This document shows positions 1 through 64,000 of a stretch of 64,000 nt of DNA, piece by piece. The stretch lies in the NCBI RefSeq assembly GCF_015732285.1, contig NZ_WIQU01000022.1:191119-255118 (forward strand). Reading direction: 5' to 3'. The stretch comes from Pectinatus frisingensis. Lineage in GTDB: Bacteria; Bacillota; Negativicutes; Selenomonadales; Selenomonadaceae. The notes beneath the pieces are model-generated. The model did not search any database. It was not told the DNA's origin and saw nothing but the letters and a program-made list of their open reading frames with translations. Numbering within the stretch: the first letter of the stretch is position 1; the number at the start of each line of letters is the position of its first letter. The position numbers and the translations under genes were made by a program.

Positions 1-1422
1 GTTTTGGGTTTTTTATCGGTTACGATAGCAGCGCTTATGGCAGCGTTTCCTCATAGTCTGTTCGGTGTGGAATGTGCATCTATTTTAGCAATTTTTACAG
101 GACAGGCATGGAATATGACTTTTAGTTTTTATCATTCGCTGATTACTATACCCAAGGATCTGACAGAAGCGTCGCAAATGTTGCATTTCAACGCTTGGCG
201 GAGATTTATTAATCTTGAATTGCCTATTTCGGCAATAGGATTGATTTGGAATGGCATGATGTCTTTTGGCGGCGGCTGGTTTTTTTTGGCAGCCAGCGAG
301 GCAATAAGTGTATTGGGTGAAGATATTCATCTGCCGGGAATAGGTTCATATTTGGCTGTCGCAGTTGATTCTGGTAATATTCAGGCCATGCTGTATGCGA
401 TGGTAACGATGCTGGTCATGATTTTATTAGTGGATCAGTTCTTTTGGCGGCCTTTGGTAGTGTGGGGGCAGCGTTTTAAGTTGGAATTATCTGAGTCTGA
501 TATTCAACCTACATCGTTCGTTTATAATATTTTGTATAAATCTTTTATTGTACAGTGGCTTTATCATAGATTATTCGTCCCATTGGGCCGGTCGGTTAAT
601 AAAATTGCCATGCGGTCGGTAGACAAAATAGATGATGTTTCTGAAATGTACAGAAAAACTCCCGAAGCATTAACCGGGCAAAGGATAGCCAAAGTAATTG
701 TAATTATATTTTTTATTTGGTTATTATACAAGCCCGCGATGGAAGCAACTGCTATGCTGTATAATATAGGCATGTCTGAAATAAGCGGGGCTTTTATGCT
801 GGGATTATGTACAGCAGGACGCGTTTTTACGGCTTTACTGCTTGGTGCGCTGTGGACAATTCCTGTAGGAGTTAAAATAGGGCTCAATCCTAAATTATCA
901 CAAAAAATGCAGCCAATAGTACAAATGGCCGCATCTTTTCCGGCAAACATGCTTTTTCCATTCATTACTATTCTATTTGTCCAGTACAATGTAGATTTTG
1001 AATATGGGTCAATTTTGCTGATGATGCTTGGCACTCAGTGGTATATATTATTTAATGTAATTGCCGGAGCAATGAGTATACCAAATGATTTATTGGAAGC
1101 AGCTGATGTTTTTGAATTAGCAGGCTGGAAAAAATGGCGCTCATTTATCCTTCCTAGTATATTTCCCAATCTGGTAACTGGTCTTATAACCGCGTCCGGT
1201 GGAGCATGGAACGCTAGTATTGTGTCAGAACTGGTCAGCTGGAAGGATATTACTCTGACGGCATCAGGAATCGGTGCTTATATAAACTCATCGACTTCAT
1301 CGGGCAATTGGAATGAAATTTTGGTGGGACTCACTGTTATGTGTGTGATAGTAGTATTCATAAATCATTTTCTTTGGCATAAATTATATTATTTAGCACA
1401 GACCAAATATCATTTAGATTGA
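1..1422 (+). CDS. ABC transporter permease, two-domain (5' end outside window)
   Basis: Membrane subunit of an ABC importer of the nitrate/sulfonate/taurine type. The reading frame is open to the left edge, so the N-terminus lies outside the window; 473 codons remain. Two copies of the permease domain are visible. Each has an EAA-type cytoplasmic loop that contacts the ATPase: EASQMLHFNAW near residue 57 and EAADVFELAGWKKW near residue 364. Hydrophobic segments surround both. The ATPase gene follows after 16 nt, so the two are co-transcribed. Single-chain permeases with two domains are known in this family in Firmicutes. The substrate cannot be read from the sequence, and no binding protein gene is in view. 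Confidence 0.85.
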   Translation, partial: VLGFLSVTIAALMAAFPHSLFGVECASILAIFTGQAWNMTFSFYHSLITIPKDLTEASQMLHFNAWRRFINLELPISAIGLIWNGMMSFGGGWFFLAASEAISVLGEDIHLPGIGSYLAVAVDSGNIQAMLYAMVTMLVMILLVDQFFWRPLVVWGQRFKLELSESDIQPTSFVYNILYKSFIVQWLYHRLFVPLGRSVNKIAMRSVDKIDDVSEMYRKTPEALTGQRIAKVIVIIFFIWLLYKPAMEATAMLYNIGMSEISGAFMLGLCTAGRVFTALLLGALWTIPVGVKIGLNPKLSQKMQPIVQMAASFPANMLFPFITILFVQYNVDFEYGSILLMMLGTQWYILFNVIAGAMSIPNDLLEAADVFELAGWKKWRSFILPSIFPNLVTGLITASGGAWNASIVSELVSWKDITLTASGIGAYINSSTSSGNWNEILVGLTVMCVIVVFINHFLWHKLYYLAQTKYHLD

Positions 1423-1438
1423 ATAGGAGAAGTTAAGA

Positions 1439-2713
1439 ATGGATAATTTACTGGAATTAAAAGGAATAAATAAAACGTTTAAAATAAAAGGCAGCGATGA
1501 TTCTGTTGTTTTGGAAGATATAAATCTCCAAGTGAAAGAGGGAGAATTTTTAGCAGTGCTTGGTCCGTCAGGATCAGGCAAATCAACATTGCTGCGTATA
1601 ATTGCAGGACTTATTCCCAGTACGAGCGGTACAGTGTCGTATCTTGGCAGGCAGATTCATGGGGTTAATCCCGGTGTGGCAATGGTTTTTCAGTCTTTTG
1701 CATTATTCCCCTGGCTTACTGTCGTAGAAAATGTAATGCTTGGCTTGGAACGAAAAAAAATGAGTACGGAAATGAAAAAGGAAAAGTCAATGCAGGTGCT
1801 TGACATAGTTGGGTTGGATGGTTTTGAAAATGCCTATCCTAAAGAACTTTCCGGCGGTATGCGGCAGCGTGTAGGTATTGGCCGGGCATTGGTCAGTGAA
1901 CCGGATATATTGTTGATGGATGAAGCTTTTTCAGCACTTGATGTACTTACGGCAGAAAATCTGCGTCGTGATTTATTGGAATTGTGGCTGGAAAAAAAGA
2001 TACCTACAAAATCTATTGTATTAATTACGCATGGAATTGAGGAAGCCGTGTATATGGCAGATAGAGCGGTAATTTTATCATCAGGACCGGCGACGATAAT
2101 TAAAAATATAAATATTGATTTACCGCGTTGGCGGGATAGAAAGTCAGCAGAATTTCTTGCTTATGTGGATGAAATATATTCAATAATGACAAAAAAGAAG
2201 GATAGAACTACACCGCTTCAGGTATTGTCAAAAAAAGATATAATTCCTGCCGTTTCGGCTGGTGCTTTAACCGGTTTCCTGGAGTTGCTGGAAGATTTGA
2301 ATGAAAAAACGGATCTGTATAAATTGGCAGATCGATTTGTAATGGATATGGAAGATTTTCTGCCTTTGATAGAAGCGTCAACCTTATTGCATTTTACTAA
2401 GGTTACGGAAGGTGATATTGAGCTGACTGATTATGGAACGGAATTTGCCCGAGCCAGTGTACTGGACAGAAAAAAACTTTTCCGCCGGCAGCTTTTGAAA
2501 CATGTACCATTTGTAAAAAAAATGTTGACTATTTTGCAGTCTAAATCAAATAAGCAGATGAATATAGAGTTTTTTGAAGAGTTATTAACGCGTACATTTG
2601 GTGAAACCGTAGCCCATCAACAATTAGAATGGCTGATTGGTTGGGAACGATATGCTGAACTCATTGAATATGATGATAATCGAGAAATAATTTATTTGGA
2701 AGAAAATGTATAA
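1439..2713 (+). CDS. ABC transporter ATP-binding protein with C-terminal AAA-associated domain
   Basis: Cytoplasmic ATPase that powers the permease encoded just upstream. The first ~250 residues are a standard ABC domain: Walker A GPSGSGKST (~43-51), Q-loop FQSFALFPW, signature LSGGMRQRVGIGRAL (~139-153), Walker B ILLMDEAFSALD and switch His in LITHGIEEA. The last ~170 residues are an extra helical region of the kind called AAA-associated C-terminal domain in nitrate/sulfonate-type ATPases. This makes the protein 424 residues instead of the usual ~250. The start ATG follows GGAGAAG. The extension is probably regulatory, but its role is inference. The operon appears to end here. Confidence 0.88.
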   Translation: MDNLLELKGINKTFKIKGSDDSVVLEDINLQVKEGEFLAVLGPSGSGKSTLLRIIAGLIPSTSGTVSYLGRQIHGVNPGVAMVFQSFALFPWLTVVENVMLGLERKKMSTEMKKEKSMQVLDIVGLDGFENAYPKELSGGMRQRVGIGRALVSEPDILLMDEAFSALDVLTAENLRRDLLELWLEKKIPTKSIVLITHGIEEAVYMADRAVILSSGPATIIKNINIDLPRWRDRKSAEFLAYVDEIYSIMTKKKDRTTPLQVLSKKDIIPAVSAGALTGFLELLEDLNEKTDLYKLADRFVMDMEDFLPLIEASTLLHFTKVTEGDIELTDYGTEFARASVLDRKKLFRRQLLKHVPFVKKMLTILQSKSNKQMNIEFFEELLTRTFGETVAHQQLEWLIGWERYAELIEYDDNREIIYLEENV

Positions 2714-2800
2714 TATTATGAAATAAAATCTTGCCGGAAAAAATCATTCGGAACGGGCCCATGTTACAGCAATAGAAAATATTCAAACAAGAAGGTAATT

Positions 2801-3781
2801 ATGGTGAAAAAAGTTATAGCTATTACGACGGGTGGTACCATTGCAATGAAATATGATAAAGCAGCCGGTGGATTAATTCCGGCGGTGAGCGGGGAAGATC
2901 TTTTGGAAGCAGTGCCGCCGCTTAAAGATATGGTACAAATTGAGGTGGTGGAATATTCAAATGTGCCTAGTGGACATATTACACCAAGGATGATGCTTGA
3001 GCTGGCAAAATTAATAGATATAAAAGCCAGTGACAGGGATGTTGCGGGAATTATTGTTACACATGGTACTGATACTATAGAAGAAACGGCTTATATGCTG
3101 GATTTGTCTGCACATACAAAAAAACCGATTTGTCTGACGGGAGCAATGAGGGGAGCATCGGATATGAGCTGGGATGGTCCGGGGAATATTTTGGCGGCAG
3201 TTAGGACGGTAATCAGCCCGGCTATGATTGGACAAGGGGTAACAGTGGTATTAAATAATCAAATACACGCGGCAAGTGAAGTTACAAAAACTCACTCAGT
3301 TAATACCGATACTTTTGCTTCACCATGGTGGGGACCGCTTGGTTACGTTTATGATGATTGTGTTGTAGTGAAACGACATCGGGCAAAACAGCAGAAAATT
3401 TATACGGATTCTCTGGAAGAAGATGTATATTTATTGAAGGTAACTGCCGGTATGGATGGTTTTTTGTTTGATTGCCTGGTCAAAAAAGGTGTAAAAGGAA
3501 TAGTGGTAGAGGGGTTTGGCTGTGGTAATGTACCACCGGCAGTGAAAAGAGGAATTGAATTGGCACGTCGACATGATATTCCGGTGGTCATGGCAACCCG
3601 TGTAACTGCAGGACGAGTTGCACCGGTATACAGCTATGAGGGCAGTGCGGGGTCACTGATTCCTGCCGGTGTTATTCTGGCTGGTGAAAGCAGTGGGCAA
3701 AAAGCGCGCCTTAAATTAATGCTGGCTTTGAAAGCGGCTGAAAATGATACTGAACTGCGGGCTTATTTTGAAGAAAGATAA
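2801..3781 (+). CDS. Asparaginase family protein (L-asparaginase)
   Basis: Hydrolyses L-asparagine to aspartate and ammonia. Both catalytic threonine motifs of the family are present: TTGGTIAMKYD near the N-terminus (~residues 9-19) and THGTDTIEETAY (~88-99), followed by TGAMR. The length of 326 residues is normal. There is no signal peptide, so it is probably cytoplasmic. The ATG is preceded by AGAAGG. It sits alone between the ABC genes and a GNAT gene with 87- and ~80-nt gaps. Whether it is type I or type II, and how much glutaminase activity it has, cannot be settled by eye. Confidence 0.9.
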   Translation: MVKKVIAITTGGTIAMKYDKAAGGLIPAVSGEDLLEAVPPLKDMVQIEVVEYSNVPSGHITPRMMLELAKLIDIKASDRDVAGIIVTHGTDTIEETAYMLDLSAHTKKPICLTGAMRGASDMSWDGPGNILAAVRTVISPAMIGQGVTVVLNNQIHAASEVTKTHSVNTDTFASPWWGPLGYVYDDCVVVKRHRAKQQKIYTDSLEEDVYLLKVTAGMDGFLFDCLVKKGVKGIVVEGFGCGNVPPAVKRGIELARRHDIPVVMATRVTAGRVAPVYSYEGSAGSLIPAGVILAGESSGQKARLKLMLALKAAENDTELRAYFEER

Positions 3782-3862
3782 ACAATATAGCCAGTTAATA
3801 ACAATATTAAGAGAAAGAAGCTGACAAAAATAAGTGGCGACGTCAGGTTAATTGAAGAATTA

Positions 3863-4600
3863 TTGCTTAATTCTGTTCCGGCATCAAAAACAGTGCTGTT
3901 GGATGGCTGGGTAATGCGATTGAACAATAATTATACTTATCGTGCTAATTGCGTTTGTCCTATTCGATATGCAAAAGAAGCAAAAATTGATGATAGGATA
4001 AAAATTTGTGAAAAACTTTTTGCTGATAATAAATTACCATCAGTTTTTAAGGTCACACCTGCGTTGCAAGAGGGTTTTGATGATATTTTATTATCACATG
4101 ATTATCATAATGTAAAGACAGTGCAGGTCATGTATCGTAAGCTGGAATATGAAAAATCAAACAGCTGTGCAGGATTAAGCTGTATGCATCGACCTGATCG
4201 TGAATGGTTAAACGCATCGGTCAGACTTTCAGGTATAAATTTGCCAGAATTAATAACTGTTCATTGTCAAAATCTGAAAAATATTGCTATTGAATCTATT
4301 TTTGTAAAAGTAACTGTCAATGGGAAAATAATAGGCTGTGGTTATGGGACAGTTGAACGTGGGTATGTTGGTATATACGATTTGCATGTGGACAATGATT
4401 ATCGTTGCAGGGGAATAGGCAGTGCTATTTGCAAAGCTGTTTTCAGCTATGGCATGACACAAAATGCCAAATCAGCTTATTTGATTGTTCATAGTAAAAA
4501 TGAAAATGCAATTTCATTATATTCACATATGGGATTTGCTGCACTTTATGAATATAATTTTTATTGCAGGGATTGGTCAAATTATAAAATTATTGACTGA
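3863..4600 (+). CDS. GNAT family N-acetyltransferase; start uncertain
   Basis: The C-terminal half is a GNAT fold: VKVTVNGKIIGCGYGTVE (beta strands) and then the acetyl-CoA loop RCRGIGSAICKAVF, followed by NENAISLYSHMGF. The N-terminal half carries GWVMRLNNNYTYRANCV, typical of two-domain GNAT proteins. The substrate is unknown. The first standard start codon in frame is TTG at 3863, but it has no good ribosome binding site. The frame stays open upstream to 3791 and encodes a family-like IEELLLNSVPA. A purine-rich GAGAAAGAAG at 3811-3820 directly abuts an in-frame CTG at 3821. The true start is therefore probably upstream and may not be ATG/GTG/TTG. Confidence 0.72.
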   Translation: MLNSVPASKTVLLDGWVMRLNNNYTYRANCVCPIRYAKEAKIDDRIKICEKLFADNKLPSVFKVTPALQEGFDDILLSHDYHNVKTVQVMYRKLEYEKSNSCAGLSCMHRPDREWLNASVRLSGINLPELITVHCQNLKNIAIESIFVKVTVNGKIIGCGYGTVERGYVGIYDLHVDNDYRCRGIGSAICKAVFSYGMTQNAKSAYLIVHSKNENAISLYSHMGFAALYEYNFYCRDWSNYKIID

Positions 4601-4620
4601 AAAATTCGGTTAAATACAAA

Positions 4621-4656
4621 TGGACTCCTCATCGTCGTTGAATAGATGGGAGTCCA
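4621..4656. terminator. Bidirectional terminator between GNAT gene and leuS
   Basis: Inverted repeat TGGACTCCTCATC / GATGGGAGTCCA (4621-4633 and 4645-4656) lies between two convergent genes. It is flanked by A-rich sequence on the left and T-containing sequence on the right, so it could stop transcription from both sides. Confidence 0.7.
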
Positions 4657-4678
4657 TTGTTGTTAAAGTATAAAAAAA

Positions 4679-7147
4679 TTATTTTACAACTATATTTACA
4701 AGTTTTTTAGGAATACAGATGGCTTTGATGATAGTTTTACCTTTAGTAAGTTCGTGAATTCGCGGCAGCTGAATAGCAAGCTCCTTGAGTTCATCTGCTC
4801 CGGCCTGCGCAGCAACAGTAATTTTGTCACGCACTTTGCCGTTTATCTGGATAACTATTTCCACCTTGTCAGCAAGTGTAGCTTTGATATCGCAGTTTGG
4901 CCAGGCAGCTTTATGGATACTGCCCGATTTGCCGATCCTGTGCCATAATTCTTCGGTAATATGCGGGGCAAAAGGTGCCAATAAAAGTAATAGTGAGGTG
5001 CCTGTTTCATTTATCAGCCCGGCCTGGACAGGTTTATCCTTTATGGCATAAAAAGCATTAACCAGTTCCATGATAGAGCTGATTGCCGTATTGAAATTGG
5101 ATCGTTCAGCGATATCTTCAGTGACCTTTTGTATTGTAATATGAAGAATACGGCGCAGTTCTTTTTCATCGTTGTTAAGCGCTGGTATATCAATGAGTTT
5201 GTTTTCTTTGACTATATCAGCATAATGTAAGATAATACGCCAAACGCGGTTTAAGAAACGCCAGGCACCATCGACACCCTGATCGCTCCACTCCAGATCA
5301 CGTTCCGGTGGTGCGGCAAACAATATAAATAGGCGGGCAGTATCAGCACCATATTTACCGATTATTTCTTCTGGGGAGACAACATTGCCAATCGATTTGC
5401 TCATTTTTGCACCATCTTTTATTACCATGCCCTGAGTAAGTAAATTGGTAAATGGTTCATCAAAATTTACCATTCCGGCATCTTTTAATACTTTGGTAAA
5501 AAAACGAGAATACAAAAGATGTAAGATAGCATGTTCAATGCCGCCGATATATTGATCGACAGGCAGCCATTTATTGACAAGTTCTTTAGAAAAAGGAGCT
5601 TGATTGTTCCTGGCATCGGCATAACGCATGTAATACCATGAAGAACAGATAAACGTATCCATGGTATCGGTTTCCCGTTTAGCTGGCCCACCGCAGTGTG
5701 GACAGATACAATTTACGAATTTTTCACTGTGGGCCAGTGGAGAGACTACTCCCGGAGCAAATTTTACATCTTCCGGTAATTTTACCGGAAGATCTTTTTC
5801 AGGAACAAGTACTGTGCCGCATTTTTTGCAGTAGATTACAGGAATTGGAGCGCCCCAATAACGCTGCCGTGATATCAGCCAATCACGCAGGCGATAATTT
5901 ATCCGTCGTTTGCCGCAATGATTTTTTTCCAGCCAGTCAATCATGGCTGGGATGGCTTTGCGGTTATTCATTCCGGTAAATTCACCCGAATTTATCAATA
6001 TACCGTCATCGGTATAGGCATCAGTCATATTGTCAATTGCTAAAGTATTGTCATTGTCAGTTATAACAATCTTTTTGCCAAGATTATATTTTCCGGCAAA
6101 CATCCAGTCACGGCTGTCATGGGTAGGAACGCCCATGACAGCACCAGTCCCGTATTCAAATAGTACATAATTGGCAACCCAGATGGGTACTTTTTCACCA
6201 TTGAATGGATTAATAGCATAAGCTCCGGTAAATATACCTTCTTTTTCTGATTTATCGGAAGTACGTTCAAGTTCACTTTGGTTGTGGACACGATCGATAA
6301 AATTGCGGATTTCAGCTTCATTTTTACGGCCTTTTATGAGTTTACCGACCAATGGGTGTTCTACAGCCAGCACCATATAACTTATGCCGAAAGCTGTATC
6401 AGGTCTTGTGGTATAGACCGTCACTTGTTCATCAAAGTCAGGAATAGCAAAATTTATTTCGGCACCTTCACTGCGGCCGATCCAATTATCCTGCATTGTT
6501 TTGACCCGATTAGGCCAGCCAGGCAGTTTTTTTAAATCTTTAAGCAGCGTATCGGCATAATCGGTTATTTTGAAAAACCATTGTTCCAGATCCTTTTTTA
6601 TTACCGGAGAATCACAGCGCCAGCAGCGTCCGTCGATAACCTGTTCATTGGCAAGAACGGTTTTACAGGAATCACACCAGTTAGCAGTGGCTTTTTTCTT
6701 GTAGGCAAGGCCTTGTTTATAAAATACTTCGAATAAGTATTGTGTCCAGTGGTAATAGTCGGGAGAACAGGTTTGTACGAGCCGACTCCAATCATAAGAA
6801 AGTCCCATACGCTTTTGCTGACAAATCATATTGTCCATATTGGAGTATGTCCAATCAGCAGGTTTAACGCCATGTTTTATAGCGGCATTTTCGGCCGGCA
6901 TACCGAATGCATCAAATCCCATGGGATGAAGGACATTAAATCCCTGCATTGTTTTAAAACGAGCGATAACATCACCAATTGAATAATTTCTCACATGTCC
7001 CATATGGAGATTGCCGGATGGATAAGGAAACATTTCCAATACATAATATTTTTCTTTGGTATTATTATCTTCTGTTTTATAGATGCCCCTTTTTTCCCAT
7101 TGATCCTGCCATTTTTTTTCTATTTCCTGTGGGCAATATTTGTCCAT
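4679..7147 (-). CDS. leuS: Leucyl-tRNA synthetase
   Basis: Charges tRNA-Leu with leucine in the cytoplasm. Class I signatures are clear: [17 protein letters not shown] (HIGH motif, ~residues 43-59) and KMSKSIGN (~580). Between them lie a zinc-binding Cys cluster ([12 protein letters not shown]), the editing domain ([12 protein letters not shown]) and the [11 protein letters not shown] region. The C-terminal anticodon-binding and [10 protein letters not shown] domain is complete. At 822 residues it is full length. The ATG at 7147 follows AAGGAGG. Expression is very probably controlled by the T-box leader immediately upstream. Confidence 0.97.
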
Positions 7148-7163
7148 TTGATTTCCTCCTTAA

Positions 7164-7394
7164 AATAAAAAAATCCCTGGCAAAAGCCAAGGACGACAAT
7201 GTCGCGGTACCACCCTGATTGACAGTAAACTGTCCACTTTGTATATTAACGCTATCAACGCCGGTTTTCCGGAAGCCTCAGCAGTGAGTTCAAACTGGAT
7301 AAATGCCGGTTTGCAGCGTCCAACGGCTCTCTGAAAGATATCGCAGCTTTACTATTCTGTGTCATAAGCAGATTTGTTTGTTAAGTTATAAACT
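7164..7394 (-). promoter_or_regulatory. T-box leader of leuS (tRNA-Leu responsive)
   Basis: The minus strand holds the invariant T-box sequence GGGTGGTACCGCG (plus 7203-7215) and then a terminator stem CCTTGGC/GCCAGGG (plus 7174-7193) ending in a T run, just before the leuS ribosome binding site. Upstream is a long structured Stem I region. A CTC leucine codon at plus 7286-7288, in GAACTCACTG context, is the likely specifier. Uncharged tRNA-Leu would pair with the specifier and the T-box bulge and allow read-through. The specifier assignment is inferred; the T-box itself is unmistakable. Confidence 0.93.
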
Positions 7395-7400
7395 TTTTTT

Positions 7401-7429
7401 ATTATAAAGGCACTGATGCGGAAAGTCAA
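7401..7429 (-). promoter_or_regulatory. Promoter of the leuS T-box transcript
   Basis: On the minus strand TTGACT (plus 7424-7429) and TATAAT (plus 7401-7406) are 17 bp apart, a near-consensus sigma-70/sigma-A promoter. Its start point near 7394 begins the T-box leader. Confidence 0.85.
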
Positions 7430-7534
7430 CATAGCAGAAATCTTACCCGCCATTTCCTAAAAATTGGCTATATGATAAAATACTAAATATAAGCTCAGAA
7501 ATAACAGCAGATAAAATCAGAGGTAAATAAATAT

Positions 7535-10500
7535 ATGCAGGAAATTAATAATCAAGAACAGTTTGTACATTTGCATGTGCATACTGAGTACAGCTTGCTT
7601 GACGGGGCAAGCCGGATAAAAAAATTAGCGGCGGCTGCCAAACGTATGGGGATGCCGGCTATTGCCATAACAGATCACGGCAATATGTATGGCGTTGTTG
7701 AGTTTTATAAAGCAGCCAAATCTGAAGGAATAAAGCCCATTATTGGCTGTGAAGTTTATGTAGCACCAAAAAAGCGTCAGGAAAATTTTGAAGTTAACGG
7801 AGTACGCTATTATCATCTTATACTGTTGGCTGAGAATGCAGTAGGTTACAAAAATCTGGTAAAATTGGTTTCTTTGGCTAATATTGAAGGCATGTATTAT
7901 AAACCGCGTGTCGATAAGGAACTTTTGCGCAGATATCATGAAGGTATAATTGCATTAAGTGCCTGTATAGCCGGTGAAATTCCTCAGGCTATCCTGAATG
8001 GTGACAGCATACGGGTGAAAGATGTTTTGAAAGAATACGTAGATATTTTTGGCAGGGATAATTTTTTTCTGGAAGTACAAGACCATGGTCTGCCGGAAGA
8101 AGCCAAAGTTGACGCTGCTCTAGCCGAATTGGCGGAAGAATACGGACTGAATTTGGTCGCAACTAACGATATTCATTATTTAAATAAGTCTGACAGTGAG
8201 TTTCATGACGTGTTATTGTGTATCCAGACTGGTAAAACCTTAGCTGATACAGATAGAATGAGATTTTTTAGTGATGAATATTATTTAAAGTCGCCGCAGG
8301 AGATGCAGAAACTTTTTGCTGCTTATCCGTCAGCTATCAGTAATTCATTGAAAATAGCCGAGCGCTGTAATGTTGAATTTGAATTTGGACATTTGCATTT
8401 GCCACAGTTTCCCTTACCGGACGGGATGACGGACAAACAATATTTGCGCGATTTGTGTGAAAAAAATCTGCCGGGGTGTTATGCGAAAATAACAGATACT
8501 GTAAAAAAAAGGCTTGAGTATGAGCTGGGCATAATAAATCATATGGGTTATGACAGTTATTTTTTGATCGTCTGGGATTTTATCAATTTTGCTCGCAAAA
8601 ATGGCATTGCTGTGGGCCCGGGCCGCGGCTCGGCCGCCGGCAGTATCGTAGCTTATTTATTGGGGATAACTGATATTGATCCATTAAAATATGATTTGTT
8701 GTTTGAAAGGTTTTTGAATCCGGAACGGGTGACAATGCCGGATATTGATATTGATTTTTGTTATATCAGGCGCGAAGAGGTTATTGAGTATGTTAAACAG
8801 CGTTATGGTGAAGATCATGTTGCTCAGATAATAACATTCGGAACGATGGCGGCTCGGGGTGCTATTCGCGATGTCGGCAGAGTTATGGATATTCCGTATA
8901 ATGATGTTGATAAAGTGGCTAAAATGATTCCTGCTGAACTGGGAATGACACTTGATAAAGCACTAAAAGAATCGAAAGATTTGAATAGAATTTATGAGGA
9001 AAATACACAAATTCATCGCTTGATCGATTTTGCTAAAGATATTGAAGGAATGCCGCGCCATTCATCGACACATGCTGCCGGTATAGTGATCGCGCGTAAT
9101 CCGCTTACGGATTATGTACCGGTTCAGATGTCGGAAGGAACGCTGGTAACGCAGTATGATAAAGATTATGTGGAAGAACTCGGACTTTTAAAAATGGACT
9201 TTTTGGGACTCAGGACACTTACGGTAATCGGCGATACCATAAAAAACATCAAAATTACTAAAAATATTGATATTGATTTGCACAATATCCCTTTGGATGA
9301 TAAAAAAACTTCGGAAATGCTTTGCAGGGGCGATACATGCGGTGTGTTTCAAATGGAATCATCTGGTATGACGGCGCTGGTAAAGGATTTACAGCCGGAA
9401 GATTTTTCTGACCTGATACCTTTGGTAGCTTTGTATCGTCCAGGACCGCTGGGCAGTGGAATGGTAACAGATTTTATCAATGGGCGGCACGGCAAAAAAA
9501 AGGTGACGTATATGCATCCGTTGCTTGAACCTATACTGAAAGAAACATTCGGCGTGGTATTATATCAAGAACAGGTAATGCAAATAGTGCAGGTCCTGGC
9601 AGGTTTTACCCTGGGGCAGGCTGATATCCTGCGTCGGGCTATGGGTAAAAAAAAGCATGATGTGCTAATGGCACAAAAAGAAAATTTTTTGTCAGGAACT
9701 GCCAAAAAAAATATCAATAAAAATTTGGCGGAAAAAATTTTTGATTTATTGGTAAACTTTGCTGATTATGGATTCAATAAGTCGCACAGTGCCGCTTATG
9801 CATTGGTGGCATATCAAACGGCTTATTTGAAAGCACATTTTCCATATGAATTTATGGCGGCAATGTTGACTAGTTTTATGGCAAATGCTGATAAAATTAA
9901 GAATTATATTGAGCAATGTCAGCATATGGGGATAAAGATTTTGCCGCCAGATATAAATTTAAGCGGTGCGTCATTTACAGCTGATGTTGAAATAGGTGGT
10001 ATCAGATTTGGTTTGGCAGCTATTAAGAATGTTGGTGAAACCGCAATGCATGACATAATTACCATTCGTGAGAAAGATGGCTTGTTTAAATCCGTAATGG
10101 ATTTTTGCTGTCGTGTCGACAGCAGAGTCGTCAATAAACGTACTTTGGAATATTTAATACGATGCGGAGCTTTTGATTCCTTTGGAAATAAACGTTCACA
10201 GCTTTTGACAGTTCTTGATCAATTGGTTGATACGGCTTTAATAAAACGCAAAGACGCTGATAGCGGACAATTATCATTATTTGGAGAGACACCGATTGAA
10301 CAGGAAAAGATAGAACTGCCGGATATGGATGAACTGCCATTGCTGGAAAGGCTGAATTGGGAAAAAGAAATAACGGGATTTTATATTACGGGCCATCCGC
10401 TCGACTTATATCGCTCTAAATTAAAGCATATAAAATCAGCAGCTCAGCTGATTGAAGAAAAAGTTTCGGAAAATGCTCATGTGCGTATTGCCGGTATTAT

Positions 10501-10951
10501 AACCGGTATTAAAAAAATGACTACGCGTAAGGGTGATACTATGTGTATAATGCAGGTGGAAGATTTTTCTCAAACTGTTGAAATTGTGGTTTTTCCCAAC
10601 GTATTTTACGATTCAGTCAATTCAATAATTCAAGAGGAACCTGTAATTGTATCGGGCCGGGTAAATTTATTGGATGAAGGGTTTAAAGTAATTGCCGCTA
10701 AAATTATGTCTTTGGAAAAATATGAAGAAACATTTTGGATACAAATAAATGCCATGCAGGAAAATCATGAATCATTACAGAAATTAAAAGATATATTAAT
10801 GAATCATCATGGAAATCATGTGGTATGTTTTTATTTTTCTTCAAATAATAGGAAGATAAAGACACAGCAACAGTACTGGATTGATGGAAATATTGAAACT
10901 ATCAGCACTATAGAAGAGCTGCTGGGAAAGGGAACGGTGCGAATAGGCTGA
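7535..10951 (+). CDS. dnaE: DNA polymerase III alpha subunit, DnaE type
   Basis: Replicative DNA polymerase subunit. Domains in order: PHP domain with HLHVHTEYSLLDG (~residues 12-24) and TDHGN; polymerase core with GPGRGSAAGS (~358-367) and the catalytic PDIDIDF motif (~400); the finger/tandem HhH region; and a C-terminal OB fold (VRIAGIITGIKKMTTRKGD, ~985-1003). The HxH and DHGN residues suggest an intact metal-binding PHP site, unlike the degenerate one in E. coli. There is no Exo domain, so this is DnaE, not PolC. The length of 1138 residues is typical. ATG 7535 is chosen; only AGAGGTAAA precedes it. A beta-CASP nuclease follows. Confidence 0.95.
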   Translation: MQEINNQEQFVHLHVHTEYSLLDGASRIKKLAAAAKRMGMPAIAITDHGNMYGVVEFYKAAKSEGIKPIIGCEVYVAPKKRQENFEVNGVRYYHLILLAENAVGYKNLVKLVSLANIEGMYYKPRVDKELLRRYHEGIIALSACIAGEIPQAILNGDSIRVKDVLKEYVDIFGRDNFFLEVQDHGLPEEAKVDAALAELAEEYGLNLVATNDIHYLNKSDSEFHDVLLCIQTGKTLADTDRMRFFSDEYYLKSPQEMQKLFAAYPSAISNSLKIAERCNVEFEFGHLHLPQFPLPDGMTDKQYLRDLCEKNLPGCYAKITDTVKKRLEYELGIINHMGYDSYFLIVWDFINFARKNGIAVGPGRGSAAGSIVAYLLGITDIDPLKYDLLFERFLNPERVTMPDIDIDFCYIRREEVIEYVKQRYGEDHVAQIITFGTMAARGAIRDVGRVMDIPYNDVDKVAKMIPAELGMTLDKALKESKDLNRIYEENTQIHRLIDFAKDIEGMPRHSSTHAAGIVIARNPLTDYVPVQMSEGTLVTQYDKDYVEELGLLKMDFLGLRTLTVIGDTIKNIKITKNIDIDLHNIPLDDKKTSEMLCRGDTCGVFQMESSGMTALVKDLQPEDFSDLIPLVALYRPGPLGSGMVTDFINGRHGKKKVTYMHPLLEPILKETFGVVLYQEQVMQIVQVLAGFTLGQADILRRAMGKKKHDVLMAQKENFLSGTAKKNINKNLAEKIFDLLVNFADYGFNKSHSAAYALVAYQTAYLKAHFPYEFMAAMLTSFMANADKIKNYIEQCQHMGIKILPPDINLSGASFTADVEIGGIRFGLAAIKNVGETAMHDIITIREKDGLFKSVMDFCCRVDSRVVNKRTLEYLIRCGAFDSFGNKRSQLLTVLDQLVDTALIKRKDADSGQLSLFGETPIEQEKIELPDMDELPLLERLNWEKEITGFYITGHPLDLYRSKLKHIKSAAQLIEEKVSENAHVRIAGIITGIKKMTTRKGDTMCIMQVEDFSQTVEIVVFPNVFYDSVNSIIQEEPVIVSGRVNLLDEGFKVIAAKIMSLEKYEETFWIQINAMQENHESLQKLKDILMNHHGNHVVCFYFSSNNRKIKTQQQYWIDGNIETISTIEELLGKGTVRIG

Positions 10952-11023
10952 AAAAGTAAATCTTTAACAACATCTGATGATGTATGTTTATAATGCGTCG
11001 TCAGTTATATGGGGGAATATTGA

Positions 11024-12640
11024 ATGAAATTACAGTTTCTTGGGGCGGCACATGTTGTCACAGGCTCGTGTTATTTGTTGGAGGTGGACGGGAAAAAAAT
11101 CTTGATAGACTGTGGTATGTTTCAAGGCGGTCGGCAGCTGCGGGAACTTAATTATCGGCCCTTTCTTTTTTCACCGGCAGAAATTGATGCTGTACTGCTG
11201 ACACATGCGCATATAGATCACTGCGGTCTTATTCCGAAACTTTGCCGGGATGGGTTCAAGGGAAATATATATGCAACTAAGGCCACTTGTGATCTGGCAG
11301 GAATAATGCTGCCGGATAGCGCACATATTCAGGAAAGTGATACGGAAATAATTAATCGTAAAGGCCTGCGGGTAGGACGGATACCGATAGCACCGCTTTA
11401 TACGATTGAAGATGCCCAAAAATCATTATTGCAGTTTAAGCCTGTTGAATATCGGGAAAAATTTGCCTTAACTGATGGAATTACTGTAATATTTCGTGAT
11501 GCCGGGCATATTCTCGGTTCGTCAATTGTTGAGGTATATATTGCGGGAAAAACAAAAAAACCGGTTAAATTAGTATTTTCGGGTGATTTAGGGCAGCCGG
11601 ACCAGCCAATTATAAAAGATCCTGAACTGATAAGCGATGCTGATTATCTTATTGTCGAATCCACTTATGGTGACAGGCGGCACCAAGTATATGATAAGGA
11701 ATCCGCTTTAGCAGAAATAATTAATGATACTATGGACCGCGGGGGTAATCTTATCATACCGGCTTTTGCGGTAGGACGTACTCAGACGCTTTTATATTAT
11801 TTATATCGGCTGTGGAAGGAAAAACGTATCGATGAAATGCCGATTGTTGTTGACAGTCCGCTGGCAATTGTGGCTACTAAAGTTTTTGTAGACAATATGA
11901 AAGTATTTGATGAAAAAACTGCTGAGCTGCTACAAAAAAACGGTGAATTGCCTGAGATGCCTCAGGTGAAAATTTGTCGTACGGCTGAAGAATCAAAGGC
12001 TTTAAACAGCAGTGAAAGTTCTTCAATTATAATATCGGCCAGTGGTATGTGTGATGCCGGTCGAATCCTGCATCATCTGAAACATAATCTTTGGCGGCCG
12101 GAGTCGACAGTATTATTTGTGGGATATCAGGCTGAAGGTTCATTGGGCAGACGTCTTATCGACGGTATTAAACGAGTAAAAATATTGGGTGAGGAAGTAG
12201 CGGTACGGGCTCGTATTGCACAATTGGATGGTTTTTCTGCACATGGTGATTATCAGCAGATATTGGATTGGCTGGGACATATTAAGATGAATGCACCACA
12301 GCAAATATTTCTGGTACATGGGGAATCATTTTCGATACAATCACTGGCGGAAAAGATAAAAGATGAATATAAATATAATGTTTATGCTCCGTTTTATGCC
12401 GATACAGCTCAGATAGAGGGTGCTCAATGCAATATAGTTCCGGCAAATATTCCGGAAGTATCGGTTCAAAAGGAAATGGAAGAATTCTTACAGTTGCTTG
12501 ATGCTGAGTATCGCAACTGGCGTAAAAAATTATTGCTGACCGTGGTGAAGAATCCGCAGATAATGGAAAGTACAATTCGACAGGCAGAAAAAGCCTGGCG
12601 CTATGTAAAAAGGATGTTTAAAGATTTCGGAGTAAATTAA
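11024..12640 (+). CDS. MBL-fold beta-CASP RNA-processing exonuclease family protein
   Basis: Metallo-beta-lactamase/beta-CASP protein of the CPSF73-like group, expected to cleave or trim RNA. Metal ligands are visible: HAHIDHCG (~residues 56-63), a later His in DAGHILGSS, an Asp in FSGDLGQPDQP, and the C-terminal SAHGDYQQI and LVHGE. The beta-CASP region contains IPAFAVGRTQ and ISASGMCDAGRILHHL. At 538 residues it is slightly longer than the ~470-residue core, with a C-terminal tail. ATG 11024 follows GGGGGAA. It sits 72 nt after dnaE and 12 nt before the DUF1292 gene. Confidence 0.9.
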   Translation: MKLQFLGAAHVVTGSCYLLEVDGKKILIDCGMFQGGRQLRELNYRPFLFSPAEIDAVLLTHAHIDHCGLIPKLCRDGFKGNIYATKATCDLAGIMLPDSAHIQESDTEIINRKGLRVGRIPIAPLYTIEDAQKSLLQFKPVEYREKFALTDGITVIFRDAGHILGSSIVEVYIAGKTKKPVKLVFSGDLGQPDQPIIKDPELISDADYLIVESTYGDRRHQVYDKESALAEIINDTMDRGGNLIIPAFAVGRTQTLLYYLYRLWKEKRIDEMPIVVDSPLAIVATKVFVDNMKVFDEKTAELLQKNGELPEMPQVKICRTAEESKALNSSESSSIIISASGMCDAGRILHHLKHNLWRPESTVLFVGYQAEGSLGRRLIDGIKRVKILGEEVAVRARIAQLDGFSAHGDYQQILDWLGHIKMNAPQQIFLVHGESFSIQSLAEKIKDEYKYNVYAPFYADTAQIEGAQCNIVPANIPEVSVQKEMEEFLQLLDAEYRNWRKKLLLTVVKNPQIMESTIRQAEKAWRYVKRMFKDFGVN

Positions 12641-12652
12641 TAGGAGTGCGAA

Positions 12653-12970
12653 ATGAACGATAAATATATAAATCCATTGGCAGGGCAAATTGATGATGAT
12701 GTCGATGACAATATAATTGAAATGCTTGATGAGACAGGCAGAAAGCATTATTTTTATGAAGAAATGCAATTTTTTGCAGATGGGAATAGATATGCTTTAC
12801 TGCGTTTCATAAAAACAGATGATGAATTTGAAATAGATGATGATGAAAATATCACTATTGCCAAGATAGTAGTAAATCCGGCAGGCGAGGATGAATATTT
12901 TTCACCAAGTGATGAGGAATTTGATATTGCGGTTAAAGCATATGAAGAAATAGCTGTTGAAGATGAGTGA
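12653..12970 (+). CDS. DUF1292 domain-containing protein
   Basis: Small acidic cytoplasmic protein of 105 residues with the DUF1292 (YrzB-like) pattern: ETGRKHYFYEEMQFFADGNRYALLRF followed by a stretch of Asp/Glu. The function of this family is unknown; members are common near RNA and translation genes in Firmicutes. The ATG follows TAGGAGTGCGAA. It is the last gene before a convergent terminator. Confidence 0.8.
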   Translation: MNDKYINPLAGQIDDDVDDNIIEMLDETGRKHYFYEEMQFFADGNRYALLRFIKTDDEFEIDDDENITIAKIVVNPAGEDEYFSPSDEEFDIAVKAYEEIAVEDE

Positions 12971-12987
12971 ATGGTATGGGTAATAAT

Positions 12988-13033
12988 AAAAGACTGTGTT
13001 TCCTTGGCAGATTATTTGGAAATACAGTCTTTT
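12988..13033. terminator. Bidirectional terminator between DUF1292 gene and tmcAL
   Basis: A 16-bp stem (12988-13003 with 13018-13033, one G-U pair) is built on AAAAGACTGT / ACAGTCTTTT. It is followed by T-rich DNA on the plus strand and by TTTTATTATTA on the minus strand, between two convergent genes. Confidence 0.85.
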
Positions 13034-13035
13034 TG

Positions 13036-14274
13036 TTAGGGAATATATATAGGCGAAGTGAAAAAATCACTGCCTGAGGGATGGATATGAGCATAGCTGA
13101 GTGCATGAATGTCACAGGATAATATATCATAGGCAAGCATTTTTTGCATAGGTGTCAGCTTAGAACGCTGCCAAAATTGTTTTTGTGAGATAGAATTAGT
13201 CGTTTTTAGAATAATTGGAATGGAAGAGGTGTTTTTTAGGTGTCGTAAAATTACGCGGCCGTTGTTGTTAAAAGCTAATATGCGTGCATAAGTCGGTCCG
13301 GTTTGGTCAAATTCATATAAATCATTTTTGGTAATATTAAGCAGTATGTGTAGCAACGTGCGCTGCAGACGGCTGCGATGAAAATTTTTGCTCTTTATAT
13401 TATCAATAAGTGTATTCAGATTGTCGGAATGACTGGCGGCTTGTAATATTTTAAAGTCCAGACCATTATTTACACCACTGAATTGGCGAAGTTCATTTAA
13501 TGATTCAGAACGAAGTTTACCGATGATGATACGTGACAATTTATCAGTAGAAGAAATACTGTCTGATTGATTGATATTTCTTAGATAATGATAACAGGCA
13601 GCCGGTATGGACTGTTTGATTTTACTGAAATGGTCTTTATCATTTTTTAGCAGTTTGCGTAAGGCGGAGGCACTTGAAAATTCACCGGCAAATACAGTAT
13701 CATTATGATGTGTATGTGTTCTTTTAATTATGACCGTATTTAAATTAGCATTTAATTTTTTTATGGCTCGCAGATATTCTATTGTCAAAATCATGTTGGG
13801 TTCTTTTAATGAAAAGGTTTTCTGGGGTAATTGTTCAGTGAGTATCTCATCAACGGCAGCTGCATAATTGAGGCCTTTTTTTATTTTTTCCCGCAGTACG
13901 GATGTTGTTAATGTATTGTTTAAAATATTGGCGGCCGTTGTCAATATTTCGGTATCATTATTTTCACTGCCACAGCAGAGCATATCTGCACAACCAAGCT
14001 TATCAAACAAACTGATGGCTCCGTTAGCAAATCCTTCGGCACTGCGCAGAGCGAAAACTGCAGGCAATTCGATAATCAGGTCGACTCCGCCTAAGACAGC
14101 CAGTTTTGCCCGCTGCCACTTGTTAAAAATAGCAGTTTCACCGCGCTGCGTGAAACTGCCGCTCATTACTGCGACAAATACGGCGTCGGGGTAGAGCATT
14201 CTTACTTTATCCAGTAAATATTTATGACCATTATGAAATGGATTAAATTCAGCGACGACGGCAAATATTTTCAT
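13036..14274 (-). CDS. tmcAL: tRNA(Met) cytidine acetate ligase (YlbM/TmcAL family)
   Basis: Forms N4-acetylcytidine at the wobble position of elongator tRNA-Met using acetate and ATP. The nucleotidyltransferase signature AEFNPFHNGHKYLL (~residues 8-21) holds the HxGH motif. MSGSFTQRGE, FNKWQRAKLAVLGGVDLIIELP and SAEGFA are hallmarks of this family. The length of 412 residues is as expected. The start ATG at 14274 follows AAGGAGC. It is transcribed divergently from yceD-rpmF. In many Firmicutes tmcAL neighbours yceD-rpmF, which supports the call. Confidence 0.92.
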   Translation of the reverse strand: MKIFAVVAEFNPFHNGHKYLLDKVRMLYPDAVFVAVMSGSFTQRGETAIFNKWQRAKLAVLGGVDLIIELPAVFALRSAEGFANGAISLFDKLGCADMLCCGSENNDTEILTTAANILNNTLTTSVLREKIKKGLNYAAAVDEILTEQLPQKTFSLKEPNMILTIEYLRAIKKLNANLNTVIIKRTHTHHNDTVFAGEFSSASALRKLLKNDKDHFSKIKQSIPAACYHYLRNINQSDSISSTDKLSRIIIGKLRSESLNELRQFSGVNNGLDFKILQAASHSDNLNTLIDNIKSKNFHRSRLQRTLLHILLNITKNDLYEFDQTGPTYARILAFNNNGRVILRHLKNTSSIPIILKTTNSISQKQFWQRSKLTPMQKMLAYDILSCDIHALSYAHIHPSGSDFFTSPIYIP

Positions 14275-14389
14275 TTATACAGCTCCTTTTGAGTTTATAA
14301 TTGATGGATGTGATTTTTTTATGTATATCTATTATAATATAGGCTTAAAGTTGTTAAAATACGCAGTATAAAATTTTTTTAAAAGCAAT

Positions 14390-14418
14390 TTGACAAAATA
14401 TATAGTGCCAGCTATAAT
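14390..14418 (+). promoter_or_regulatory. Consensus promoter of yceD-rpmF
   Basis: TTGACA at 14390-14395 and TATAAT at 14413-14418 are separated by exactly 17 bp, a perfect consensus. The start point would be near 14425, giving a very short leader before ATG 14438. This fits strong expression of a ribosomal protein gene. Confidence 0.9.
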
Positions 14419-14437
14419 GAGTTGAGGTTATTGTCTT

Positions 14438-14947
14438 ATGATGAAAATAAAATTATCCGATGTAAACAATGCTAATGGGAAAAGATACAAATTTGCTTTT
14501 TCTGCAGCTGCTGACAAATTTGATTTTCCTATTGAAGATTATCGTATCAATGGCACATTAAAAGTGAGTGGTACAGTTGAAAACACTGGTATATCCTATT
14601 GCTTTAAAGGCACGATAGAATGTGACAAGCATTTTATCTGTGATCGTTGTTTAGAAGAGGTCACAGAAAAACAAGTCCATGCTTTTAAAGAGGTTTATAA
14701 GGAAAAGATGTCTGTAAATGAACCGGATGTGAATATTTTTTCGGGAGATTTTATTGACATTACAAAGTTGGTGCGTGATATTGTAGTTGCAGAGCAACCG
14801 ATAAATAACCTTTGTAAACCGGATTGTAAAGGCTTGTGTCTCAAATGTGGAACGAATCTGAATAAGAGCGAGTGCAACTGTGATGATGCAGCTGCAGATA
14901 CTCGTTTAACGGTATTGGGAAAACTATTGGAAAAGAAAATCCATTGA
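14438..14947 (+). CDS. DUF177/YceD family protein
   Basis: A 169-residue protein of the DUF177 (YceD, large ribosomal RNA accumulation) family. Typical features are the Cys pair ECDKHFICDRCLEEV near residues 67-81 and the C-terminal cluster NLCKPDCKGLCLKCGTNLN (~127-145), probably zinc-binding. DUF177 proteins are linked to 23S rRNA maturation and sit directly before rpmF in most bacteria, as here (27-nt gap). It starts at ATG 14438 after GTTGAGGTT; the second codon is also ATG. Confidence 0.9.
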   Translation: MMKIKLSDVNNANGKRYKFAFSAAADKFDFPIEDYRINGTLKVSGTVENTGISYCFKGTIECDKHFICDRCLEEVTEKQVHAFKEVYKEKMSVNEPDVNIFSGDFIDITKLVRDIVVAEQPINNLCKPDCKGLCLKCGTNLNKSECNCDDAAADTRLTVLGKLLEKKIH

Positions 14948-14974
14948 TTTGGGATTTTTAAGGAGGTGTTTTTA

Positions 14975-15151
14975 ATGGCAGTACCAAAGCGTAAAATGTC
15001 TAAAGCCCGCCGTGATAAGCGCCGTGCTAATTGGAAGTTAGAAGCTCCAACTTTAGTATCATGCCCGCAGTGCCATGAACCTAAAATGCCGCATCATGTT
15101 TGTACAGAATGCGGTTATTATGATGGCAAGGAAGTCATTTCTGCGGAATAA
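14975..15151 (+). CDS. rpmF: 50S ribosomal protein L32
   Basis: Large-subunit ribosomal protein of 58 residues. It opens with [17 protein letters not shown] and ends with a zinc ribbon of two CxxC pairs (CPQC, CTEC) and GYYDGKEV, so it is the zinc-binding form. ATG 14975 is chosen because AAGGAGG lies at 14960-14966, leaving an 8-nt spacer; an in-frame codon at 14966 lies inside that site. Co-transcribed with yceD and followed by a hairpin terminator. Confidence 0.97.
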
Positions 15152-15159
15152 TAATCTTC

Positions 15160-15191
15160 ATGAGCAAGGTATAACTTTATATCTTGCTCAT
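15160..15191 (+). terminator. Terminator after rpmF
   Basis: The hairpin ATGAGCAAGGTATAA / TTATATCTTGCTCAT has one G-U pair and a very small loop. It is followed by TATTTTATTT and lies 9 nt after the rpmF stop codon. Confidence 0.75.
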
Positions 15192-15402
15192 TATTTTATT
15201 TAAGGAATATTTTGTTGTCTTACAGATTTTAGCTTGTATACTCGATATCATACAGATGCTGTTTATTAAGTATATATTTATATACAATAAAAAACAGTAA
15301 TACTGCATAAACTTATTATTATCACTGTCGTGCAGATTTTGCCCGAAGGCTTTGTCTATAAGGAATAAAGGGATATTATCAATCTTTTTATTAAGTTTCT
15401 AC

Positions 15403-15431
15403 TTGCTATTTTATTTTAAAGCCAGTATAAT
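15403..15431 (+). promoter_or_regulatory. Promoter of the plsX-fab operon
   Basis: TTGCTA (15403-15408) and TATAAT (15426-15431) are spaced by 17 bp, 62 bp before the plsX ATG. The 340-bp gap between rpmF and plsX holds no convincing gene. No FapR or FabT box was recognised. A weak TGTAT/ATACA inverted repeat at about 15237-15256 is the only other symmetry noticed. Confidence 0.7.
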
Positions 15432-15493
15432 AACAAAACGAATGAATAAGAATCATTTATATTATACTTTAGCAAGCCATAGGGAGGCTAAAC

Positions 15494-16519
15494 ATGAAAA
15501 TAGCGCTGGACGCAATGGGCGGAGATTATGCCCCGGAACAAATAATCGCTGGCGCGATTGATGCTGCCCGGAGTTTTGATTGTGAAATAGTGCTTGTCGG
15601 AGATCAAAAACAAATATATGAACAATTAAATAAAGTTTCTGATTGGAATCAATTAAAAATTTCAGTACATCATGCTACTGAAGTAATAGAGATGGGTGAA
15701 CATCCGGTCGCTGCCGTACGCAAAAAGAAAGATTCGTCTTTGGTGGTAACGGCACAATTGGTAAAAAGCGGTGAGTGTGATGCGGCAATTTCTGCCGGCA
15801 GTACAGGAGCTGCTGTTACGTCGGCACTTTTTGTATTGGGCCGCATAGTTGGAATTGACAGACCGACAATAGCTACACCAATTCCTACCGGGCACAGTGT
15901 GACACTGCTTATGGATTCTGGTGCCAATGTCGACTGCAAACCCAAGCATCTTGTACAGGGTGCAATCATGGGATCAATTTATTCTGAATGTGTTTTTGGG
16001 ATAAAAAAACCGCGGGTTGGACTTTTAAATATTGGTGAAGAGTCGACTAAGGGAAATGAACAGGTTCAAGGCACATACCCATTGCTGCAGAATATGAAGA
16101 CTATTAATTTTAGGGGTAATGCTGAGGGCCGTGATATTACTAATGGCCGATTTGATGTTGTAGTTTGTGACGGTTTTGTCGGTAATGTGGTTCTTAAGTT
16201 TGCTGAGGGATTGGCCAAGACATTATTGAGATTAATGCGTGAAACAATTATAAAGGGCGGAATTATGGCGAAAATAGGGGCATTATTGCTTTCACCAACG
16301 CTGAAAAAGTTCGCTCGTAAAATAGATTATGCCGAATACGGTGGGGCTCCTTTATTGGGAGTCGATGGATGTTATATAATAGCGCATGGCAGTTCCAATG
16401 CAAAGGCAATTAAAAGTGCGATTGGTGTGGCATGTGAATATGTTAAGCAGGATGTCGTAAACCGCATACGGGAAAACATACAAAAAGAGGAAATGCCGAT
16501 TGATGATAAAGAAAAATAG
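15494..16519 (+). CDS. plsX: Phosphate acyltransferase PlsX
   Basis: Converts acyl-ACP to acyl-phosphate, the first step of phospholipid assembly with PlsY. It starts KIALDAMGGDYAPEQII and contains AAISAGSTGA, GVLLNIGEE-like GLLNIGEESTKGN, VVCDGFVGNVVLKFAEG and the C-terminal GGAPLLGVDG, all family hallmarks. The length of 341 residues is typical. ATG 15494 follows AGGGAGG. It is the first gene of the fatty acid operon and its end overlaps fabH by 17 nt. No regulator gene such as fapR precedes it. Confidence 0.96.
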   Translation: MKIALDAMGGDYAPEQIIAGAIDAARSFDCEIVLVGDQKQIYEQLNKVSDWNQLKISVHHATEVIEMGEHPVAAVRKKKDSSLVVTAQLVKSGECDAAISAGSTGAAVTSALFVLGRIVGIDRPTIATPIPTGHSVTLLMDSGANVDCKPKHLVQGAIMGSIYSECVFGIKKPRVGLLNIGEESTKGNEQVQGTYPLLQNMKTINFRGNAEGRDITNGRFDVVVCDGFVGNVVLKFAEGLAKTLLRLMRETIIKGGIMAKIGALLLSPTLKKFARKIDYAEYGGAPLLGVDGCYIIAHGSSNAKAIKSAIGVACEYVKQDVVNRIRENIQKEEMPIDDKEK

Positions 16520-17504
16520 AGCTGGTATATTCGGCACAGGATTTTATTTGCCAGATGAAAAGCTGACAAATTTTGATTTGGAAAAAATGGTCGACACAAG
16601 TGATGAATGGATAGTTGAAAGAACTGGGATACATGAACGGCGAATAGCTGGGAAAACGATGGCTACGTCCGATATGGCATTTAATGCAGCAAAGATGGCT
16701 CTGGAGGATGCCGGGATTACTCCGGATGAGCTTGATTTGATAATAGTAGCGACCATCTCATCAGATCGGATAATTCCTTCAACGGCTTGTATGCTGCAAA
16801 ATATGCTTGGTGCTGCACATGCGGCAGCTTTTGATTTGACAGCGGCTTGTTCCGGATTTATTTATGCCTCATCTGTAGCTGCCCAATTTATTGAAAGCGG
16901 CGTATATAAGAAAATATTGGTAATAGGAGCGGAAACATTATCACGTTTCATAAATTGGCAGGACAGGAACACTTGTGTTATATTTGGTGACGGAGCTGGT
17001 GCTGCTGTCTATGGCGCTGTGGATGGAGAATACGGTATTTTAGGATTTGATCTCGGTGCAGACGGTGCCGGCGGTGATTATCTGGACATACCTGCCGGTG
17101 GCAGCCGCTGCCCGGCTTCTATTGAGACAGTTGAGAATAAACTTCATTATTTAAGAATGAACGGCAGGGAAGTATTCCGCTTTTCAGTAAAGATTTTCGG
17201 CGAAACTATTTTGAAGTCTTTGGAAAAGGCGGATTTGCAAAAAAAGGATATAGATTGGCTTGTTCCCCACCAGGCTAATATACGCATTATAAAAACCGGG
17301 GCTAAACGTCTGGCAGTACCAATGGAAAAAATCATTGTAAACATAGATAAATATGGCAATACTTCAGCGGCTTCTGTACCGATAGCATTAGCTGAGGCTG
17401 CGCATAGTAAACTATTAAAAAAAGGCGATGTATTGGCTTTGGTCGGGTTTGGCGCTGGTCTCACGTGGGCATCATGCATCATGAAATGGTCTAGGGAGGA
17501 ATAG
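16503..17504 (+). CDS. fabH: Beta-ketoacyl-ACP synthase III
   Basis: Starts fatty acid elongation by condensing acetyl-CoA with malonyl-ACP. Catalytic Cys lies in DLTAACSGFIY (~residue 112), His in LVPHQANIRI and Asn in NIDKYGNTSAAS. The N-terminal GIFGTGFYLPDEKLTN and DTSDEWI are typical. I chose ATG 16503, with AAGAGGAA upstream inside the plsX end, over the preceding TTG; the two genes overlap. At 333 residues it is full length. Confidence 0.95.
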   Translation: MIKKNRAGIFGTGFYLPDEKLTNFDLEKMVDTSDEWIVERTGIHERRIAGKTMATSDMAFNAAKMALEDAGITPDELDLIIVATISSDRIIPSTACMLQNMLGAAHAAAFDLTAACSGFIYASSVAAQFIESGVYKKILVIGAETLSRFINWQDRNTCVIFGDGAGAAVYGAVDGEYGILGFDLGADGAGGDYLDIPAGGSRCPASIETVENKLHYLRMNGREVFRFSVKIFGETILKSLEKADLQKKDIDWLVPHQANIRIIKTGAKRLAVPMEKIIVNIDKYGNTSAASVPIALAEAAHSKLLKKGDVLALVGFGAGLTWASCIMKWSREE

Positions 17505-17505
17505 T

Positions 17506-18453
17506 ATGTTTGAAAGTAACCGTTTGTGTAAATTGCTTAATATAAAGTATCCGATATTTCAAGGCGGCATGGCATGGATTGGTACAGCAGAGCTGGCTTC
17601 TGCTGTTTCTAATGCGGGAGGATTGGGCATAATCGGTGCAGGTCACATGCCGCCGGATCTGCTGAGAATTGAAATTCAGAAAACAAAAAAATGGACACAA
17701 AAACCGTTTGGTGTCAATATCATGCTGATGTCGCCCTTTGTCAAAGAAGTAATGCAGGTAGTATTGGACGAAAAAGTACCTGTTATCACGACAGGAGCGG
17801 GTAATCCTGGAGAATACATACCGGCGTTGAAAGAAATTGGCAGTAAGGTCATTCCGGTCGTGGCATCTGTGGCATTAGCCAAAAGGCTTGTCAGGACAGG
17901 CGTGGATGCTGTAGTGGCAGAGGGACTTGAAAGTGGCGGACATATCGGTGAGATAACTACAATGTCGCTGGTTCCGCAGATTGTTGATGCTGTTGACGTA
18001 CCGGTAATTGCTGCCGGCGGTATAGGAGATGCACGCGGCATGATAGCTGCTTTTGCACTTGGTGCAGTTGGTGTACAGATGGGAACGCGTTTTGTGCTTT
18101 CTACTGAATGTATTGCCCATGAAAATTACAAAAAAATGGTTTTAAAGGCAAGAGATAGATCTACAGTAGTAACTGGCAGAAGTACGGGCCATCCGGTACG
18201 TGTCTTATCCAATAGGCTTACACGTAAATTCCAAGAATTGGAAAAAGGTGGCGCAAGTGTAGCCGAACTTGAAGAATTAGGTGCTGGTAAATTGAATCTG
18301 GCTACACATAAGGGCGATGTCGAAAATGGCTCCGTAATGATTGGACAAATCAGTGGTATGCTTACTGAGATAAAACCAGTAAAGCAGATACTTGAAGATA
18401 TAGTTTCACAAGTGGATGCAACGGTAAATCATGTAAAGATAAATTATAAATAA
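17506..18453 (+). CDS. fabK: Enoyl-ACP reductase II (FabK), FMN-dependent
   Basis: TIM-barrel flavoprotein that reduces trans-2-enoyl-ACP with NAD(P)H. Family features: YPIFQGGMAWIGTAELASAVSNAGGLG at the N-terminus, PFGVNIML, VVAEGLESGGHIG (~residues 140-152), the phosphate-binding VIAAGGIGDARG and GVQMGTRFV. Its position between fabH and fabD is that of the true FabK in other Firmicutes, so it is the better candidate for the main reductase than the second paralogue at 20.6 kb. It starts at ATG after GGGAGG and is 315 residues long. Confidence 0.93.
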   Translation: MFESNRLCKLLNIKYPIFQGGMAWIGTAELASAVSNAGGLGIIGAGHMPPDLLRIEIQKTKKWTQKPFGVNIMLMSPFVKEVMQVVLDEKVPVITTGAGNPGEYIPALKEIGSKVIPVVASVALAKRLVRTGVDAVVAEGLESGGHIGEITTMSLVPQIVDAVDVPVIAAGGIGDARGMIAAFALGAVGVQMGTRFVLSTECIAHENYKKMVLKARDRSTVVTGRSTGHPVRVLSNRLTRKFQELEKGGASVAELEELGAGKLNLATHKGDVENGSVMIGQISGMLTEIKPVKQILEDIVSQVDATVNHVKINYK

Positions 18454-18507
18454 GGATCTTATTATATTTTGAGTAAGATTTAAGTTTGGTAAGGGAGATA
18501 ATTTGTT

Positions 18508-19452
18508 ATGAGTAAACTTGCGTTTATTTTTCCTGGTCAGGGTTCTCAGACAGTTGGAATGGGAAAAGAATTTTTTGATAACTATGCTATTGCTAAAAAA
18601 ATGTTTAAGGAAGCCGATGATGCATTAGGTTATTCGATCATGGATATGTGTTTTAATGGGCCGGCGGAAGATTTGAAACTGACGGCTAATACACAACCGG
18701 CGATACTCACTATCAGCGTTATTGCTGCAGCTATTTTAAAGGAACATGGTATTATACCGGAAATTACGGGCGGTCATAGTCTGGGAGAGTATTCAGCTTT
18801 AGTTGTCGCCGGTGCCATGAAATTTTCTGATGCCGTATATTTGGTAAACAGACGCGGAACTTATATGCAGGAAGCTGTCCCTGTCGGAGAGGGCGGTATG
18901 GCTGCGGTTATCGGGTTGGATCGGGATAAAATAATTGCTGTTTGTGATCAAGTTACTAAGAATACATCTTTGGTTCAGGCGGTCAATTTTAATTGCCCAG
19001 GGCAGGTGGTAATTGCAGGAACTACTGCAGGTGTTAACACAGCTGTTGAGACACTTAAGCAGACAGGTGCGAAAAAATGTGTAAACTTACCGGTAAGCGC
19101 GCCTTTTCATAGCAAGCTTATGGAACCGGCCGCCAAAAAATTAGCGGTGGAATTGGATAAAATAATGATAAAAGACGCTCAGATACCGGTAGTAACCAAC
19201 GTCACAGGGAAAGCTTTGATAAAAGCGGACGATATAAAAGAAAGCCTTATTAAGCAGGCAGCCAGTCCGGTAAAATGGGAAGATTGTATCCAGACGATGC
19301 AAAAGGCCGGTATACAGACTTTTGTTGAAGCAGGTCCGGGAAAAGTTTTATGTGGTTTTAACCGCCGGATTGATAAAACTATAACATCACTTAATGTAGA
19401 AAATATGGACTCTCTGCAAAAAACGCTTGATTATTTACAGGAGGTTCGCTAA
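18508..19452 (+). CDS. fabD: Malonyl-CoA:ACP transacylase
   Basis: Transfers malonyl from CoA to ACP to feed elongation. FIFPGQGSQTVGMGKE opens the protein; the nucleophile Ser lies in GGHSLGEYSAL (~residue 92), Arg in NRRGTYMQEA and His in APFHSKLM. The length of 314 residues is standard. ATG 18508 follows AGGGAGA. Its end carries the ribosome binding site of fabG (the two genes are 1 nt apart). Confidence 0.95.
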   Translation: MSKLAFIFPGQGSQTVGMGKEFFDNYAIAKKMFKEADDALGYSIMDMCFNGPAEDLKLTANTQPAILTISVIAAAILKEHGIIPEITGGHSLGEYSALVVAGAMKFSDAVYLVNRRGTYMQEAVPVGEGGMAAVIGLDRDKIIAVCDQVTKNTSLVQAVNFNCPGQVVIAGTTAGVNTAVETLKQTGAKKCVNLPVSAPFHSKLMEPAAKKLAVELDKIMIKDAQIPVVTNVTGKALIKADDIKESLIKQAASPVKWEDCIQTMQKAGIQTFVEAGPGKVLCGFNRRIDKTITSLNVENMDSLQKTLDYLQEVR

Positions 19453-19453
19453 A

Positions 19454-20197
19454 ATGCTCTTAGATGGCAAGGTGGCATTGATCACAGGCGCATCACGAGG
19501 TATTGGTCGTGCAATAGCTTTATCATTGTCGGCTGCAGGGGCAGCTGTAGCTGTTAATTATGCGGGAAATGCTGCGGCGGCAGAAGCCGTGCACTCTGAA
19601 ATAATTAAAAATGGCGGCAGGGCGATTATAATTAAAGCTGATGTTTCAGATGCAGCTGCTGTAGATGCGATGATTAAAAAAGTAATTGCTGAGTATGGTA
19701 CAATTGACATCTTGATAAATAATGCCGGTATTACTAAAGATACAATAGTGGCGCGTATGAAGCAGCAAGATTGGACAGCGGTTATAAATACTAATCTGTC
19801 AGGTGTGTTTAACTGCTGTAAACCGGCAGCTAAACTGATGATGAAAAAACGTGCCGGGAAGATTGTAAATATGGCTTCTGTCGTTGGTTTGACCGGCAAT
19901 ATTGGACAAGCTAATTATGCGGCAGCAAAGGCAGGTGTTATTGGTTTTACAAAGTCATTGGCACGTGAACTGGCTGCACGCGGTATTACAGTGAATGCAG
20001 TAGCACCCGGTTTTATTTCTACAGATATGACAGCGGTGCTTTCTGATAAGGCAAGAGAAAATATACTCAATGGAATTCCATTAAAGAAAATGGGTTCGCC
20101 TGAGGATGTTGCCGATGCTGTGCTGTTTCTGGTTTCCGGCAGGGCCGATTACATAACAGGACAGGTCATAAATGTTGATGGCGGAATGGTGATGTGA
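19454..20197 (+). CDS. fabG: 3-oxoacyl-ACP reductase FabG
   Basis: NADPH-dependent short-chain dehydrogenase that reduces beta-ketoacyl-ACP. It has TGASRGIGRAIA (cofactor loop, ~residues 12-23), NNAGIT, the catalytic Ser-Tyr-Lys in MASVVG and NYAAAKAG, and a C-terminal GQVINVDGGMVM. ATG 19454 is chosen over an upstream in-frame start because AGGAGG (19439-19444) lies 9 nt before it; 247 residues. Confidence 0.95.
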   Translation: MLLDGKVALITGASRGIGRAIALSLSAAGAAVAVNYAGNAAAAEAVHSEIIKNGGRAIIIKADVSDAAAVDAMIKKVIAEYGTIDILINNAGITKDTIVARMKQQDWTAVINTNLSGVFNCCKPAAKLMMKKRAGKIVNMASVVGLTGNIGQANYAAAKAGVIGFTKSLARELAARGITVNAVAPGFISTDMTAVLSDKARENILNGIPLKKMGSPEDVADAVLFLVSGRADYITGQVINVDGGMVM

Positions 20198-20247
20198 AAC
20201 TGTGAAAAGGCATAAGTATTGATTTTATGGAGGGAGGTGAACAACAC

Positions 20248-20478
20248 ATGTCGACATTTGAAAAAGTTAAAGATATTGTCGTAGAACAATTAGGCGTTGA
20301 AGCAAATGATGTTAAAATCGACTCCACGTTCATTGACGATTTAGGCGCTGATTCACTTGATATTGTTGAATTAATCATGGCTTTTGAAGAAGAATTCGGT
20401 ATCGAAATTCCTGATGAAGCTGCTGAAAAGATTAAAACCGTTCAAGATGTTGTAACCTATATAGATCAGGCTAAATAA
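20248..20478 (+). CDS. acpP: Acyl carrier protein
   Basis: Small acidic carrier of 76 residues. The phosphopantetheine Ser sits in [12 protein letters not shown] (~residue 36). ATG 20248 is chosen since a strong AGGGAGGTGA lies at 20231-20240; an earlier in-frame ATG at 20227 lies before that site. It is followed 13 nt later by a perfect hairpin that may protect or terminate part of the mRNA, which would raise ACP output over the downstream genes. Confidence 0.97.
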
Positions 20479-20491
20479 GATCATCAGTATG

Positions 20492-20522
20492 AGTTTAGGA
20501 AGCTTTTTAAGCTTCCTAAACT
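20492..20522 (+). terminator. Perfect hairpin between acpP and the second fabK-like gene
   Basis: AGTTTAGGAAGCTT (20492-20505) and its exact complement (20509-20522) form a 14-bp stem with a 3-nt loop. Only TATATAGG follows, so there is no strong U tract. Partial terminator or mRNA processing/stability site are both possible. It lies inside the operon. Confidence 0.6.
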
Positions 20523-20554
20523 TATATAGGCGAAAATTGATGGGAGGAGTTATT

Positions 20555-21499
20555 TTGAAGCTTCCGGAATTAAAGATTGGCGATAAGATCGCAAGAGTAC
20601 CGGTTATTCAAGGCGGTATGGCAATAAGATTGTCTACTGCACGTCTTGCTGCTGCAGTAGCAAATGAAGGCGGTATTGGCTTAATCGCTGCGTCCGGTAT
20701 GACAAATGACGAATTACGGTATGAAATTCGCTTGGCCCGTTCCTTAACATCGGGTATTATTGGTGTCAATATAATGGTTGCTGCTAAAAAGTTTAGTGAA
20801 TTAATGAAGACTGCTATTAAGGAAGGTATTGATCTGGTTGTGGCCGGAGCAGGTTTTTCCCGTGATATGTTTGGGATAGGTAAGGAATCGGGCACGCCGA
20901 TAGTTCCAATTGTATCTTCCGCTAAATTGGCGAAAATTTCTCAAAATCTTGGTGCATCTGCTATTGTGGTAGAAGGTAAAGAAGCCGGTGGGCATTTAGG
21001 GACGACAATTTCAATCAAGAAATTGATTCCAGAGATTCGCCAGGCAGTCAGTTTACCTATAGTTGCAGCCGGTGGAGTGCTTACAGGACAAGATATTGTT
21101 AATTTTATAAAGATGGGCGCAAATGGAGTCCAAATGGGGTCTCGGTTTGCTGCAAGTGAAGAGTCAAATGCAGCACCGGCTTTGAAAGAATTTTATTTAA
21201 AATCCGAGCCTGATGATATTGTAGTAATTCACAGCCCGGTTGGATTACCAGGCCGTGCTGTACGCAATCCCTTTTCTGAAAGAATAATGCAGGGACCTGT
21301 CCCGATAAGAACTTGTGATAATTGCCTAAAAAATTGCCGGCATAATTTTTGTATTATAAAGGCATTGGAAAGAGCTCAACAAGGAGATGTTGAGACAGGA
21401 TTGGTTTTTGCAGGTGAATATATCCATAAAATACAGGAGATATTACCAGTAAGGGAAATATTTGCGCGGCTGAAACACGAGGCTGCTATGGTAAATTAA
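20555..21499 (+). CDS. FabK/nitronate monooxygenase-like flavoprotein with Cys cluster (possible FabX-type)
   Basis: Second FMN TIM-barrel protein of the operon, distinct from FabK. The barrel is complete: VPVIQGGMAIRLSTARLAAA, GIIGVNIMVA, IVVEGKEAGGHLGTT, PIVAAGGVLTGQD and GVQMGSRF. After the barrel it has CDNCLKNCRHNFC: four Cys at about residues 254, 257, 261 and 266 (C-x2-C-x3-C-x4-C), a likely Fe-S site that plain FabK lacks. H. pylori FabX, a decanoyl-ACP dehydrogenase/isomerase for unsaturated fatty acids, has the same fold plus an Fe-S cluster. The link is inference. Nitronate monooxygenase is the generic alternative. The start is TTG 20555, after GGGAGG. Confidence 0.75.
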   Translation: MKLPELKIGDKIARVPVIQGGMAIRLSTARLAAAVANEGGIGLIAASGMTNDELRYEIRLARSLTSGIIGVNIMVAAKKFSELMKTAIKEGIDLVVAGAGFSRDMFGIGKESGTPIVPIVSSAKLAKISQNLGASAIVVEGKEAGGHLGTTISIKKLIPEIRQAVSLPIVAAGGVLTGQDIVNFIKMGANGVQMGSRFAASEESNAAPALKEFYLKSEPDDIVVIHSPVGLPGRAVRNPFSERIMQGPVPIRTCDNCLKNCRHNFCIIKALERAQQGDVETGLVFAGEYIHKIQEILPVREIFARLKHEAAMVN

Positions 21500-21519
21500 A
21501 GGTGAGGTGTACTATTATT

Positions 21520-22761
21520 TTGACGAACAGAGTAGTTGTTACCGGCTTAGGTGCAGTCACACCTATAGGTATCGGCAAAGATGAATTTTGGAAGGGACTT
21601 CTGGCCGGCAAATCGGGTATTGGTAAAATTACCCATTTTGATGCCAGTGATTTTAAAACACAGATTGCTGCAGAAATAGATGATTTTACAGCATCTGATT
21701 TTATCGATAAAAAAGAATCAAGACGTATGGATAGATATACACAATTTGCTATTACTGCCACTAAACTGGCGTTTGAAGATGCACAAGTCGATCTGACAAA
21801 AGAGGATCGGGAACGTATTGGCGTATTTATTGGAACCGGTATTGGCGGCATTGAAACTATGGATGAACAATACAGGGTCATTTTGGCTAAGGGACCAAAC
21901 AGGGTAAGTCCTTTCTGCGTGCCAATGATGATTGCCAATATGGCTACAGGCCAGACGTCTATTAATTTTGGACTTAAAGGACCGAGTTCCTGTCCAATTA
22001 CGGCTTGTGCTACGGGAACCAATGCAATTGGTGATGCAATGCGCACAATACAGCGTGGTGAAGCTGATGTGATGGTTGCCGGTGGCACAGAAGCGTGTAT
22101 ATCACCTTTACCTGTAGCCGGATTTGCCTCGATGAAGGCATTATGCACCGATATGAACGATAATCCTGCAAAAGCGTCACGGCCTTTTGACAAAAATCGC
22201 AGTGGTTTTGTAATGGGTGAAGGTGCGGGCGTTGTTATTTTGGAAAGTTTGGAACATGCAAAAAAACGCGGGGCGTCTATTTATGCTGAAATTGCCGGAT
22301 ACGCATCAACATCTGATGCATATCATATAACCAGTCCGGATCCTGATGCAGTACAACCGGCCAGATGTTTTTCTATGGCTGTAAAAGATGCCGGGCTTAA
22401 TTTGGAAGATGTGGATTATATAAATGCACATGGTACATCGACACAGCTTAATGAAAAGACAGAAACAAAAGCAATTAAAAAAGCTTTTGGAAAACATGCC
22501 TATGAATTGTCTATAAGTTCAATAAAATCGATGATAGGACATCTTTTAGGCGCTGCTGGTGGCATAGAGTGCATTGCTACTGTTTTGACAGTTAAAAACG
22601 ACATTATGCCGCCGACGATTAATTTAGATACACCCGATGAGGAATTGGATCTGGATTATGTGCCTAATGTGGCCAGAAAAAGAGTAATTAATGCTGCTAT
22701 TTCAGATTCTTTAGGATTTGGCGGACATAATGCAGCGATTCTTGTAAAGAAATTTAAGTAA
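21520..22761 (+). CDS. fabF: Beta-ketoacyl-ACP synthase II
   Basis: Elongating condensing enzyme. It starts TNRVVVTGLGAVTPIG; the catalytic Cys is in ITACATGTNAIGDAM (~residue 163), with His in NAHGTSTQLNE and SIKSMIGHLLGAAG. TTG 21520 is preferred, with AAAGGTGAGG upstream, and gives 413 residues, the family length. An in-frame GTG at 21502 lies within that binding site. The gene lies 20 nt after the FabX-like gene and 13 nt before rnc. Confidence 0.95.
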   Translation: MTNRVVVTGLGAVTPIGIGKDEFWKGLLAGKSGIGKITHFDASDFKTQIAAEIDDFTASDFIDKKESRRMDRYTQFAITATKLAFEDAQVDLTKEDRERIGVFIGTGIGGIETMDEQYRVILAKGPNRVSPFCVPMMIANMATGQTSINFGLKGPSSCPITACATGTNAIGDAMRTIQRGEADVMVAGGTEACISPLPVAGFASMKALCTDMNDNPAKASRPFDKNRSGFVMGEGAGVVILESLEHAKKRGASIYAEIAGYASTSDAYHITSPDPDAVQPARCFSMAVKDAGLNLEDVDYINAHGTSTQLNEKTETKAIKKAFGKHAYELSISSIKSMIGHLLGAAGGIECIATVLTVKNDIMPPTINLDTPDEELDLDYVPNVARKRVINAAISDSLGFGGHNAAILVKKFK

Positions 22762-22774
22762 GTCAGGGTTTATA

Positions 22775-23482
22775 ATGAATTTTTCCAAAGAACGTGAAGC
22801 TGAATTATTAAAATTGGCAAATGAACTGGGTGTTAAATTTACTGATTTAGGATTGCTTAATACCGCATTGACGCATACTTCCTATGCCAATGAAACCAGA
22901 TCCGGTATTAAACATAACGAACGTCTGGAGTTTTTAGGAGATGCAGTACTTGAGCTGGCATCAAGCACATATCTATTTAAAAGATTTCCTCAAATGGCTG
23001 AAGGTGAAATGACCAAAGCCCGTGCTTCGGTTGTTTGTGAGGCTACCTTGTCAAATTTATCGGCACAATTGAATGTAGGTTCTTTTCTTTTATTGGGTAA
23101 GGGAGAACGTTTGACTGGCGGTGATAAGCGGCCATCGATTTTGGCTGATGCTTTTGAGTCAATAATCGGTGCCATATATTTGGATCAAGGCTGGCAGATT
23201 GCATATGATTATATTATTGATAAATTACACGATGATTTTATAGCTGTTGAACAAGGATATAATCTTAAGGATTATAAAACAATCTTACAAGAAGTTGTTC
23301 AAAGTAAGGGAAAGCATATTGAATATAGATTGGTTTCGGAAGATGGGCCGGATCATGCCAAACAATTTTGTTTTGTTGCCATCATAGATGGAAAACAAGA
23401 AGAAATTGGCAGAGGCAGCAGTAAAAAGGAAGCTGAACAGCATGCGGCACTGTCGACGTTGAAAAGATATGATTTACTTTAA
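22775..23482 (+). CDS. rnc: Ribonuclease III
   Basis: Double-strand-specific endoribonuclease for rRNA and mRNA processing. The RIIID signature NERLEFLGDAVLEL is at residues ~49-62, and the second metal-binding DAFESIIGAIYLDQG at ~126-140. A C-terminal dsRNA-binding domain follows (DYKTILQEVVQSKGKHIEYR ... GRGSSKKEAEQHAA). It has 235 residues. It is the last gene of the operon, as in many Firmicutes where rnc follows fabF/acpP. The ATG is 13 nt from the fabF stop with a weak binding site. Confidence 0.95.
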   Translation: MNFSKEREAELLKLANELGVKFTDLGLLNTALTHTSYANETRSGIKHNERLEFLGDAVLELASSTYLFKRFPQMAEGEMTKARASVVCEATLSNLSAQLNVGSFLLLGKGERLTGGDKRPSILADAFESIIGAIYLDQGWQIAYDYIIDKLHDDFIAVEQGYNLKDYKTILQEVVQSKGKHIEYRLVSEDGPDHAKQFCFVAIIDGKQEEIGRGSSKKEAEQHAALSTLKRYDLL

Positions 23483-23516
23483 CACTTTAATAGAACAAGA
23501 TGATCTCACATGATGA

Positions 23517-23561
23517 ACTGCCACCCATAAGTTAATTGTAATTTAACTTATGGGTGGCAGT
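23517..23561 (+). terminator. Strong terminator after rnc
   Basis: A 19-bp perfect stem (ACTGCCACCCATAAGTTAA with 23543-23561) has a 7-nt loop followed by TTTTT. It closes the fatty acid operon. The stretch 23566-23676 behind it holds no recognisable gene. Confidence 0.92.
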
Positions 23562-23678
23562 TTTTATGATAAAATGCAGCTGTAGATAATTGTTTTGCCG
23601 GCAGGTATCAAATTAAAAATATGTCGGACTTGATTAAATGTGATTTATTATTGATTTAAAAATTCTGTTAAATAAAAA

Positions 23679-23819
23679 AGGGGGTGTCACACATAGCCAT
23701 TTTCATTCATAAATATGCAATATTTGTTCTTTTGGTCCGCCTTTAGGAGGGTAGGGGACCGCGTAGTGATAGTGGATTGCATCTTTATGAGGTCAATGCT
23801 GTTCATGCGACAGCCCCTC
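23679..23819 (+). repeat. Dispersed palindromic element, copy 1
   Basis: An imperfect palindrome of about 140 bp whose ends are GGGGGTGTCACAC and GCGACAGCCCCT. It contains the shared arm sequences TTTTCATTCATAAATATGCA and TTTATGAGGTCAATG. Its centre forms its own hairpin (GGTCC ... GGACC). It is in the gap between rnc and nifJ, separated from rnc by that gene's terminator. Confidence 0.8.
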
Positions 23820-23863
23820 AATCAAATTGATATTTCGTATTTTTTATTAATTATATTGTAAAA

Positions 23864-23908
23864 AATCGGCTGTCGCAGAGGTTGAATCAATTTCTGCAAC
23901 AGCCGATT
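23864..23908 (-). terminator. Terminator of nifJ
   Basis: A 16-bp inverted repeat with one mismatch (AATCGGCTGTCGCAGA with 23893-23908) is followed on the minus strand by TTTTTTAC. It lies 43 nt beyond the nifJ stop codon. Confidence 0.85.
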
Positions 23909-23950
23909 GAAAATTATATTCTAAACAAAAATAGATTTGCTGGAAAAAAG

Positions 23951-26900
23951 TTATTTTCCTGCTAATTTTTTATATATTGCCAAGCGTTCCTTTGCGTCTT
24001 TTTCCGTTTTTTCAAATAACAAGTCAGCTGTTTCAGGGAAAGCACGTTTTAAGGAATTGTAACGAACTTCACCCATAAGAAAATCGCGGAAGTTGGCAGT
24101 AGGTTCCTTAGAATCTAAACTGAACGGATTTTTTTCAGTATCCCGCATGTTAGGATTGTAACGGTAATTAGCCCAGTAACCTGCTTCAGTTGCACGTTTG
24201 GCTTCAATCTGACTCTTACCCATGCCAATTTTGATACCATGGTTTATACATGGTGCATAGGCGATTATAAGAGATGGTCCTTTATAACTTTCAGCTTCAA
24301 CAATAGCTTTTAGTGTTTGATTTTTGTCGGCGCCCATATTAATTTGAGCCACATAAACATAACCATAGGACATAGCCATCATGCCGAGATCTTTTTTCTT
24401 TGTCTTTTTCCCAGTTGCGGCAAATTCTGCAACTGCAGCTGTCGGTGTAGCCTTGGAAGATTGTCCGCCGGTGTTTGAGTATACTTCAGTATCCATGACC
24501 AGTACGTTGACATCTTCACCGGAAGCCAATACATGGTCAAGTCCGCCATAACCGATATCATAAGCCCAGCCGTCACCGCCAAAAATCCATTGTGAACGTT
24601 TGACCAGAAAATCTTTTTGATCAAAGATTTTATTCAAAAGAGCGTCATTGTCCTTTTCATTTTCCAATACACTGATAAGAGAGTCAGCACGATCTCTGCT
24701 GCCTTCACCTTCATCAAGTTTGTCAAGCCATGTTTCCATGACTGATTTTAATTCAGTGCTCACACCTTGTTCTATGGCAGACTTAACATCAGACGCTAAA
24801 GTGTTTCTTACAGCTTTGGCACCGAGGTACATGCCAAAACCATATTCAGCATTATCTTCAAATAAAGAATTAGCCCAAGCAGGACCGTGGCCTTTTTGAT
24901 TGGTTGTGTATGGCATAGAAGGAGCAGCAGAACCCCAAATCGAGGAACAGCCAGTAGCATTGGCAATCATCATGCGATCACCATACAGCTGTGTAATGAG
25001 TTTTACATATGGTGTTTCACCGCAGCCAGCGCAGGCACCGGAGAACTCAAGTAATGGCTTTTCAAATTGGCTTCCTTTAAGAGTATTCTTATTCATTGGA
25101 TTCTTTTTCGGTGCGACTTTTTTCGGATCGAATGCGTAATCGAAGATTGGTTGTTTAGGTGCCTGAGTATCGAAAGGTTTCATTTCCAAAGCCTTGGCTT
25201 TAGGTGCCGGACAAATCTGTGAACAATTACCACAGCCACTGCAATCATAAGGCGAAATAACAATGCTGAAATACATATCCTTAGCACCGATGGCTGGTTT
25301 GAACTGCATTCCTGTCGGAGCATTGTTTTTTTCTTCTTCAGTTAATAAGACAGGACGAATGACTGCATGCGGACAGACAAAAGAGCATTGATTACATTGA
25401 ATACAGTTATCAGCAATCCATTCAGGAACATTTATGGCAATACCGCGTTTTTCGTAAGCAGCAGTTCCAACAGGGAAAGTACCATCCTGCATACCTTTAG
25501 TAAATGCGCTTACAGGGAGTTTATCACCTTCCTGACGATTCATAGGAACGAGTATATCCTTAATGAAAGCCGGTACTGATTTTTCTTCTTTGACTTCATC
25601 AGGAATATTAGCCCAATTAGCGGGAACATTTATTTTGACAACGGCTTCGATACCCTTATCGACGGCACCGTTGTTCATATCGACAATATTCTGGCCTTTC
25701 TTACCATATGATTTTACAATGGAATCTTTTAAATACCCTACGGCTTTTTCGATAGGAATAATGTTGGTAAGTTTAAAGAAAGCTGATTGCATTACCATAT
25801 TGAAACGACCGCCTAACCCTAATTCCTGGGCAATTTTTACGGCATTGACAACATAAAAATTGATTTTATTTTTTGCTAAATAGCGTTTCATATAAGCCGG
25901 TAGATTTTTGGACAGTTCTTCTTCCGTCCAGTGAGTATTCAATAAGAACGTGCCACCTGGTTTTAAACCTGCAAGAAGGTCATACTTATGCACATAGGAT
26001 TCTTGTGAGCAGGAAATAAAGTTGGCTTTATTGATTAAATAAGGAGAACGAATAGGCAGTTTGCCAAAGCGCAAATGGGACATCGTGACACCGCCGGATT
26101 TTTTGGAATCATAAGCAAAATAAGCCTGTGCATACATGTCGGTATTGTCACCGATAATTTTTACAGCACTTTTATTGGCACCGACAGTACCATCTGAGCC
26201 TAATCCCCAGAATTTACAAGCAGTAGTTCCTTCTGGTGTAAAGTCAAGATCCTGCGGATATTTTGTTAAGGATGTATGGGTTACATCATCATCAATACTT
26301 AAAGTAAATCCATTTTTCGGAGAATCTTTTTTCAGTTCTTCGTACACAGAAAGAATATGATCGGGTGTTACGTCTTTACCGCCGAGACCATAACGTCCGC
26401 CGACAATTAACGGAGAGATATCACTGTCATAAAGTGCTGTCTTGACATCAAGATATAATGGTTCACCATATGAACCAGGTTCTTTAGTACGATCAATTAC
26501 AGCAATTTTCTTTACTGTTTTAGGAAGAGCCGACAGAAAATGCTTTATTGAGAAAGGACGATAAAGATGAACGGTAAGTACGCCGGTTTTTTCGCCCAGT
26601 GAATTCAAATAATCAACGGCTTCAGAAGCAGTTTCGCATACTGAACCCATAGCAATTATGATGCGTTCTGCATCGGGAGCACCATGATAATTGAATAAAT
26701 GATAGTCCCGACCAGTTATTTTGGAGAGCTGCTGCATACTTTCTTCAACTAATTCAGGAATAGCTTCATAATATTTATTTACAGCTTCTCTTTCCTGGAA
26801 ATATACATCAGGGTTTTGATTAGTGCCGCGAACTACGGGATGATCCGGATTTAAAGCATGATGACGAAATGCTGCTACTGCATCCCAATCAAGTAATTTC

Positions 26901-27475
26901 CCTAAATCATTATAATCTATTGTTTCAATTTTTTGAATTTCGTGAGAAGTGCGGAATCCGTCAAAGAAGTTTACGAAAGGTACATGTCCCTTTATAGCCA
27001 CCAAATGGGCAACAGCACTCAAATCCATAACTTGCTGGACACTGCTTTCAGCGAGCATAGCACAACCCGTTTGGCGTACTGCCATAACGTCCTGATGATC
27101 GCCAAATATATTGAGAGATGAAGTGGCTAGTGAACGGGCACTCACATGAAAAACTCCAGGTAAAAGCTCACCGGCAATTTTGTACATATTAGGAATCATC
27201 AGCAAAAGCCCCTGTGATGCAGTATATGTTGTTGTTAAAGCCCCTGCCTGTAAGGAACCATGGACAGTTCCTGCAGCACCTGCTTCAGATTGCATTTCGA
27301 TTACATTAACTTTTTGACCAAAAAGATTCTTAGCACCCTTAGCAGCCATGGCATCAACAGCTTCTGCCATTGGGGATGATGGTGTGATCGGATAGATTGC
27401 AGCAACATCAGTAAATGCATATGAGATATATGCAGCAGCTGTATTACCATCCATTGTCTTCATTTTTTTGTTCAT
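23951..27475 (-). CDS. nifJ: Pyruvate:ferredoxin (flavodoxin) oxidoreductase
   Basis: Single-chain PFOR that oxidises pyruvate to acetyl-CoA and CO2 and reduces ferredoxin, the central catabolic step of anaerobes. At 1174 residues it is full length. Order: N-terminal pyruvate-binding domain (DGNTAAAYISYAFTDVAAIYPITPSSPMAE), gamma domain, two 4Fe-4S motifs (CIQCNQCSFVCPHAVIRP and CSGCGNCSQICP, ~residues 685-760), and the thiamine diphosphate domain (GACAGCGETPYVK; GGDGWAYDIGYGGLDH). The ATG follows AAGGAGAG. It is monocistronic with its own promoter and terminator. Confidence 0.97.
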   Translation of the reverse strand: MNKKMKTMDGNTAAAYISYAFTDVAAIYPITPSSPMAEAVDAMAAKGAKNLFGQKVNVIEMQSEAGAAGTVHGSLQAGALTTTYTASQGLLLMIPNMYKIAGELLPGVFHVSARSLATSSLNIFGDHQDVMAVRQTGCAMLAESSVQQVMDLSAVAHLVAIKGHVPFVNFFDGFRTSHEIQKIETIDYNDLGKLLDWDAVAAFRHHALNPDHPVVRGTNQNPDVYFQEREAVNKYYEAIPELVEESMQQLSKITGRDYHLFNYHGAPDAERIIIAMGSVCETASEAVDYLNSLGEKTGVLTVHLYRPFSIKHFLSALPKTVKKIAVIDRTKEPGSYGEPLYLDVKTALYDSDISPLIVGGRYGLGGKDVTPDHILSVYEELKKDSPKNGFTLSIDDDVTHTSLTKYPQDLDFTPEGTTACKFWGLGSDGTVGANKSAVKIIGDNTDMYAQAYFAYDSKKSGGVTMSHLRFGKLPIRSPYLINKANFISCSQESYVHKYDLLAGLKPGGTFLLNTHWTEEELSKNLPAYMKRYLAKNKINFYVVNAVKIAQELGLGGRFNMVMQSAFFKLTNIIPIEKAVGYLKDSIVKSYGKKGQNIVDMNNGAVDKGIEAVVKINVPANWANIPDEVKEEKSVPAFIKDILVPMNRQEGDKLPVSAFTKGMQDGTFPVGTAAYEKRGIAINVPEWIADNCIQCNQCSFVCPHAVIRPVLLTEEEKNNAPTGMQFKPAIGAKDMYFSIVISPYDCSGCGNCSQICPAPKAKALEMKPFDTQAPKQPIFDYAFDPKKVAPKKNPMNKNTLKGSQFEKPLLEFSGACAGCGETPYVKLITQLYGDRMMIANATGCSSIWGSAAPSMPYTTNQKGHGPAWANSLFEDNAEYGFGMYLGAKAVRNTLASDVKSAIEQGVSTELKSVMETWLDKLDEGEGSRDRADSLISVLENEKDNDALLNKIFDQKDFLVKRSQWIFGGDGWAYDIGYGGLDHVLASGEDVNVLVMDTEVYSNTGGQSSKATPTAAVAEFAATGKKTKKKDLGMMAMSYGYVYVAQINMGADKNQTLKAIVEAESYKGPSLIIAYAPCINHGIKIGMGKSQIEAKRATEAGYWANYRYNPNMRDTEKNPFSLDSKEPTANFRDFLMGEVRYNSLKRAFPETADLLFEKTEKDAKERLAIYKKLAGK

Positions 27476-27544
27476 TTCATTCTCTCCTTTACAATTGCGA
27501 TTTTCATATTGTACTAATTATAATACGAATAATAATATACGCTT

Positions 27545-27573
27545 ATAATACACCCTTTTATAATTATTATCAA
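27545..27573 (-). promoter_or_regulatory. Promoter of nifJ
   Basis: On the minus strand TTGATA (plus 27568-27573) and TATTAT (plus 27545-27550) are 17 bp apart, about 70 bp before the nifJ ATG. The -35 overlaps the stop of the upstream radical SAM gene. The region is very AT-rich, so other pairs are possible. Confidence 0.55.
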
Positions 27574-28535
27574 TTATAAGCAATAAATTTTTTTAAAGCC
27601 TGTCCGTTGAGATAGTTGTAATGCAAGCCTTGTTGTAAATTTTTATTTTCCATTTCGGCAATTATTTCATCACGAATTTTCCACCAACCGGTATGCCAAT
27701 TTGAAAATAATGTATTTTCAGCCGGAGCTCGTCCAATTAAGCGTTGTAATACAATATCCGGAGACAGATATTCTAAAAAGGTGATAACACGTTGTTTATA
27801 TTCACTGAGTGAAATAAGTTTTATTTCATTGTTAAGGTATTGTTCGGCCATTACTGTGTTTTTAATTATATAAAGTGCATGCAGCTTCACTTGATCAAGT
27901 CGTAAGGCTGACATTATTTTAGCGGTTTCTATTACGTCTGTCATGTCATCCCAGGGAAGATTCAATATAATATGAGCACAAGTCTGTATATTATATTGTT
28001 TTATCCGCAGTACGGCATCAATAAATTCTGCCAGTGTATGTCCACGGTTTATTTTGATCAGCGATTTGTAGTTGACTGTCTGCAATCCTAACTCTATACA
28101 AATATCGATATGGCGATGCTCTTTTAAATCATTGAGGCGGGCAAGGTAATATTCATTGATACAGTCAGGCCGTGTAGCAATATATAGTGCTACTATATTT
28201 TCATCGTGTGTCGCCTCTTCAGCATAACGAATCAAATCGTTTATAGGCAGATAAGTGTTGCTGAAATTTTGTAGATAGGCAATAAATTTTTTAGCCTTAT
28301 ATTTAGGAATGATGTGGGCTTTGTTGGCTGTAATTTGCTGAGTGACCGACATTGAAGATGGCAGGTTTTCATAGCCGGTACCGATAGAGCCGCAAAAAGT
28401 ACAGCCATTTACCCCACATGTCCCATCTCTGTTGGGGCATGTGAGCGGTAAAGCGATAGGCAGCTTATAGACCTTTTCACCATACCGTTGTTTTAGATAA
28501 TCAGAAAAAGTATAGTATACCATACTATAAGTCAC
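27570..28535 (-). CDS. TIGR01212 family radical SAM protein (YtqA-like)
   Basis: Radical S-adenosylmethionine enzyme of unknown substrate. The Fe-S cluster Cys are in CPNRDGTCGVNGCTFCG (~residues 30-46), the spacing typical of the TIGR01212/YtqA group. Also seen are LGLQTVNYKSLIKINRGHTLAEF and HIILNLPWDD, close to Elp3-type radical SAM proteins. At 321 residues it is full length. It overlaps the end of the other radical SAM gene by 11 nt, so the two are translated from one mRNA. The substrate is unknown. Confidence 0.85.
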   Translation of the reverse strand: MTYSMVYYTFSDYLKQRYGEKVYKLPIALPLTCPNRDGTCGVNGCTFCGSIGTGYENLPSSMSVTQQITANKAHIIPKYKAKKFIAYLQNFSNTYLPINDLIRYAEEATHDENIVALYIATRPDCINEYYLARLNDLKEHRHIDICIELGLQTVNYKSLIKINRGHTLAEFIDAVLRIKQYNIQTCAHIILNLPWDDMTDVIETAKIMSALRLDQVKLHALYIIKNTVMAEQYLNNEIKLISLSEYKQRVITFLEYLSPDIVLQRLIGRAPAENTLFSNWHTGWWKIRDEIIAEMENKNLQQGLHYNYLNGQALKKFIAYN

Positions 28536-30264
28536 CTGGATCTATAGAAATTTTTTTTACGGCAGGTCTGGTATAAAGAAACAATACGGGAGACGTTTTG
28601 CTCTTGATATCACCTGTCTGCTCAAATTGTAAAACGTCGACTGTAAAATATTCTACATGATATTTTGTTTTTATATCACGCCAATTAATGAATTTATAAT
28701 CAGGAATATATTTTTTGACGGCAACAGAGTTTTTCCAGAAATTTTCCAACGTTTTGTGTAGTTTTTTTTCACTCCAAGGCAAAAATTCGGCCTTGAATCG
28801 TCCCCCGTCGGAACATAAAGCGTCAAAGCGCAATAATTCATTGACTGTTTTTCGTTGAACCGGCTGCCAGATATTGACAAAATCAGCCAGATAGTCATAC
28901 AGCAATTTAGGTGAGTGCGGTGTCTTATCCAATTGCCGTTTGTGCCAAAATCGTGTTAGTGCGGTGAAGAATATAAATGCATCATTTTGTGTAAATTTGC
29001 AAAGATACCTTACTGTATATCTAAAACGTCCGGAATTATAAAAAAGATCAAATACCTCAACAAATGTACGTAGAAATCGCATTTCATCAGCAGACAGATA
29101 ATTGTTTGATAATACCTGATAAGGCGCTGTGGGCATAAATTCATAGTTATGTTCAGTGATCAGGGATTCCATGGCAGAGCCTTTAAGCAACTTTAAGAAA
29201 CCTACCTGGAGCATATCAGGCTGCAGAGCATAGGCTTCATTAAATGAATTATGCAGTGAGACCATGTTTTCATATGGCAGCCCGATTATCAGATCTGTAT
29301 GGATGTGTATATTTTTTTGGGAAAGGATAGTGTGAATGTTAGCTGTTATTTTACTCCAATTATTAACGCGGCTGACTTGTTTTAAAGTGTTGGTATTAGT
29401 CGATTGAATACCAGCTTCCAATTGTATGCGGCCGGTTGGCATTTGTTTCAGTAAAGCTAATGCATCTTCATCCAGATGATCAATAGCTACTTCAAAATGA
29501 AAATTGGTGCGGCAGTTTTGTTTAGATAAAAACTCCCAGATTGGCATAAAATGCTTTTTATCGGCATTAAAAGTCCTGTCAACAAATTTAACCTGTTTTA
29601 CGTCGTGGGCAATGAAAAAGGAAAGTTCAGCCAATACTTTATCGATTGCGCGGTAGCGTACACCTTTGGTAGCACAGGATAAACAATATTTGCAGGAATA
29701 TGGACAGCCGCGTGAGCTTTCATAATAGATTATACGTTCACCAAGTTCAGCAATGTCCTTTTCACAGTAGGGAAAAGGCAATTTGTTAAGGTCAGGAAAG
29801 ACAACAGGAAAACCAATTTTTTCATCAGTTTGGCTGCAGCGATAGGCAAGTCCCGGAATAGTATCGGGAAGCTTATCTTCCAACAGGCTGGACAGTAATG
29901 AATGCAATGGCTGTTCACCTTCACCGCGGATAACAAAATCGACCATTGGAAAATTACGCATAAAACTTTTAGTATCATAAGACACTTCCGGACCACCGCA
30001 AATTATTTTGGTATCAGGTAAAAGTTTATTGAGTAATAAAAGCAATTTTTTTATCAGCTCAATATTCCAAATATAGCAATCAAAACCGATTATATCAGGC
30101 TTTTTGTCAAAAATCTGGTCAGCTATTTCCAATAAGTGATTATTTATTGTAAATTCACTGATTTCAATACTGCAGGGAAGATCACGGCAATAGTTTCTTA
30201 AATAACGTACAGCTAAAGACGAATGGATATATTTGGCATTTACAGCGATAAGCAGCAGTTTCAC
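28525..30264 (-). CDS. B12-binding domain radical SAM protein with DUF4080
   Basis: The N-terminal ~130 residues match a cobalamin-binding fold (LLIAVNAKYIHSSLAVRYL; IIGFDCYIWNIE; IICGGPEVSY). The radical SAM core follows with CPYSCKYCLSC (~residues 184-194), then a C-terminal extension of the DUF4080 type. The reaction is unknown. I chose GTG 30264: GGAGG lies just upstream, and a near-consensus promoter at 30319-30346 would start transcription about 48 nt before it, inside the longer open frame. This gives 579 residues. Confidence 0.83.
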   Translation of the reverse strand: MKLLLIAVNAKYIHSSLAVRYLRNYCRDLPCSIEISEFTINNHLLEIADQIFDKKPDIIGFDCYIWNIELIKKLLLLLNKLLPDTKIICGGPEVSYDTKSFMRNFPMVDFVIRGEGEQPLHSLLSSLLEDKLPDTIPGLAYRCSQTDEKIGFPVVFPDLNKLPFPYCEKDIAELGERIIYYESSRGCPYSCKYCLSCATKGVRYRAIDKVLAELSFFIAHDVKQVKFVDRTFNADKKHFMPIWEFLSKQNCRTNFHFEVAIDHLDEDALALLKQMPTGRIQLEAGIQSTNTNTLKQVSRVNNWSKITANIHTILSQKNIHIHTDLIIGLPYENMVSLHNSFNEAYALQPDMLQVGFLKLLKGSAMESLITEHNYEFMPTAPYQVLSNNYLSADEMRFLRTFVEVFDLFYNSGRFRYTVRYLCKFTQNDAFIFFTALTRFWHKRQLDKTPHSPKLLYDYLADFVNIWQPVQRKTVNELLRFDALCSDGGRFKAEFLPWSEKKLHKTLENFWKNSVAVKKYIPDYKFINWRDIKTKYHVEYFTVDVLQFEQTGDIKSKTSPVLFLYTRPAVKKISIDPGDL

Positions 30265-30318
30265 ATAAATCCTCCTGATGATGTCGCCATGAAATAATAA
30301 AATCGACATCTCGCTTGC

Positions 30319-30346
30319 ATTATACATAATTGAATTTATATGTCAA
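30319..30346 (-). promoter_or_regulatory. Promoter of the radical SAM pair
   Basis: On the minus strand TTGACA (plus 30341-30346) and TATAAT (plus 30319-30324) are 16 bp apart, with an extended -10 TG. The start point is near 30312. Confidence 0.8.
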
Positions 30347-30488
30347 GTCAGCATATTATTATTTAATAGGTAAATACCGTGTTAAATATAGGAAATAACG
30401 TTATTATTATTTTTATGTTGTATCATGGATATATTTATTTTTATGACATTTTATGATATTCTAATACATTAGAGAATTTAACGTTGAG

Positions 30489-32162
30489 GTGGATTTTTTG
30501 AATATATTTTTGTCAGTGTTGAATCGGTTGGATTGGAAGAAGATACTGGCAGCCATTATGATTGGCTTTTTTTCGGCTAACATACAGGCAGCCACTGTGT
30601 CAGCAAAAAAACCAAAGGAGAAAGTCATACTATACGTACCGCATGATAATCGTCCTATTTCTGATAAACAAACAGTGGAGGTAGCCCAAAAGGCTAATGT
30701 CATTATTAAAGTACCGCCTGAACAATTGCTGGGAAATCGTACTGAACCGGGAGATCCTGATGGCCTGTTTAAATGGGTAATGGATAATGCTGAAGATGCA
30801 GATGCTGCAGTTGTCTCATCTGATTCATTCCTCTATGGCAGCCTGGTGGCATCGCGTAAGCATGACTTTGCCAAAAATACAATTTTACAAAGGACCAATA
30901 ATTTTATTGAAATACATAAGAAATATCCTAAACTGCCACTATATGTATTTTCTTCAATAATGCGTACTCCTAAAAATGCCGCGGCATCAGGAACTGAAGA
31001 ACCGGAATATTATCAAACTTATGGGGCGGATATTTTTCAGTATACAGCATTGCTGGATAAAGATATTTCAACAGGACTTTCCGGTGATGAATTAAATAAA
31101 ATGATGGACCTGCGGCAGCGCATTCCAAGCAGTGTTATTGGTGATTGGCTTGACCGACGGCAAAAAAACTTTCAGGCTAATAGGGTATTGATCGAGCTGG
31201 CCCGCAACGATATAGTTTCCTATCTGGCACTAGGGTGTGATGATAACGCACCATATTCCCAAACACATAATGAAAGAGTAATGCTGGAAAAATCTGCCCA
31301 GGGTTTGTCAACAGATAGATTTAGCATCGTGGAAGGTGTTGATGAATTAGGGTTATTATTGATTACAAGGGCAATAAATAAGTTTAATAATTATCAGCCG
31401 TTGATAGCTATAAGCTATGCCAATGGGTATGGTGGGGCTACAATACCTTCTTATTCTGATGAACCTATTGATAATTCGGTTCGTTCCGAAATATGTCTGG
31501 TAGGAGGAATACCAACTGCTTCGATAGAAAAAGCAGCAATGATAGTATTGGTAAATACAAATGTCAGCGGTTGGACTTACGAAGCCGGAGAAGCAGCAAA
31601 TTCACCGTATCCGCGTGCCAATACAGAATCATTTGTGGATAAGATAGATCAGTATATAAATATGGATATCCCTGTGGCAGTCGGCGATATAGCATATGCC
31701 AATGGAGCTGACAACGCTCTTATGCGCTTGTTGGCTAAACGGCATCTGTTGTTTAAATTAAATTCATATGCTGGTTGGAATACAGCAACCAATAGTACTG
31801 GCTGGTCCATCGGTCAGGGAATTTTATCATTGCACATGAAACCGGAGGATAAAAATAAACTGTTGCTGATGCGTTATGTCGATGATTGGTTATATCAGGC
31901 TAATGTACGTCAGACAGTAGCCAGAGCACTTAATATTTTCCCTGGTCAGGGAACAAAATTACTATTGGGAGATAAAATAGAACCGGCACAAATAGATGCC
32001 CAGCAGATGGCACAAGAGTTTTTTAATGAACAACTGCCATTTTTACAAATACGGGCCGTAAAGGTGGATTTCCCTTGGGATCGCTTGTTTGAGGCCAATA
32101 TTCAAATATCGCGCAACCCCGATGAATATGAAAAAAGATTTTTTAATAGTTACAAAAAATGA
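30489..32162 (+). CDS. DUF4127 family protein, probably exported
   Basis: Member of the DUF4127 family, function unknown. Recognised by VILYVPHDNRPISDKQT near residue 40, SSDSFLYGSLVASRKH and the conserved DNAPYSQTHNER region. The N-terminus has Arg/Lys, then ILAAIMIGFFSANIQA, which looks like a signal peptide with cleavage after AxA. The start may be GTG 30489 or TTG 30498, three codons later; GAGGTGG at 30487-30493 overlaps the first and lies just before the second. It ends 6 nt before a copy of the palindromic element and converges with arsA. Confidence 0.82.
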   Translation: MDFLNIFLSVLNRLDWKKILAAIMIGFFSANIQAATVSAKKPKEKVILYVPHDNRPISDKQTVEVAQKANVIIKVPPEQLLGNRTEPGDPDGLFKWVMDNAEDADAAVVSSDSFLYGSLVASRKHDFAKNTILQRTNNFIEIHKKYPKLPLYVFSSIMRTPKNAAASGTEEPEYYQTYGADIFQYTALLDKDISTGLSGDELNKMMDLRQRIPSSVIGDWLDRRQKNFQANRVLIELARNDIVSYLALGCDDNAPYSQTHNERVMLEKSAQGLSTDRFSIVEGVDELGLLLITRAINKFNNYQPLIAISYANGYGGATIPSYSDEPIDNSVRSEICLVGGIPTASIEKAAMIVLVNTNVSGWTYEAGEAANSPYPRANTESFVDKIDQYINMDIPVAVGDIAYANGADNALMRLLAKRHLLFKLNSYAGWNTATNSTGWSIGQGILSLHMKPEDKNKLLLMRYVDDWLYQANVRQTVARALNIFPGQGTKLLLGDKIEPAQIDAQQMAQEFFNEQLPFLQIRAVKVDFPWDRLFEANIQISRNPDEYEKRFFNSYKK

Positions 32163-32168
32163 ATGTGC

Positions 32169-32313
32169 AAAGGGGTTGTCACATGCAACCATTTTCATTC
32201 ATAAATATGCAATATCCCGCATGCTTTATCTCGCTTTTAAAAGAGCGGGGAACCGTGCAGAGGTTGTAGTTGCATTCTTATGAGGTCAATGATGTTTATG
32301 TGACAGCCCCTTT
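32169..32313 (+). repeat. Dispersed palindromic element, copy 2
   Basis: A 145-bp imperfect palindrome. Outer arms AAAGGGGTTGTCACAT and ATGTGACAGCCCCTTT pair over 16 bp with one G-U. Shared inner sequences TTTTCATTCATAAATATGCA and TTATGAGGTCAATGATG are present. The right end runs into GTTTTTT, so it can also act as an intrinsic terminator for the DUF4127 gene that stops 6 nt upstream. Confidence 0.85.
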
Positions 32314-32336
32314 GTTTTTTATAAAGAGTCATTAGC

Positions 32337-34073
32337 TTAAAGAGTCATTAGCAAGTCACCCTTAAGTTCATCATAGTGCCAGGTGATAAGACTGAATTTA
32401 CCGGCAGTATGTCTGTTGATGCGGTTAATCCATTCGATTTCATTTTCGGCTTTTGCCGTAAGCATAGGATTGGATGTATTTAAACCTTGCAGGGATTTAT
32501 TAATGATCCACCATTTTGTCGGAATTCCAGCCCGGTTTAAGTCATCTTCCAGCCGCAGTGCCTCATAGACAGGGGTTACTTCAGGCAGTGTTACGATAAG
32601 AACTGCCGTTTCACTTGATTTAAGCCGCGGTAACAGTTGCTTTATTGACTCAGAGGTTTCACCTTTTGTACGTTTGATTTCGTGATCATAATTTTGCGTC
32701 GATTGTAATAAAAGTAATGTATGACCACTGGGCGCTGTATCAATGACTATGATTTCGTCGTCGGCTTTTGCTACAATTTCGGCAAAAGCGCGGAACACTG
32801 CAATTTCTTGTGTGCAGGGTGATTGTAAATCTTCTTTAATATAAGCCATATCAGCATCGCTTATCCCTGCGGTGTGGGCTTTGTCGATGACTTCGGATTG
32901 ATATTTTTGTAATTCTCTGATTTCGTCAATATGACTCATGGTAATACCACAAGTCTCATTTAGGACAAATTTTAAATGTGCGGCTGGATCAGTGGTTGTA
33001 AGGTGAACTTTTTTACCACGGTTGGCAAGGTTTAAGGCGACAGCGGCGGCAATTGTGGTTTTTCCTACACCACCCTTTCCCATTGTGAAAATAACACGTT
33101 TATCAGTTGCGGATAATTCATTAACTATATCATTTAAATTGGGAATTTGTGATATAGTTAATTTTTCTGTGCATTTTGTTATATGGTCACTGTGCAGCAT
33201 TGCGCGCACATTTTCAATACCAGTGACATTATAAGCTCGTAATGGTACTTCGTAGCAAGGTAAAATTTGTAATTCTTTCGGCATAGAGTTAAGTGCTGTT
33301 TGCTGTTTTCTATATAAACTGGCAGAAAGTTTATCGTGGTGTTCAGGTAAAATACCGTTAATAACTAGAAGCTGATTACTGATGCCCAGAGAAAAAAGAT
33401 CAGCATGAGCTCGTGCTGCTTCTGCAAGTGGAGTTATTTCCGGACGTGTGACAAGAATGATAGTGGTCATTTCCCTATTGGATAAGGTTGTAACAGCCTG
33501 CCGATATATTGTTTTTTTATTTTCCAGACCAGAAAGCTGACCGAGACAGGAAGCACCGTGGGTGCTTTCACTAATGAAACTGGTCCATGCAGATGGAAGC
33601 TGCAGCATCCGTAAGGTATGACCGGTAGGGGCAGTATCAAAAATAATATAGTCATATGTTTTTTGTATCGTATCATCCGTAAGAAAATTGGAAAATTTAT
33701 TAAAAGCTGCAATTTCTATAGTACACGAACCGGAAAGTTGTTCTTCCATGTTTACCAAAGCTGCCTGGGGCAGTTTACCGCGGTAAGGGGCGATGACGTT
33801 TTCCCGATACTCTGCGGCAGCCTGTACAGGGTCAAGATTTGCTATAAATAAATTTGGAATAGTCGGGACAGATGATACTTCATTTGTAAGTGGTATTGAA
33901 AAAACATCCTGTAAGTTTGAAGCAGGATCAGTACTGATCAGTAATACCCGCTTTCCGCTGTCAGCAAGGGATACAGCAGTCGCACAAGCAATGCTGGTTT
34001 TTCCTACACCACCCTTGCCGGTATAAAAAAGATATTTTGTAAGCTTAACGTGGTGAGGATCAAAAATGTTCAT
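32337..34073 (-). CDS. arsA: Arsenite-stimulated ATPase ArsA
   Basis: Two-lobed ATPase that normally drives the ArsB arsenite pump. Both halves carry a deviant Walker motif GKGGVGKT (~residues 20-27 and ~322-329) with DTAPTGHTLR and DTAPSGHTLL signal sequences. Cys in SCLGQ, TCGI and SPCTQE match the places where metal-binding Cys occur in ArsA. The start ATG 34073 follows AGGAGG inside the arsD end. It has 578 residues, normal for the family. No arsB or acr3 gene is in the window, so its membrane partner must lie elsewhere or be absent. Confidence 0.92.
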   Translation of the reverse strand: MNIFDPHHVKLTKYLFYTGKGGVGKTSIACATAVSLADSGKRVLLISTDPASNLQDVFSIPLTNEVSSVPTIPNLFIANLDPVQAAAEYRENVIAPYRGKLPQAALVNMEEQLSGSCTIEIAAFNKFSNFLTDDTIQKTYDYIIFDTAPTGHTLRMLQLPSAWTSFISESTHGASCLGQLSGLENKKTIYRQAVTTLSNREMTTIILVTRPEITPLAEAARAHADLFSLGISNQLLVINGILPEHHDKLSASLYRKQQTALNSMPKELQILPCYEVPLRAYNVTGIENVRAMLHSDHITKCTEKLTISQIPNLNDIVNELSATDKRVIFTMGKGGVGKTTIAAAVALNLANRGKKVHLTTTDPAAHLKFVLNETCGITMSHIDEIRELQKYQSEVIDKAHTAGISDADMAYIKEDLQSPCTQEIAVFRAFAEIVAKADDEIIVIDTAPSGHTLLLLQSTQNYDHEIKRTKGETSESIKQLLPRLKSSETAVLIVTLPEVTPVYEALRLEDDLNRAGIPTKWWIINKSLQGLNTSNPMLTAKAENEIEWINRINRHTAGKFSLITWHYDELKGDLLMTL

Positions 34074-34074
34074 T

Positions 34075-34446
34075 TTAACAGCAGCCTCCTGTACAACAAT
34101 CATTGTTTTGCGGTTTTTCGGTGATTTTATTTAGTAGATCAGCAGGAAGATCCAGCCATTTTATAAATTCTGCATTGGCAGGATATCTGCCGGTAAGAAT
34201 TATTTTGTCATCCAGTAGGACGACTGGCAGACTATCAGGACCCTTATCAAAGAGAAATTTACTAATTATTTTATTGTTTATAAATGCCATTGGTGTACTG
34301 GCAAGGTTATAACGTTCAACTGATATGGTATGTTTTTTTAATATATCAAGTACGGTTGAAATACGAAGCAGTTCAGGATCAACTGTGGCACCACATAATC
34401 CGGTAGAACAACACATGGCAGGTTCAAATATTTGCATAGTTTTCAT
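34075..34446 (-). CDS. arsD: Arsenite metallochaperone ArsD
   Basis: Delivers arsenite to ArsA and acts as a weak repressor in known systems. Signature: QIFEPAMCCSTGLCG with the three binding Cys near residues 12, 13 and 18, and a second Cys-rich tail CCTGGCC. The length of 123 residues is typical. Its coding end provides the arsA ribosome binding site. It lies between arsR and arsA on the same strand, with a 63-nt gap from arsR. Confidence 0.95.
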   Translation of the reverse strand: MKTMQIFEPAMCCSTGLCGATVDPELLRISTVLDILKKHTISVERYNLASTPMAFINNKIISKFLFDKGPDSLPVVLLDDKIILTGRYPANAEFIKWLDLPADLLNKITEKPQNNDCCTGGCC

Positions 34447-34509
34447 AAATGTTACCTCTTTTTATTGAATAAATTTTTAATTTAAACACTCTGGGAGTGC
34501 AAAGATTTT

Positions 34510-34839
34510 TCAGAGTGTAGAGTGTTTATTGGAAATTTTTGTGTGACAAATGCATTCGGCTGAAGAAGAAAATATCTCACCAAGATTTTTATAAAAAATT
34601 TGTAGATTTTTTTTGTTAAGTGAATAGTTTGTCCATTTCCCTTCCTGTCGGGCATTCACTATACCGGCATCTATTAATACTTTCATATCATGGGAAAGTG
34701 TCGGCTGGGTGATCTCAAACTCTTCCAATAATTTGCAGGCACAATACTCGCCGCATGAGAGAATGTCAATGATGCGCAGTCGTTTTGGGTCGGCAAGGGC
34801 TTTAATAATTTTTGTGTTTTCAATATACTTTTGTTCCAT
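34510..34839 (-). CDS. arsR: ArsR family metalloregulator
   Basis: Winged-helix repressor released by As(III)/Sb(III). It has the ArsR core ALADPKRLRIIDIL and, in the helix after it, GEYCACKLLEEF with a C-x-C pair like the classical ELCVC site. The recognition helix TQPTLSHDMKVLIDAGIV follows. I start at ATG 34839, after GTGAGGTT; a GTG four codons upstream is part of that binding site. It has 109 residues. It probably controls its own operon through the palindrome overlapping the -10 box. Confidence 0.92.
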   Translation of the reverse strand: MEQKYIENTKIIKALADPKRLRIIDILSCGEYCACKLLEEFEITQPTLSHDMKVLIDAGIVNARQEGKWTNYSLNKKNLQIFYKNLGEIFSSSAECICHTKISNKHSTL

Positions 34840-34875
34840 TACAAACCTCACAGTAATTAATTATATATAGAAAAA

Positions 34876-34891
34876 ATTCTATATATAGAAT
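34876..34891. promoter_or_regulatory. Candidate ArsR operator
   Basis: A perfect 16-bp palindrome ATTCTATATATAGAAT overlaps the -10 box of the arsR promoter. A related half-site (TATAGAAAAAA) is repeated on both sides. The location is right for autorepression; the assignment is inference. Confidence 0.65.
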
Positions 34892-34915
34892 ATACTTCAT
34901 ATAGAAAAAAGTCAA
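34887..34915 (-). promoter_or_regulatory. Promoter of arsRDA
   Basis: On the minus strand TTGACT (plus 34910-34915) and TATTCT (plus 34887-34892) are 17 bp apart. Transcription would begin near 34880, about 40 nt before the arsR ATG. Confidence 0.75.
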
Positions 34916-34964
34916 TATGTTTTAATTTATTTTTATAACACTAACTACAAAACAGCTGGTATAC

Positions 34965-34993
34965 TTGCAAATAAATACAGTTACAATTATAAT
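34965..34993 (+). promoter_or_regulatory. Promoter upstream of topB / candidate sRNA
   Basis: TTGCAA (34965-34970) and TATAAT (34988-34993) are spaced by 17 bp, with a start point near 35000. The surrounding DNA is very AT-rich, which raises the chance of coincidence. Confidence 0.5.
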
Positions 34994-34999
34994 ATAAAA

Positions 35000-35115
35000 T
35001 ATAGATTTATAGACAATTATGCAAATTTTAATGAGAGTTTGGATGATTTTATAGAAAAATTTAATAATATGATATGAAGGCTGTCGTTGTTATTAAAACG
35101 GCAGCCGTCTTTTTA
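35000..35115 (+). ncRNA. Candidate small RNA or attenuated topB leader
   Basis: A promoter-like pair is followed about 80 nt later by a GC-rich terminator and no gene between. The transcript would be roughly 115 nt. It contains only an 11-codon frame without a ribosome binding site. It may be an independent small RNA or a leader whose read-through feeds topB. Structure-based guess only. Confidence 0.35.
35079..35114 (+). terminator. Terminator hairpin before topB
   Basis: GGCTGTCGTT (35079-35088) pairs with AACGGCAGCC (35097-35106) through one G-U and is followed by GTCTTTTT. No plus-strand gene ends upstream of it, so it must act on a leader or small RNA. Confidence 0.75.
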
Positions 35116-35169
35116 ACAGAGGATTGATTGCTGTGCTTTGGCAGTACTTTGGATGGGAGAGCGTTTGAT

Positions 35170-37440
35170 TTGCGGTTATATATTGCGGAAAAACCTAGTA
35201 TGGGAAATGAAATAGCAAAATGTCTCAACGGTCCAATAAAAAGACATGATGGTTATTTACAGACAACGGACGGAGTGGTTACGTGGGCTTTTGGGCATAT
35301 ACTCCGTCAGGCAGAGCCCAATGAATACGATATTAAATATAAAGTATGGCGGGCGCAGGCCCTGCCAATAATACCTGATAAGTGGAAGATGCTTATTGAG
35401 GATTCATGTAAAAAACAATTTAATATAATTGAATCATTGATTGCAAAGGCTGATGAAATAGTTAATGCCGGTGATCCGGATCGTGAGGGCCAGTTATTAA
35501 TTGATGAAATTTTAGATTATGTTAAAAACACGAAACCAGTCAAGAGAATTTTATTAAATGCTTTGGATGAAAAAAGTATAAAAAAAGCTAATTCTGTTTT
35601 ACAGGACAATAAAAATTTTTTGCCGTTGAAATTGTCGGCTTTAGCTCGTGCACGGGCAGATTGGTTAATTGGAATGAATCTTTCAAGAGCGTATACTCTG
35701 GCGGCCAGAAGAGCCGGACATAATAAATTAGTATTGCCGGTAGGCAGGGTAAAAACACCGACATTAGCACTTGTTGTACGGCGTGAAAGAGAATTGAAGG
35801 ATTTTAAACCGGTAGATTATTATATAATAAAAGCGGATTTTAAAACCGTGGACAGTACTTTCGGAACCACTTGGAAAGCGCATTCTGCACAATCCGGGCT
35901 TGATTCCGAAGGCAGGCTTGTCGATAAATCAATTGCAGATGAATTACTGGCAAAATTTGCGGCAGAAAAAAATCAGGCGACGGTATTAAATTATAGTAAA
36001 ACGGGAAAGAAAGAATCGCAGTGTCTGCCATTTTCTCTATCCTCATTGCAGGTTTTGGCGGGGCGGCATTTCGGTTATGAACCGCAGCAAGTGCTGGATA
36101 CGGCTCAACATTTATACGAAAGGAAACTCACGACTTATCCGCGGTCTGATTGTGAATATTTACCTGTCAATCAATTGGGAGATGCAAGGGGAATTTTAAA
36201 TAATTTACAGGCATGCGGCGAAACTGATTTGCAAAGATGGGCAGCGGATGCAGACAGCAAAATAAAAAGCCGGGCTTGGAATGATAAAAAAATCTCGGCC
36301 CATCATGCAATTATTCCCACTTCAGTACGGATAAAAACAGCTTCACTTAATGCTGTGGAAAGAAATATTTATTTTCTTATTGCCAGGAGTTATATTGCTC
36401 AATTTTATCCGCTGCATATTTTTGATCAAATTAAATTGTCATTAAAATTTGCCGGAGAAAATTTTCAGGCAACAGGACGGACAGAAAGGCAGCTAGGTTG
36501 GAAATCACTGTATATGTCGGAAAAACATCCGTCGGAAAATGAAGAAGATGATACTAAAAACGCAATTCTTCCGGTAATTAACAAGGGTGATTTACTCGAA
36601 TTCGCTGCAGCAGCTGCCGACAAGCGGGCTACCAAGCCGCCGTCACGTTTTACGCCGGCGACTTTACTGGCGGGTATGAAGGAAATACATAAATATGTGA
36701 AGGATGAAGCGACTAAAAAGAAACTGAGGGCCATATATGGAATTGGCACGGAAGCTACCAGAGCTTCGATTATTGATGATTTGCTGCGACGTAAGCTGCT
36801 AAAGACGGAAGGACGGAAAAAAAGTCTTGTGCCGACGCAAACCGCTTATATGCTGGTTGATGCTTTGCCGGATGAACTGCTTTATCCAGATGTCACAGCT
36901 GTATGGGAAGATTATCTAAATGAATTAGCAAAAGGGACAGGAACTGTAGAAGACTTTTTGGCAGAACAAATACAATTTACTAAATTACTTTGTAAAAAAG
37001 CTTTTGACAGTGCCATGCCCGTATTGGGCGAACATATTTGTCCTCTCTGCAAAAAAGGCATAATGGTAAGGCGGACTGGGAAAAAAGGCGTATTTTGGGG
37101 TTGTTCCAATTATCCGCGATGTCATATGACGTGCAATGATAAAAATGGTGAACCGGATATGGAAATGGCACTGTCACGTGTGGTGATGAAAAAGGAACAG
37201 CCAATTGGTGCAGCTTTTTCGGTGGGAATGGTATCAGCTTTGGACATGGTCAGACAGGCAAGAGAAAAAGATTCTGTACAGCAAAAAGTGAAGCCGGCAG
37301 ATAAAAAATATTTGTGTCCGCATTGTAAAGAAGGTCTGCTGAAACGGCAAAAGGGGAAAAATGGTTATTTTTGGGCATGCTCCAATTATCCGCATTGTAC
37401 GGCAAATTTTGATGATGATAATAGTAAACCGGAATTGTAA
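35170..37440 (+). CDS. topB: DNA topoisomerase III
   Basis: Type IA topoisomerase that decatenates DNA. The TOPRIM domain starts LYIAEKPSMGNEIAKCLNG and has NAGDPDREGQLL (~residues 98-109). The active-site Tyr is in KLTTYPRSD (~322), with HHAIIPT further on. Two C-terminal zinc ribbons follow (CPLC...CSNYPRC, CPHC...CSNYPHC), giving 756 residues. No ATG exists near the conserved start; TTG 35170 fits the homology and has GGGAG upstream. A longer frame beginning at 35128 adds non-conserved residues and seems unlikely. Confidence 0.93.
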   Translation: MRLYIAEKPSMGNEIAKCLNGPIKRHDGYLQTTDGVVTWAFGHILRQAEPNEYDIKYKVWRAQALPIIPDKWKMLIEDSCKKQFNIIESLIAKADEIVNAGDPDREGQLLIDEILDYVKNTKPVKRILLNALDEKSIKKANSVLQDNKNFLPLKLSALARARADWLIGMNLSRAYTLAARRAGHNKLVLPVGRVKTPTLALVVRRERELKDFKPVDYYIIKADFKTVDSTFGTTWKAHSAQSGLDSEGRLVDKSIADELLAKFAAEKNQATVLNYSKTGKKESQCLPFSLSSLQVLAGRHFGYEPQQVLDTAQHLYERKLTTYPRSDCEYLPVNQLGDARGILNNLQACGETDLQRWAADADSKIKSRAWNDKKISAHHAIIPTSVRIKTASLNAVERNIYFLIARSYIAQFYPLHIFDQIKLSLKFAGENFQATGRTERQLGWKSLYMSEKHPSENEEDDTKNAILPVINKGDLLEFAAAAADKRATKPPSRFTPATLLAGMKEIHKYVKDEATKKKLRAIYGIGTEATRASIIDDLLRRKLLKTEGRKKSLVPTQTAYMLVDALPDELLYPDVTAVWEDYLNELAKGTGTVEDFLAEQIQFTKLLCKKAFDSAMPVLGEHICPLCKKGIMVRRTGKKGVFWGCSNYPRCHMTCNDKNGEPDMEMALSRVVMKKEQPIGAAFSVGMVSALDMVRQAREKDSVQQKVKPADKKYLCPHCKEGLLKRQKGKNGYFWACSNYPHCTANFDDDNSKPEL

Positions 37441-37554
37441 CTATTTGGTAAAATGTTGCTATGGGAATATAATCTACTTTATCGGGAAGGAATTTTTTAT
37501 CTGATTTTGAATTATAATATACAATGATATAATATATAAAGACGCGATAAATTT

Positions 37555-37589
37555 TGGAGGTGAATACCTGCTTGCGCAGGTAATTATTG
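37555..37589 (+). promoter_or_regulatory. Translation start region with hairpin between ribosome binding site and TTG
   Basis: TGGAGGTGA (37555-37563) is 23 nt from the TTG start at 37587, too far for normal initiation. Between them ACCTGC TTGC GCAGGT (37566-37581) forms a perfect 6-bp hairpin with a 4-nt loop. Folding it leaves 7 unpaired nt. An in-frame TAA at 37581 excludes any earlier start. Confidence 0.7.
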
Positions 37590-38936
37590 GATATTTTTTC
37601 TGTTCTGCTCAAATTTTTGCTGGTTTTGTTCCTGGTATTCATGAATGGTTTTTTTGTTGCAGCCGAATTTGCTGTTGTAAAAATTAGGACAACACGATTG
37701 GATATATTGATTGAACAAGGCAATAAAAGGGCTAAGTATGCTAAAATGCTTACAGAGCACATGGATGCATCACTTTCTGTTACACAGCTTGGTATAACGC
37801 TGGCTTCTTTGGGTTTAGGCTGGGTCGGTGAACCGGCGGTCTCTGAAGTTATTGAGCCAATTTTAAAAATATTGCAGGTGGATCCGTCGCTAAGCTATTC
37901 TATATCTTTGGTGATGGGGTTTTGTATAATTACAGCACTACATATTGTATTGGGGGAACTGGCACCTAAATCGATGGCTATCCAAAAAGTAGAACCGGTG
38001 GCATTGGGAATTGCTCTGCCGATGATTATTTTTCATCGCATTATGTATCCGGCGGTGTGGTTTTTGAATCATGTTGCCAATTGGGTAGTAAATAAATTGG
38101 GGTTTCGTCCTGCCGGTGAGGAGGAAGCGGCACACACCGAAGATGAGATCCGCATTTTAATGGAAGAAAGTCACAGACATGGCTATATTGATAAGACGGA
38201 ACTGACCTTTGTCGACAATGTATTTGATTTTTCAGATCGTAACGTCCGTGAAATAATGATACCGCGCACTGATATGGTATGTTTATATTTGGAGGATTCT
38301 CCTGATGAAAATATCAAGACGGCCTTGGAAAAACATTTGACCCGTTACCCCATTTGTCGGGAAGATAAGGATAATATCGTGGGCTTTTTGCATATCAAAG
38401 ATTTACTGCGTTCTTTATACATTGGCAAGAGACCTGATCTGCTGTCATTTATCCGACCAGTACCGTTTGTACCTGAAACAATGCCAATAAGTAATTTACT
38501 GCGTACTATGCAGCAGCACCGTGTACAGTTAGCTATAGTGGTAGATGAATATGGCGGTACAGCCGGTATGGTGACTATTGAAGATATCATTGAAGAGATA
38601 GTCGGTGAAATACAGGACGAATTTGATGAAGAACGGCCTCTTATTGAAAAGAGGGGCAGGCAGTTGTATTCAGTGGATGGACGAATGCTGCTTAATGAAC
38701 TGGATGATATACTGCATATTGAAATTTCGGCAGAAAATGTTGATACTGTCGGTGGCTGGCTGGCAACAAAAGTTGATACACCACCGCGTATAGGGCAAAT
38801 GACGGTATATGACACAAATAAATTTTTTGTTGAAGAGGTGGAAAATATTCGTATAAAACGAATATTGATCAGGCTGGGCACAGGATTGAGCGAAGAACCC
38901 GATGAGATAAAATTTCAGGAGAAAAAATATAAATAA
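37587..38936 (+). CDS. CNNM/CBS-domain membrane protein (hemolysin C/CorC family)
   Basis: Inner-membrane protein of the CNNM (DUF21) family, linked to Mg2+/Co2+ export or resistance. The N-terminal ~190 residues hold hydrophobic helices (FLLVLFLVFMNGFFVAAEFAVVKIRTTRL). Two CBS domains follow (VREIMIPRTDMVCL and a second ending in VVDEYGGTAGMVTIEDIIEEIVGEI). A C-terminal CorC/HlyC domain closes it (DGRMLLNELDDIL ... DTVGGWL). The length of 449 residues is standard. The only possible start is TTG 37587, and a hairpin separates it from its ribosome binding site. The 'hemolysin' name is historical. Confidence 0.9.
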   Translation: MDIFSVLLKFLLVLFLVFMNGFFVAAEFAVVKIRTTRLDILIEQGNKRAKYAKMLTEHMDASLSVTQLGITLASLGLGWVGEPAVSEVIEPILKILQVDPSLSYSISLVMGFCIITALHIVLGELAPKSMAIQKVEPVALGIALPMIIFHRIMYPAVWFLNHVANWVVNKLGFRPAGEEEAAHTEDEIRILMEESHRHGYIDKTELTFVDNVFDFSDRNVREIMIPRTDMVCLYLEDSPDENIKTALEKHLTRYPICREDKDNIVGFLHIKDLLRSLYIGKRPDLLSFIRPVPFVPETMPISNLLRTMQQHRVQLAIVVDEYGGTAGMVTIEDIIEEIVGEIQDEFDEERPLIEKRGRQLYSVDGRMLLNELDDILHIEISAENVDTVGGWLATKVDTPPRIGQMTVYDTNKFFVEEVENIRIKRILIRLGTGLSEEPDEIKFQEKKYK

Positions 38937-39072
38937 AGGTGATCTTTGGGGGCCTTTTTATAAAAAGACTTTACTTTTAGACTGTAATTATCTAAAATAA
39001 AAATAATTATAGTTCATTAGGATTATATAAAGCCTGATTTAGAACTTAGTGAAAACAGGGGAGAGTGGCAAA

Positions 39073-40038
39073 ATGTTAAAATCCATTGCAGTGTTGACTA
39101 GCGGCGGTGATAGCCCAGGAATGAATGCAGCTACACGCGCAGTTGTTCGTACCGCAATTTTTGAGGGAGTCAAGGTCTGGGGCATTTATAACGGTTACCA
39201 GGGAATGATTGAAGACGATATACATGAGTTGACTTCCCGCAGTGTAAGTGACATTATTCAACGTGGCGGCACTTTTCTGGGAACAGCGCGCAGTGAAGAA
39301 TTCAAGACGGAAGCAGGTCGTAAAAAAGCACTGGCCAATCTAAAAAAACATGAAATAGAAGGGCTGGTCATTATTGGCGGTGATGGAAGTCTTACCGGTG
39401 GGTCACTTCTAAGTAAACTCGGTAACGGTATGCCGATAGTAGGCCTACCAGGAACTATTGACAATGACGTATGGGGAACAGATTATACTATCGGTGCCGA
39501 TACAGCTGTCAATACAATTTTGGATGCGATAAACAAACTGCGCGATACGGCATCATCACACCGGCGGATAATTGTCATTGAAGTAATGGGAAGAAAATCA
39601 GGCTGGCTTGCCATGATGTCGGGCATCGCTGGTGGTGCTGAATATATTTTAGTACCGGAGGCAAAATTTGATTTAGACCAAATATGTCGGGAATTGAAGG
39701 ATTCTTACACCAGTGGGCGGCGCTATAGTATTATAGTCGTTGCTGAAGGAGCTGGCAGCGGCATTGAAATCAGCAAACAAATAGGGGCAAAAACCGGTAT
39801 TGATACGAGAGTATCAGTTTTAGGACATATACAAAGAGGCGGCTCTCCTAGTGTGGAAGATCGTTTGAAAGCAAGTATATTGGGAGAACGGGCAGCTTTG
39901 GCTGTCATTTCAGGTGTTTCCAATGTGGTTTTTGGGTTTAATGCCGGTAAAGTCGTAAGTATCGATTTATTTGATTCAGTTAACAATACAAAGACGCTTG
40001 ATCCAGAATTAGTGCGTCTGGCACGCGTTTTAACCTGA
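39073..40038 (+). CDS. pfkA: ATP-dependent 6-phosphofructokinase
   Basis: Commits fructose 6-phosphate to glycolysis. It opens IAVLTSGGDSPGMNAATRA with the ATP-binding Gly-rich turn. GGDGSLTGG, the catalytic PGTIDNDVWGTDYTIGADTA (~residues 124-143), MGRKSGWLA and LGHIQRGGSPS all match bacterial PfkA. It has 321 residues. ATG 39073 has GGGGAGAG upstream. It lies between the CNNM gene and a strong terminator and is likely transcribed alone. Confidence 0.97.
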   Translation: MLKSIAVLTSGGDSPGMNAATRAVVRTAIFEGVKVWGIYNGYQGMIEDDIHELTSRSVSDIIQRGGTFLGTARSEEFKTEAGRKKALANLKKHEIEGLVIIGGDGSLTGGSLLSKLGNGMPIVGLPGTIDNDVWGTDYTIGADTAVNTILDAINKLRDTASSHRRIIVIEVMGRKSGWLAMMSGIAGGAEYILVPEAKFDLDQICRELKDSYTSGRRYSIIVVAEGAGSGIEISKQIGAKTGIDTRVSVLGHIQRGGSPSVEDRLKASILGERAALAVISGVSNVVFGFNAGKVVSIDLFDSVNNTKTLDPELVRLARVLT

Positions 40039-40070
40039 TTGATATTTTTTGTTTACCTGCGGACACATTA

Positions 40071-40123
40071 TAATTATTGGAAAAGCCGATATGACTTTGT
40101 CGTATCGGCTTTTCCAATAATTA
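40071..40123 (+). terminator. Terminator after pfkA
   Basis: A 21-bp perfect stem (40071-40091 with 40103-40123, core TTGGAAAAGCCGATA) has an 11-nt loop and is followed by CTTTATTTTTC. It can function in both directions. Confidence 0.9.
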
Positions 40124-40238
40124 CTTTATTTTTCATTAGCAATGTGTTATATTTGAATAAGTCTGTTATTTTGCTATTGTAGTGGGTTGGCGGCAATCAA
40201 TGCGGAATTGTTGAAATAATATGGTGGGAGGCATAGCG

Positions 40239-40646
40239 ATGGTCACAATGATAAATTATCGTGTCCATTTTTTTGATACTGATGCAATGGCTGTTGTGCA
40301 TCATGCTAATTATATAAGATGGTTCGAAATAGCGCGGGTAGATTTTTTGCGTAAAGCGGGTATAATACTCACGGAAATGATGGATGATGGTTATGTATTC
40401 CCGATAACTGATGTAAGGGTAAAATACCTGTCGTCAGGATATTATGATGATATTCTGACAATAAAAACCATACCCACCGCATTGACACGCGCAAAAATGG
40501 AATTTTCCTATGAAGTATATCGGGAAAAGGATAATACACTTTTGGTGAAAGGTTTTACGCAAAATGTGTTTACTAATAAAAATACGGGTAAAATTGTACG
40601 TCTGCCGGCCAAATATTATGATAAAATGCGGCAGGCCTTAAAATAA
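40239..40646 (+). CDS. Acyl-CoA thioesterase, YbgC/4HBT family
   Basis: Hotdog-fold thioesterase of 135 residues. The catalytic motif FFDTDAMAVVHHANYIRWFEIAR (Asp in DTDAMAVVHH) is that of the 4-hydroxybenzoyl-CoA thioesterase/YbgC group. The rest (VFPITDVRVKYLSSGYYDDIL; FSYEVYREKDNTLL) is also typical. ATG 40239 is chosen because GGTGGGAGG (40223-40231) sits 7 nt before it; an ATG at 40221 overlaps that site. The natural acyl substrate is unknown. It precedes murI by 23 nt. Confidence 0.88.
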   Translation: MVTMINYRVHFFDTDAMAVVHHANYIRWFEIARVDFLRKAGIILTEMMDDGYVFPITDVRVKYLSSGYYDDILTIKTIPTALTRAKMEFSYEVYREKDNTLLVKGFTQNVFTNKNTGKIVRLPAKYYDKMRQALK

Positions 40647-40669
40647 AATCATACGCTGATTAGGAGAGA

Positions 40670-41485
40670 ATGCAGATGCAGGCTTGTGCACCAATTGGAG
40701 TTTTTGATTCTGGATCGGGAGGGCTTACTGTTGCTTATCAATTACATAAAATTTTACCATCGGAAAATATAATCTATGTCGGTGATTTGCAAAGAATGCC
40801 TTATGGACCACGTAATCCGGGGGAAATAATAAAATTTATGCAGCAGTTTTTGAATTTTTTTAAGCTAAAAAAAGTAAAAATGGCTGTTTTTGCTTGTAAT
40901 ACAATGACCTCATGGGGATTCGATGCGGCTGCCGGCAGAGAACCGTATTATCTTGTACCAATGAATACGGCTGTAGCGGAAGCTGTTGCAGTTTCGCCAC
41001 ATAAAAAAATAGGGGTAATTGCCACTGAGGCAACGGTAAGAAAAAATTTCCATAGTGATGTAGCTGCGGAGCTTGATAAGGATATTCAAGTTATAGCGCG
41101 GGCTTGTCCTGAATTTGTGCCGCTTATTGAGGGCGGGCATATCGATGATATGGCGATTGAAACGGTGGTCAGGCGCTATATGGCAATGTTTTCTGCTGAT
41201 AAAATCGAAGCGCTCATTTTGGGATGTACACATTATCCAATAATTAAAGATTTGTTGAAAAAATATCTGCCGTCTTATGTTACATTGGTAGATCCGGCAT
41301 TATCCACAGCTGAAGCGGCAAGGAATATTTTAGAGCAAAACAAACTTATAAATGATGACAGGCAAAAAGGCAGTCTGGAATTCTTTTTTTCGGCAATGCC
41401 TGAACATGCCGGAGAAATGGTGAAGATTGTGATGGGAATTGATAATCCGGTTATCAGCGGTATAGATCTGAGTAAGTTTAATTGA
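40670..41485 (+). CDS. murI: Glutamate racemase
   Basis: Supplies D-glutamate for peptidoglycan. PIGVFDSGSGGLTVAYQL, the first catalytic Cys in FACNTMTSWG (~residue 76) and the second in LILGCTHYPIIKDL (~187) are all present, along with YVGDLQRMPYGPR. It has 271 residues. ATG 40670 or ATG 40676 may be used; AGGAGA precedes both. It is part of a plus-strand run with the unknown gene 16 nt downstream. Confidence 0.95.
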   Translation: MQMQACAPIGVFDSGSGGLTVAYQLHKILPSENIIYVGDLQRMPYGPRNPGEIIKFMQQFLNFFKLKKVKMAVFACNTMTSWGFDAAAGREPYYLVPMNTAVAEAVAVSPHKKIGVIATEATVRKNFHSDVAAELDKDIQVIARACPEFVPLIEGGHIDDMAIETVVRRYMAMFSADKIEALILGCTHYPIIKDLLKKYLPSYVTLVDPALSTAEAARNILEQNKLINDDRQKGSLEFFFSAMPEHAGEMVKIVMGIDNPVISGIDLSKFN

Positions 41486-41501
41486 TTTAGGGGGTAAATC
41501 A

Positions 41502-42020
41502 ATGGAAGTATTGATTATAATAGTCATAGGGATAATATATCTGATTTGGCACAATATCGGTGATGCTGATATTAATTTTAAAATAAAGGAACATACGCCT
41601 TTTGTACTTGATGAATTAAAAGAAGATAAGGCCGTTTTTTCTACTGAGATTGAAATTAGTAATGATGGAAAGCAATGTGCGACAATAATGGATTGCTTCA
41701 TACGTTCCCAGCTGCCTTATGAACAATTTGCCGGTGTGAAAGTATATGGTAAAGCTGAACTAAAAAATGTACCGCGTGAAGATGACTATTTTGAAGCGGT
41801 ACTGATTCAAAAACATGAAAAAATAAATATTGTAATAAAAATAACATTACTTGACCGCAATAAACAAAGCATTAAGGAAATATTACGGCATGTTGTCGAT
41901 ATACCAGTAGATGTGGTTTATCAGCATACTGCGCGCCATAAGGCGGCATTGGACAAGAAGCGGCTTGTGCTGCCGGCGGCAGAAATTGCAGCTTTACTCA
42001 ATATAGAGCTTGTAGATTGA
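41502..42020 (+). CDS. Uncharacterised membrane-anchored protein
   Basis: Not recognised. It is a 172-residue protein with one N-terminal hydrophobic segment (VLIIIVIGIIYLIW), probably a membrane anchor, followed by a soluble, charged, strand-rich region (FSTEIEISNDGKQCATIMDCFIRSQLPYEQF). The rest resembles a beta-sandwich but no named family is evident. The ATG follows GGGGGTAA. It is placed 16 nt after murI and 15 nt before the CofE-like gene, so it is likely co-transcribed with both. Confidence 0.75.
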   Translation: MEVLIIIVIGIIYLIWHNIGDADINFKIKEHTPFVLDELKEDKAVFSTEIEISNDGKQCATIMDCFIRSQLPYEQFAGVKVYGKAELKNVPREDDYFEAVLIQKHEKINIVIKITLLDRNKQSIKEILRHVVDIPVDVVYQHTARHKAALDKKRLVLPAAEIAALLNIELVD

Positions 42021-42035
42021 TATTTTGGGGGTAGA

Positions 42036-42698
42036 ATGTTGATGAATGATGTCGAAATAGTTTCAGTGCCGACTAGAATAATTACAGAAAAAGATAATAT
42101 TGTAGACATTATAGAACGGTATACTAAAGACAAGGTCACTGAAAATGATATCATATCGGTGGCTGAAAGCGTGGTTGCAATAACACAAGGGAGATTTGTG
42201 CGGCCGGAAGACTTAAAAATATCCAAAACAGCACTTTTTTGTTGCCGTTTTATTCCGGACTATGGCAGTCTGGCCAGCCCGCACGGTATGCAGTCATTAA
42301 TGGATGTGGAAGGCAAATGGCGGGTTGCGGCGGCCTTGTTTTTAGGATTTGCAGCTAAATTAATTGGTAAAAACGGATATTTTTATAAATGGGGCGGCGA
42401 GCAGGCAGCACTTATTGATGATGTGACCGGGACAATGCCGCCTTTTGATAAGTGCATTGTTTATGGACCTGATAAACCAAATGAAGTCGTAAAACAAATA
42501 AAAGATCGTTTGGGTTGCTTTGGTGCAGTCATTGCAGATGTAAATGATTTGAAACGGTCTCGTATTGTTGGAGTGACTGATGCGGTGGATGGGAATAAGG
42601 TTGCTAAACTTTTATTGGATAATCCTTTTGGCAATGCATCGCAAAAAACACCAATTGTTATAATAAAGAATTTTAAGCAGTATCAAGAAGAAAATTAA
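42036..42698 (+). CDS. Coenzyme F420-0:L-glutamate ligase-like protein (CofE family)
   Basis: 220 residues resembling the CofE/F420 ligase family: [40 protein letters not shown] (~residues 40-59), then [14 protein letters not shown] and [18 protein letters not shown]. True CofE adds glutamates to coenzyme F420, but no other F420 gene is in the window and this bacterial type is not known to make F420. It may ligate glutamate or another amino acid onto a different acceptor; that is inference. The ATG at 42036 has GGGGGT upstream. A terminator follows. Confidence 0.75.
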
Positions 42699-42703
42699 AA
42701 AAT

Positions 42704-42738
42704 GATGCCGGCAGATTCATTCTGCCCGGCATATTTTT
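42704..42738 (+). terminator. Terminator after the CofE-like gene
   Basis: ATGCCGGCAGA pairs with TCTGCCCGGCAT (one bulged C) and is followed by ATTTTTTA, 5 nt after the stop codon. Confidence 0.88.
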
Positions 42739-42795
42739 TACTTCATATCAGTCAAGTGTCATATAGGTTATTTAAATGTTTGGGTGGGATAAGTT

Positions 42796-43938
42796 ATGTT
42801 CGGTATTTTTATAACATCGGTAGCTTTGACCTTTGTGGTATTCTCATTATTATTTGCTTATGCACTGCATGATACCTTTCCCCGCATCGACAGCAAATAT
42901 ATTTACTTGAAAGTGCTTTTATGTAATGCAGCACTATTGGCATGTCTGTATATTAGTAAGATAATACCGACTTTTGTGCCTTTAATATGGCTTTTACAGC
43001 AAGTAATAATAGCAGTATTTGTTGGGGAAATTTTTGCAGCATTATTGAAGGCAGTTTGTTGGGCAGCAGTGAAACTATACGGAAAAGTGATTGGCAGTAC
43101 AAAATCTGTCGCTGTTAACAAATCACGGCGGATGTTTTTGTATAAGGCAGCTCTTTTACCATTGAGCGGAGCTGTTTTATATGGCAGTTTTATAGAAAAA
43201 AATAATATTATTTTAAATCAATATGATATCCCGGTAAAAAATTTCGATGTACTACGCGGTTTTAAAATAGCCCATTTGACAGATGCTCACATGGGCAGCT
43301 TTTTCTCTTTAGAAAAGTTGCGATATATACTTGATCGTCTGGTAAAATTATCACCAGATATTTTAGCTGTGACCGGTGATATTTTTGACGATGACCGTAT
43401 TAACAAAGCGGCTGTGGCATTACTTGGCAGCTATTGCTATCAGTTTAAGTATGGTATATATTTTTGTTGGGGTAATCACGAATATATGCGTGACATGCAG
43501 TTAATAAAGGACAGTATAAAAAATACACCAATTAAAGTTTTAACAAATGAAAACGATACATTAAAAATCGCCGATAAAAAATTATCAATAATTGGTGTTG
43601 ATTATCCGCATAATCGCAGTCATTTTGCTGAATTAAGCGATGAATATATGAAGCAGGCAATGTGTGGCATACCAATCGATTCTTGCAAAGTATTACTGGC
43701 GCATCATTCGGATTTTATTGATAATGGTTTTTCCAATGGTATTGATTTGACTCTGACCGGACACACACATGGCGGACAGTTGGGAGTGTTTGGACATCCG
43801 CTGTTTCCGGGATTCAAATATACACGTGGTATGTATATGCTTGGCAGCATGTATGGCTATGTCAGTACCGGAGCCGGCAGCTGGTTTCCTTTTCGGCTGG
43901 GTTGTCCGCCGGAAATAACGTTATTTACATTGGTATGA
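42796..43938 (+). CDS. Membrane-bound metallophosphoesterase (YkuE-like)
   Basis: The N-terminal ~110 residues contain several hydrophobic helices (FGIFITSVALTFVVFSLLFAYAL; LLACLYISKIIPTFVPLIW). A calcineurin-like phosphoesterase domain follows. Its metal ligands are in LTDAHMG, TGDIFDDDR, WGNHEY, LAHHSDF and TGHTHGGQLG. It has 380 residues. Related YkuE/YaeI proteins act on lipid-linked phosphates, but the substrate here is not known. The active domain probably faces the cell exterior (inference). The ATG at 42796 has GGTGGGATAAG upstream. Confidence 0.87.
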   Translation: MFGIFITSVALTFVVFSLLFAYALHDTFPRIDSKYIYLKVLLCNAALLACLYISKIIPTFVPLIWLLQQVIIAVFVGEIFAALLKAVCWAAVKLYGKVIGSTKSVAVNKSRRMFLYKAALLPLSGAVLYGSFIEKNNIILNQYDIPVKNFDVLRGFKIAHLTDAHMGSFFSLEKLRYILDRLVKLSPDILAVTGDIFDDDRINKAAVALLGSYCYQFKYGIYFCWGNHEYMRDMQLIKDSIKNTPIKVLTNENDTLKIADKKLSIIGVDYPHNRSHFAELSDEYMKQAMCGIPIDSCKVLLAHHSDFIDNGFSNGIDLTLTGHTHGGQLGVFGHPLFPGFKYTRGMYMLGSMYGYVSTGAGSWFPFRLGCPPEITLFTLV

Positions 43939-43974
43939 TTAAAATTGTTTTATTATAAAGTTATGGGGGATTTT

Positions 43975-44721
43975 ATGATTAGAAAAGATGGGCGCAGTGA
44001 TACACAGCTGCGCCAGATCAAAATAACCCGGCATTATTTAAAGAATCCGGCCGGGTCGGTTTTGATTGAGCTTGGTGATACAAAAGTAATTTGTACGGCT
44101 ACTATTCAATCAACAGTTCCAAAATTTTTACGCGGAACAGGAACAGGCTGGTTGTCGGCCGAATATTCATTATTACCGGGATCCACGCAGACCAGGGTGA
44201 CAAGAGATGCCGTACGTGGCAGAATCAATGGACGCACACAGGAGATACAGCGTCTCATTGGCAGAAGTCTGCGTAGTGTAATGGATTTAAAAGCCTTGGG
44301 GGAACGTAATATAATTATCGATTGTGATGTCATCCAAGCTGATGGAGGAACGAGAACGGCCTCGATAACTGGTTCTTTTGTGGCTCTTATTGATGCAATG
44401 GAAACAATTTATGATCCGCAGAAAGTTTTTCCTGTAAAAGATTTTCTGGCGGCAATTAGTGTTGGCGTAATAAATGAAAAAGACGTAGTATTGGATTTAA
44501 ATTATGAAGAAGATAGCGCAGCAGTGGTCGATATGAACGTTGTGATGGCTGGAATTGGTGATTTTGTGGAAATTCAGGGAACGGGAGAAGGTCATCCCTT
44601 TTCTCATCGGCAGCTTAATGATTTGCTGGAAAAAGCTGAAGCGGGAATAAATAAAATAATTTCATATCAAAAAGATATTTTGGGAAATTATCTCGGCTGG
44701 CGAATAGGAAGGGAGCCTTGA
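43975..44721 (+). CDS. rph: Ribonuclease PH
   Basis: Phosphorolytic 3' exonuclease that trims tRNA 3' ends. [20 protein letters not shown] opens the protein; the phosphate site lies in [15 protein letters not shown] (~residues 86-100), then [18 protein letters not shown] and [12 protein letters not shown]. It has 248 residues. ATG 43975 is chosen after GGGGGA; upstream in-frame codons are not conserved. It begins an rph-rdgB-yfcE cluster whose genes nearly touch, the usual order in Firmicutes. Confidence 0.97.
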
Positions 44722-44722
44722 A

Positions 44723-45319
44723 ATGATGAGAACAGTTGTTATAGCTACAAAAAATAAGGGAAAGATAAAAGAATTGCTGGAAGAATTTACAGGACTGCCA
44801 ATTAAGGTCAGATCATTAGACGAATTTTCCGATTTACCAACGGCAAAAGAAAATGGAGATAGTTTTGCAGAAAATGCCCTGATAAAAGCAAAATTTTATT
44901 CTCAACAGACAGGGATGGCCTGTATTGCGGATGACTCCGGACTGGAAATCGATGCTTTAAATAAGCGCCCGGGAATATATTCGGCGCGTTTTGCGGGAGA
45001 ACCAAGTGATGATCAGGCCAATAATCATAAAATGATTGATGAATTAAACAACGTACATTGTGTTGAATCAAGTGCCCGATATAAATGCGCCCTGGTGTTT
45101 TATGATGTTAATGGTAAAATTTTTCAGACTGAAGGCATATGCGAGGGCACGATAAAAATAGTTCCCAGTGGTGTCAATGGATTTGGTTATGATCCGTATT
45201 TTTATTTATCCGATAAAAAAAGTATGGCTCAGTTGTCTATAAGAGAAAAACAAATAATAAGCCATAGGGGTGAAGCCGTATATAAAATGAAAAAACTATT
45301 GACAGGTTATTTATTATGA
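44723..45319 (+). CDS. rdgB: XTP/dITP diphosphatase (RdgB/HAM1)
   Basis: House-cleaning pyrophosphatase that removes non-canonical purine nucleotides. VVIATKNKGKIKELLEEF (~residues 4-21) binds the substrate; FAENALIKAKFYS, ADDSGLEIDALNKRPGIYSAR and NGFGYDPYF are family motifs. It has 198 residues. Its ATG lies 1 nt after the rph stop, with GGGAGCC upstream; a second ATG follows at once. Its end overlaps the next gene by ATGA. Confidence 0.95.
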   Translation: MMRTVVIATKNKGKIKELLEEFTGLPIKVRSLDEFSDLPTAKENGDSFAENALIKAKFYSQQTGMACIADDSGLEIDALNKRPGIYSARFAGEPSDDQANNHKMIDELNNVHCVESSARYKCALVFYDVNGKIFQTEGICEGTIKIVPSGVNGFGYDPYFYLSDKKSMAQLSIREKQIISHRGEAVYKMKKLLTGYLL

Positions 45320-45798
45320 AAATAGGAATTATTAGTGACAGTCATGGAAATACACAGACTGTCGATAAGGCAGTTAAAAAAGCTGCTGATGTACAAATGT
45401 GGCTGCATGCCGGTGATTATATCCAAGATGCCGAATATTTATCTGAAATTGTGGCTGTACCAGTAGTAAAAGTGGCCGGCAATGGGGATTGGAATAATAT
45501 TGATGTCCCTGAAGATGAGTTTATAAATATAGGAAATAAAAAAATCTGGCTTACACACGGACATAAATATCAGATTAAATGGGGAATCGATTGTTTGAGA
45601 CAAGAAGCAGAAAAAAATAACGCCGATGTAATTATTTTTGGACATAATCATGTTTATTCCAAGCAGTACATTGATAACCGATTATTTATTAATCCAGGAA
45701 GTATAGCACTGCCGCGCGATGGAGAAAAAGGTAGTTTTGCAGTTATGAATTTTTTAGAAAACAAAACTGCAATTGACGTCCAAAGGTATACAATATAA
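45316..45798 (+). CDS. YfcE/MJ0936-family metallophosphoesterase
   Basis: Small phosphodiesterase of 160 residues. It has the metal-binding motifs GIISDSHGN (~residues 3-11), HAGDYIQDAEYL, AGNGDWNN, LTHGHKY and IFGHNHV. It is translationally coupled to rdgB by a 4-nt overlap (ATGA), as in other Firmicutes rph-rdgB clusters. The physiological substrate is unknown. Confidence 0.9.
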   Translation: MKIGIISDSHGNTQTVDKAVKKAADVQMWLHAGDYIQDAEYLSEIVAVPVVKVAGNGDWNNIDVPEDEFINIGNKKIWLTHGHKYQIKWGIDCLRQEAEKNNADVIIFGHNHVYSKQYIDNRLFINPGSIALPRDGEKGSFAVMNFLENKTAIDVQRYTI

Positions 45799-45897
45799 TA
45801 TTATTTGACATTTTATTATGATCAAAAATATTCATATAGATTATAAAATAAAAATGAATCGATTTCACCTTTTTTAATCTGAAAATACTTGTTATTA

Positions 45898-45916
45898 AAG
45901 GCTTGAAAGCCTTTTA
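45898..45916 (+). terminator. Weak hairpin before the fumarase genes
   Basis: AAAGGCT TGAA AGCCTTT forms a 7-bp stem followed by TAAAAATG. It could end the rph cluster or lie in the fumarase leader. A TTGACA at 45805-45810 with TATTCA 18 bp on is a possible fumarase promoter. Confidence 0.4.
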
Positions 45917-45970
45917 AAAATGTGATAACATTTATTGCATTGGGATGATTATATTCTTAGGAGGGTTTAT

Positions 45971-46813
45971 ATGCGTACTATACAGGTAGAAAAAATAACA
46001 GACGCAGTTGCACAGATGTGTAAAGAAGCGGCGTATTACTTGCCTGAAGATGTTTATCAAGCATTGAAAAAAGGGAAAGAAACTGAAGAATCTCCAGTCG
46101 GCCGTGATGTTCTTGACCAGATAATAAAGAATGCTGAAATAGCCAAGGCGGAAGACAGACCAATTTGTCAGGATACCGGTATGACAATTATTTTTCTTGA
46201 AGTAGGTCAGGATCTTCACATTGAAGGCGGTAGTTTAAATGATGCGGTCAACGCCGGCGTGGCAAAAGGCTATACGGAAGGTTATTTAAGAAAATCAGTG
46301 GTTGCTGAACCACTGTTTGATAGAAAAAATACACAAAACAATACTCCCGCTATTATTTATACGGAAATGGTGCCCGGTAATAAGTTAAAAATTGAACTTG
46401 AACCAAAAGGTTTTGGCAGTGAAAATAAATCAGGCATAAGAATGCTGGTGCCGGCTGATGGTGTTGAAGGAGTAAAGAAGGCTGTAATGGAAATAATTTT
46501 ACATGCCAGCTGCAATCCATGTCCGCCTATGGTCGTCGGTGTTGGCATTGGCGGAACTATGGATAAGGCAGCGTATTATTCCAAACGCGCGTTGCTGCGC
46601 CCTTTGACCGAACGTAATGCTCATCCGAAGTATGCAAAACTGGAAGGTGAACTTTTAGAATTGATAAATAAGACTGGTATCGGGCCTCAGCTCGGCGGCA
46701 CAACGTCGGCACTGGCAGTGAATATTGAATGGGGTCCGACACATATTGCCGGTCTGCCTGTTGCAGTGACTATTTGTTGTCATGCTACGCGTCATAGTAA
46801 ACGTGTATTATAA
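45971..46813 (+). CDS. fumA: Fumarate hydratase class I, alpha subunit (Fe-S, two-subunit type)
   Basis: N-terminal catalytic part of an oxygen-sensitive 4Fe-4S fumarase. Cluster Cys are in DRPICQDTGMTIIF (~residue 62), SCNPCPPMVVGVGIGG (~181-196) and a third in TICCHA. ATG 45971 with TAGGAGGG before it gives 280 residues, the family length. The beta subunit follows after 21 nt. With sdhCAB it forms the malate-fumarate-succinate branch common in anaerobic Negativicutes. Confidence 0.93.
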   Translation: MRTIQVEKITDAVAQMCKEAAYYLPEDVYQALKKGKETEESPVGRDVLDQIIKNAEIAKAEDRPICQDTGMTIIFLEVGQDLHIEGGSLNDAVNAGVAKGYTEGYLRKSVVAEPLFDRKNTQNNTPAIIYTEMVPGNKLKIELEPKGFGSENKSGIRMLVPADGVEGVKKAVMEIILHASCNPCPPMVVGVGIGGTMDKAAYYSKRALLRPLTERNAHPKYAKLEGELLELINKTGIGPQLGGTTSALAVNIEWGPTHIAGLPVAVTICCHATRHSKRVL

Positions 46814-46834
46814 TTTTGAGGAGGAATGTTGATA

Positions 46835-47392
46835 ATGGCTGAAAAAATTCGAATTACGACGCCTTTGACTGAAGAACAATCCCGCAAACTTAGAGCAGGT
46901 GACAGTGTTTTGATAAGTGGGGTGATTTATAGTGCCCGTGATGCTGCTCATAAGGTGATGACAGAAGCTTTGGCAAGAGGTGAAAAGCTTCCTATTGACT
47001 GGCACAACCAGATTGTCTATTATCTGGGACCTACACCGGCAAAACCAGGTGATCCGATTGGTTCATGCGGACCGACTACTGCCGGACGCATGGATGCATA
47101 TACCCCGACGATGCTGGAACAAGGCATTAAGGGCATGATCGGCAAAGGATCGCGCTCACCGGAAGTAATTGAATCAATGAAAAAAAATGGTGTCACATAC
47201 TTTGCTGCTGTAGGTGGCGCGGCTGCTTTTATAGCTAAATCAGTGAAAAAATATGAAGTGATTGCTTATCCTGAATTAGGACCTGAAGCACTTGCTGCAC
47301 TTACCGTCGAAGATTTCCCTGCTATTGTTGTAATCGACTCGAAGGGAAATAATTTTTATGAAATAGGACAAAAACCCTATCGTAAACTTTAA
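46835..47392 (+). CDS. fumB: Fumarate hydratase class I, beta subunit
   Basis: C-terminal part of the two-subunit class I fumarase, 185 residues. Recognised by RAGDSVLISGVIYSARDAAH, DWHNQIVYYLGP, GSCGPTTAGRMDAYTP and KNGVTYFAAVGGAAAF. ATG 46835 follows TGAGGAGG. It pairs with the upstream alpha gene; tartrate dehydratase subunits are similar, but the nearby sdh genes favour fumarase. Confidence 0.92.
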   Translation: MAEKIRITTPLTEEQSRKLRAGDSVLISGVIYSARDAAHKVMTEALARGEKLPIDWHNQIVYYLGPTPAKPGDPIGSCGPTTAGRMDAYTPTMLEQGIKGMIGKGSRSPEVIESMKKNGVTYFAAVGGAAAFIAKSVKKYEVIAYPELGPEALAALTVEDFPAIVVIDSKGNNFYEIGQKPYRKL

Positions 47393-47476
47393 TTTTTAGA
47401 AATTCGGAAGGCTCAGACAATTGAGGTATCCTTATTTTAAATTTTCCCAAAGGGGATTAATAATAGGAGGTTCATA

Positions 47477-48097
47477 ATGTTCCATGTAACATTTTACATT
47501 CGTCGTCTGCATTCTATTTGCGGGATTGTGCCAATGGGATTATTCCTGTTAGAACATGTATTGACTAACGCAGAGGCTATGGGCGGACCGGCAGCTTTTA
47601 ATGAAGCTATTGCAAGAATTGCATTAATACCGCATAATATCATGCTTGTGATTGAAATTTTTGGCCTTGCTATTCCGTTTTTGTTTCATATGATTTACGG
47701 GCTTTATATTGCCCTGCAGGCAAATAATAATCCTGCTCAATATGGTTATACCCGTAATTGGCAGTTTGCTTTACAGAGATGGACGGCTATATTCCTGTTT
47801 GTCTTTTTGATTATCCATGTAGTTGATCTGCGTATTTTCACCAAGGGCGGCGGAACACCTATTTCTTATGCTTTATTGGATGAAATGTTCAATAATATGG
47901 GTTGGTTTGTTCTTTATCTTTTGGGGATGCTTGCTGCTATCTTCCATTTCTGCAATGGTATGACTACATTATGCATGACTTGGGGCATTGCTAAGGGACC
48001 TCGTGCCCAGTCAGTGGTCGGCAAGTTGATGATGCTTGTCTGTGCAGTGTTGTGTATTGTTACTATTGCATTTATGGCATCATATAAAATGCATTGA
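47477..48097 (+). CDS. sdhC: Succinate dehydrogenase/fumarate reductase cytochrome b558 subunit
   Basis: Membrane anchor of the SdhCAB/FrdCAB complex. Five hydrophobic helices are visible. His residues suited to bind two b hemes occur in RRLHSICG, LLEHVLT, FLFHMIYG, FLIIHVVDLR and IFHFCNG, as in the Bacillus-type diheme cytochrome b558. It has 206 residues. The ATG follows AGGAGG. It heads the sdhCAB operon 84 nt after fumarase beta, and exchanges electrons with the quinone pool. Confidence 0.93.
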   Translation: MFHVTFYIRRLHSICGIVPMGLFLLEHVLTNAEAMGGPAAFNEAIARIALIPHNIMLVIEIFGLAIPFLFHMIYGLYIALQANNNPAQYGYTRNWQFALQRWTAIFLFVFLIIHVVDLRIFTKGGGTPISYALLDEMFNNMGWFVLYLLGMLAAIFHFCNGMTTLCMTWGIAKGPRAQSVVGKLMMLVCAVLCIVTIAFMASYKMH

Positions 48098-48131
48098 TTA
48101 GTTTTTTATTAAGAATAAGGAGAGAAGCTAC

Positions 48132-49889
48132 GTGAGTAAAAAGAATATAATTGTTGTCGGCGGCGGTTTATCCGGTCTTATGGCAACTATTAAAATTTGC
48201 GAAGCAGGCGGCGAAGTAAAATTATTCTCGTATTGCCCTGTAAAACGTTCACACTCGTTGTGCGCACAAGGCGGTATCAATGCGTGCATGAACACCAAAG
48301 GACAAAATGATACAACTTGGGAACATTTTGATGATACTGTATACGGCGGTGACTTTTTAGCAGATCAGACGGCTGTCAAAGGGATGTGCGAAGCTGCACC
48401 AAAGTTGATAAAAATGTTTGATAGAATGGGAGTTCCTTTTACACGTACGGCAGAAGGTGTATTGGATCTTCGTAATTTTGGCGGACAGAAAAATAAACGT
48501 ACCGTATTTGCAGGTTCTACAACAGGGCAGCAGCTTTTATATGCTCTCGATGAACAAGTGCGCAAATGGGAAGTAAAGGGCAATGTCAAAAAATATGAAT
48601 TCTGGGAATTTATTAGGATAATAAAAAATGATAACGGTATTTGCCGCGGCATTGTGGCCCAGAATATGAACTCTATGGAGATTGAAGCATTTCGTGCTGA
48701 TGCTGTTATTTTGGCTACGGGTGGCCCAGGTGTTATTTTTGGTCGCTGCACGGCATCGACTATTTGCAATGGTTCTGCTGTATCGGCAGTTTACCAGCAA
48801 GGTGCTGAAATCGGCAACAGTGAATTTATTCAGATTCATCCGACGGCTATTCCGGGTTCCGATAAAAACCGTCTTATGTCAGAAGCCTGCCGCGGTGAAG
48901 GCGGGCGTGTATGGACTTATAAAGATGGTAAACCATGGTATTTTCTGGAAGAAATGTATCCGGCTTATGGGAATCTTGTGCCGCGTGACATTGCTTCCCG
49001 GGCAATTTATGATGTCTGCGTAAACCAAAAACTTGGTATAAATGGTGAAAACCGTGTATATTTGGATTTATCACATATCCCGGCTGAGTATTTGGAACGC
49101 AAACTCGGCGGTATATTGGAAATGTATTCAGAATTTGTCGGTGATGATCCGCGTAAAGTTCCAATGCAGATTTATCCTTCTGTACATTATTCCATGGGTG
49201 GTATCTGGGTAGATACTAAACATAACACTAATATTCCAGCATTGCTGGCTTCCGGTGAATGTGATTACCAGTATCATGGGGCAAATCGTTTAGGTGCAAA
49301 TTCATTGCTTTCGGCAGCTTATTCAGGAACTATTTCGGGTCCTGAAGCTATCCGGTGGTCTGAAAGTGATGATATCGGAGAAGAACTGACTGATGAACAA
49401 TTAGCTGCGGCTAAACAAACCTGTGTGGATGAATTTGAAAATATTATTAATATGAATGGCAAGGAAAATGCACATGAACTTCATCACGAACTGGGTGATT
49501 TGATGAACAGATATTGTACAATAGTTCGTGTCAATAAAGAACTTGACCTTTGTATGGATGAATTGAAAAAAATCCTCGTTCGGTGGAATGATATCGGTGT
49601 AAACGATAAGGGACATTGGGCAAATCAGGAAGCAATGTTTGTTCGTCAGCTGCATAACATGATCATTTATGCTATGGTTATTTGCAAAGCCGCCCGTATG
49701 CGTGATGAAAGCCGCGGTGCTCATTATAAACCAGAGTTCCCTAATCGTGATGATGAACATTTTCTTAAAACAACTATTGCTTCATATAATGCTGAAACAC
49801 ATGAACCAAATATTACCTATAGAGAATATGATCACTCCTTGATTAAACCACGTCCACGTCGTTACGATGTTGCTAAGGGAGGTAAATAA
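48132..49889 (+). CDS. sdhA: Succinate dehydrogenase/fumarate reductase flavoprotein subunit
   Basis: FAD subunit that interconverts succinate and fumarate. IIVVGGGLSGLMATIKICEAG is the dinucleotide fold; HSLCAQGGINACMNTKGQND holds the FAD-linking His. Substrate-site residues are in PTAIPGSDKNRLMSEACRGEGG and HYSMGGIWVD, with HGANRLGANSLLSA further on. It has 585 residues and starts with GTG (48132) after AAGGAGAG. In anaerobes this enzyme usually runs as fumarate reductase; the direction is inference. Confidence 0.95.
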   Translation: MSKKNIIVVGGGLSGLMATIKICEAGGEVKLFSYCPVKRSHSLCAQGGINACMNTKGQNDTTWEHFDDTVYGGDFLADQTAVKGMCEAAPKLIKMFDRMGVPFTRTAEGVLDLRNFGGQKNKRTVFAGSTTGQQLLYALDEQVRKWEVKGNVKKYEFWEFIRIIKNDNGICRGIVAQNMNSMEIEAFRADAVILATGGPGVIFGRCTASTICNGSAVSAVYQQGAEIGNSEFIQIHPTAIPGSDKNRLMSEACRGEGGRVWTYKDGKPWYFLEEMYPAYGNLVPRDIASRAIYDVCVNQKLGINGENRVYLDLSHIPAEYLERKLGGILEMYSEFVGDDPRKVPMQIYPSVHYSMGGIWVDTKHNTNIPALLASGECDYQYHGANRLGANSLLSAAYSGTISGPEAIRWSESDDIGEELTDEQLAAAKQTCVDEFENIINMNGKENAHELHHELGDLMNRYCTIVRVNKELDLCMDELKKILVRWNDIGVNDKGHWANQEAMFVRQLHNMIIYAMVICKAARMRDESRGAHYKPEFPNRDDEHFLKTTIASYNAETHEPNITYREYDHSLIKPRPRRYDVAKGGK

Positions 49890-49894
49890 TAACA

Positions 49895-50647
49895 ATGTCA
49901 GAACAAAAAACAGTACATTTTATTATAGAACGTCAGGATGGGCCTGACAGCAAACCGTATACAGAAGAGTTTTTGGTTCCGTACCGCCCGGCACTTAACG
50001 TTGTCGCTGCTTTGATGGAAATACAAAAAAAACCTGTTACAAAAGATGGTAAAAAGACAACTCCGGTCGTATGGGAATGTAATTGTTTGGAAAAAGTCTG
50101 TGGTGCTTGCATGATGGTAATCAATGGGAAGGCACGTCAGGCTTGTGCTACACTTGTTGACCAAATACCACAGCCGATACGTCTTGCTCCGGCGCGTACT
50201 TTTCCTGTGATCCGCGATTTACAGATTGATCGTTCAGTGATGTTTGAAAGTCTTAAGCGCATTCGTGGATGGATTGATGTTGATGGCAGCTGGGAAGTAA
50301 ACACTGCTCCTATCCAAAACCCGTACACAGCTGCTACTGCCTATGAAATAGCACATTGCATGACTTGCGGCTGCTGTCTGGAAGCGTGCCCTAATGTCGG
50401 GCCGCAATCTGATTTTATAGGACCGGCACCTACTGTTCAGGCTTATCTGTTTAACCTTAATCCACTTGGCAGCTTTAATAAGGATAAACGGCTTAATGCA
50501 TTGATGGAAAAGGGCGGTATCACAAGCTGCGGCAACAGTCAAAACTGTGTGCAGGTATGTCCGAAAAATATTAAGTTAACAACTTATTTGGCTCAATTGA
50601 ATCGTGATGTCAATAAACAAGCATTGAAAAATATTTTCAATAAGTAA
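49895..50647 (+). CDS. sdhB: Succinate dehydrogenase/fumarate reductase iron-sulfur subunit
   Basis: Electron-transfer subunit of 250 residues. The N-terminal ferredoxin domain has CNCLEKVCGACMMVINGKARQAC (2Fe-2S). The C-terminal domain has CMTCGCCLEACPN (4Fe-4S) and CVQVCPKNI (3Fe-4S type cluster). It starts 5 nt after sdhA with GGGAGG overlapping the sdhA end. Last gene of the operon, followed by a strong terminator. Confidence 0.95.
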   Translation: MSEQKTVHFIIERQDGPDSKPYTEEFLVPYRPALNVVAALMEIQKKPVTKDGKKTTPVVWECNCLEKVCGACMMVINGKARQACATLVDQIPQPIRLAPARTFPVIRDLQIDRSVMFESLKRIRGWIDVDGSWEVNTAPIQNPYTAATAYEIAHCMTCGCCLEACPNVGPQSDFIGPAPTVQAYLFNLNPLGSFNKDKRLNALMEKGGITSCGNSQNCVQVCPKNIKLTTYLAQLNRDVNKQALKNIFNK

Positions 50648-50657
50648 GTTTAAAGCG

Positions 50658-50691
50658 ATGCCCGCCTTTGTAAATGAAGGCGGGCATTTTT
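50658..50691 (+). terminator. Terminator after sdhCAB
   Basis: ATGCCCGCCTT and AAGGCGGGCAT (50658-50668, 50677-50687) form an 11-bp stem followed by TTTTTG, 10 nt after the sdhB stop. Confidence 0.93.
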
Positions 50692-50728
50692 GCGGTTAAG
50701 TTTCTTTGTTTTATCATAATATAAGTTC

Positions 50729-50757
50729 TTGCTTTTACTGATAAATTCTTTTATAAT
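50729..50757 (+). promoter_or_regulatory. Promoter of the spermidine operon leader
   Basis: TTGCTT (50729-50734) and TATAAT (50752-50757) are separated by 17 bp. The start point is near 50764, 355 nt before the speD ATG. Confidence 0.6.
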
Positions 50758-50763
50758 AGAGCT

Positions 50764-51118
50764 TACAGTAATAATTAGTATAAAGTCCAGTGTGAGCAGA
50801 AATTGTTGACTGCTTTATAAATAAGGCAACACAACGGACAGGGCAACTGCCCTTTTTATTGATTCTGCTATTGCATCATTATAGCAGATAAAACTAGGAT
50901 TTCAATATCACAGTTTGAAATCGGGGTTCATTTTATAAGAATATTTTGCGTATTGGCGCGTTGCTTGTGAAATGGTCAATAAGAGTATTAAAAGTAATTT
51001 TCTGCTATATAGACTCTGGCTCATATAAAGGTATCAGCGACGATATCTTCATAACTCAGGTAAACGGCAGTATGTGCAGTTTTATCTGAGTTTTATTTTG
51101 CGGAAAAGAGGTCATTGT
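50764..51118 (+). promoter_or_regulatory. Long structured leader of speDAEB with two terminator-like hairpins
   Basis: This gene-free stretch is rich in hairpins. A nested set (GTCC/GGAC, GTGT/ACAC, AGCAG/CTGCT) spans about 50787-50838 and leads into AGGGC AACT GCCCT plus TTTTTATT (to ~50860). Further hairpins are CTGCTA/TAGCAG (~50863-50885) and GATTTCAA/TTTGAAATC. A 12-bp stem (51053-51064 with 51081-51092) ends in TTTTATTTTG directly before the speD ribosome binding site. This looks like transcription attenuation. It matched no riboswitch class I know. Confidence 0.5.
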
Positions 51119-51910
51119 ATGAATGAAAAATTGAAATTATATGGCTTTAATAATCTTACTAAGGCATTGAGTTTTAATATCTATGATGTTTGTTATGCCA
51201 AGACACCGAGGGAACAAAAAGATTATATAAAATATATTGGCGAGGAATATAATTCAGAACGATTGACCAAAATACTAACACATGTGACGGAGATGATCGG
51301 AGCAAAAGTGCTGCACATCGCTAAACAGGATTATGATCCGCAGGGAGCCAGCGTAGCGATGCTGATAGGCAATAAAAATATGTCCAGGTCGGCTTATGCT
51401 GATGTGGAAGATGAAACTGTGTCGGGCAATACAATTCTTGCCCATTTGGATAAAAGCCATGTAACTGTGCATACTTATCCCGAATATCATCCTGATAATT
51501 GTATAGCTACTTTTCGTGTTGATATTGATGTATCAACTTGCGGAGAGATAACGCCGCTGAATACGCTTAATTATTTGATAGGCAATTTTGATTCCGACAT
51601 AATAACCATGGACTATCGTGTGCGTGGTTTCACAAGAGATGTCAGCGGCAAAAAGTTATTTATGGATCATCGCATAGCTTCAATTCAGGATTTTATTGAT
51701 CCTAAAACTTTAGAAGAATATGATGCTATTGATATAAATATGTATCAGGCTAATCTTTTTCATACGAAAATGCTGATAAAGGAATGTGATCTGAGCAATT
51801 ACCTGTTTAAAACTGATATTTATGAAATACCACCCAAAACACGTTTATCAATAATGAATGGTCTGCGTCGGGAAATGATCGAAATTTTTAGTGGTACAAA
51901 TATCTTTTAA
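51119..51910 (+). CDS. speD: S-adenosylmethionine decarboxylase proenzyme (long, E. coli type)
   Basis: Makes decarboxylated SAM, the aminopropyl donor for spermidine. The self-cleavage site is in LDKSHVTVHTYPE, with the Ser that becomes the pyruvoyl group at about residue 113; CGEITPLNTLNYLI and TMDYRVRGFTRD follow. At 263 residues it is the long enterobacterial form rather than the ~125-residue Bacillus form. ATG 51119 is chosen (AAAGAGGTC upstream); the longer frame from 51074 runs through the leader hairpin. It is first in speD-speA-speE-speB. Confidence 0.95.
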   Translation: MNEKLKLYGFNNLTKALSFNIYDVCYAKTPREQKDYIKYIGEEYNSERLTKILTHVTEMIGAKVLHIAKQDYDPQGASVAMLIGNKNMSRSAYADVEDETVSGNTILAHLDKSHVTVHTYPEYHPDNCIATFRVDIDVSTCGEITPLNTLNYLIGNFDSDIITMDYRVRGFTRDVSGKKLFMDHRIASIQDFIDPKTLEEYDAIDINMYQANLFHTKMLIKECDLSNYLFKTDIYEIPPKTRLSIMNGLRREMIEIFSGTNIF

Positions 51911-51932
51911 AAAAGGGGAATTGAGTTTAAAG

Positions 51933-53384
51933 GTGAAAAAACTTACACAGGAAAATGCACCGATATTGGAAGCTTTGGAAAAAATGAAACAAAGACGTAT
52001 TGTACCATTTGATGTACCGGGACATAAACGGGGCCGCGGTAATAAAGTCCTGACTGATTTTTTAGGGGAAAAATGTATGGCAGTCGATGTGAATTCAATG
52101 AAACCTCTGGATAATTTGTGTCATCCTGTTTCCGTTATAAAAGATGCCGAACATTTGGCGGCCGCGGCTTTTGGTGCGGCTCATGCTTTTTTCATGGTGG
52201 GAGGAACTACTTCGTCAGTACAGGCTATGATACTCACTGTGTGTAAGCGGGGAGATAAGATAATTTTACCGCGCAACGTACACAGAAGTGTCATTAATGC
52301 GATGATTTTATGTGGGGCAGTACCAATATACATAAATCCGCAAATGGATAAAACACTAGGGATTTCTCTTGGAATGAGCATTGCTGATGTTACCGCCGCA
52401 ATTGAAAATAACCCTGATGCCAAAGCGGTGCTGGTCAATAATCCTACGTATTATGGTATTTGTTCTGATATAAAAACGATAGTTCGGACAGCTCATGCCA
52501 ATAATATGTTTGTTCTGGCTGATGAAGCACATGGTACCCATTTCTATTTTAGTGACCGGCTGCCGCTTGCTGCAATGCATGCAGGTGCCGATATGGCAGC
52601 GGTGAGTCTTCATAAATCAGGAGGCTCTTTGACCCAAAGCTCGATGCTGTTTATAAACGATAAAATTTCCGAGGGTTATGTTCGGCAGATAATCAATCTT
52701 ACACAAACGACCAGTGGCTCTTATCTTTTAATGTCAAGCCTTGATATTTCCCGGCGGAATTTGGCTCTCTGTGGAAAACAAATTATTGATTCGGTGATAG
52801 ACTTAGTAGAGTATGCCCGTAGTGAAATAAATAATATTGGCGATTATTATGCTTATTCCCAGGAAAAAATAGACGGTGATGCAATTTATGATTTTGACAT
52901 AACGAAACTGTCTATATATACGAGGTCTATTGGATTAGCCGGCATTGAAGTGTATGACATACTGCGTGATGAATATGATATTCAAACGGAGTTTGGTGAT
53001 TTGGCAAATTTATTGGCTTACGTATCCATTGGTGATCGTCCGCGCGACATGGAGCGGCTGGTAAGTGCACTATCAGAAATACGACGCATTTATAAAAAAG
53101 ATTCTACAGGAATGCTGGAAGCGGAGTATATAAATCCGCAGGTGATTTTACCACCCCAGGATGCTTTTTACACTGATAATGAAAAATCATTGCCTTTGGA
53201 TGAAGCAGTGGGAAAAGTTTGTACGGAATTTGTTATGTGTTATCCGCCAGGAATACCAATATTGGCGCCGGGGGAATTGGTCACCGGACAGGTATTGGAA
53301 TACATTCATTATGCTAAAGAAAAAGGCTGTCAGATGACTGGCCCTGAAGATATGGAATTAAAACATTTAAATGTAATGGGGTGA
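51933..53384 (+). CDS. speA: Arginine decarboxylase, fold-type I PLP enzyme (Orn/Lys/Arg family)
   Basis: Converts arginine to agmatine. It has VPFDVPGHKRGRGN near residue 24, HPVSVIKDAEHLAAAAFGA, MVGGTTSSVQAMI, ADEAHGTHF and the PLP-binding Lys in VSLHKSGGSLTQSS (~residue 230). The C-terminal YPPGIPILAPGE is typical. This is the B. subtilis SpeA type, not the E. coli type. Arginine rather than lysine or ornithine is inferred from speB in the same operon. GTG 51933 (AGGGGAA upstream) gives 483 residues; TTG 51921 in the same frame lacks spacing. Confidence 0.9.
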   Translation: MKKLTQENAPILEALEKMKQRRIVPFDVPGHKRGRGNKVLTDFLGEKCMAVDVNSMKPLDNLCHPVSVIKDAEHLAAAAFGAAHAFFMVGGTTSSVQAMILTVCKRGDKIILPRNVHRSVINAMILCGAVPIYINPQMDKTLGISLGMSIADVTAAIENNPDAKAVLVNNPTYYGICSDIKTIVRTAHANNMFVLADEAHGTHFYFSDRLPLAAMHAGADMAAVSLHKSGGSLTQSSMLFINDKISEGYVRQIINLTQTTSGSYLLMSSLDISRRNLALCGKQIIDSVIDLVEYARSEINNIGDYYAYSQEKIDGDAIYDFDITKLSIYTRSIGLAGIEVYDILRDEYDIQTEFGDLANLLAYVSIGDRPRDMERLVSALSEIRRIYKKDSTGMLEAEYINPQVILPPQDAFYTDNEKSLPLDEAVGKVCTEFVMCYPPGIPILAPGELVTGQVLEYIHYAKEKGCQMTGPEDMELKHLNVMG

Positions 53385-53390
53385 TGTATT

Positions 53391-54242
53391 ATGGAATTAT
53401 GGTTCACTGAAAAACATACACCATATGTACGGTTTTCTATAAAAGTAGATAAACAGCTTTATTCGGGGAAAAGTGAATTTCAGCGTATTGATGTTTTTGA
53501 ATCAAAAGAATTCGGCCGCATTTTAACATTAGATGGTTATTTGATGTTGACAGAAAAAGATGAATTTATTTACCATGAAATGATTACGCACGTACCGATG
53601 TCAGTCATGCCGCAGGCACAGAAAATTCTTATCATCGGCGGTGGTGACGGAGGAACTGCCAGGGAAATACTGCGTTATAAAACAGTTAAAAGAATTGACC
53701 TCGTCGATATTGATGCAACCGTGGCTGATGTTTGCCGAAAATATATACCTCAGACGGGTGCCAGTCTTGATGATCCGCGTGTACATTGCCACTTTGAAGA
53801 CGGATTGAAATATATTCGTCATTATGAGAACGATTATGATATTATTATAGTTGATTCCACCGATCCGTTTGGTCCGGGAGAAGGGCTGTTTACAAAAGAA
53901 TTTTATGGAAATTGCTATAAAGCATTGAAAGACGATGGAATAATGGTTAATCAGCATGAAAGCCCGTTTTATACTGAGGATGCCTATGCTATGCAACGAG
54001 CCCATAAAAGGATTTTTGCGTCTTTTCCTATCAGCCGGATATACCAGGCACATATTCCAACATATCCTTCAGGTCATTGGTTGTTTGGTTTTGCCTCTAA
54101 AAAATATCATCCTATTGAAGATGCTGATTGGGACAAATGGGAGAAGTTGGGAATAAAGACACGGTATTATAATCCTAAATTACACGCAGGTGCATTTGCC
54201 CTGCCCAATTATGTGGAGGAAATAGTTCGTGAGGTTGAATAA
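53391..54242 (+). CDS. speE: Spermidine synthase
   Basis: Transfers an aminopropyl group from decarboxylated SAM to putrescine. Typical motifs are LMLTEKDEFIYHEMITHVPM, ILIIGGGDGGTAREIL (~residues 81-96, cofactor loop), DLVDID, DDPRVHCHFEDGLKYI and the catalytic Asp in IIVDSTDPFGPGEGLF. It has 283 residues. The start ATG is 6 nt after the speA stop. It overlaps speB by 14 nt. Confidence 0.96.
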   Translation: MELWFTEKHTPYVRFSIKVDKQLYSGKSEFQRIDVFESKEFGRILTLDGYLMLTEKDEFIYHEMITHVPMSVMPQAQKILIIGGGDGGTAREILRYKTVKRIDLVDIDATVADVCRKYIPQTGASLDDPRVHCHFEDGLKYIRHYENDYDIIIVDSTDPFGPGEGLFTKEFYGNCYKALKDDGIMVNQHESPFYTEDAYAMQRAHKRIFASFPISRIYQAHIPTYPSGHWLFGFASKKYHPIEDADWDKWEKLGIKTRYYNPKLHAGAFALPNYVEEIVREVE

Positions 54243-55104
54243 AAATATTGAAACAATTATTGGTTGCGAAAAGGAATATGATGCAGCCAATGTAGTTATA
54301 TTCGGGGCCCCGTTTGATTCGACTGCTTCTTATCGTCCCGGAGCCCGTTTTGCGTCAAAAACGATGCGAACAGAATCATATAATATGGAAACATACAGCC
54401 CGTATCTTGACCTTGATTTGGAAAGTGACACCAAGATATTTGATGGAGGAGAACTGTCGGTCTCACTCGGAGATACACAAAAGACACTTGACATCATTTA
54501 TGAATTCAGTAAGAACTTATTGATGGACCATAAATTACCATTTATGATCGGTGGAGAGCATTTGGTAACTTTAGGCGCATTCAGGGCTGTCGCTGAAAAA
54601 TATCCTGACGTTCATATTATTCATTTTGATGCTCATGCTGATTTGCGTGATGAATTTCTGGAAACGCCATTTTCTCATGCCACTGTCTTACGGCGCTGTT
54701 ATGATAAAATCGGTGATGGCCGTATCTTTCAGTTTGGAATCAGAAGTGGAGAAAAAACAGAAATGCTCTGGGGCAAAAAACATGTTCAGATGCATTTATT
54801 TGACTTTGCAGGATTAGACAAAGTTCTTGATAAATTACATGACAAACCAATTTATTTTACTGTTGATCTTGACGTACTGGATCCGGCTGTTTTTCCAGGG
54901 ACAGGGACGCCTGAAGCCGGTGGTGTCACTTTTGATGAATTACGCCTCGCCATGCAGGCAGTTGCGAAACTGAATATTGTTGGTACTGATATGGTGGAAC
55001 TGAGTCCGCCATGCGACTTAAGCGGAGTATCAACTACCGTGGCATTAAAATTATTAAGGGAGTTTTTGCTGGCTTTAGTGGGCAATGATCATTTAAATAA
55101 ATAA
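54229..55104 (+). CDS. speB: Agmatinase
   Basis: Hydrolyses agmatine to putrescine and urea, giving the substrate for SpeE. Mn-binding motifs of the ureohydrolase family are complete: GGEHLVTLG, IIHFDAHADLRDEF (~residues 125-138) and FTVDLDVLDPAVFPGTGTPE (~208-227). It has 291 residues. GTG 54229 follows GGAGGAAATA, which lies in the end of speE. Last gene of the operon; a palindromic element follows 29 nt after its stop. Confidence 0.95.
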   Translation: MRLNKNIETIIGCEKEYDAANVVIFGAPFDSTASYRPGARFASKTMRTESYNMETYSPYLDLDLESDTKIFDGGELSVSLGDTQKTLDIIYEFSKNLLMDHKLPFMIGGEHLVTLGAFRAVAEKYPDVHIIHFDAHADLRDEFLETPFSHATVLRRCYDKIGDGRIFQFGIRSGEKTEMLWGKKHVQMHLFDFAGLDKVLDKLHDKPIYFTVDLDVLDPAVFPGTGTPEAGGVTFDELRLAMQAVAKLNIVGTDMVELSPPCDLSGVSTTVALKLLREFLLALVGNDHLNK

Positions 55105-55132
55105 TAAAGGCAGTTATGATGAATTATAAGTG

Positions 55133-55250
55133 AAAGAGCTGTCGTATGTGAAATTTTCATTCATAATATGCAAATTTTGTTTCCTTTGTCTATTTCAGGA
55201 GGGAAAAATTGCACTTTATGAGGTCAATGATATTCATACGACAGCTCTTT
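55133..55250 (+). repeat. Dispersed palindromic element, copy 3
   Basis: A 118-bp palindrome. Outer arms AAAGAGCTGTCGTATG and CATACGACAGCTCTTT pair perfectly over 16 bp. Compared with copy 2, both arms have changed together. TTTTCATTCATAATATGCAA and TTTATGAGGTCAATGATA are conserved. The right end leads into TGTT. It begins 29 nt after the speB stop. Confidence 0.85.
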
Positions 55251-55269
55251 TGTTATTACAAGTATGATT

Positions 55270-55917
55270 TTAATTATTTTCAACAAGATTGGCAGCCAGT
55301 AAATAAATACCATGGAAACAAAGACGGCGAAAACTGATGGTATTAAAAATGACATGAGCTTCTTTCATTGCTGTCTTTTGTTTTTTGCTCAGATGAGTAA
55401 ACGGATAAATACCAAAAACATAAATAAAGAATTCTGAGCGGAAAGTTTTTTTTGCTTTTTCAGGTGTGGCAGAAAAAAATTTGTCTATCCCCTGTGAAAG
55501 TATATCAAATACTACGGCAGAATTTTTTTTAAAAGCAGACAGTTTTTCTGTACGGCAATTATTTTCTATGGCGGTGAGATGAATAGATAGGAGCCTTAGC
55601 ATTTTTTCTCGTCTGACTAAAGAGTCAGTGAGAAAATGACAAAATTCTTCTTTGCCCATAGTATTGCAGACATGAAATTTTGCTGCAACATCGGCATACC
55701 AATCCATATATTCTCTTTGCATGAGATCAAGGAAGATTTCTTCTTTTGTTTTGTAATAATTATAAATAGAAGGCCGAGTGAAAGAAGTAAGTTCGGATAT
55801 GGCTTTTATTGTAACACTGTTGAAGCTAGAATTGCCATAAAGTGTATCGCAAGCATCGATGATTTCCTTTTGACGACGGGTAATTTGTTCTTCAGTGCGG
55901 GCTCTTTGAAAATTCAT
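55270..55917 (-). CDS. TetR/AcrR family transcriptional regulator
   Basis: The N-terminal helix-turn-helix is clear: RRQKEIIDACDTLYGNSSFNSVTIKAISELTSF with the recognition part RPSIYNYYKTKEEIFLDLM (~residues 50-68). The C-terminal ~150 residues are the helical ligand-binding domain, which does not reveal the ligand. It has 215 residues. The ATG at 55917 has AAGGAGAA upstream. It is divergent from an aldehyde dehydrogenase 152 bp away, its most likely target. Confidence 0.9.
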   Translation of the reverse strand: MNFQRARTEEQITRRQKEIIDACDTLYGNSSFNSVTIKAISELTSFTRPSIYNYYKTKEEIFLDLMQREYMDWYADVAAKFHVCNTMGKEEFCHFLTDSLVRREKMLRLLSIHLTAIENNCRTEKLSAFKKNSAVVFDILSQGIDKFFSATPEKAKKTFRSEFFIYVFGIYPFTHLSKKQKTAMKEAHVIFNTISFRRLCFHGIYLLAANLVENN

Positions 55918-55997
55918 GTCATTCTCCTTAACATATAAATCTATATTATATTATACCGTACTATTAGTTTTTTTTCTAATTTCTGCTGTGATAATAG

Positions 55998-56012
55998 TTG
56001 ACGCATTGTCAA
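55998..56012. promoter_or_regulatory. Candidate TetR operator
   Basis: A TTGAC/GTCAA inverted repeat with a 5-nt centre overlaps the -35 box of the aldehyde dehydrogenase promoter in the gap between the divergent genes. The binding protein is inferred. Confidence 0.5.
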
Positions 56013-56026
56013 TTATTTGTTATATT
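55998..56026 (+). promoter_or_regulatory. Promoter of the aldehyde dehydrogenase gene
   Basis: TTGACG (55998-56003) and TATATT (56021-56026) are spaced by 17 bp, about 44 bp before the ATG. Confidence 0.65.
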
Positions 56027-56069
56027 ATAAATAAATAACACAGTGTCAGCAATATAAGGAGGAGATTTA

Positions 56070-57551
56070 ATGGATAAAGTTATTGATGGGAAATATGGTC
56101 TGTGGATTGGCGGTAAATGGACAACTGCCGAAGCTGATAAAACATATGAAACAATATGTCCGGCCACTGGTGAAGTATTGGCCAGCTGTGCCGAAGCCTC
56201 TAAAAAAGATGTGGACACAGCTGTTCAGGCTGCATGGCAGGCTTTTAATGAATGGAAGAAGACTAGTGTGGGACAGCGTTCAGCGATATTATTGAAAATT
56301 GCTGATGTTATTGATACTAATAAAGAGAATTTGGCTAAAATTGAAAGTATGGATAATGGCAAGCCGATTCGTGAAACATTAAATATAGATATACCGGCAG
56401 CCAGTGATCATTTTCGTTATTTTGCCGGCGTTTTACGGGCTGAAGAAGGAACAGCATCTTTTATTGATGACAATACGTTAAGTATCGTAACCGATGAACC
56501 GATTGGCGTTGTCGGGCAGATAGTTCCCTGGAACTTTCCGTTTTTGATGGCAGCATGGAAACTGGCACCTGCATTGGCAGCAGGAAATTGCATAGTATTT
56601 AAACCATCTAGTGAAACATCATTAAGTGTGCTGACTTTAGCTAAACTTATCGATGCAGCTGATATTTTACCGGCCGGGGTGCTTAATGTAGTGACTGGTA
56701 AAGGGTCAACAACAGGAAATTATATTCTGGAACATCCCAATATCAAAAAGCTGGCATTTACCGGTTCTACAGAAGTCGGGTATGACGTAGCTAAAGCTGC
56801 CGCTGCCAAATTAATTCCGGCGACCTTGGAATTGGGTGGTAAATCAGCCAACATATTCTTTGATGATATGCCTTGGGATAAAGCGGTTGAAGGTGTCTGC
56901 CTGGGAATATTGTTTAACCAAGGACAGGTTTGCTGCGCCGGTTCGCGCGTTTTTGTGCAGGATACAGTTTATGATAAATTTTTAGCTGCTGTTAAGGAAA
57001 AATTTGAAGCGGTTAAAATCGGTTTACCACTGGATAAAGCTACAATGCTGGGGAGTCAGATAAGCCAGCGACAGTTAAAGAAAATTTTATCATATATAGA
57101 TATAGGACAAAAAGAAGGCGCTGTTGTCGTGACCGGCGGTAAAAAGGCTGTTTTATCGGGTTTGGAAAACGGTGCCTATATGCAGCCGACAATATTGGGA
57201 AATGTTACTAATGACATGCGTGTGGCTCGTGAAGAAATTTTTGGACCGGTAGTATGCTTCATTAAATTTCACACTGAAGAAGAAGCGGTGCGCATGGCTA
57301 ATGATAGTGAATATGGTCTTGGCGGAGCAGTCTGGACAAAAGATATCAACAGGGCTTTTCGTGTAGCACGTGCCGTAGAAACAGGACGGATGTGGGTGAA
57401 TGATTATAATAATTTACCGGCACATGCACCATTTGGCGGTTATAAAAAATCTGGTATTGGCAGAGAAACGCATAAAATGATTTTGAAAAATTATACTCAG
57501 ACAAAAAATATTTTCATCAGTTTGAAGGAAGCCCCTGCTGGTTTATATTGA
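56070..57551 (+). CDS. NAD(P)-dependent aldehyde dehydrogenase
   Basis: Oxidises an aldehyde to the acid. It contains the cofactor motif VVGQIVPWNFPFLMAAWK, FTGSTEVGYDV, the general-base Glu in TLELGGKSANI and the catalytic Cys288 in GQVCCAGSR. The C-terminus has APFGGYKKSGIGRE. It has 493 residues. Closest in style to betaine/phenylacetaldehyde-type ALDHs; the substrate cannot be assigned. The neighbouring polyamine operon makes gamma-aminobutyraldehyde conceivable, but a TetR gene and a repeat separate them. The ATG follows AAGGAGGAG. Confidence 0.92.
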   Translation: MDKVIDGKYGLWIGGKWTTAEADKTYETICPATGEVLASCAEASKKDVDTAVQAAWQAFNEWKKTSVGQRSAILLKIADVIDTNKENLAKIESMDNGKPIRETLNIDIPAASDHFRYFAGVLRAEEGTASFIDDNTLSIVTDEPIGVVGQIVPWNFPFLMAAWKLAPALAAGNCIVFKPSSETSLSVLTLAKLIDAADILPAGVLNVVTGKGSTTGNYILEHPNIKKLAFTGSTEVGYDVAKAAAAKLIPATLELGGKSANIFFDDMPWDKAVEGVCLGILFNQGQVCCAGSRVFVQDTVYDKFLAAVKEKFEAVKIGLPLDKATMLGSQISQRQLKKILSYIDIGQKEGAVVVTGGKKAVLSGLENGAYMQPTILGNVTNDMRVAREEIFGPVVCFIKFHTEEEAVRMANDSEYGLGGAVWTKDINRAFRVARAVETGRMWVNDYNNLPAHAPFGGYKKSGIGRETHKMILKNYTQTKNIFISLKEAPAGLY

Positions 57552-57582
57552 CTTAGCAGGTGAGCATGGAATTAAAGATATA

Positions 57583-57629
57583 AAAACAGCACGCCGGCTG
57601 GGTTAACTGCCCAGCCGGCGTGCTGTTTT
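57583..57629. terminator. Strong bidirectional terminator
   Basis: A 20-bp perfect stem (AAAACAGCACGCCGGCTGGG with 57610-57629) and a 7-nt loop. It has T runs on both strands and lies between the convergent aldehyde dehydrogenase and GGDEF genes. Confidence 0.93.
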
Positions 57630-58566
57630 AGCTTATTATTGCATTTTTACCACTTGTTTTAGCCTGGTACAAATTTTTGTCAGCCAGTCGTATGGCAGCC
57701 TTCAAAATATCGTAAGCACTGTCAGTTGCTGCAGGAGAAATAATTTTCAACCCAAAACTGCTGGTAATATTGAAGATATGATTGTCAGAAGTTTCAATAT
57801 GGAGCTCTTCTATACCTGCGCGTATCTGCTCAGCAGTCATTTTTAATTCCCGCAAAGAGGTATTGGGCAGACAGATTATGAATTCATCACCGCCGTATCG
57901 TCCGACAAAATCGTATTTACGACAATTCCTGGTAATTGTGTCAGCTAGATTTTTTAAAACAATATCACCGACGATATGTCCGTATTTATCATTTATTCCC
58001 TTGAAATTATCCACATCGGATAAGATGATGCCGATGTATGTACCTTGAATTTGTGCTTTTTGAAATTCTTCGGCAAAGCGAGTAAAAAAAATCTGTCGGT
58101 TATATACTTGAGTAAGATTATCATAATAAGCTAAAGCCTCAAGATCTTTCCTATGTGTTTCTGCTTCGATAAGTCTTCGTACACGATGCCGGAGAATAGT
58201 TTTGTTTACCGGTTTAGTTATAAAATCATCAGCACCGGCTAAAAATACATCATCAATATGTTTATCACCATCCAAAGCCGTTATCATTATTATAGGGGTA
58301 TACTCTGAACGATGTGAATGACGCAATTCACGGCAGGTAGTAATACCGTCCTTTATCGGCATGACTACATCCAATAAGATCAAATCGGGCAGTACCAAGG
58401 GGAAAAGGTCTGTTACCTGTTTTCCGTTGGGAACATCAATAACATTGTAATGCTCATTTATTAAGAAATCAGTTATTATTTTTCGCACCAGTTTATCATC
58501 ATCAGCAATCATTATTATTGGTTTATGTTCAATATAATCTGATACTTTATTGACCGTTTTGGACAT
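57628..58566 (-). CDS. Response regulator with GGDEF domain (diguanylate cyclase)
   Basis: A receiver domain (IIMIADDDKLVRKIITDF; phospho-acceptor Asp in LILLDVVMPIKDG; Lys in FITKPVNKT) precedes a GGDEF domain with YGGDEF near residue 222. The motif RKYD lies exactly five residues before GGDEF, matching the RxxD product-inhibition site, so it should be an active, feedback-controlled c-di-GMP synthase. ATG 58566 (GGAGA upstream) gives 312 residues. No histidine kinase is adjacent, so its input is unknown. Confidence 0.92.
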   Translation of the reverse strand: MSKTVNKVSDYIEHKPIIMIADDDKLVRKIITDFLINEHYNVIDVPNGKQVTDLFPLVLPDLILLDVVMPIKDGITTCRELRHSHRSEYTPIIMITALDGDKHIDDVFLAGADDFITKPVNKTILRHRVRRLIEAETHRKDLEALAYYDNLTQVYNRQIFFTRFAEEFQKAQIQGTYIGIILSDVDNFKGINDKYGHIVGDIVLKNLADTITRNCRKYDFVGRYGGDEFIICLPNTSLRELKMTAEQIRAGIEELHIETSDNHIFNITSSFGLKIISPAATDSAYDILKAAIRLADKNLYQAKTSGKNAIIS

Positions 58567-58701
58567 GTTCCAGATCTCCGCTCTAAGTTTTAAGATAAAT
58601 AACCACAATTAATAATATAACAGTTGTAAGGTAAATAGTAAATGATAAAATGATTGAATTTTTTTAAAGATAGATATAATATTTCTTGATAACAAGTGAA
58701 A

Positions 58702-58730
58702 TTGCGGTTTATTGGTTAAAATGTTATAAT
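58702..58730 (+). promoter_or_regulatory. Promoter of the Bax inhibitor-1 family gene
   Basis: TTGCGG (58702-58707) and TATAAT (58725-58730) are 17 bp apart, about 60 bp before the ATG. Confidence 0.65.
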
Positions 58731-58790
58731 TAACATATTGCTGATGGTTTGGCAGTCAGATTATTTTACCAGGTGAGGGGAAGAAGAAAA

Positions 58791-59525
58791 ATGGCTAATC
58801 CTGTTATTCGGATAATGGAAAAAGAAAATGAAACTGCGGCAGTAAACTTTGGTCAGACGGCAACGTTAGCTGGTTCTATACGAAAAAGTATTGGATTAGT
58901 GTTATTGACAATAGTAGCAGCGGTTGTTGCAGCCCACTATTTAGCTGATACCGGACTCGCTGCAGCGGGAATTGGGGCAGGTTTCATTGGAGGTTTTATT
59001 TTAGCAATGATAACGTGCTTTAAACCGGGAATCGCTGAATATACTGCACCGGGGTATGCTGTCTTTGAGGGAATGGCTTTAGGTGTTATCTCGATGCAGT
59101 TTGAACAGATGTATTATGGTGTGTCGGCTATAGCTGTTGGAATTACTTTTGCTATTATGATTTCAATGCTGCTGCTTTGGAAAACGGGGATAATAGCTGT
59201 TACGGATAAGACTCGTTCAACTATAATAAGCATGACCGTCGCTGTAGCGTTATTTTATTTTGTCGGATTGGTAGCCTCTTTTTTGGGTGTTGATTTTATG
59301 CCGCATTCAGGTATTATGGGAATTGCTGTTTCAGTTATTATTTCAGCAATAGCAGCATTCAATTTATTACTTGACTTTGACAATATAGAAAAATCAGTAG
59401 CAAATGGTATGCCCCGATATATGGAATATTTTACGGCATTTGGATTATTGTTGACCTTAGTATGGATATATGTGGAAATTTTGCGTTTGGTTACAATGGT
59501 AATGTCATTATTTGAGGATAACTGA
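58791..59525 (+). CDS. Bax inhibitor-1/YccA-type membrane protein
   Basis: A 244-residue protein with about seven hydrophobic segments (LVLLTIVAAVVAAHYLA, IGAGFIGGFILAMI, AIAVGITFAIMISMLLLW and others). The YEGMALGVIS-like VFEGMALGVIS and the C-terminal YFTAFGLLLTLVWIYVEILRL are typical of the Bax1-I/DUF4381-independent YccA group. In eukaryotic and bacterial relatives this fold is a Ca2+ leak channel; the role here is unknown. ATG 58791 follows AGGTGAGGGG. It stands alone with its own promoter and terminator. Confidence 0.85.
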   Translation: MANPVIRIMEKENETAAVNFGQTATLAGSIRKSIGLVLLTIVAAVVAAHYLADTGLAAAGIGAGFIGGFILAMITCFKPGIAEYTAPGYAVFEGMALGVISMQFEQMYYGVSAIAVGITFAIMISMLLLWKTGIIAVTDKTRSTIISMTVAVALFYFVGLVASFLGVDFMPHSGIMGIAVSVIISAIAAFNLLLDFDNIEKSVANGMPRYMEYFTAFGLLLTLVWIYVEILRLVTMVMSLFEDN

Positions 59526-59580
59526 TAGTATTAATAAAGCATTTTATCAGCGGTAATATATTGCAAATGTCGTGATAAAT

Positions 59581-59619
59581 AAAACCGCCCATCATAGTTT
59601 TTGTTTGATGGGCGGTTTT
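59581..59619. terminator. Bidirectional terminator between Bax1-like gene and fmt
   Basis: AAAACCGCCCATCA (59581-59594) pairs with 59606-59619 in a 14-bp stem and is T-rich on both sides. It serves the convergent genes. Confidence 0.9.
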
Positions 59620-59621
59620 AT

Positions 59622-60563
59622 TTATTGAAGTTTAGCAGGTAGGTGCAGTTTATGCCCGTTAATATAAGCGGCGGCCGTCATACGTTTTTTGTTGGGAGCC
59701 TGCAGTTCAAGAATTTTAATACTGCCATTTCCGGTTGCAATTATAAAGCCGTCATGGGTGATTTTTATTATTTCACCAGGTGATGAATCTTTGATGCCAG
59801 TTGAAGATAAGGCTGTACGCCAAATTTTTATTTTCTGTCCGTTAAAAAATGTAAATGCCACTGGCCAGGAATTAAGACCACGAACAAGATTATGAATTTC
59901 CTGGGCAGATTTTTGCCAGTCAATTTTACAATTCGCATCATTGAGCATCGGTGAATATGAAGATAAAGAATCATTTTGTTTTTTTCGCGGCACATTATCT
60001 TGTTCAACCAACTTTATGGTTTTGGCAAGTAAATCAGCGCCTATTGCCATAAGTTTGTCATGCAGCTGATTTGTTGTCATTTCGCTTGATATCCCGATAG
60101 ATTGTTTTAATATTATATCACCAGTATCAAGACCGGCATCCATATACATCGTGGTGACACCGGTGAGCGTTTCACCGCGGATAATTGACCAATGTATCGG
60201 TGCTGCCCCGCGATAAGCCGGCAGAAGGGAAGCATGGACATTTATGCAGCCTTTGGGCGGTATATCGAGTATTGCCTGAGAGAGAAGTTGGCCAAAAGCC
60301 ACGACGATAATTATATCGGGATTTAATTCTCTTAGTTTTTCAACAAAATTTGTGTCTTTGACCTTAGCCGGCTGCAAGACAGGAAGGCTGTGTTCTAAAG
60401 CAAATGTTTTTACCGGCGAGGGTGTAAATTTTTGTCCACGGCCGCGTTTTTTGTCAGGTTGGGTTATAACAGCGATGATAGTACTTAGCTTATTTAATTC
60501 AGCAAGACAGGGAACGGCAAAATCCGGAGTGCCCATGAAAATTGCACGCAGTTTAGTCATCAT
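59622..60563 (-). CDS. fmt: Methionyl-tRNA formyltransferase
   Basis: Formylates initiator Met-tRNA. RAIFMGTPDFAVPCLAEL opens the protein. The folate/catalytic region is GCINVHASLLPAYRGAAPIHWSIIRGE (Asn, His ~residues 108-110) and TTMYMDAGLDTGDI; the C-terminal OB-like domain is present. It has 313 residues. The gene overlaps the def end by 11 nt, and ATG occurs twice at the start. def-fmt pairs are near universal. Confidence 0.96.
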   Translation of the reverse strand: MMTKLRAIFMGTPDFAVPCLAELNKLSTIIAVITQPDKKRGRGQKFTPSPVKTFALEHSLPVLQPAKVKDTNFVEKLRELNPDIIIVVAFGQLLSQAILDIPPKGCINVHASLLPAYRGAAPIHWSIIRGETLTGVTTMYMDAGLDTGDIILKQSIGISSEMTTNQLHDKLMAIGADLLAKTIKLVEQDNVPRKKQNDSLSSYSPMLNDANCKIDWQKSAQEIHNLVRGLNSWPVAFTFFNGQKIKIWRTALSSTGIKDSSPGEIIKITHDGFIIATGNGSIKILELQAPNKKRMTAAAYINGHKLHLPAKLQ

Positions 60564-61023
60564 TATCCTCCTGCTTAGTTATACTTTTGGCCTTGTCGAT
60601 AAATAGGATACCTTCTAAATGGTCGAATTCATGCTGGATACAGCGGGACAATAAATCACCTTTTGCCGTTATACGCTGTTGTTTACCGCGGCGGTTGAGA
60701 AATTTCACTGATACATTGGCGAAACGTTCTACTTCACCGCTCATGCCGGGAATGCTCAGGCATCCTTCAAATCCGAGCATATTGCCTTCGGTACGTACTA
60801 TTTCAGGATTTATTAATTCAATTAATCCATCACCAACATCAATTACAATAATACGCTGCGAAACACCGACTTGTGGGGCTGCAAGTCCTACACCTTCAGC
60901 ATTGTACAAGGTTTCAGCCATGTCATCAAGTAGCCTTCTCGTGCTGCTGTCGATTTTTTCTACGACAGCAGCTTTCTTTTTTAATATAGGGTCACCAATT
61001 GTTTTAATATTCAATAGAGACAT
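60553..61023 (-). CDS. def: Peptide deformylase
   Basis: Removes the N-formyl group from nascent proteins. All three family motifs are seen: GVGLAAPQVG (~residues 43-52), EGCLSIPG with the metal-binding Cys (~88-95) and QHEFDHLEG with the two His (~130-138). It has 156 residues and is cytoplasmic. ATG 61023 has GGAGTTGA upstream. Lies between priA and fmt, with 98 nt to priA. Confidence 0.97.
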   Translation of the reverse strand: MSLLNIKTIGDPILKKKAAVVEKIDSSTRRLLDDMAETLYNAEGVGLAAPQVGVSQRIIVIDVGDGLIELINPEIVRTEGNMLGFEGCLSIPGMSGEVERFANVSVKFLNRRGKQQRITAKGDLLSRCIQHEFDHLEGILFIDKAKSITKQEDNDD

Positions 61024-61121
61024 AAGTATATCAACTCCAGTGCATTTTAGTGTAATATATATTTAATAATTCAGCTTGTATTCTTTTAATAATTTTAGCA
61101 TTGTCTGTAATAAAATTCAAA

Positions 61122-63521
61122 TTACATGGTATTCAGCGGGTTTATATCAATTTTTACTTCACTGTCAGTGGACAGATTATTTTGTTGTAAAAAGGTATGC
61201 ATGATAGTTAGATCAACGGTTTTTATCAACAGATTGAAGCGGTAAACACCGCGAAAATTAGCGATTATTGAAGGCGCCGGGCCGATGATCTGATGATTGG
61301 CTGAATTGGAAAAAGTTTTACGAAAAGCAGTACGTAGTTGTAAAGCCTTGTCCATTGCATGATCTTTATTCTCATTTTGTATGGTGAGTTTGATGAGTTT
61401 GGCATAAGGCGGATAAAATAATTCCCGGCGCTGAATTAGTTCCTGATCGTAAAACTCGCGGTAGTTTTGTCGGATACCGGATAAGACGGCATAATGCTCC
61501 GGATTATATGTCTGGATGATTACCTGTCCCTTGACATTGCCACGGCCAGCTCGCCCGGCCGTTTGTGTGATCAGATCAAAACACCGTTCAGCAGCACGGA
61601 AATCAGGCATGTTTAAACTGGCGTCAGCGCTTATTATTCCAACGGCAGTCACATTGGGAATATCGTGGCCTTTAGCAACCATCTGTGTTCCAAGCAGAAT
61701 ATCGTAATTACCGGCGCGAAATTGTTGCAAAATATTTTGGTGAGCCATTTTTTTACCGGTAGTGTCACGATCCAAACGGATAGTCCGCGCTGTTGGAAAA
61801 GTTTCATGCAGTTCTTGTTCAAGTTTTTCGGTACCGGAACCAAAAAATTTTATATAACGGCTGTTGCAGGCCGGGCAGACTGTGGGAACCGGTTCTTTTA
61901 TATCGCAATGGTGACACTGCAGGTAATTTTGCCGATGGTAGACAAGCGGTAAACCGCATTGCGGACATTTTATCACCAGACCGCAGGAGCGACACATAAC
62001 AAAAGTAGAGTAGCCGCGGCGGTTCAGCATGATAATTATTTGTTGTTTTTTTTGTAAAGTATCATTTATAAGTTTAACCAGCTGACGTGACATAATATGC
62101 CTGTTGCCTAAATGTAACTCTTCACGCATATCTACACAATTTATTTGTGGCAAGGGTTTATTGTCGATGCGATGCGGCATAGTCAGTAATTTATATGTAC
62201 CGTTGCAGGCTGAAAAATAGCTTTCCATTGATGGAGTGGCACTTCCTAAAATAAGAACGGCATTATATAATTGTGACATTTTACGGGCAATATCGCGCGT
62301 GTGATAACGTGGTGATTCATCCTGTTTATATGAAGCGTCATGTTCCTCATCCATGACGATAAGTCCCAGATCGAGAAATGGTGCAAATATAGCTGAACGG
62401 GCACCAATTATAATTTTTGCACTATTAGTGCGTATTCGCACAAATGCATCGTTACGTTCATTTACTGTAAGCCGGCTGTGGATTACAACGACAGAGGAAG
62501 AAAAATATTTTTTAAGGGAAATAACTAATTGACCTGTTAGTACGATTTCAGGTACAAGAATTAAGGCCTGTCTATTTTGCAGCAAAACTTTTCGGGCAGT
62601 TTCAATGTAGATTTGTGTTTTACCGCTGCCGGTAACTCCATGCAGCAAGAAAGTATGCGGTTGATTTTTATCTATATATGGTATTATTTCTGCCATTGCA
62701 GCGTTTTGCCCGGCTGTCAGATGTACAAAAGGATTGTTGGCAGGATTGACATGGTCATAGCTGTCACGAAAAGTACGCTGTTTGGTAATGGTAATATAGT
62801 TATTGTCGCTCAGAGTCTTTATAATACTGCGTGAGAAACCCTGCTTGTTAAGTTCATTGATACTGTAAAGATGATCATCAGATAAAAATTCTAACAATTT
62901 TTTTTGAGATTTTTTTCGTGTCATATTGTCCAATAAAGTTTGGTTGACTATATTTTTATTTATTCGGACATAAGAGGTATAAATTTTATTTGAGCGGTTT
63001 TTGTAAATATAATTTTTGAATATGATTTTATTATCCAATAGTTCTTTTAATAGTGCGATGCTGTCGAATTTACAAAAATCCTGGATCTGTTTTAAGCTGC
63101 AGTTTGGATTTTTCAATATAAAATTATAAATAGATTGCCCACTTGCCGATAAAGAGGCTGTTGTGGGTATTGCCTGATAACTACTGTTGATTTTTATACT
63201 ATTTTTCCCAGGAATAAAAAGACGGAGTGCTTCCCCTAATGAACAAAGATAAAAGTCAGCGATAAAATGGGCCGTTGACATGATTTTATCAGTAAAATAT
63301 GGTTCAATATCAATAGAATCGATTATTTCTTTTAAAGTGTGGTCAGTTTGGTCAACAGTTGTTATACGGACAATGAATCCTTCCATTTTTCTCGCACCAA
63401 ATGGTACTATGACACGGCATCCGGTTTTTAGAAAATTTAAGTTTTCCGGAATGATATAAGTATAACTGGTAGCGATGGTTTTTACTGGTATATTTATAAA
63501 TACATCTGCTAATAATTTCAT
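61122..63521 (-). CDS. priA: Primosomal protein N' (PriA helicase)
   Basis: Restarts stalled replication forks. The N-terminal 3' DNA-binding region opens with VFINIPVKTIATSYTYIIPENL. The helicase core has LLHGVTGSGKTQIYIE (Walker A, ~residues 292-307), VMDEEHDASYKQDE (Walker B) and LGSATPSMES. A zinc-binding insert has four CxxC pairs (CRSC, CPQC, CHHC, CPAC). Motifs V and VI are in LLGTQMVAKGHDIPNVT and QTAGRAGRG. It has 799 residues. The minus-strand copy 4 repeat lies 60 nt upstream. Confidence 0.96.
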   Translation of the reverse strand: MKLLADVFINIPVKTIATSYTYIIPENLNFLKTGCRVIVPFGARKMEGFIVRITTVDQTDHTLKEIIDSIDIEPYFTDKIMSTAHFIADFYLCSLGEALRLFIPGKNSIKINSSYQAIPTTASLSASGQSIYNFILKNPNCSLKQIQDFCKFDSIALLKELLDNKIIFKNYIYKNRSNKIYTSYVRINKNIVNQTLLDNMTRKKSQKKLLEFLSDDHLYSINELNKQGFSRSIIKTLSDNNYITITKQRTFRDSYDHVNPANNPFVHLTAGQNAAMAEIIPYIDKNQPHTFLLHGVTGSGKTQIYIETARKVLLQNRQALILVPEIVLTGQLVISLKKYFSSSVVVIHSRLTVNERNDAFVRIRTNSAKIIIGARSAIFAPFLDLGLIVMDEEHDASYKQDESPRYHTRDIARKMSQLYNAVLILGSATPSMESYFSACNGTYKLLTMPHRIDNKPLPQINCVDMREELHLGNRHIMSRQLVKLINDTLQKKQQIIIMLNRRGYSTFVMCRSCGLVIKCPQCGLPLVYHRQNYLQCHHCDIKEPVPTVCPACNSRYIKFFGSGTEKLEQELHETFPTARTIRLDRDTTGKKMAHQNILQQFRAGNYDILLGTQMVAKGHDIPNVTAVGIISADASLNMPDFRAAERCFDLITQTAGRAGRGNVKGQVIIQTYNPEHYAVLSGIRQNYREFYDQELIQRRELFYPPYAKLIKLTIQNENKDHAMDKALQLRTAFRKTFSNSANHQIIGPAPSIIANFRGVYRFNLLIKTVDLTIMHTFLQQNNLSTDSEVKIDINPLNTM

Positions 63522-63580
63522 AAAATCACCACTTTAATTATATCATATAAGCAAAAGAAATTTTACTTCTCAATAAAATA

Positions 63581-63717
63581 TGGAGCTGCCGCGCGAATTA
63601 CATTGACATTACAAAAATATATTCCGCTGCCGCTGCGCAATCAACCATCTTTTTGAGGACGGATAAGACGGCACGTTGTATATTTATGAATGAAAATATT
63701 TACGTGTGACAACCCCA
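63581..63717 (-). repeat. Dispersed palindromic element, copy 4
   Basis: A minus-strand copy of about 137 bp. Read on that strand it begins GGGGTTGTCACACG, carries TTTTCATTCATAAATAT, then TGTAATGTCAATGTAATT, and ends CGCGGCAGCTCC. It is the most diverged copy. It lies 44 nt beyond the metK stop, in the sense orientation of metK. Confidence 0.75.
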
Positions 63718-63760
63718 TGAATAGAATTTACAATGATTTTAAATAATAAAAAAATCGGAT

Positions 63761-64000
63761 TTATATACCGGCTTCTTGCTTTAAAAGAGCTGCTTTATCG
63801 ATGTGTTCCCAAGGTAAATCGATATCAGTGCGGCCAAAATGACCATATGCTGCGGTTTGGGCATAGATTGGGCGGCATAGATCAAGCATTTTTATTATGC
63901 CGGCAGGCCGCAAGTCAAAATGTTTTTTGATCAATTGAATGATTTTTTCTTCATCGATCTTACCCGTTCCAAAGGTGTCGACCATTATTGATACCGGGTG
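63761..64000 (-). CDS. metK: S-adenosylmethionine synthetase, C-terminal part (5' end outside window)
   Basis: The final 79 codons of a gene that continues past the right edge. [50 protein letters not shown] and the tail [17 protein letters not shown] are the standard MetK C-terminus. The enzyme makes SAM from methionine and ATP, which would also feed SpeD. The stop TAA is at 63761-63763. Confidence 0.93.

Follow-up and report, generated by a model that had tools for sequence, protein, structure and literature searches.

A divergent ldcC-type RNA in the leader of the Pectinatus speD operon, with probable control of transcription by attenuation

Introduction

The closest described relative of the leader considered here is ldcC RNA, held in Rfam as RF02440 (SpF59_sRNA), a 54-nt model that is filed as an sRNA. 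The ldcC motif reportedly figured among the candidate structured RNAs of a 2017 survey, which may also contain part of its full-length structure and gene list. In the literature that we searched, which did not cover the ldcC motif itself, we found no published ligand for ldcC RNA. Two other systems invite comparison. The first is a SAM-I-derived riboswitch for spermidine (Salvail et al. 2023, PMC10853860). It resembles the Pectinatus leader in its downstream polyamine genes, in its probable ligand, and in working as a terminator/antiterminator OFF switch, as we propose for Pectinatus; however, it is a close variant of SAM-I, whereas the Pectinatus leader has no match to RF00162. The second is the T-box leader (RF00230), which is likewise long and ends in a terminator/antiterminator, but whose model has no match in the Pectinatus leader. 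Control of polyamine synthesis is physiologically relevant in Negativicutes, because polyamines contribute to anchoring the outer membrane on the cell wall in these bacteria, which put cadaverine and putrescine into their peptidoglycan (PMC10628300).

Here, we describe the ~355-nt leader that lies between a promoter and the speD operon of Pectinatus frisingensis, as found in a 64,000-nt stretch of contig NZ_WIQU01000022.1 (“the window”). We consider it probable that this leader is a divergent cis-regulatory RNA of the ldcC type that controls the operon speD–decarboxylase–speE–speB by transcription attenuation. The analysis adds a full-length model of ldcC-type RNAs, members of the class that RF02440 misses, and an antiterminator signature that runs through the class. 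The gene set of these RNAs favors polyamine end products over S-adenosylmethionine (SAM) or decarboxylated SAM (dcSAM), and raises a testable question: does an ldcC-type RNA sense spermidine?

The leader, its promoter and its operon

The features of the locus are collected in Table 1. About 240 nt of the leader form an unusually stable, conserved RNA. The whole leader is more stable than shuffled versions of itself (z −4.6, with 0 of 100 shuffles as good), and the aptamer part alone has z-scores of −3.1 to −5.9 against shuffles in the four Pectinatus species with a long leader. Downstream, the genes run in the order speD, Orn/Lys/Arg decarboxylase, speE and speB (agmatinase).

Table 1. Predicted and annotated features of the speD locus (window coordinates)
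Feature	Positions	Strand	Remarks
Intrinsic terminator of upstream sdh genes	50656..50692	+	GCCCGCC...GGCGGGC then TTTTT, read in sequence
Promoter: TTGCTT (50729-50734), 17 nt, TATAAT (50752-50757)	50729..50757	+	conserved boxes and spacing
P1 closing helix, 5′ strand: AGUC (50784-50787) and AGCAGAAA (50795-50802)	50784..50802	+	pairs with 51012-51015 and 50999-51006
P2 hairpin (UUGU/ACAA around UGCUUUA/UAAGGCA), then CGGACAG (50835-50841)	50803..50841	+	
R3 match	50824..51018	+	56.7 bits, E 6.5e-14; sole R3 match in window
P3 hairpin AGGGC/GCCCU	50840..50853	+	stem kept in relatives with other bases, without U tract
P4 long-range helix UUUAUUGAU (50855-50863) / GUCAAUAAG (50975-50983)	50855..50983	+	encloses variable hairpins
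P6 hairpin CAUUUUAUAAG / CUUGUGAAAUG	50929..50974	+	
Candidate antiterminator strand UUGCUUG	50961..50967	+	overlaps P6 3′ strand; complementary to 51057-51063
Conserved joining region AGUAUUAAAAGUA, P1 3′ strand, GACUCUGGCU	50984..51021	+	
Intrinsic terminator ACUCAGGUAA...UUAUCUGAGU and UUUUAUUUU	51054..51099	+	stem 51054-51091, U tract to 51099
speD ribosome-binding site AAGAGG (likely)	51106..51111	+	sequence; 7 nt 5′ of ATG at 51119
speD, adenosylmethionine decarboxylase	51119..51910	+	TIGR03331, E 3e-122
Orn/Lys/Arg decarboxylase	51891..53384	+	PF01276
speE, spermidine synthase	53391..54242	+	TIGR00417
speB, agmatinase	54229..55104	+	TIGR01230

An earlier note on this DNA had placed a promoter with 17-nt spacing far upstream of speD, and comparison bears this out: four of the five Pectinatus species have this spacing, and boxes and spacing alike recur in P. 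haikarae, P. cerevisiiphilus and P. brassicae. Transcription is predicted to start near position 50764, and the terminator of the sdh genes is read as insulating the leader from the genes upstream. The −35 box has only three of the six consensus bases, so a simple promoter scan missed it. A strong-looking promoter on the minus strand (50905-50878) falls within the variable hairpin region and was judged to be a chance occurrence.

No promoter was found immediately before speD. This matters for the reading that the RNA is a free-standing small RNA gene ending at the terminator rather than a cis leader, which would suit the possession of its own promoter and terminator and the filing of RF02440 as an sRNA. 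We regard that reading as improbable, since only 21 nt follow the terminator, leaving no room for a speD promoter, and polyamine genes follow ldcC-type RNAs throughout.

As a cis leader, the RNA is tied to a single operon. It stands before speD, and nowhere else, in all five Pectinatus genomes, with only its two ends present in P. haikarae; a search of the window’s own genome found no further copies. The named relatives that carry it are P. brassicae, P. cerevisiiphilus and P. haikarae. In the last of these (one assembly; L002 / L049), a natural deletion of ~210 nt removes almost the whole aptamer-like domain while sparing the promoter, AGUCCAG, GACUCUGGCU and the terminator, and the speD operon is still present despite the loss of most of the RNA. 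At another Pectinatus locus (L032, on G004:C1), speD itself is split by a ~1.2-kb insertion (~2012-3240) with a transposase-like ORF of 367 aa, and the leader is still conserved 5′ of the interrupted gene.

Kinship with ldcC RNA

An Rfam scan of the leader, which the earlier note had suggested, gave no match at gathering score and only chance matches at E up to 5. As that note had stated, the known SAM classes and the T-box are absent: neither RF00162 nor RF00230 matches the leader at either threshold, although the scan does find SAM-I RNAs (RF00162) in two of the other loci compared. The sole Rfam match in the window lies on the minus strand at 7186-7375, a T-box leader that scores 104.6 bits with RF00230. 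RF02440, too, stays below its gathering score throughout the window and all five Pectinatus genomes, whereas it detects 22 of the 380 Negativicutes genomes and, from the control set, Lactococcus lactis.

The note had also suggested a covariation search in other Negativicutes. In a second Negativicutes family, a covariance model of the aptamer built from the four long Pectinatus leaders (R2) matched nine genomes, with E-values of 0.01–0.08, which are borderline alone. However, at all five scanned loci of that family, an RF02440 match lies at the 5′ edge of the R2 match, and these loci have long sequence strings in common with the Pectinatus leaders. In the opposite direction, a full-length model (R3) was built from 12 ldcC-type RNAs, Pectinatus excluded, with nine pairs showing compensatory change. 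R3 matches exactly once per genome in four Pectinatus genomes (E 3e-12 to 5e-6, with 3e-12 in the genome-wide search of the window’s genome), and has no match in P. haikarae, where the deletion lies. We take these reciprocal matches to be the core of the identification. Across the phylum, R3 matches 25 of 398 sampled genomes, in 18 genera. When fifteen loci were rescanned with Rfam, six R3 loci (L128, L129, L133, L134, L135 and L136), all 5′ of a decarboxylase or of speD plus a decarboxylase, had no RF02440 match, indicating that the 54-nt model misses members of the class.

Judged by this comparison, the leader is a divergent, genus-specific relative of ldcC RNA. The earlier idea of a riboswitch-like leader with terminator control is thus supported, but the leader is not unrelated to everything known. 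It shares with ldcC RNA the CGGACAG of the 5′ domain, the UUAUUGAU/GGUCAAUA helix, the UUUUAUAAG/CUUGUGAAA hairpin, GAGUANUAAAAGUA, GCUAUAUAGACUCU, the terminator, and the position 5′ of polyamine genes; its matching 3′ region, its place in the operon and the complementarity of its terminator are those of a full-length ldcC-type RNA. It differs in having a longer variable insert inside P4, and in that the GGACC...GGUCC-closed 5′ domain of RF02440 cannot be recognized. Because it is this domain that defines the Rfam family, we term the leader a divergent variant rather than a member of RF02440.

Other searches added little. A model of the 3′ switch region (R1) matched only Pectinatus, apart from weak matches (E 0.001-0.01) that are presumably generic terminator hairpins. 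An exact pattern scan of genome contigs returned three Pectinatus records, together with Comamonas and Nostoc, both probably by chance, and phage records contained no match to the leader. Variation of another kind is seen in ldcC RNAs of one genus (L093 and L100-L103; genus g52, family f15), which either lack the 3′ part AGUAGUAAAAGUA...GCUAUAUAGACUC or have another sequence in its place, such as GAGUCGUUCGUAACGGGG; these RNAs still lie 5′ of a decarboxylase.

Helices of the leader

The helices recur in related genomes. A long-range helix, P1, closes the aptamer-like part of the leader; in its inner portion, the sequence differs yet the pairing is kept in other ldcC-type RNAs. GUGU/AUAU was rejected as part of P1, because the pairing is disrupted in P. 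cerevisiiphilus and other ldcC-type RNAs have an internal loop at this place. P2 carries a U-A to C-G change in P. cerevisiiphilus, and the CGGACAG that follows it is common to the Pectinatus leader and ldcC RNAs. The P4 pairing is present in all four long Pectinatus leaders, and its counterpart in RNAs from outside the genus is UAUUGAU/GGUCAAUA. Taken by themselves, the four Pectinatus leaders show no significant covariation.

An ORF at 50972, MVNKSIKSNFLLYRLWLI, offers a different reading of the conserved block, namely attenuation by ribosomes translating a leader peptide: it has an ATG and an open frame within the block and ends beside the switch region. We rejected this reading and consider it very improbable, since the ORF has no ribosome-binding site, the length of its frame varies among the four species, it is absent in P. 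haikarae, and its ATG is lacking in 12 of 12 RNAs of an alignment (A5) in which the block is nevertheless conserved.

One terminator

Two terminator-like hairpins had been described in the leader, and only the second appears to function as one. The hairpin immediately upstream of the speD ribosome-binding site, with its U tract, is conserved in all five Pectinatus species (z −3.6 to −6.3); its 5′ arm contains CAGGUAA (51057-51063), and mean column identity over the last 100 nt of the leader is 85% within Pectinatus. The first, at ~50840-50860, exists as the P3 hairpin, and in the window it is followed by five Us. As a terminator, it is not conserved: the stem of P. brassicae and the G004 species reads AGUGAU..AUCACU and is followed by only three Us, and the U-rich tail is the UUUAUUGAU strand of P4, which pairs with GUCAAUAAG.

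Switch logic

Although terminators of ldcC-type RNAs differ in sequence between genera (GCAAGU.., CAGGUGAUGU.., CACAAGUGAUGG.. and CAGGUAA..), complementarity of their 5′ arms to the ACUUGUG strand of P6 recurs from genus to genus. In Pectinatus, the pairing is UUGCUUG/CAGGUAA. The sequences compared are related rather than independent, so the following figures are guides and not exact probabilities: the mean helix score of the P6 strand is 15.5 with its own terminator 5′ arm and 10.3 with the 3′ arm; shuffled arms score 10.0 ± 0.4 (0 of 1000 reach 15.5), and arms swapped between species score 14.0 ± 0.4 (2 of 1000 do so). Restricted to the four Pectinatus leaders, and read with the same caution, the score is 14.5 versus 11.5 for shuffles, a value reached by 2% of them.

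Since the terminator 5′ arm is complementary to a strand of P6, this suggests that P6 and the antiterminator are mutually exclusive, and that the folded aptamer leaves the terminator on, i.e., an OFF switch. We infer that the leader would bind a ligand and that binding would lower expression. With little signal present, the terminator 5′ arm would be paired with the CUUG strand of P6, forming the antiterminator, and the operon would be transcribed. When the signal is abundant, the aptamer domain (P1, P4 and P6) would be stabilized and the terminator arm freed, and transcription would end near 51099. The signal would most likely be spermidine or a closely related polyamine, acting as end-product feedback. 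The energy balance is not obvious, because the 11-bp P6 of Pectinatus looks stronger than the 7-bp antiterminator, which includes two G-U pairs. Another antiterminator, CUGG/UCAG (51016-51019 with 51056-51059), could form; its bases are invariant, and it is hence unsupported.

The choice between terminator and antiterminator might instead be made by a protein, for which the conserved single-stranded segments could serve as binding sites. We know of no candidate protein, and we think this unlikely: with its complexity and its several conserved helices, the domain looks more like a ligand aptamer than like the short sites that proteins bind.

Genes controlled and candidate ligands

With a small molecule as the favored signal, the genes that follow ldcC-type RNAs become informative. 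Three arrangements are seen: an Orn/Lys/Arg decarboxylase alone, speD plus a decarboxylase, or carboxynorspermidine synthase. The most constant neighbor is the Orn/Lys/Arg decarboxylase. The Pectinatus decarboxylase has 63-80% identity to the decarboxylases that follow ldcC-type RNAs and, on this evidence, is a relative of the gene directly 3′ of most of them. In Paenibacillus cellulosilyticus, an RNA matched by both RF02440 and R3 (E 1.6e-36) lies 5′ of a relative of carboxynorspermidine synthase and a further, decarboxylase-like gene. A homologue of this synthase occurs in 38 of 40 carrier genomes tested. All of these homologues score below the family’s curated cut-off, and the exact product (carboxyspermidine or carboxynorspermidine) is therefore unsettled. 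By coordinate comparison, 36 of those 38 have the homologue within ~5 kb 3′ of the RNA and on its strand.

The ligands listed in the earlier note (SAM, dcSAM, a polyamine, arginine or agmatine) do not fit these genes equally well. SAM and dcSAM are poor candidates, because operons of the carboxyspermidine route, which needs neither, are headed by this RNA as well. The SpeD/SpeE and carboxyspermidine routes have polyamines in common, but not dcSAM, making spermidine the simplest shared end product. Spermidine or a related polyamine is thus probably the best fit to the genes common to the class.

The same RNA and the same attenuation could also serve a ligand of the first step: arginine, lysine, agmatine, putrescine or cadaverine. 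The constancy of the decarboxylase and the cadaverine and putrescine of Negativicutes peptidoglycan (PMC10628300) speak for this version, whereas three leaders of one Bacillota group and that of P. cellulosilyticus have carboxynorspermidine synthase directly 3′ without the Orn/Lys/Arg decarboxylase, and nearly all carriers have a triamine route. We view a first-step ligand as possible but somewhat doubtful. Returning to spermidine, we tentatively propose, as a serious possibility, that full-length ldcC-type RNAs constitute a second class of natural spermidine (or polyamine) riboswitches, one without kinship to SAM-I. Such a class would operate in the speD/speE route as well as in the carboxyspermidine route; its 5′ domain would have diverged in Pectinatus, and P. 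haikarae would provide a naturally occurring deletion mutant.

The genome of the window also encodes a carboxynorspermidine-synthase homologue (G000:C60:124836-125990), ~116 kb from the speD operon; it is unlinked to the RNA there, whereas in nearly all other carriers the homologue adjoins it.
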